The notes under the pieces were generated by a model. That model was given only the letters and a program-made list of their open reading frames with translations, was not told where the DNA came from and did not search any database. From Oscillospiraceae bacterium (lineage in GTDB: Bacteria > Bacillota > Clostridia > Oscillospirales > Oscillospiraceae), in contig JAITGW010000176.1 of the NCBI GenBank assembly GCA_031280325.1, forward strand, positions 1 through 10,568: a stretch of 10,568 bases of DNA. The letters are read 5' to 3'. Below are positions 1-10,568 of this stretch, in pieces. Numbering within the stretch: position 1 is the first letter of the stretch; every line of letters starts with the position of its first letter. A program made the position numbers and the translations under genes.

Positions 1-370
1 ATGTAAGCGTGATGTCCAGCTCGACAACGGAAACAACCGTGCCCGCCTCTATGTACATATCCTCGAGCGCAAAAACGCCTATTGGTATCACGGTCAGATA
101 CTCCGTCCGTACACGCTCCAAATCCGCGCTCAGCTCTCCGGCATAGTCAACAACCTTCACAAGCGCCGATTCCTCATGCCGAAACAGCATGTCCGATATG
201 AGGTCCGACAGCTCCGAATATGTCGTCACGACGGACATCTCGTCCTCTGCCTCCTGCGCTGACGGCGGGCGGCGCTGCGATGTAATAAGTATCTCTCCGT
301 CCAAAATCGAGTTACAGGCGCACAAAAGCAGCATTCCAAGCGCCATCGCCGCCGTAATCGCGCGTTTCAT
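1..370 (-). CDS. Putative lipoprotein, N-terminal part only
   Basis: This open frame is continuous for 123 codons and runs off the left edge, so the C-terminus is missing. The N-terminus is a classic lipoprotein signal: a Lys-Arg start, a hydrophobic run (AMALGMLLL) and a lipobox LCAC with the lipidated Cys near residue 19. The mature protein would be anchored outside the membrane. The visible mature part is acidic and rich in E, D and V, with an alternating hydrophobic pattern towards its end (VVSVVELDITLT). That region resembles, from memory only, the region ahead of the transglutaminase-like domain in some clostridial lipoproteins. I cannot confirm this because the catalytic part lies outside the window. 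The ATG shares four bases (ATGA) with the stop of the upstream ATPase gene, which suggests translational coupling and one operon. It has no separate ribosome binding site that I can pick out beyond the upstream coding sequence. Confidence 0.75.
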   Translation of the reverse strand, partial: MKRAITAAMALGMLLLCACNSILDGEILITSQRRPPSAQEAEDEMSVVTTYSELSDLISDMLFRHEESALVKVVDYAGELSADLERVRTEYLTVIPIGVFALEDMYIEAGTVVSVVELDITLT

Positions 371-1584
371 ACGATCTCGCGCCGCAGCAGAAAGTCCGCG
401 GCATTCATCGTGCGCACTCCGTTTTTGTTGCCGGATGCGCCCGGTTCTGTCGTCAATATAAGCTTTGGATAGCTGTCATGCGCACTCATAAGCAGGGAGT
501 AATCGTCCCGCGCCTCGCCGCCGCGCAGATCTGAACTTAACTGAACGTATATTCTGTCCTCACCGCGCTGCGCGACAAAGTCGATTTCCCGTCTGCCAAG
601 CTTGCCCATGTATACGTCATATCCGCGGCGGCGAAGCTCCAGATACACGATGTTTTCCAGTGCGGCGGCAACCGTATCCGGCGAGAAGCCCATCATCGCA
701 TAGCGCAGCGACGTGTCCAATATATAAAATTTTTCCTGTGTTTTCAGCGCTTCTCCCACATGGAGGTCATATCTGCGGCAGCGGGAAACGATATACGCGT
801 TCTCCAGCCGTTCTAAATATGTATAAACCGTCTCGATGTTTATCTCCTTGTTTTCTCCCTTTAGCTTGTCCGATAAAAACTTTGCGGAAAATGTATTGCC
901 TACATTTTCAAATACAAATCGTATAATTCGATCGAGCTGATCCGCGCGGCGCAGCTGGCTTGATCCCGCGACCTCGTTCCATATTGCGGCGCTCATAACA
1001 TCCCGCGCATAGGTGTATGCCTCAAGCTGCGTATAGGCGCGCAAATGCAGCGATGGAAATCCGCCGAACATCAAATACCGCACAAGCTCACGCTGGATAT
1101 CCTCTGCCTGAGCGTGCGTTTCGCGGAACGCGATATATTCCGCGAACGACAGGGGATACACGTCAAACAGCTCGTGATGCTCTTCCAAAACGGCAAGCGT
1201 ATTCTTCGTCGTTATGGCGCCGTTTGAGCCGGCGACGTAAATATCAGCGTCAAAGTCATGAAGCATGTGCAGCGCCGCCTTTTCCCAGCCGTATACACGC
1301 GCCGCCTCGTCGAGGAAGAGATATGTACGCTCTCCCGGCGTCACCCGCGCCGCAATCGCGTCGTACAGCGACTGATAGTCTGTGACCGCGGCGTTTTCAA
1401 GTCCCTCGAATGACATGTAGACTATGTTCTTCTTCATGACGCCGCGCGCCAAAAATTCCTCTTGCAGAAGCTGGAGTATCGCGGTTTTGCCGCTGCGCTT
1501 CATGCCCCGCAGGATTTTCACTGACGGTCTGTCCGCGTATTGCAATATTTTTTCGGTATACTGCGGCCGCTTTATCAAGGGCAT
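367..1584 (-). CDS. AAA ATPase with DUF4143 C-terminal domain
   Basis: The 405-residue protein has the two-part layout of the AAA_14/DUF4143 family. The N-terminal ATPase has a Walker A GMKRSGKT (residues 27-34), a Walker B YLFLDEA (88-94), a family GSNG motif (119-122) and PLSFAEY (144-150). The C-terminal half (about 200-390) carries the DUF4143 pattern: LENAYIVSRCRRYD, then ENIVYLELRRRGYDVYMGK, then EIDFVAQR. The last part resembles a PD-(D/E)xK-like nuclease fold core, although DNA cleavage has not been established for this family as far as I know. These proteins are common in anaerobes and often have no known partner. The length matches the family, so the gene looks intact. The ATG at 1584 follows a strong GAGAGGGGG site and a promoter at 1619-1647. 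The stop overlaps the start of the downstream lipoprotein gene, so the two are probably co-expressed. The cellular role is unknown. Confidence 0.9.
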   Translation of the reverse strand: MPLIKRPQYTEKILQYADRPSVKILRGMKRSGKTAILQLLQEEFLARGVMKKNIVYMSFEGLENAAVTDYQSLYDAIAARVTPGERTYLFLDEAARVYGWEKAALHMLHDFDADIYVAGSNGAITTKNTLAVLEEHHELFDVYPLSFAEYIAFRETHAQAEDIQRELVRYLMFGGFPSLHLRAYTQLEAYTYARDVMSAAIWNEVAGSSQLRRADQLDRIIRFVFENVGNTFSAKFLSDKLKGENKEINIETVYTYLERLENAYIVSRCRRYDLHVGEALKTQEKFYILDTSLRYAMMGFSPDTVAAALENIVYLELRRRGYDVYMGKLGRREIDFVAQRGEDRIYVQLSSDLRGGEARDDYSLLMSAHDSYPKLILTTEPGASGNKNGVRTMNAADFLLRREIV

Positions 1585-1618
1585 TGCCCCCTCTCACGCA
1601 TTTTAACATCGGAATTGA

Positions 1619-1647
1619 ATAATACCACAACCATTTGACGTTTACAA
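1619..1647 (-). promoter_or_regulatory. Sigma-70-type promoter for the AAA/DUF4143 ATPase gene
   Basis: On the minus strand a -35 TTGTAA (1647-1642) and a -10 TATTAT (1624-1619) are separated by exactly 17 bases. They lie about 35 bases upstream of the ATPase ATG, downstream of the terminator that ends the radical SAM unit. Confidence 0.6.
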
Positions 1648-1687
1648 GGTTTTTTTGCGGTTATATGTGAAAAAAGTTGACTTTTGG

Positions 1688-1727
1688 CAAAAGAAAAACA
1701 GCCTGCGGAATATCCGCAAGCTGTTTT
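1688..1727 (-). terminator. Intrinsic terminator of the radical SAM/peptide unit
   Basis: The arms 1695-1702 and 1720-1727 (8 bp) plus 1704-1709 and 1713-1718 (6 bp) form a long stem with one C/A mismatch and a three-base loop. On the minus strand the stem is followed by TTTTTCTTTT. It begins about 15 bases after the stop codon of the small peptide gene, so it closes that transcription unit before the ATPase promoter. Confidence 0.85.
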
Positions 1728-1742
1728 CTGTATTTAACTCCG

Positions 1743-1859
1743 TTATTTGCTGCACCGCTGGCAGTTCCCCTGACTTCCGCAATTACACGCCGTAGAAGCC
1801 GACACAGGCGGTATTGCCGTACTTCCGTTCTTTTTGATCATATCTAAAAGTGTGCCCAT
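1743..1859 (-). CDS. 38-residue Cys-rich peptide, candidate RiPP precursor
   Basis: A complete small frame runs from ATG (1859-1857) to TAA (1745-1743). It lies 40 bases downstream of the radical SAM/SPASM gene and just upstream of an intrinsic terminator. Residues 1-24 look like a leader: an amphipathic start (MGTLLDMIKKN) and a Pro/Ser/Ala/Thr linker (IPPVSASTA). The last 14 residues, CNCGSQGNCQRCSK, hold all four cysteines in a C-x-C-x5-C-x2-C array (Cys 25, 27, 33, 36) with small and polar residues between them. This is the layout expected of a leader-core precursor for radical SAM thioether peptides (sactipeptides/ranthipeptides). It does not match SCIFF, thuricin, Clo7bot, streptide or PqqA as I remember them. 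The ribosome binding site is only a purine run (AGAGAAAGAG). Alternatively it could be a small metal-binding protein. The coding call rests on position, composition and the terminator; function is inferred. Confidence 0.7.
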   Translation of the reverse strand: MGTLLDMIKKNGSTAIPPVSASTACNCGSQGNCQRCSK

Positions 1860-1899
1860 ACTCTTTCTCTTTTCGCAAATATTTTCAGCCCTGCAAGCT

Positions 1900-2949
1900 T
1901 TATTTCACTGCGCGGCAGATTGACGGTTCATATATCAGCCAGTTCATCAGACAGCCTCCGCGGCAGTCATCCCTGCGGCGGCATACATCGCACTGTGCGG
2001 ACGGATAACGCAGCAAGCCCGCATAGAACTCCCGCAGCGCTTCTCTGTTTAAGTGTGTATAAAGCGATTTTGCGTCGTTAAAATCGATTCCCCTGCGCGC
2101 TATTATCGTTTCATGCAGCTCATTGCACGGCAAAACGTCCCCCTCAGTATTGAAATTCAGTCCACCGCGCGAAAACATCTGGCATATCGTCTGAATTTTG
2201 CCGCGCAAAAGCATCGCATCAACGAATTCCTCCGGGAACAGGCACAGCGGCATTTGAATATCAAGCTCGTACTCGTCGGCATAAAGCGCTTCCAGCATAT
2301 CCGCAATCGCGACGGTCTCCTCCGCGATACGCTCTGCCGGAATGGAATATCCAAGCTCCGCTTTTCCGTTTTTCAGCACCGGACTGCACATATTGACGAT
2401 TATCGACCGCGCGCCTAACTCCCGCGAGCGCTCCGCGATCCTGCGCAATCCCTCAAATCCAACCAAGCTGTTGTAAACTGTCGTGACGCCCGTATCGAAA
2501 AGCTCCAGCGCGCGGCATATTCCCGACTGAGTATGCCCAAACTCCCGTGAGCCCGTGACCCGCAGAAATTCCTCCTCATCCGCAGATTTTACGGATATGG
2601 AAATCCTGTCATTGGGATGTGCGCGGTACGCGTCCAAAAACGCGTCCTCACTAAAGCGCATGGCGTTTGTAATGAGTCCGGAGCCGAGTCCAACGGCTCT
2701 TATGTAGTCGTTCAGTTCGAAAAGCCCCGCCCATAGCGTCGGCTCTCCGCCTATTATGTTCACGTGCGTGACTCCAAGTTCCTTTGAAATGTCAACAAGC
2801 TCCCTGGCGAGCGAAAGACTCATTTCTCCGCCCGCAGTGACGGACTTCATTCCGTTATAGCACCACTTACATCGCATATTGCAGCCGCTGTTGACGTTCA
2901 GCCACGTCATTTTCGGATTGCACGAAAAATCATATACCGCAATGCTCAT
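1900..2949 (-). CDS. Radical SAM/SPASM protein, probable peptide maturase
   Basis: The 349-residue enzyme has the radical SAM CxxxCxxC motif as CNMRCKWC (Cys 23, 27, 30) for the SAM-binding [4Fe-4S] cluster, and GGEP at 67-70 for SAM binding. The C-terminal SPASM domain is complete: Cys256-x13-Gly270-x4-Cys275, then Cys320-x2-Cys323-x5-Cys329-x3-Cys333, then Cys345. These seven cysteines would hold two auxiliary [4Fe-4S] clusters. SPASM enzymes include PqqE, AlbA, anaerobic sulfatase maturases and thioether-forming RiPP maturases. The small Cys-rich gene 40 bases downstream points to peptide modification. No RRE-like extension ahead of the radical SAM core is obvious, since the CxxxCxxC motif starts at residue 23. 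The start at 2949 has a close AGGA site, with little space before the ATG, and a consensus promoter. Enzyme class is confident; the substrate is inferred from the neighbour. Confidence 0.9.
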   Translation of the reverse strand: MSIAVYDFSCNPKMTWLNVNSGCNMRCKWCYNGMKSVTAGGEMSLSLARELVDISKELGVTHVNIIGGEPTLWAGLFELNDYIRAVGLGSGLITNAMRFSEDAFLDAYRAHPNDRISISVKSADEEEFLRVTGSREFGHTQSGICRALELFDTGVTTVYNSLVGFEGLRRIAERSRELGARSIIVNMCSPVLKNGKAELGYSIPAERIAEETVAIADMLEALYADEYELDIQMPLCLFPEEFVDAMLLRGKIQTICQMFSRGGLNFNTEGDVLPCNELHETIIARRGIDFNDAKSLYTHLNREALREFYAGLLRYPSAQCDVCRRRDDCRGGCLMNWLIYEPSICRAVK

Positions 2950-2974
2950 TTCCTCACGCGCCTTCCCTGTTTAC

Positions 2975-3002
2975 ATTATATTCTTTCCCTATATTTTGTC
3001 AA
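2975..3002 (-). promoter_or_regulatory. Consensus sigma-70 promoter of the radical SAM/peptide unit
   Basis: On the minus strand a perfect -35 TTGACA (3002-2997) and a perfect -10 TATAAT (2980-2975) are 16 bases apart, about 25 bases upstream of the radical SAM ATG. It is one of the strongest-looking promoters in the window. Confidence 0.8.
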
Positions 3003-3053
3003 GAGTATATTTTCGTTCTCCGCATTTTTGCGGCCGCTCCTCCGCAAAGCAGC

Positions 3054-3077
3054 GGCGGCGGTCAACTGACCGCCGCC
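3054..3077 (-). terminator. GC-rich hairpin after the ligase gene, possible terminator
   Basis: An 11-base inverted repeat (3054-3064 with 3067-3077, GGCGGCGGTCA against its complement) begins 10 bases after the ligase stop codon. No T-run follows it on the minus strand, so it may stabilise the mRNA 3' end or be a weak terminator rather than a canonical one. Confidence 0.4.
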
Positions 3078-3087
3078 ATGCAAATAT

Positions 3088-5364
3088 CTACAGTCTGTTG
3101 CGCTGTATTTTTCCGTTCACCGTTTTGGGAAGCTCGTCACGGAACACGACCACACGCGGGTATTTATATGGCGCGGTGTGCGACTTGACGTATTCCTGAA
3201 TCTCACGCGCAAGCTCTTCGTTCGGCTCGCGCCCGGAGTTTTTTGTGAGTACGATACTCGCTTTTACAACCTGACCGCGAACCTCGTCCGGCGCCGCCGA
3301 TACTCCGCACTCCAGCACGTAAGGAAGCTCCATGATGACGCTCTCGATCTCGAAAGGCCCGATACGATAGCCGCTGGATTTTATCACGTCGTCCACGCGC
3401 CCGACATACCAGAAGAAGCCCTCCTCGTCGCGCCAGGCTGTGTCGCCTGTGTGATATACGCCGAATTTCCAGGCGTTAGATGTCTTTTCCTCTTCCGCAA
3501 AATATCCCTTGAAGAGCCCCGCGGGCTTCCCGTCCGCAAGCCGCACGACGATCTCTCCCGTCTCGCCCGCCGCGACGGGATTTCCGTCCGCGTCGATCAC
3601 GTCCAGGGTGTATTGAGGGTTCGCCTTTCCCATGGAGCCGATTCTCGGCGTCATGCCCACAAAATTGCCGATGAGCAGCGTCGTCTCCGTCTGACCGAAG
3701 CCCTCCATTACGGAAAGACCTGTCATCTCCTTGAATTTATGATATACCTCCGGATTGAGCGCCTCGCCCGCCGTCGTCGCGTGTCTGATGGAAGAGAGAT
3801 CGTATTTTGATATGTCTTCGCGGATTAAGAAGCGATAGATCGTCGGAGGGGCGCAGAACGTCGTGATACCGTATTTCTTGAACATGGGCAGCACCTGCGC
3901 CGACTCGAATCTGTCGAAGTCATATGTGAAGATCGCGGCTTCGCACAGCCACTGACCATAGAGCTTGCCCCAAAGCGCCTTTCCCCAGCCGGTGTCGGAA
4001 ATTGTAAAATGTATCCCGTTTGAATCCACGTTGTGCCAGTATTTTGCCGTCACGAAGTGTCCCATCGGATAAGTATGACTGTGGGTGACAAGCTTTGGAT
4101 ACCCCGTCGTGCCGGATGAGAAAAACATGAGCATGTCGTCCTCGCCGCCGGGCGCGTCCTCCCCCCGCGGGAAGCTGCTGCGGAATTTCATAAATTCCTC
4201 GTCAAAATCGCGCCAGCCCTCTGCCGCCCCGTTTGCCATTACGCGAACCGTGACGCCGGGATTATTTTCAAACGCGCGCTCCGCCTCTAAATACGCGCCG
4301 GACTGCATCGTCGTGACGATCGCCGCCACCCTCCCCGCCTTGAAGCGATAGTCAAAATCTTTTTCCAGCAGCTGATCCGGCGCCGGAATCATAACCGCCC
4401 CAAGCTTGTGGAGCGCGAGCGTCGTCACCCAAAACTGCCAGTTGCGCTTCAGCACAAGCATTACATGATCTCCGCGCTTTATGCCCAGCGACTGAAAATA
4501 GTTCGCGGCGCGGCTTGACAGGCGGGACATATCCTCAAACGTGAAGCGGCGCTCATTCATGTCGCGGTCGATATGAAGCATGGCAAGCTTTTGCGGATTT
4601 TTTTCCGCGAGAACGTCCACAACGTCAAAGGCAAAGTTGAACCTTTCAAGATTTTTGAATTTCAGCGACACCGGTCCGCCAAGCTCATTCTCCTCCGCGT
4701 CAACATATCCCGCGTATATTAACTCTCCGCTGTGGTCAAGCGGCGCAGCCGCTTCAGCATACTCCGAGTCGGCGGCCGCGCCCGGAAATACCACCGCGAT
4801 GAACTCGCAGTCGCGCCCTCCGGTGGCGATCATTCCATGGGGACGTCCGGAATTATAGTAGATCGAATCCCCCTCATAAAGCTCCTCCACATGCTCGCCG
4901 ACCTGTATACGCAGCGAGCCGGAGACGACGAAATCAAACTCGTGCCCGCTGTGTGTGTCAAGCTCGATGGGCGCGTCCTGCCGCTCCTTCCGGAAAACAT
5001 AGCGAACGAGATACGGTCTGCCAAGCTTGTCGCGGAACAGGGGCGCGAGATCGCGTATATCGTGCCCGTCCTCGCTTGCGGTGACACGTCCCTGACCCGC
5101 GCGGGTGATCGTATATCCCGTCAGCCGCGCGGTGCTGCTGCCCTCAAGCAGATCAGACAGCCCTACGCCGAAAAAATCCGCGCACTTTAGAATGAACGAG
5201 TACGGCAAATCAGCCGATCCGCTCTCATAGACCGCATATTCTTCTTCAGTGAATCCGGTTTTTGACGCCGCCTCGGCAACCGAAAGTCCCCGCAGCTCAC
5301 GCAGCTCACGCACGCGCGCCGCAACGTCCGCAAGCTGCATCCGGGTTCGATTTTGCTCTGTCAT
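3088..5364 (-). CDS. XRE-HTH/cupin/AMP-dependent acyl-CoA ligase fusion
   Basis: This 758-residue protein joins three modules. Residues 11-75 are an XRE-type helix-turn-helix (RVRELRELRGLSVAEAASKTG, then YESG). Residues 115-195 are a cupin fold with HSGHEFDFVVSG, GDSIYY and RPHG, including His138, His141 and His176. Residues 240-758 are a full ANL-family adenylating enzyme: P-loop SSGTTGYPK (416-424), EGFGQTE (554-560), YHTGD (637-641), hinge GRVDDVIKSSGYRI (655-668) and catalytic Lys752 in NGKIQR. It should activate a carboxylic acid to an acyl-AMP and then probably an acyl-CoA. The motif style is closest to medium-chain or aryl acyl-CoA synthetases, but the substrate cannot be read. XRE-cupin proteins are usually separate regulators, so the enzyme may sense its own substrate or regulate transcription. 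The ATG follows AAAGGAGAGG. A T-box leader precedes it, tying expression to tRNA charging. Confidence 0.92.
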   Translation of the reverse strand: MTEQNRTRMQLADVAARVRELRELRGLSVAEAASKTGFTEEEYAVYESGSADLPYSFILKCADFFGVGLSDLLEGSSTARLTGYTITRAGQGRVTASEDGHDIRDLAPLFRDKLGRPYLVRYVFRKERQDAPIELDTHSGHEFDFVVSGSLRIQVGEHVEELYEGDSIYYNSGRPHGMIATGGRDCEFIAVVFPGAAADSEYAEAAAPLDHSGELIYAGYVDAEENELGGPVSLKFKNLERFNFAFDVVDVLAEKNPQKLAMLHIDRDMNERRFTFEDMSRLSSRAANYFQSLGIKRGDHVMLVLKRNWQFWVTTLALHKLGAVMIPAPDQLLEKDFDYRFKAGRVAAIVTTMQSGAYLEAERAFENNPGVTVRVMANGAAEGWRDFDEEFMKFRSSFPRGEDAPGGEDDMLMFFSSGTTGYPKLVTHSHTYPMGHFVTAKYWHNVDSNGIHFTISDTGWGKALWGKLYGQWLCEAAIFTYDFDRFESAQVLPMFKKYGITTFCAPPTIYRFLIREDISKYDLSSIRHATTAGEALNPEVYHKFKEMTGLSVMEGFGQTETTLLIGNFVGMTPRIGSMGKANPQYTLDVIDADGNPVAAGETGEIVVRLADGKPAGLFKGYFAEEEKTSNAWKFGVYHTGDTAWRDEEGFFWYVGRVDDVIKSSGYRIGPFEIESVIMELPYVLECGVSAAPDEVRGQVVKASIVLTKNSGREPNEELAREIQEYVKSHTAPYKYPRVVVFRDELPKTVNGKIQRNRL

Positions 5365-5394
5365 TTTAACCTCTCCTTTTTTGCCACACCAGAC

Positions 5395-5722
5395 GGCAAA
5401 TAAAAAACCGCCTCAAATTTCTTTGAGACGGATATAATCCGCGGTACCACTCAAATTGCGCCGGGAGCGTTTAACTCCTGGTCGCCGCTTACAAGGCTCA
5501 ACCAAGCCCCGGACCTTAACGCGGTCAAAACGGGAGCGCCTACTTAGCTGTGTTTAGCCTGGCTTCACACGGCTTTCAGACTCCGGCTCGGAAGGGATGG
5601 GCTTTGAAATCTCTCCATTCCGGGCTTTCACCATATCTGATTTCTCAGACGCTGCCCGGCTCTCTGGGATGGAGACGGTTTCAGCCGTCTTCGTCACTGC
5701 CATTCGGTGTGGAGTAAATTGT
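5395..5722 (-). ncRNA. T-box riboswitch leader, specifier probably UUC (Phe)
   Basis: The minus strand carries the T-box core AATTTGAGTGGTACCGCGG at 5457-5439. TTTGAG in this core can pair with CTCAAA to make the antiterminator. The same CTCAAA forms part of the terminator just downstream, so the two folds exclude each other. The upstream half shows Stem I features: an AGAGAG bulge sequence, the apical GGTGAAAG loop flanked by GCCGGGC/GCCCGG, and CTCCAT/ATGGAG closing the specifier region. An AGTAG linker appears further on. The specifier side reads GAGA-U-UUC-A, with UUC at 5608-5606, like GAAA-C-UAC-A of tyrS as I recall it. That suggests tRNA-Phe. The UGGU bulge fits a tRNA with discriminator A, consistent with tRNA-Phe. 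The T-box call is firm; the amino acid is tentative because the 5' AGUA loop motif is not obvious. Confidence 0.92.
5402..5431 (-). terminator. T-box regulated intrinsic terminator
   Basis: CCGTCTCAAA (5431-5422) pairs with TTTGAGGCGG (5417-5408) over ten pairs with one G-U and a GAAA loop. Six T residues (5407-5402) follow on the minus strand. The antiterminator competes for the CTCAAA arm, so uncharged tRNA should allow read-through into the ligase gene. Confidence 0.92.
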
Positions 5723-5728
5723 AGCTTA

Positions 5729-5757
5729 ATGCTAGCACGCCCCCGCCGCGTTGTCAA
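5729..5757 (-). promoter_or_regulatory. Promoter of the T-box/ligase transcript
   Basis: On the minus strand a perfect -35 TTGACA (5757-5752) and a -10 TAGCAT (5734-5729) are 17 bases apart, which puts the start of the leader near 5722. Confidence 0.75.
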
Positions 5758-5815
5758 GGGGTTTTGAAAAATATTTTTTCGCGCCGCGAATCCGCACAGT
5801 CCTGCGCCGCGTCAT

Positions 5816-6805
5816 TCACTTGAAATTATCCAGCGTATCAAAGACATATCCCTGTTTTTTAAGCTCCGGAATCAGCTTGTCAAGCGCTGCCGCTGTCGCC
5901 GCGTTTATCTCCGCGTCGTGGAAGAGGATAATCGCCGGATGAGCGTTGCCGACCGCGCTTAAAACGTCACGGATAATTCCCTCCGCACTGTTCAGATTTT
6001 TACCGTTCGGGTCATCGTATGACGAAACGTTCCAGTCAAAATATCTGTACCCCAGATCGGATATCACCTCGCGCCTCATTGCCATAAGGTCGTCCGGTCT
6101 GCCCATAGTTCCCCCAGGATATCTGAACAGCTGCGGCTCATATTGAAAGCGCGCATGCATAAAATCATGCATTTTTATTACATCTCTGCGAAAATCATCA
6201 ATGTTGTCCAATTGGTAAAGATATTTGAAGTTGTGTGAAAACGAGTGGTTGCCGAGGGAGTGACCCTCGGCAATAATTTGCTTGTATATATCGTCAAGAC
6301 CGTCCCGAGCTATGGGAAAAAACGTTGCTCGCACACCGTATTTTGAAAGCGTTTTGAGAATTTGCGGCGTCGCGGCGCGGCTTGGCCCGTCGTCAAAAGT
6401 CAGATAAACCGTTTTTTGGTCATATGTCAGGCGCGTCATCATCGTTTTCTTCACGCCTGACTCCTTTGTGTCCGACGTCTGACTCTTATCTTCGCCGCTT
6501 GAATCATCCTGTTCGGCAAGCCGGGCCTGGTCAGAGGTCTGCGCCGGAGTCGATGTCGGCGTTGGCGGCGGAGATCCTTCGGCCTCCTGCGTCGGCGTCG
6601 GCGAGCCTGTCGCGTCGGGCGGCTGCTCCGTCGGTACATTCGGAGAGAGGAACGGCGGCTTACTTCCCTCCGCCGAGGCTGATGGCGCCGCGGAGCCCGC
6701 CGGCTTTCCGTCAAAGCCCTTTAGCTTGTCGCAGGAGATGAGGGCAAATACCATCGCCAGGATTAAAATTAGAATTAATATGGTCTTCTTACACAAAAAA
6801 GTCAC
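5816..6805 (-). CDS. Polysaccharide deacetylase lipoprotein (NodB homology, CE4)
   Basis: The product is a surface carbohydrate N-deacetylase of the CE4/NodB type, most likely acting on peptidoglycan or another cell-wall N-acetylglucosamine polymer. Residues 1-25 are a lipoprotein signal with a long hydrophobic run and a lipobox LISC (Cys25). Residues 31-118 are a Ser/Pro/Thr/Glu-rich linker that would span the wall. The catalytic domain fills 125-329. It has TFDDGPS (136-142, Asp138 and Asp139), NHSFSH (186-191, metal His187 and His191), FRYPGG (227-232), FDWNVSSYD (256-264) and LFHD (294-297, His296). All five family motifs are present, so it should be active. The longest frame starts at GTG 6805, but AAGGGGTGA overlaps that codon. 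A TTG at 6796 is better spaced and equally keeps the signal peptide. It is probably its own transcription unit. Confidence 0.92.
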   Translation of the reverse strand: MTFLCKKTILILILILAMVFALISCDKLKGFDGKPAGSAAPSASAEGSKPPFLSPNVPTEQPPDATGSPTPTQEAEGSPPPTPTSTPAQTSDQARLAEQDDSSGEDKSQTSDTKESGVKKTMMTRLTYDQKTVYLTFDDGPSRAATPQILKTLSKYGVRATFFPIARDGLDDIYKQIIAEGHSLGNHSFSHNFKYLYQLDNIDDFRRDVIKMHDFMHARFQYEPQLFRYPGGTMGRPDDLMAMRREVISDLGYRYFDWNVSSYDDPNGKNLNSAEGIIRDVLSAVGNAHPAIILFHDAEINAATAAALDKLIPELKKQGYVFDTLDNFK

Positions 6806-6825
6806 CCCTTTTTTAAGGTGACTTT
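6795..6825 (-). promoter_or_regulatory. Inverted repeat covering the deacetylase RBS and start
   Basis: AAAGTCACC (6825-6817) and GGTGACTTT (6806-6798) are perfect 9-base complements around a 10-base loop, followed by further T residues on the minus strand. The right arm includes the AAGGGGTGA ribosome binding site and the GTG codon. It could be an intrinsic terminator ending upstream transcription, or a fold that hides the start site of the deacetylase mRNA. Confidence 0.5.
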
Positions 6826-6918
6826 AGCATTTCCCGACATTTGAATGATTATGCGGATTTTTTCATTTTCGACGCCCGGCATTTTCTCAATTGCGCTTCC
6901 CGGGCAGCTTCCTCATCT

Positions 6919-6952
6919 GAAAAGCGCCGCAGCCCCCCGGCTGTGCGCTTTC
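6919..6952 (-). terminator. Hairpin after the flavodoxin gene, possible terminator
   Basis: GAAAGCGC and AGCC on one arm pair with GGCT and GCGCTTTTC on the other, giving a GC-rich stem that ends in a short TTTT. It lies about 55 bases past the flavodoxin stop codon and may end the dnaX-to-flavodoxin transcript. The T-run is weak. Confidence 0.45.
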
Positions 6953-7005
6953 AAAAAGACGTCAAAGATTTTTTTGTGCGCAAAGGGATTCCGCCGCCGC
7001 TCGCA

Positions 7006-7554
7006 CTAGGGTTTCCATGGCTCAACGCCGCTTGCCATTGCCCTTGCCGCCTCAAACGCAGCGCGCCTCTTATACTCCGCCGTCCAGCGGTTCTGCCCGA
7101 TCAGATCGAACACCGCTGCGCCCGTGTGCTTGCAAAAACGCTCCATCTGCTCAAGCGCGGCAAGCAAACCGTTGCCCGTTCCGCCGGGAGAGGCCGCAAG
7201 AATCGCGGGCTTGCCCGCAAACGCACCCTTGCCGAACTCGCACCGCCTCAGCCGGTCGAGAGCGCACTTCATCCCCTCCGCGACCTCCGCCCAATACACC
7301 GGCGTCACGAGAATGAACGCGTCCGAGCACCGTATTTTCTCCTGCAATTCGGACAGCCCGTCGTCCAGAATACATTTATGCTTCTCCCGGCAGCTTCCCC
7401 AGCCGTCAGCGCATACCTGACATCGTTTATAGCGCAGCAGCGCCGCCTTTTCGACCTGCGCTCCTCCCGCCTGCGCGCCGCCGGTCAGCGCGGTCTCAAG
7501 TGACGAGCAAAGCCCTTCGGACTTGGGATTTCCGGATAACATAAGAATTTTCAT
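7006..7554 (-). CDS. Flavodoxin-family NAD(P)H-dependent FMN oxidoreductase
   Basis: The 182-residue protein has the flavodoxin-like fold signature of the NADPH-dependent FMN reductase family. It starts MKILMLSGNPKSEG, where the SGNPK loop should bind the FMN phosphate. The segment DAFILVTPVYWAEVAEGMKCALDR is the family's TPxYW region (about 79-102). LAASPGGTGNG follows at about 118-128. Between these lies a Cys cluster, CQVCADGWGSCREKHKC (Cys45, 48, 55, 61). Such clusters occur in members related to iron-sulfur flavoproteins and might bind an Fe-S cluster; this is inference. It would transfer electrons in the cytoplasm, with unknown partner. Its ATG overlaps the methyltransferase stop (ATGA), and GGAGGG lies six bases before it, so the two genes are translationally coupled. 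The length is normal for the family. Confidence 0.88.
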   Translation of the reverse strand: MKILMLSGNPKSEGLCSSLETALTGGAQAGGAQVEKAALLRYKRCQVCADGWGSCREKHKCILDDGLSELQEKIRCSDAFILVTPVYWAEVAEGMKCALDRLRRCEFGKGAFAGKPAILAASPGGTGNGLLAALEQMERFCKHTGAAVFDLIGQNRWTAEYKRRAAFEAARAMASGVEPWKP

Positions 7555-8003
7555 ATGCAGCCCTCCAATCTCAGCAGATATTCCTTCACATCAAGCCCTC
7601 CGCCGTAGCCCACAAGCTTTCCGCCCGCACCTATCACGCGGTGACATGGAATAATTATGCAGATTGGGTTGCGGTTATTCGCCATTCCCACCGCGCGGGA
7701 CGCTTTCGGATCCCCGATTGCCGCCGCAATCTGTCCGTATGTGCGCGTTTCGCCATAGGGAATCGCGCGCAGCGCCTCCCAGTCACGAAGCTGAAATTGC
7801 GTGCCGGACGGGCGCAGGGGCAGGTCAAATTCCCGCAGTCTTCCCGCGAAATACTCCTCAAGCTGTAATCGCGCGCGCAGAAGCAGGGGCGTTTGCGCCG
7901 GCGGCTCTGAGGTTGGAGCGAATAACAGCTTTGTGAGCGCGCCGTCCTCTTCCTCCGCCCAAAGGGAACCTACCGGCGTGTCAATTCTCAGGCTAGAACC
8001 CAA
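7551..8003 (-). CDS. ogt: Methylated-DNA-protein-cysteine methyltransferase
   Basis: This suicide repair protein removes methyl groups from O6-methylguanine in DNA onto its own cysteine. The active-site motif IPCHRVIG is at 118-125, with nucleophile Cys120. The DNA-binding part has YGETRTYGQIA (83-93) and the arginine-finger segment SRAVGMANNRNP (102-113). The first 60 residues form the usual small N-terminal Ogt/Ada-like domain, starting at LRIDTPVGSL. The 150-residue length is typical. The start is TTG at 8003, inside the last codons of ybaB with an 11-base overlap. It has no in-frame ATG or GTG further upstream and only a weak ribosome binding site, so expression probably depends on translation of ybaB. 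It is coupled to the flavodoxin-family gene downstream. The symbol ogt is assigned by motif; adaB or mgmT would be equivalent. Confidence 0.92.
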   Translation of the reverse strand: MGSSLRIDTPVGSLWAEEEDGALTKLLFAPTSEPPAQTPLLLRARLQLEEYFAGRLREFDLPLRPSGTQFQLRDWEALRAIPYGETRTYGQIAAAIGDPKASRAVGMANNRNPICIIIPCHRVIGAGGKLVGYGGGLDVKEYLLRLEGCI

Positions 8004-8361
8004 GGTTAAGTCCCGAAAGTCCGCCCATACCTCCCGTGAGCTTTGACATATTGTCGCTCGCCGCCTTGTCAGAGAGGCGAATCGCCTCGTTCACCGCGGC
8101 GACAATCATGTCGGAGAGCATTTCAACGTCCTCGGGGTCAACCGCCCCCGGGTCAAGCTCAAGCGAGACAAGCTCACGCTTGCCCGACACTGTCGCCCTC
8201 ACAACGCCGCCGCCGGACGCGGCGGTATACGTCTGCTCCTCCAGCTCCGCCTGCATTTTAAGCAGATCCTCCTGCATTTTCTGCGCCTGCCGAATCATAC
8301 CCATGTTCATTCCGCCGCCTCCGCCGCCGGGGCGGCTTCCGCGAAATCCGCTCTTTGCCAT
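7993..8361 (-). CDS. ybaB: YbaB/EbfC family nucleoid-associated protein
   Basis: The protein is a small DNA-binding dimer that coats or bridges nucleoid DNA. I place the start at ATG 8361 (MAKSGFRGSR), because GGAGG lies five bases upstream. A longer reading frame back to 8430 would overlap the end of dnaX and has no good site. This gives 122 residues. Residues 9-18 are a Gly/Met-rich stretch. The core has the family pattern MIRQAQKMQEDLLKMQAELEE, a charged helix, then VVRATVSGKRELVSLELDP and DMIVAAVNEAIRLSD. The tail is Gly/Met/Leu rich (GGMGGLSGLNLGF), as in other YbaB proteins. It sits 58 bases after dnaX, the usual dnaX-ybaB pairing. The next gene is normally recR, but here it is a methyltransferase. 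Confidence 0.93.
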   Translation of the reverse strand: MAKSGFRGSRPGGGGGGMNMGMIRQAQKMQEDLLKMQAELEEQTYTAASGGGVVRATVSGKRELVSLELDPGAVDPEDVEMLSDMIVAAVNEAIRLSDKAASDNMSKLTGGMGGLSGLNLGF

Positions 8362-8419
8362 AAAAACCTCCGATAATATGCACCGTAACACGCATTTTTT
8401 TGCAAGATAGTCTCGAAAA

Positions 8420-10114
8420 CTAGTCCTCAATCGTCACGTTGCCGAATTTAAGCAGCTCGTCAATGCTTGCCTCCGGCTTTTTTGCGCCCGGCTTCTCAAG
8501 ACGCACGGTCACTCCCGCGCCGAGCTCCGCTTCCGCGGCCGCGCGCACTTTTTGAAGATTTTCCGGCTTTGAAAGCATGCTTTCAATGAATCCGTTGCTT
8601 GGCGTAACATAAAGCGTTCTGCCCGACATTACAGCGTCCGCGTCCGCAAGCGTGAATGACAGCGGCGGGCCAAGCCGCGACAATATGCTCTGCCAGCATC
8701 CATCTCCGCGTTGCTCAAGCTCGAATACCGGCGTCTCGGCCGCGCGTTTTGGTTCGCAAACCGGCGGCGGCGCCGCTTTTGCGAGCGCGGCTTCCTGCTT
8801 CAGCGGCGATTTTATTGTGACTGACTGCTCGTTCCACGGCGGCGCGTCGTCATCGCCCGGCATCGGCGGCAGCTCCCCCGCATCATGCGTCTCAAGCTCC
8901 GCCAGAGGCTCTCGTACTGTATCTCCGGTCACGGGCATGAGAAACTCCGGAGCCTTTGACGGAAGCGTCACCGGCTTTTGGAAGCCGCCGCCTTCAAGCG
9001 CCGCGATTCGCGCGAGAAGCGCTGTCTCGCCAAGCTCAAGTCTCTCGTCACAAAGCGACGCAAGGCGCGACTCCGCGATTATTCTGTCCGAAGCTCCGCC
9101 GCGAAACGCGCCGGCGGCGCGAGTAAGCTCTGAAAGCAGATACAGCAGCCGCTCTTTCGGCAGCGGCGCAAGATCAGAAAGCAGTATTTTTTCCGTCCTG
9201 CCAGTCAAAAGCTCATCATTCTCCGGGATTAGCTTGAACACCAGGGCGTCCCGTGCGGTCTGCGCAAGCTCGTCAAACAGCGCCGAGACGCTCTTCCCCG
9301 CCCGGTACATCACATCAAGCGCACGGAACGCGCCCTGCGCGTCCCGATTTGCGACAGCGCGGAAAAGCTCCGCCGTCTCATCGCGGGAGGAGAGTCCCAT
9401 CGCCCCGCGCACAAGCGCCTCCGTGACCTCCTCGCCCGACGCCGCGCATTGATCAAGCAGCGACAGCGCGTCGCGCATCGATCCGTCCGCAAAGCGGGAA
9501 AGCAGCTCAGCGGCGGCGTCATCAAGCGCAATACCCTCCGCCGCCGCGACATAATCAAGCCTCGCCGCGATTTTCCCCGGCGTAATGCGCCCAAAGGTGA
9601 ACCGCTGGCATCTGGAAAGTATCGTTGCGGGCACCTTGTGCAGCTCCGTCGTTGCGAGTATAAAGATGAGATGCTCCGGAGGCTCTTCAAGGATTTTCAG
9701 CAGTGCGTTGAACGCCGAAACTGACAGCATGTGCACTTCATCGATTATATAGACACGCTTTTTTGTCTCCGCCGGGGTAAATACAGCTTCCTCCCGCAGA
9801 GCTCGGACACTGTCCACGCCGTTGTTCGACGCGGCGTCAATCTCAAAGACGTCCATACTCGCGCCGGTCTCGATCGCGCGGCACGCGGCGCACTCGTTGC
9901 ACGGCTCTCCGTCAGTGGGATTTTCGCAGTTTACCGCGCGGGCAAGCAACTTCGCGCAGGAGGTTTTACCCGTTCCGCGTGTGCCGACAAACAAATAGGC
10001 GTGCGAAAGCCGCAAGGCGGCGCACTGCCGCGCGAGCGTTGTTGTAATATGCTCCTGCCCCGTGACCTCCGCAAAGGTTCGCGGGCGGTATTTCCGGTAA
10101 AGCGCCCGATACAC
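8420..10114 (-). CDS. dnaX: DNA polymerase III subunit gamma/tau
   Basis: The product is the ATPase of the clamp-loader complex, which loads the sliding clamp and organises the replisome. The 564-residue protein begins MYRALYRKYRP, the family signature. It has Walker A GTRGTGKT (44-51), zinc-binding Cys63, 72, 75 and 78, Walker B VYIIDEVHML (121-130), sensor 1 ATTE (154-157) and the SRC motif (167-169). Clamp-loader domains II and III follow. A Pro/Glu-rich linker (about 370-445) leads to a C-terminal tau-like region ending FGNVTIED, typical of Firmicutes. The start is GTG at 10114, with GGGGAAGGGG about nine bases upstream. It is preceded by the SRP RNA and followed by ybaB, matching the Bacillus scr-dnaX-yaaK order. 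A slippery A-AAA-AAG lies near the 3' end (8483-8477), see findings. Confidence 0.96.
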   Translation of the reverse strand: MYRALYRKYRPRTFAEVTGQEHITTTLARQCAALRLSHAYLFVGTRGTGKTSCAKLLARAVNCENPTDGEPCNECAACRAIETGASMDVFEIDAASNNGVDSVRALREEAVFTPAETKKRVYIIDEVHMLSVSAFNALLKILEEPPEHLIFILATTELHKVPATILSRCQRFTFGRITPGKIAARLDYVAAAEGIALDDAAAELLSRFADGSMRDALSLLDQCAASGEEVTEALVRGAMGLSSRDETAELFRAVANRDAQGAFRALDVMYRAGKSVSALFDELAQTARDALVFKLIPENDELLTGRTEKILLSDLAPLPKERLLYLLSELTRAAGAFRGGASDRIIAESRLASLCDERLELGETALLARIAALEGGGFQKPVTLPSKAPEFLMPVTGDTVREPLAELETHDAGELPPMPGDDDAPPWNEQSVTIKSPLKQEAALAKAAPPPVCEPKRAAETPVFELEQRGDGCWQSILSRLGPPLSFTLADADAVMSGRTLYVTPSNGFIESMLSKPENLQKVRAAAEAELGAGVTVRLEKPGAKKPEASIDELLKFGNVTIED

Positions 10115-10156
10115 GCCGCTTTGCCCCTTCCCCGCCGTTTACTGCGCCGTTAATTA

Positions 10157-10176
10157 CAAAAACCCGTATTCACAGG
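10157..10176 (-). terminator. Terminator of the SRP RNA
   Basis: On the minus strand CCTGT pairs with ACGGG (one G-U) around a GAAT loop, followed by TTTTT, just past the 3' end of the SRP RNA. The stem is short, so some read-through into dnaX is plausible. Confidence 0.6.
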
Positions 10177-10184
10177 CTCTAACA

Positions 10185-10486
10185 CTTTGCCGCCATGACG
10201 ATGCGCGCACCCGCCCCTGAACTGGGAATATGCCCGTTTCTCCGGCAGTTAGCTCAGAACCGGGTTCCTTGCGGCACACGAGGGTAATCGCTTAATGCTG
10301 CTCGGTTCCCCGCCTGACATGGTTCACGAGCCTTCGTTGCGCAAGTCCGATTCTTCAACGCCACTTACCGGTAACAGACGACACACTCCGCGCCCTCAGG
10401 CGGGGATTCATCCCTGCTATAGCGGGTTGCAGGCGACAGGGCACCGCTGACTCCCCGATTAGCGCGCATCGTCCCGCCGGCAAAGC
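10185..10486 (-). ncRNA. ffs: Signal recognition particle RNA, large bacterial type with Alu domain
   Basis: The RNA pairs with Ffh to target ribosomes to the membrane. The 5' arm CTTTGCCGGCGGGACGATGCGCGC, given here by position 10485-10462, is complementary to the 3' arm at 10208-10185 apart from a small internal mismatch. The Alu domain shows GCGGTGCCCTGT, then CCTGCAACCCGCTATAGCAGGG and TGAATCCCCGCC, as in Bacillus scRNA. The conserved Ffh-binding domain is present: ACCATGTCAGG, the GGGGAACC loop and AGCAGCATTAAG. This places the RNA with the long Firmicute type rather than the short 4.5S form. It lies directly upstream of dnaX, as in Bacillus. The exact ends are set by the promoter and terminator, within a few bases. 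Confidence 0.93.
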
Positions 10487-10495
10487 TATGAAATT

Positions 10496-10524
10496 ATTAT
10501 ACACGATAAATTCAAGAAAAACAA
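10496..10524 (-). promoter_or_regulatory. Promoter of the SRP RNA
   Basis: On the minus strand a perfect -10 TATAAT (10501-10496) lies 17 bases after a -35 TTGTTT (10524-10519), giving a start near 10489. The -35 overlaps the T-run of the terminator just upstream. Confidence 0.7.
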
Positions 10525-10556
10525 GGGGTGAAATCAAATTTCACCCCTTTGTTTTT
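10519..10556. terminator. Bidirectional intrinsic terminator at the right edge
   Basis: AAGGGGTGAAAT (10523-10534) pairs perfectly with ATTTCACCCCTT (10538-10549) around a CAA loop. T-rich runs flank both sides (GTTTTTCT on plus, GTTTTTCTT on minus). It probably ends an upstream minus-strand gene beyond the window and insulates the SRP RNA promoter. Confidence 0.85.
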
Positions 10557-10568
10557 CTATGTAAGCCT

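Follow-up and report, generated by a model that had tools for sequence, protein, structure and literature searches.

On the reverse strand of the window, by which we mean the whole stretch of 10,568 nt that was analysed, a gene for a radical SAM/SPASM enzyme is followed by a small open reading frame (ORF) whose ATG lies 40 nt past the enzyme stop codon (Table 1). The tiny gene that had been predicted 40 bases downstream of the enzyme and before a terminator was found in this position, with a hairpin beyond it. None of 200 shuffled sequences was as stable as this hairpin; a terminator pattern scan reported a site there on the forward strand only, and its single such site compares with 1.9 in shuffles, which is fewer than chance. 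Upstream of the enzyme gene is a promoter-like site that was absent from the original prediction, and the 1.56-kb region contains four promoter-like sites compared to 2.0 in shuffles. Judging from this promoter-like site, the 40-nt gap and the hairpin, the enzyme and peptide genes look like one short transcription unit. A chimeric contig or foreign origin was considered and not adopted, as the GC3 of the enzyme gene (0.622) and the peptide gene (0.553) is near that of the neighbouring genes (0.593-0.714) and gives no foreign sign, composition alone being insufficient to exclude such an origin.

Table 1. Features of the enzyme and peptide genes, numbered from the first base of the window.
Feature	Position	Strand	Evidence
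Promoter-like site, sigma-70-type: TTGACA - 16 nt - TATAAT, preceding the enzyme gene	2975..3002	-	12/12 consensus positions; consensus match only
Radical SAM/SPASM enzyme, 349 aa, candidate RiPP maturase	1900..2949	-	ORF, Pfam, Cys motifs, structure model
Precursor peptide, 38 aa, ATG start	1743..1859	-	Conservation among relatives
Conserved core C27-GSQGNCQRCSK and stop codon	1743..1781	-	Seven-peptide alignment A5
Terminator-like hairpin, T-rich 3' side, closing the two-gene unit	1689..1728	-	-24.4 kcal/mol, z -4.81

The enzyme contains, as originally claimed, a complete CxxxCxxC motif (C23/C27/C30) and all seven cysteines of the SPASM pattern (C256-x13-G270-x4-C275 ... C320-x2-C323-x5-C329-x3-C333 ... 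C345). Conservation was assessed in an alignment of 124 rows, consisting of the window enzyme, the locus proteins of more than 280 aa and database proteins of at least 300 aa drawn from a set of 67 (P0002-P0062 and P0065-P0070). C256 and C275 are kept in all 124 enzymes (window included), C236, C320, C323 and C329 in 123, C333 in 121 and C345, the last SPASM cysteine, in just 56. The retention of C345 and of C236 in these proportions suggests that distant members of the family may ligate their auxiliary clusters differently. C188 is kept in 105 of the 124 enzymes and in all 52 rows with at least 40% identity to the window enzyme (itself included).

The enzyme shows similarity to generic radical SAM domain models only, both in Pfam and among the best 25 of 66 NCBIfam matches. 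Pfam identified Radical_SAM (69.6 bits, cut-off 29.5) and Fer4_12 (26.6 bits, cut-off 22), with no match to its SPASM model, and every one of these 25 NCBIfam models scored below its cut-off. The top model was StsB (NF045574; 62.8 bits, cut-off 625), the viperin model reached 50.2 bits (cut-off 180) and the PapB model NF047865 36.8 bits (cut-off 340); a SCIFF model was not found among the same 25. Matches in PHROGs and PADLOC were limited to radical SAM or viperin-core proteins. Identity as a prokaryotic viperin (pVip in PADLOC) was rejected, since residues 19-131 alone match that model (58.9 bits) and the SPASM cysteines are extra. The PDB sequence closest to the enzyme is 5wgg (53.6 bits); this entry and 5why are presumably both CteB. 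When the AlphaFold model of the enzyme (pLDDT 88.2) was compared with known structures using Foldseek, the best match was SuiB (E 5.5e-12, TM 0.67-0.69 by query, 17% identity), and near it ranked anSME, DesII, MoaA, SkfB (rank 11), viperins and PqqE, with 5why at rank 29. That enzymes outside RiPP pathways (anSME, DesII, MoaA and viperin) rank near SuiB counts against the reading as a RiPP maturase favoured below. The first motif cysteine of the enzyme is residue 23, which leaves too little sequence ahead of it for an N-terminal RRE.

Conservation indicates that the 38-codon ORF is a conserved gene. Short ORFs are common, and the window contains 110 of 25-80 aa, so that a chance frame had to be considered; however, the peptide has 43-72% identity to six independent peptides, and the tests described here make an accidental origin so improbable that it can be dismissed. 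Among these 110 ORFs this one alone has at least four cysteines in its last 14 residues, and 200 Markov-1 copies of the window contained 20 such Cys-ended ORFs in all, or 0.1 per window. Compared with the peptide encoded at locus L005, the window peptide scored 91; none of 20,000 shuffles of the L005 peptide reached this value (maximum 58), and the others among 12,540 small ORFs scored 54 or less, the L005 reading itself probably being kept out of this set by the size limit, its longest start making it too long. A search with alignment A3 (L005, window, L006, L056 and L021) returned 12 proteins at E <= 10, with P0105 at 0.65. A search with alignment A4 (P0105, window, P0104 and L005) returned five proteins with E values from 1.9e-18 to 2.1e-8; P0104 and P0105 were query rows, so the new matches are P0106, P0107 and P0108. 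Identity to the window peptide in the alignment of all seven (A5) is 72% for P0107, the closest relative found and one known as a protein only, 58% for P0108, 56% for P0105, 53% for P0106, 49% for L005 and 43% for P0104. A profile of the six relatives, with the window left out, was used to search 18,020 small ORFs from the window and the fetched loci; L005 and its copy were excluded, as were further copies of the window. The window ORF was matched at E 2.5e-19 and the next ORF at 0.061; with P0107 also removed from the profile, the window ORF was matched at E 9.3e-18. The weak matches of this profile include ORFs downstream of the enzymes at L011, L021, L056 and L009, suggesting that similarity in the leader reaches faintly into the wider family.

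The original prediction of a leader and a four-cysteine core holds for the leader-like half and three of the cysteines. Leader-like residues 1-17 (LL...KKNGST..P) are followed by a variable spacer and by a core beginning at C27, and the residues invariant in A5 are M1, K10, G12, P17, C27, Q30, G31, R35 and C36. The stretch from P17 to C27 is variable in sequence and slightly variable in length. The exact core CGSQGNCQRC is found in the window, P0105, P0106 and P0107, with the variant CNNQGNCQRC in P0108; since P0104 and L005 carry CGSQGSNHRC, C33 is present in five of the seven peptides. C25, the first cysteine of CNC, did not stand as part of the conserved core, as it is found in the window alone and in none of the six aligned relatives; the pattern common to the peptides is C-x5-C-x2-C. 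Such strong conservation of a CGSQGNCQRC-type core suggests a constrained function and not an arms-race toxin. No Pfam or NCBIfam model fits the window peptide, and no model was matched by the other precursors searched, ten in Pfam and seven in NCBIfam. The peptide had no match in PHROGs, and its exact core pattern was not found in viral contigs.

The pairing of enzyme and peptide was followed in related loci. A first scan of public genomes returned no loci, whereas a second, alignment-based scan identified 112 encoding loci, and 80 of these were retained; viral contigs, scanned separately, contributed 57. The analysis covers 61 loci (L005-L060, L062-L064, L066 and L085); Set aside before counting were L061, L065, L067-L084 and the remaining 56 viral loci, most of which are short or weak matches. 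By a preset rule (an ORF of 20-110 aa that starts from -30 to +120 nt relative to the enzyme stop, with at least three cysteines in its last 30 residues), a Cys-rich small ORF lies directly downstream of 36 of the 61 related enzymes; among the other genes of these loci that encode at least 150 aa, 28 of 369 have one, and some of the 28 control matches resemble family precursors themselves (L031, L038, L039, L043 and L050). A density rule with wider placement identified such ORFs in 37/61 loci versus 14/103 controls. The two rules united cover 49 of the 61 loci, L047 among them being judged a chance match, and the 12 loci that neither rule covers count against the preferred reading. Inspection by eye added L010, L017, L018, L057, L058, L049, L063, L064 and L038 and brought the loci with a nearby Cys-rich small ORF to 57 of 61, a post hoc count; by this reading no precursor was accepted at L036, L047, L051 and L059. 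The original prediction was to be judged by whether small Cys-rich frames are conserved next to related maturases, and both the downstream counts and the profile match show that they are. Three of the five database peptides P0104-P0108 appear to share contigs with enzyme relatives; the link is an indirect one, drawn from longest contigs of equal size for P0107 and P0003 (2,932 nt), P0108 and P0013 (13,630 nt) and P0104 and P0033 (7,380 nt). P0105 (22 contigs) and P0106 (13 contigs) have no size-matched partner enzyme in the list, and this counts against the same reading.

Precursors at four loci lie downstream of the enzyme on the opposite strand and are convergent with it (L010:7792-7953, L017:7826-7987, L018:7793-7963 and L057:6470-6631), with a leader and core in common (GDCDC...GGWGACECNCDC). 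L007 and L017 also share a second type of Cys-rich small ORF, CDCYDCxYNCEECDxK, which is located a few kb from the enzyme, past the genes ending at 5774 and 10378, respectively.

Many of the relatives have a third gene, a point absent from the original prediction, that encodes a small HExxH...E protein and is lacking in the window. An HExxH ORF lies near 26 of the 61 related enzymes, and H147, E148, H151 and E179 are invariant in the 12 aligned cluster-1 proteins. HExxH with a downstream Glu, the arrangement that marks gluzincins, is found in this third gene, and the small protein is probably a peptidase by these motifs, although no Pfam or NCBIfam model fits those tested. A homologue of the L005 HExxH protein was not found in the genome from which the window comes; this genome is 64% complete, making the empty search uninformative.

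With a conserved leader-core peptide adjacent to the enzyme, as is characteristic of SPASM RiPP maturases, we regard it as very likely that the two genes are a real precursor/maturase pair, and there is good reason to consider them a minimal RiPP operon. The proposal of a candidate RiPP system is supported by the conserved peptide beside related enzymes. Its ingredients are of a known kind, and the system is probably an undescribed SPASM RiPP family that cross-links cysteine. In SPASM RiPP maturases the peptide docks by its leader, loses a core hydrogen to a 5'-deoxyadenosyl radical and is closed into a thioether by a cysteine sulphur, perhaps one near an auxiliary cluster (PMC8326336). By analogy, the use of the core cysteines in a radical cross-link seems somewhat more probable than other fates, and it is from the class of the enzyme that we infer thioether formation. 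Lacking an RRE, the enzyme would have to bind the leader at its barrel or SPASM region, and direct recognition of the leader by the SAM-barrel/SPASM enzyme is proposed here. The 5'-deoxyadenosyl radical would take a hydrogen from the core CGSQGNCQRC, and C27, C36 and often C33 could form thioether or similar cross-links with a loss of 2 Da each. C27, C36 and the common C33 would be the likely sulphur donors, and Q30, G31 and R35 are candidate acceptor or recognition residues. In relatives, leader removal is probably the task of the HExxH...E protein whose gene adjoins that of the precursor; in the window this step would fall to another protease.

A possible alternative is that the enzyme modifies the peptide without a cysteine cross-link, by epimerisation or by forming C-C or other bonds, and that the cysteines serve as metal ligands or form disulfides. 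SPASM enzymes can also form C-C bonds, epimerisation is carried out by related radical SAM enzymes, and the top fold match, SuiB, is a C-C cyclase (PMC8326336). In addition, the CxC-rich cores of many relatives look metal-binding, and Q30, G31 and R35 show the same invariance as C27 and C36. However, the varied cores have no residue type but cysteine in common, as would suit its involvement in the modification, and the closest PDB sequence, presumably that of CteB, belongs to a thioether former; we consider this alternative unlikely, if still a serious one. The peptide could instead be a separate metal-binding or redox protein that is merely co-transcribed, or a helper in assembly of the Fe-S clusters of the enzyme, as might be suggested by the Cys-dense CxC and CxxC cores of the wider family. 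This is improbable in view of the leader and core layout with its variable spacer and the HExxH partner at many loci; furthermore, the position of the precursor relative to the nearby enzyme varies (ahead of it, behind it or on the other strand), so the link between the two is not mere co-transcription.

Among known systems, SCIFF/ranthipeptide CteB-CteA resembles the window in joining a radical SAM/SPASM enzyme to an adjoining short Cys-rich precursor. SCIFF peptides have six cysteines in about 45 residues, whereas the window core has three conserved cysteines and a different sequence. The sactipeptide maturases StsB and SkfB are also SPASM enzymes whose precursors contain cysteine, but the window enzyme is far below the StsB cut-off and the peptide is unlike sactipeptide precursors by any model searched. 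CteB has an N-terminal RRE (PMC8326336), for which the window enzyme has no room. The leader of SuiB streptide synthase, the best structural match, is reported in the active site and not on the RRE, a possible parallel for the RRE-less window enzyme; SuiB differs from that enzyme in its low identity, in having an RRE and in making a C-C bond (PMC8326336). Graspetides have been reported from candidate-phyla (CPR) bacteria and are thus RiPPs of bacteria that hold many of the genome-borne enzyme relatives, but they depend on ATP-grasp ligases, in contrast to the SPASM enzyme and Cys core described here (PMC8939145). Among the matches listed from open-licence papers, we recognised no description of the system or its core.

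In a tree constructed by a quick method, the window enzyme falls in a set of 22 rows (99% support) inside a set of 46 rows (98%) that includes L005. Many of the genome-borne relatives are recorded as Patescibacteria, including Saccharibacteria, and a deeper branch contains 19 Bacillota rows, with a Cys-rich ORF before the enzyme in several of the loci. Some Bacillota relatives have Cys-Gly-Ala or SACGAC-type repeat cores, unlike the CxC cores of many others; the repeat cores precede the enzyme in L025, L035 and L042 and follow it in L034. It is conceivable, and we offer this tentatively, that a RiPP class is spread among Patescibacteria and gut Bacillota in which a SPASM enzyme lacking an RRE is joined by a precursor of ~36-110 aa, whose Cys core is specific to the lineage, and often by a dedicated minimal HExxH...E leader peptidase. 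The tightly conserved decapeptide CGSQGNCQRC of the window clade, with its invariant Cys, Gln and Arg, would then suggest a new cross-link (one between Cys27 and the third residue after it, Gln, for example) or else a product that is metal- or cofactor-like, and not a fast-evolving antibiotic. The system would be a very small one, with two genes, a 38-aa precursor and no family model in the libraries searched, and such precursors are short enough for gene callers to overlook. Through it, radical-SAM peptide chemistry would reach reduced bacteria that depend on a host, and modified peptides could there play a part between the small cell and the host.

Occurrence of the enzyme is patchy. At E <= 1e-60, and with its own genome aside, it was found in 0/399 sampled genomes of the family and 0/390 of the class (samples that overlap); class samples around the genomes of L005 and L008 contained 2/392 and 7/383, respectively, with the centre genomes counted. 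Its absence from the other sampled family and class genomes indicates that it is accessory. Phages (1 record) and plasmids (31 records) gave partial enzyme matches, none covering 80% of the query. The IMG/VR contig of L085, putatively viral as a member of a viral collection, encodes at 6001-7056 a 35%-identical enzyme with an adjoining Cys-rich ORF. In the genome of L022 an enzyme match (G794:C50:8877-9866) contains one internal TAG.

The pair is flanked in the window by an AAA_14/DUF4143 ATPase gene on the far side of the hairpin and by an upstream HTH-cupin-AMP-ligase fusion, neither obviously of RiPP type. The absence of a recognised transporter or peptidase among the ten large ORFs scanned in the window counts against a RiPP operon, as do the missing RRE, the failure to find an HExxH homologue in the 64%-complete genome and the accessory status of the enzyme. 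Matches to the adjoining acyl-CoA-synthetase-like gene are present in 9 of 12 genomes of the genus, its own included. Five stretches around it match this gene and short pieces of DNA from the leader region, and none of the nine other window genes tested, so they reveal no empty insertion site. The ATPase (367-1584, reverse strand) matches the PADLOC candidate defence model PDC-S01 with 388 bits. A T-box-like leader (5421-5706, reverse strand; RF00230, 51.3 bits, gathering score 93, E 1.9e-10) precedes the HTH-cupin-AMP-ligase fusion (3088-5364), which would be an unusual T-box target, and a bacterial large SRP RNA is located at 10203-10467 on the reverse strand (204.6 bits).
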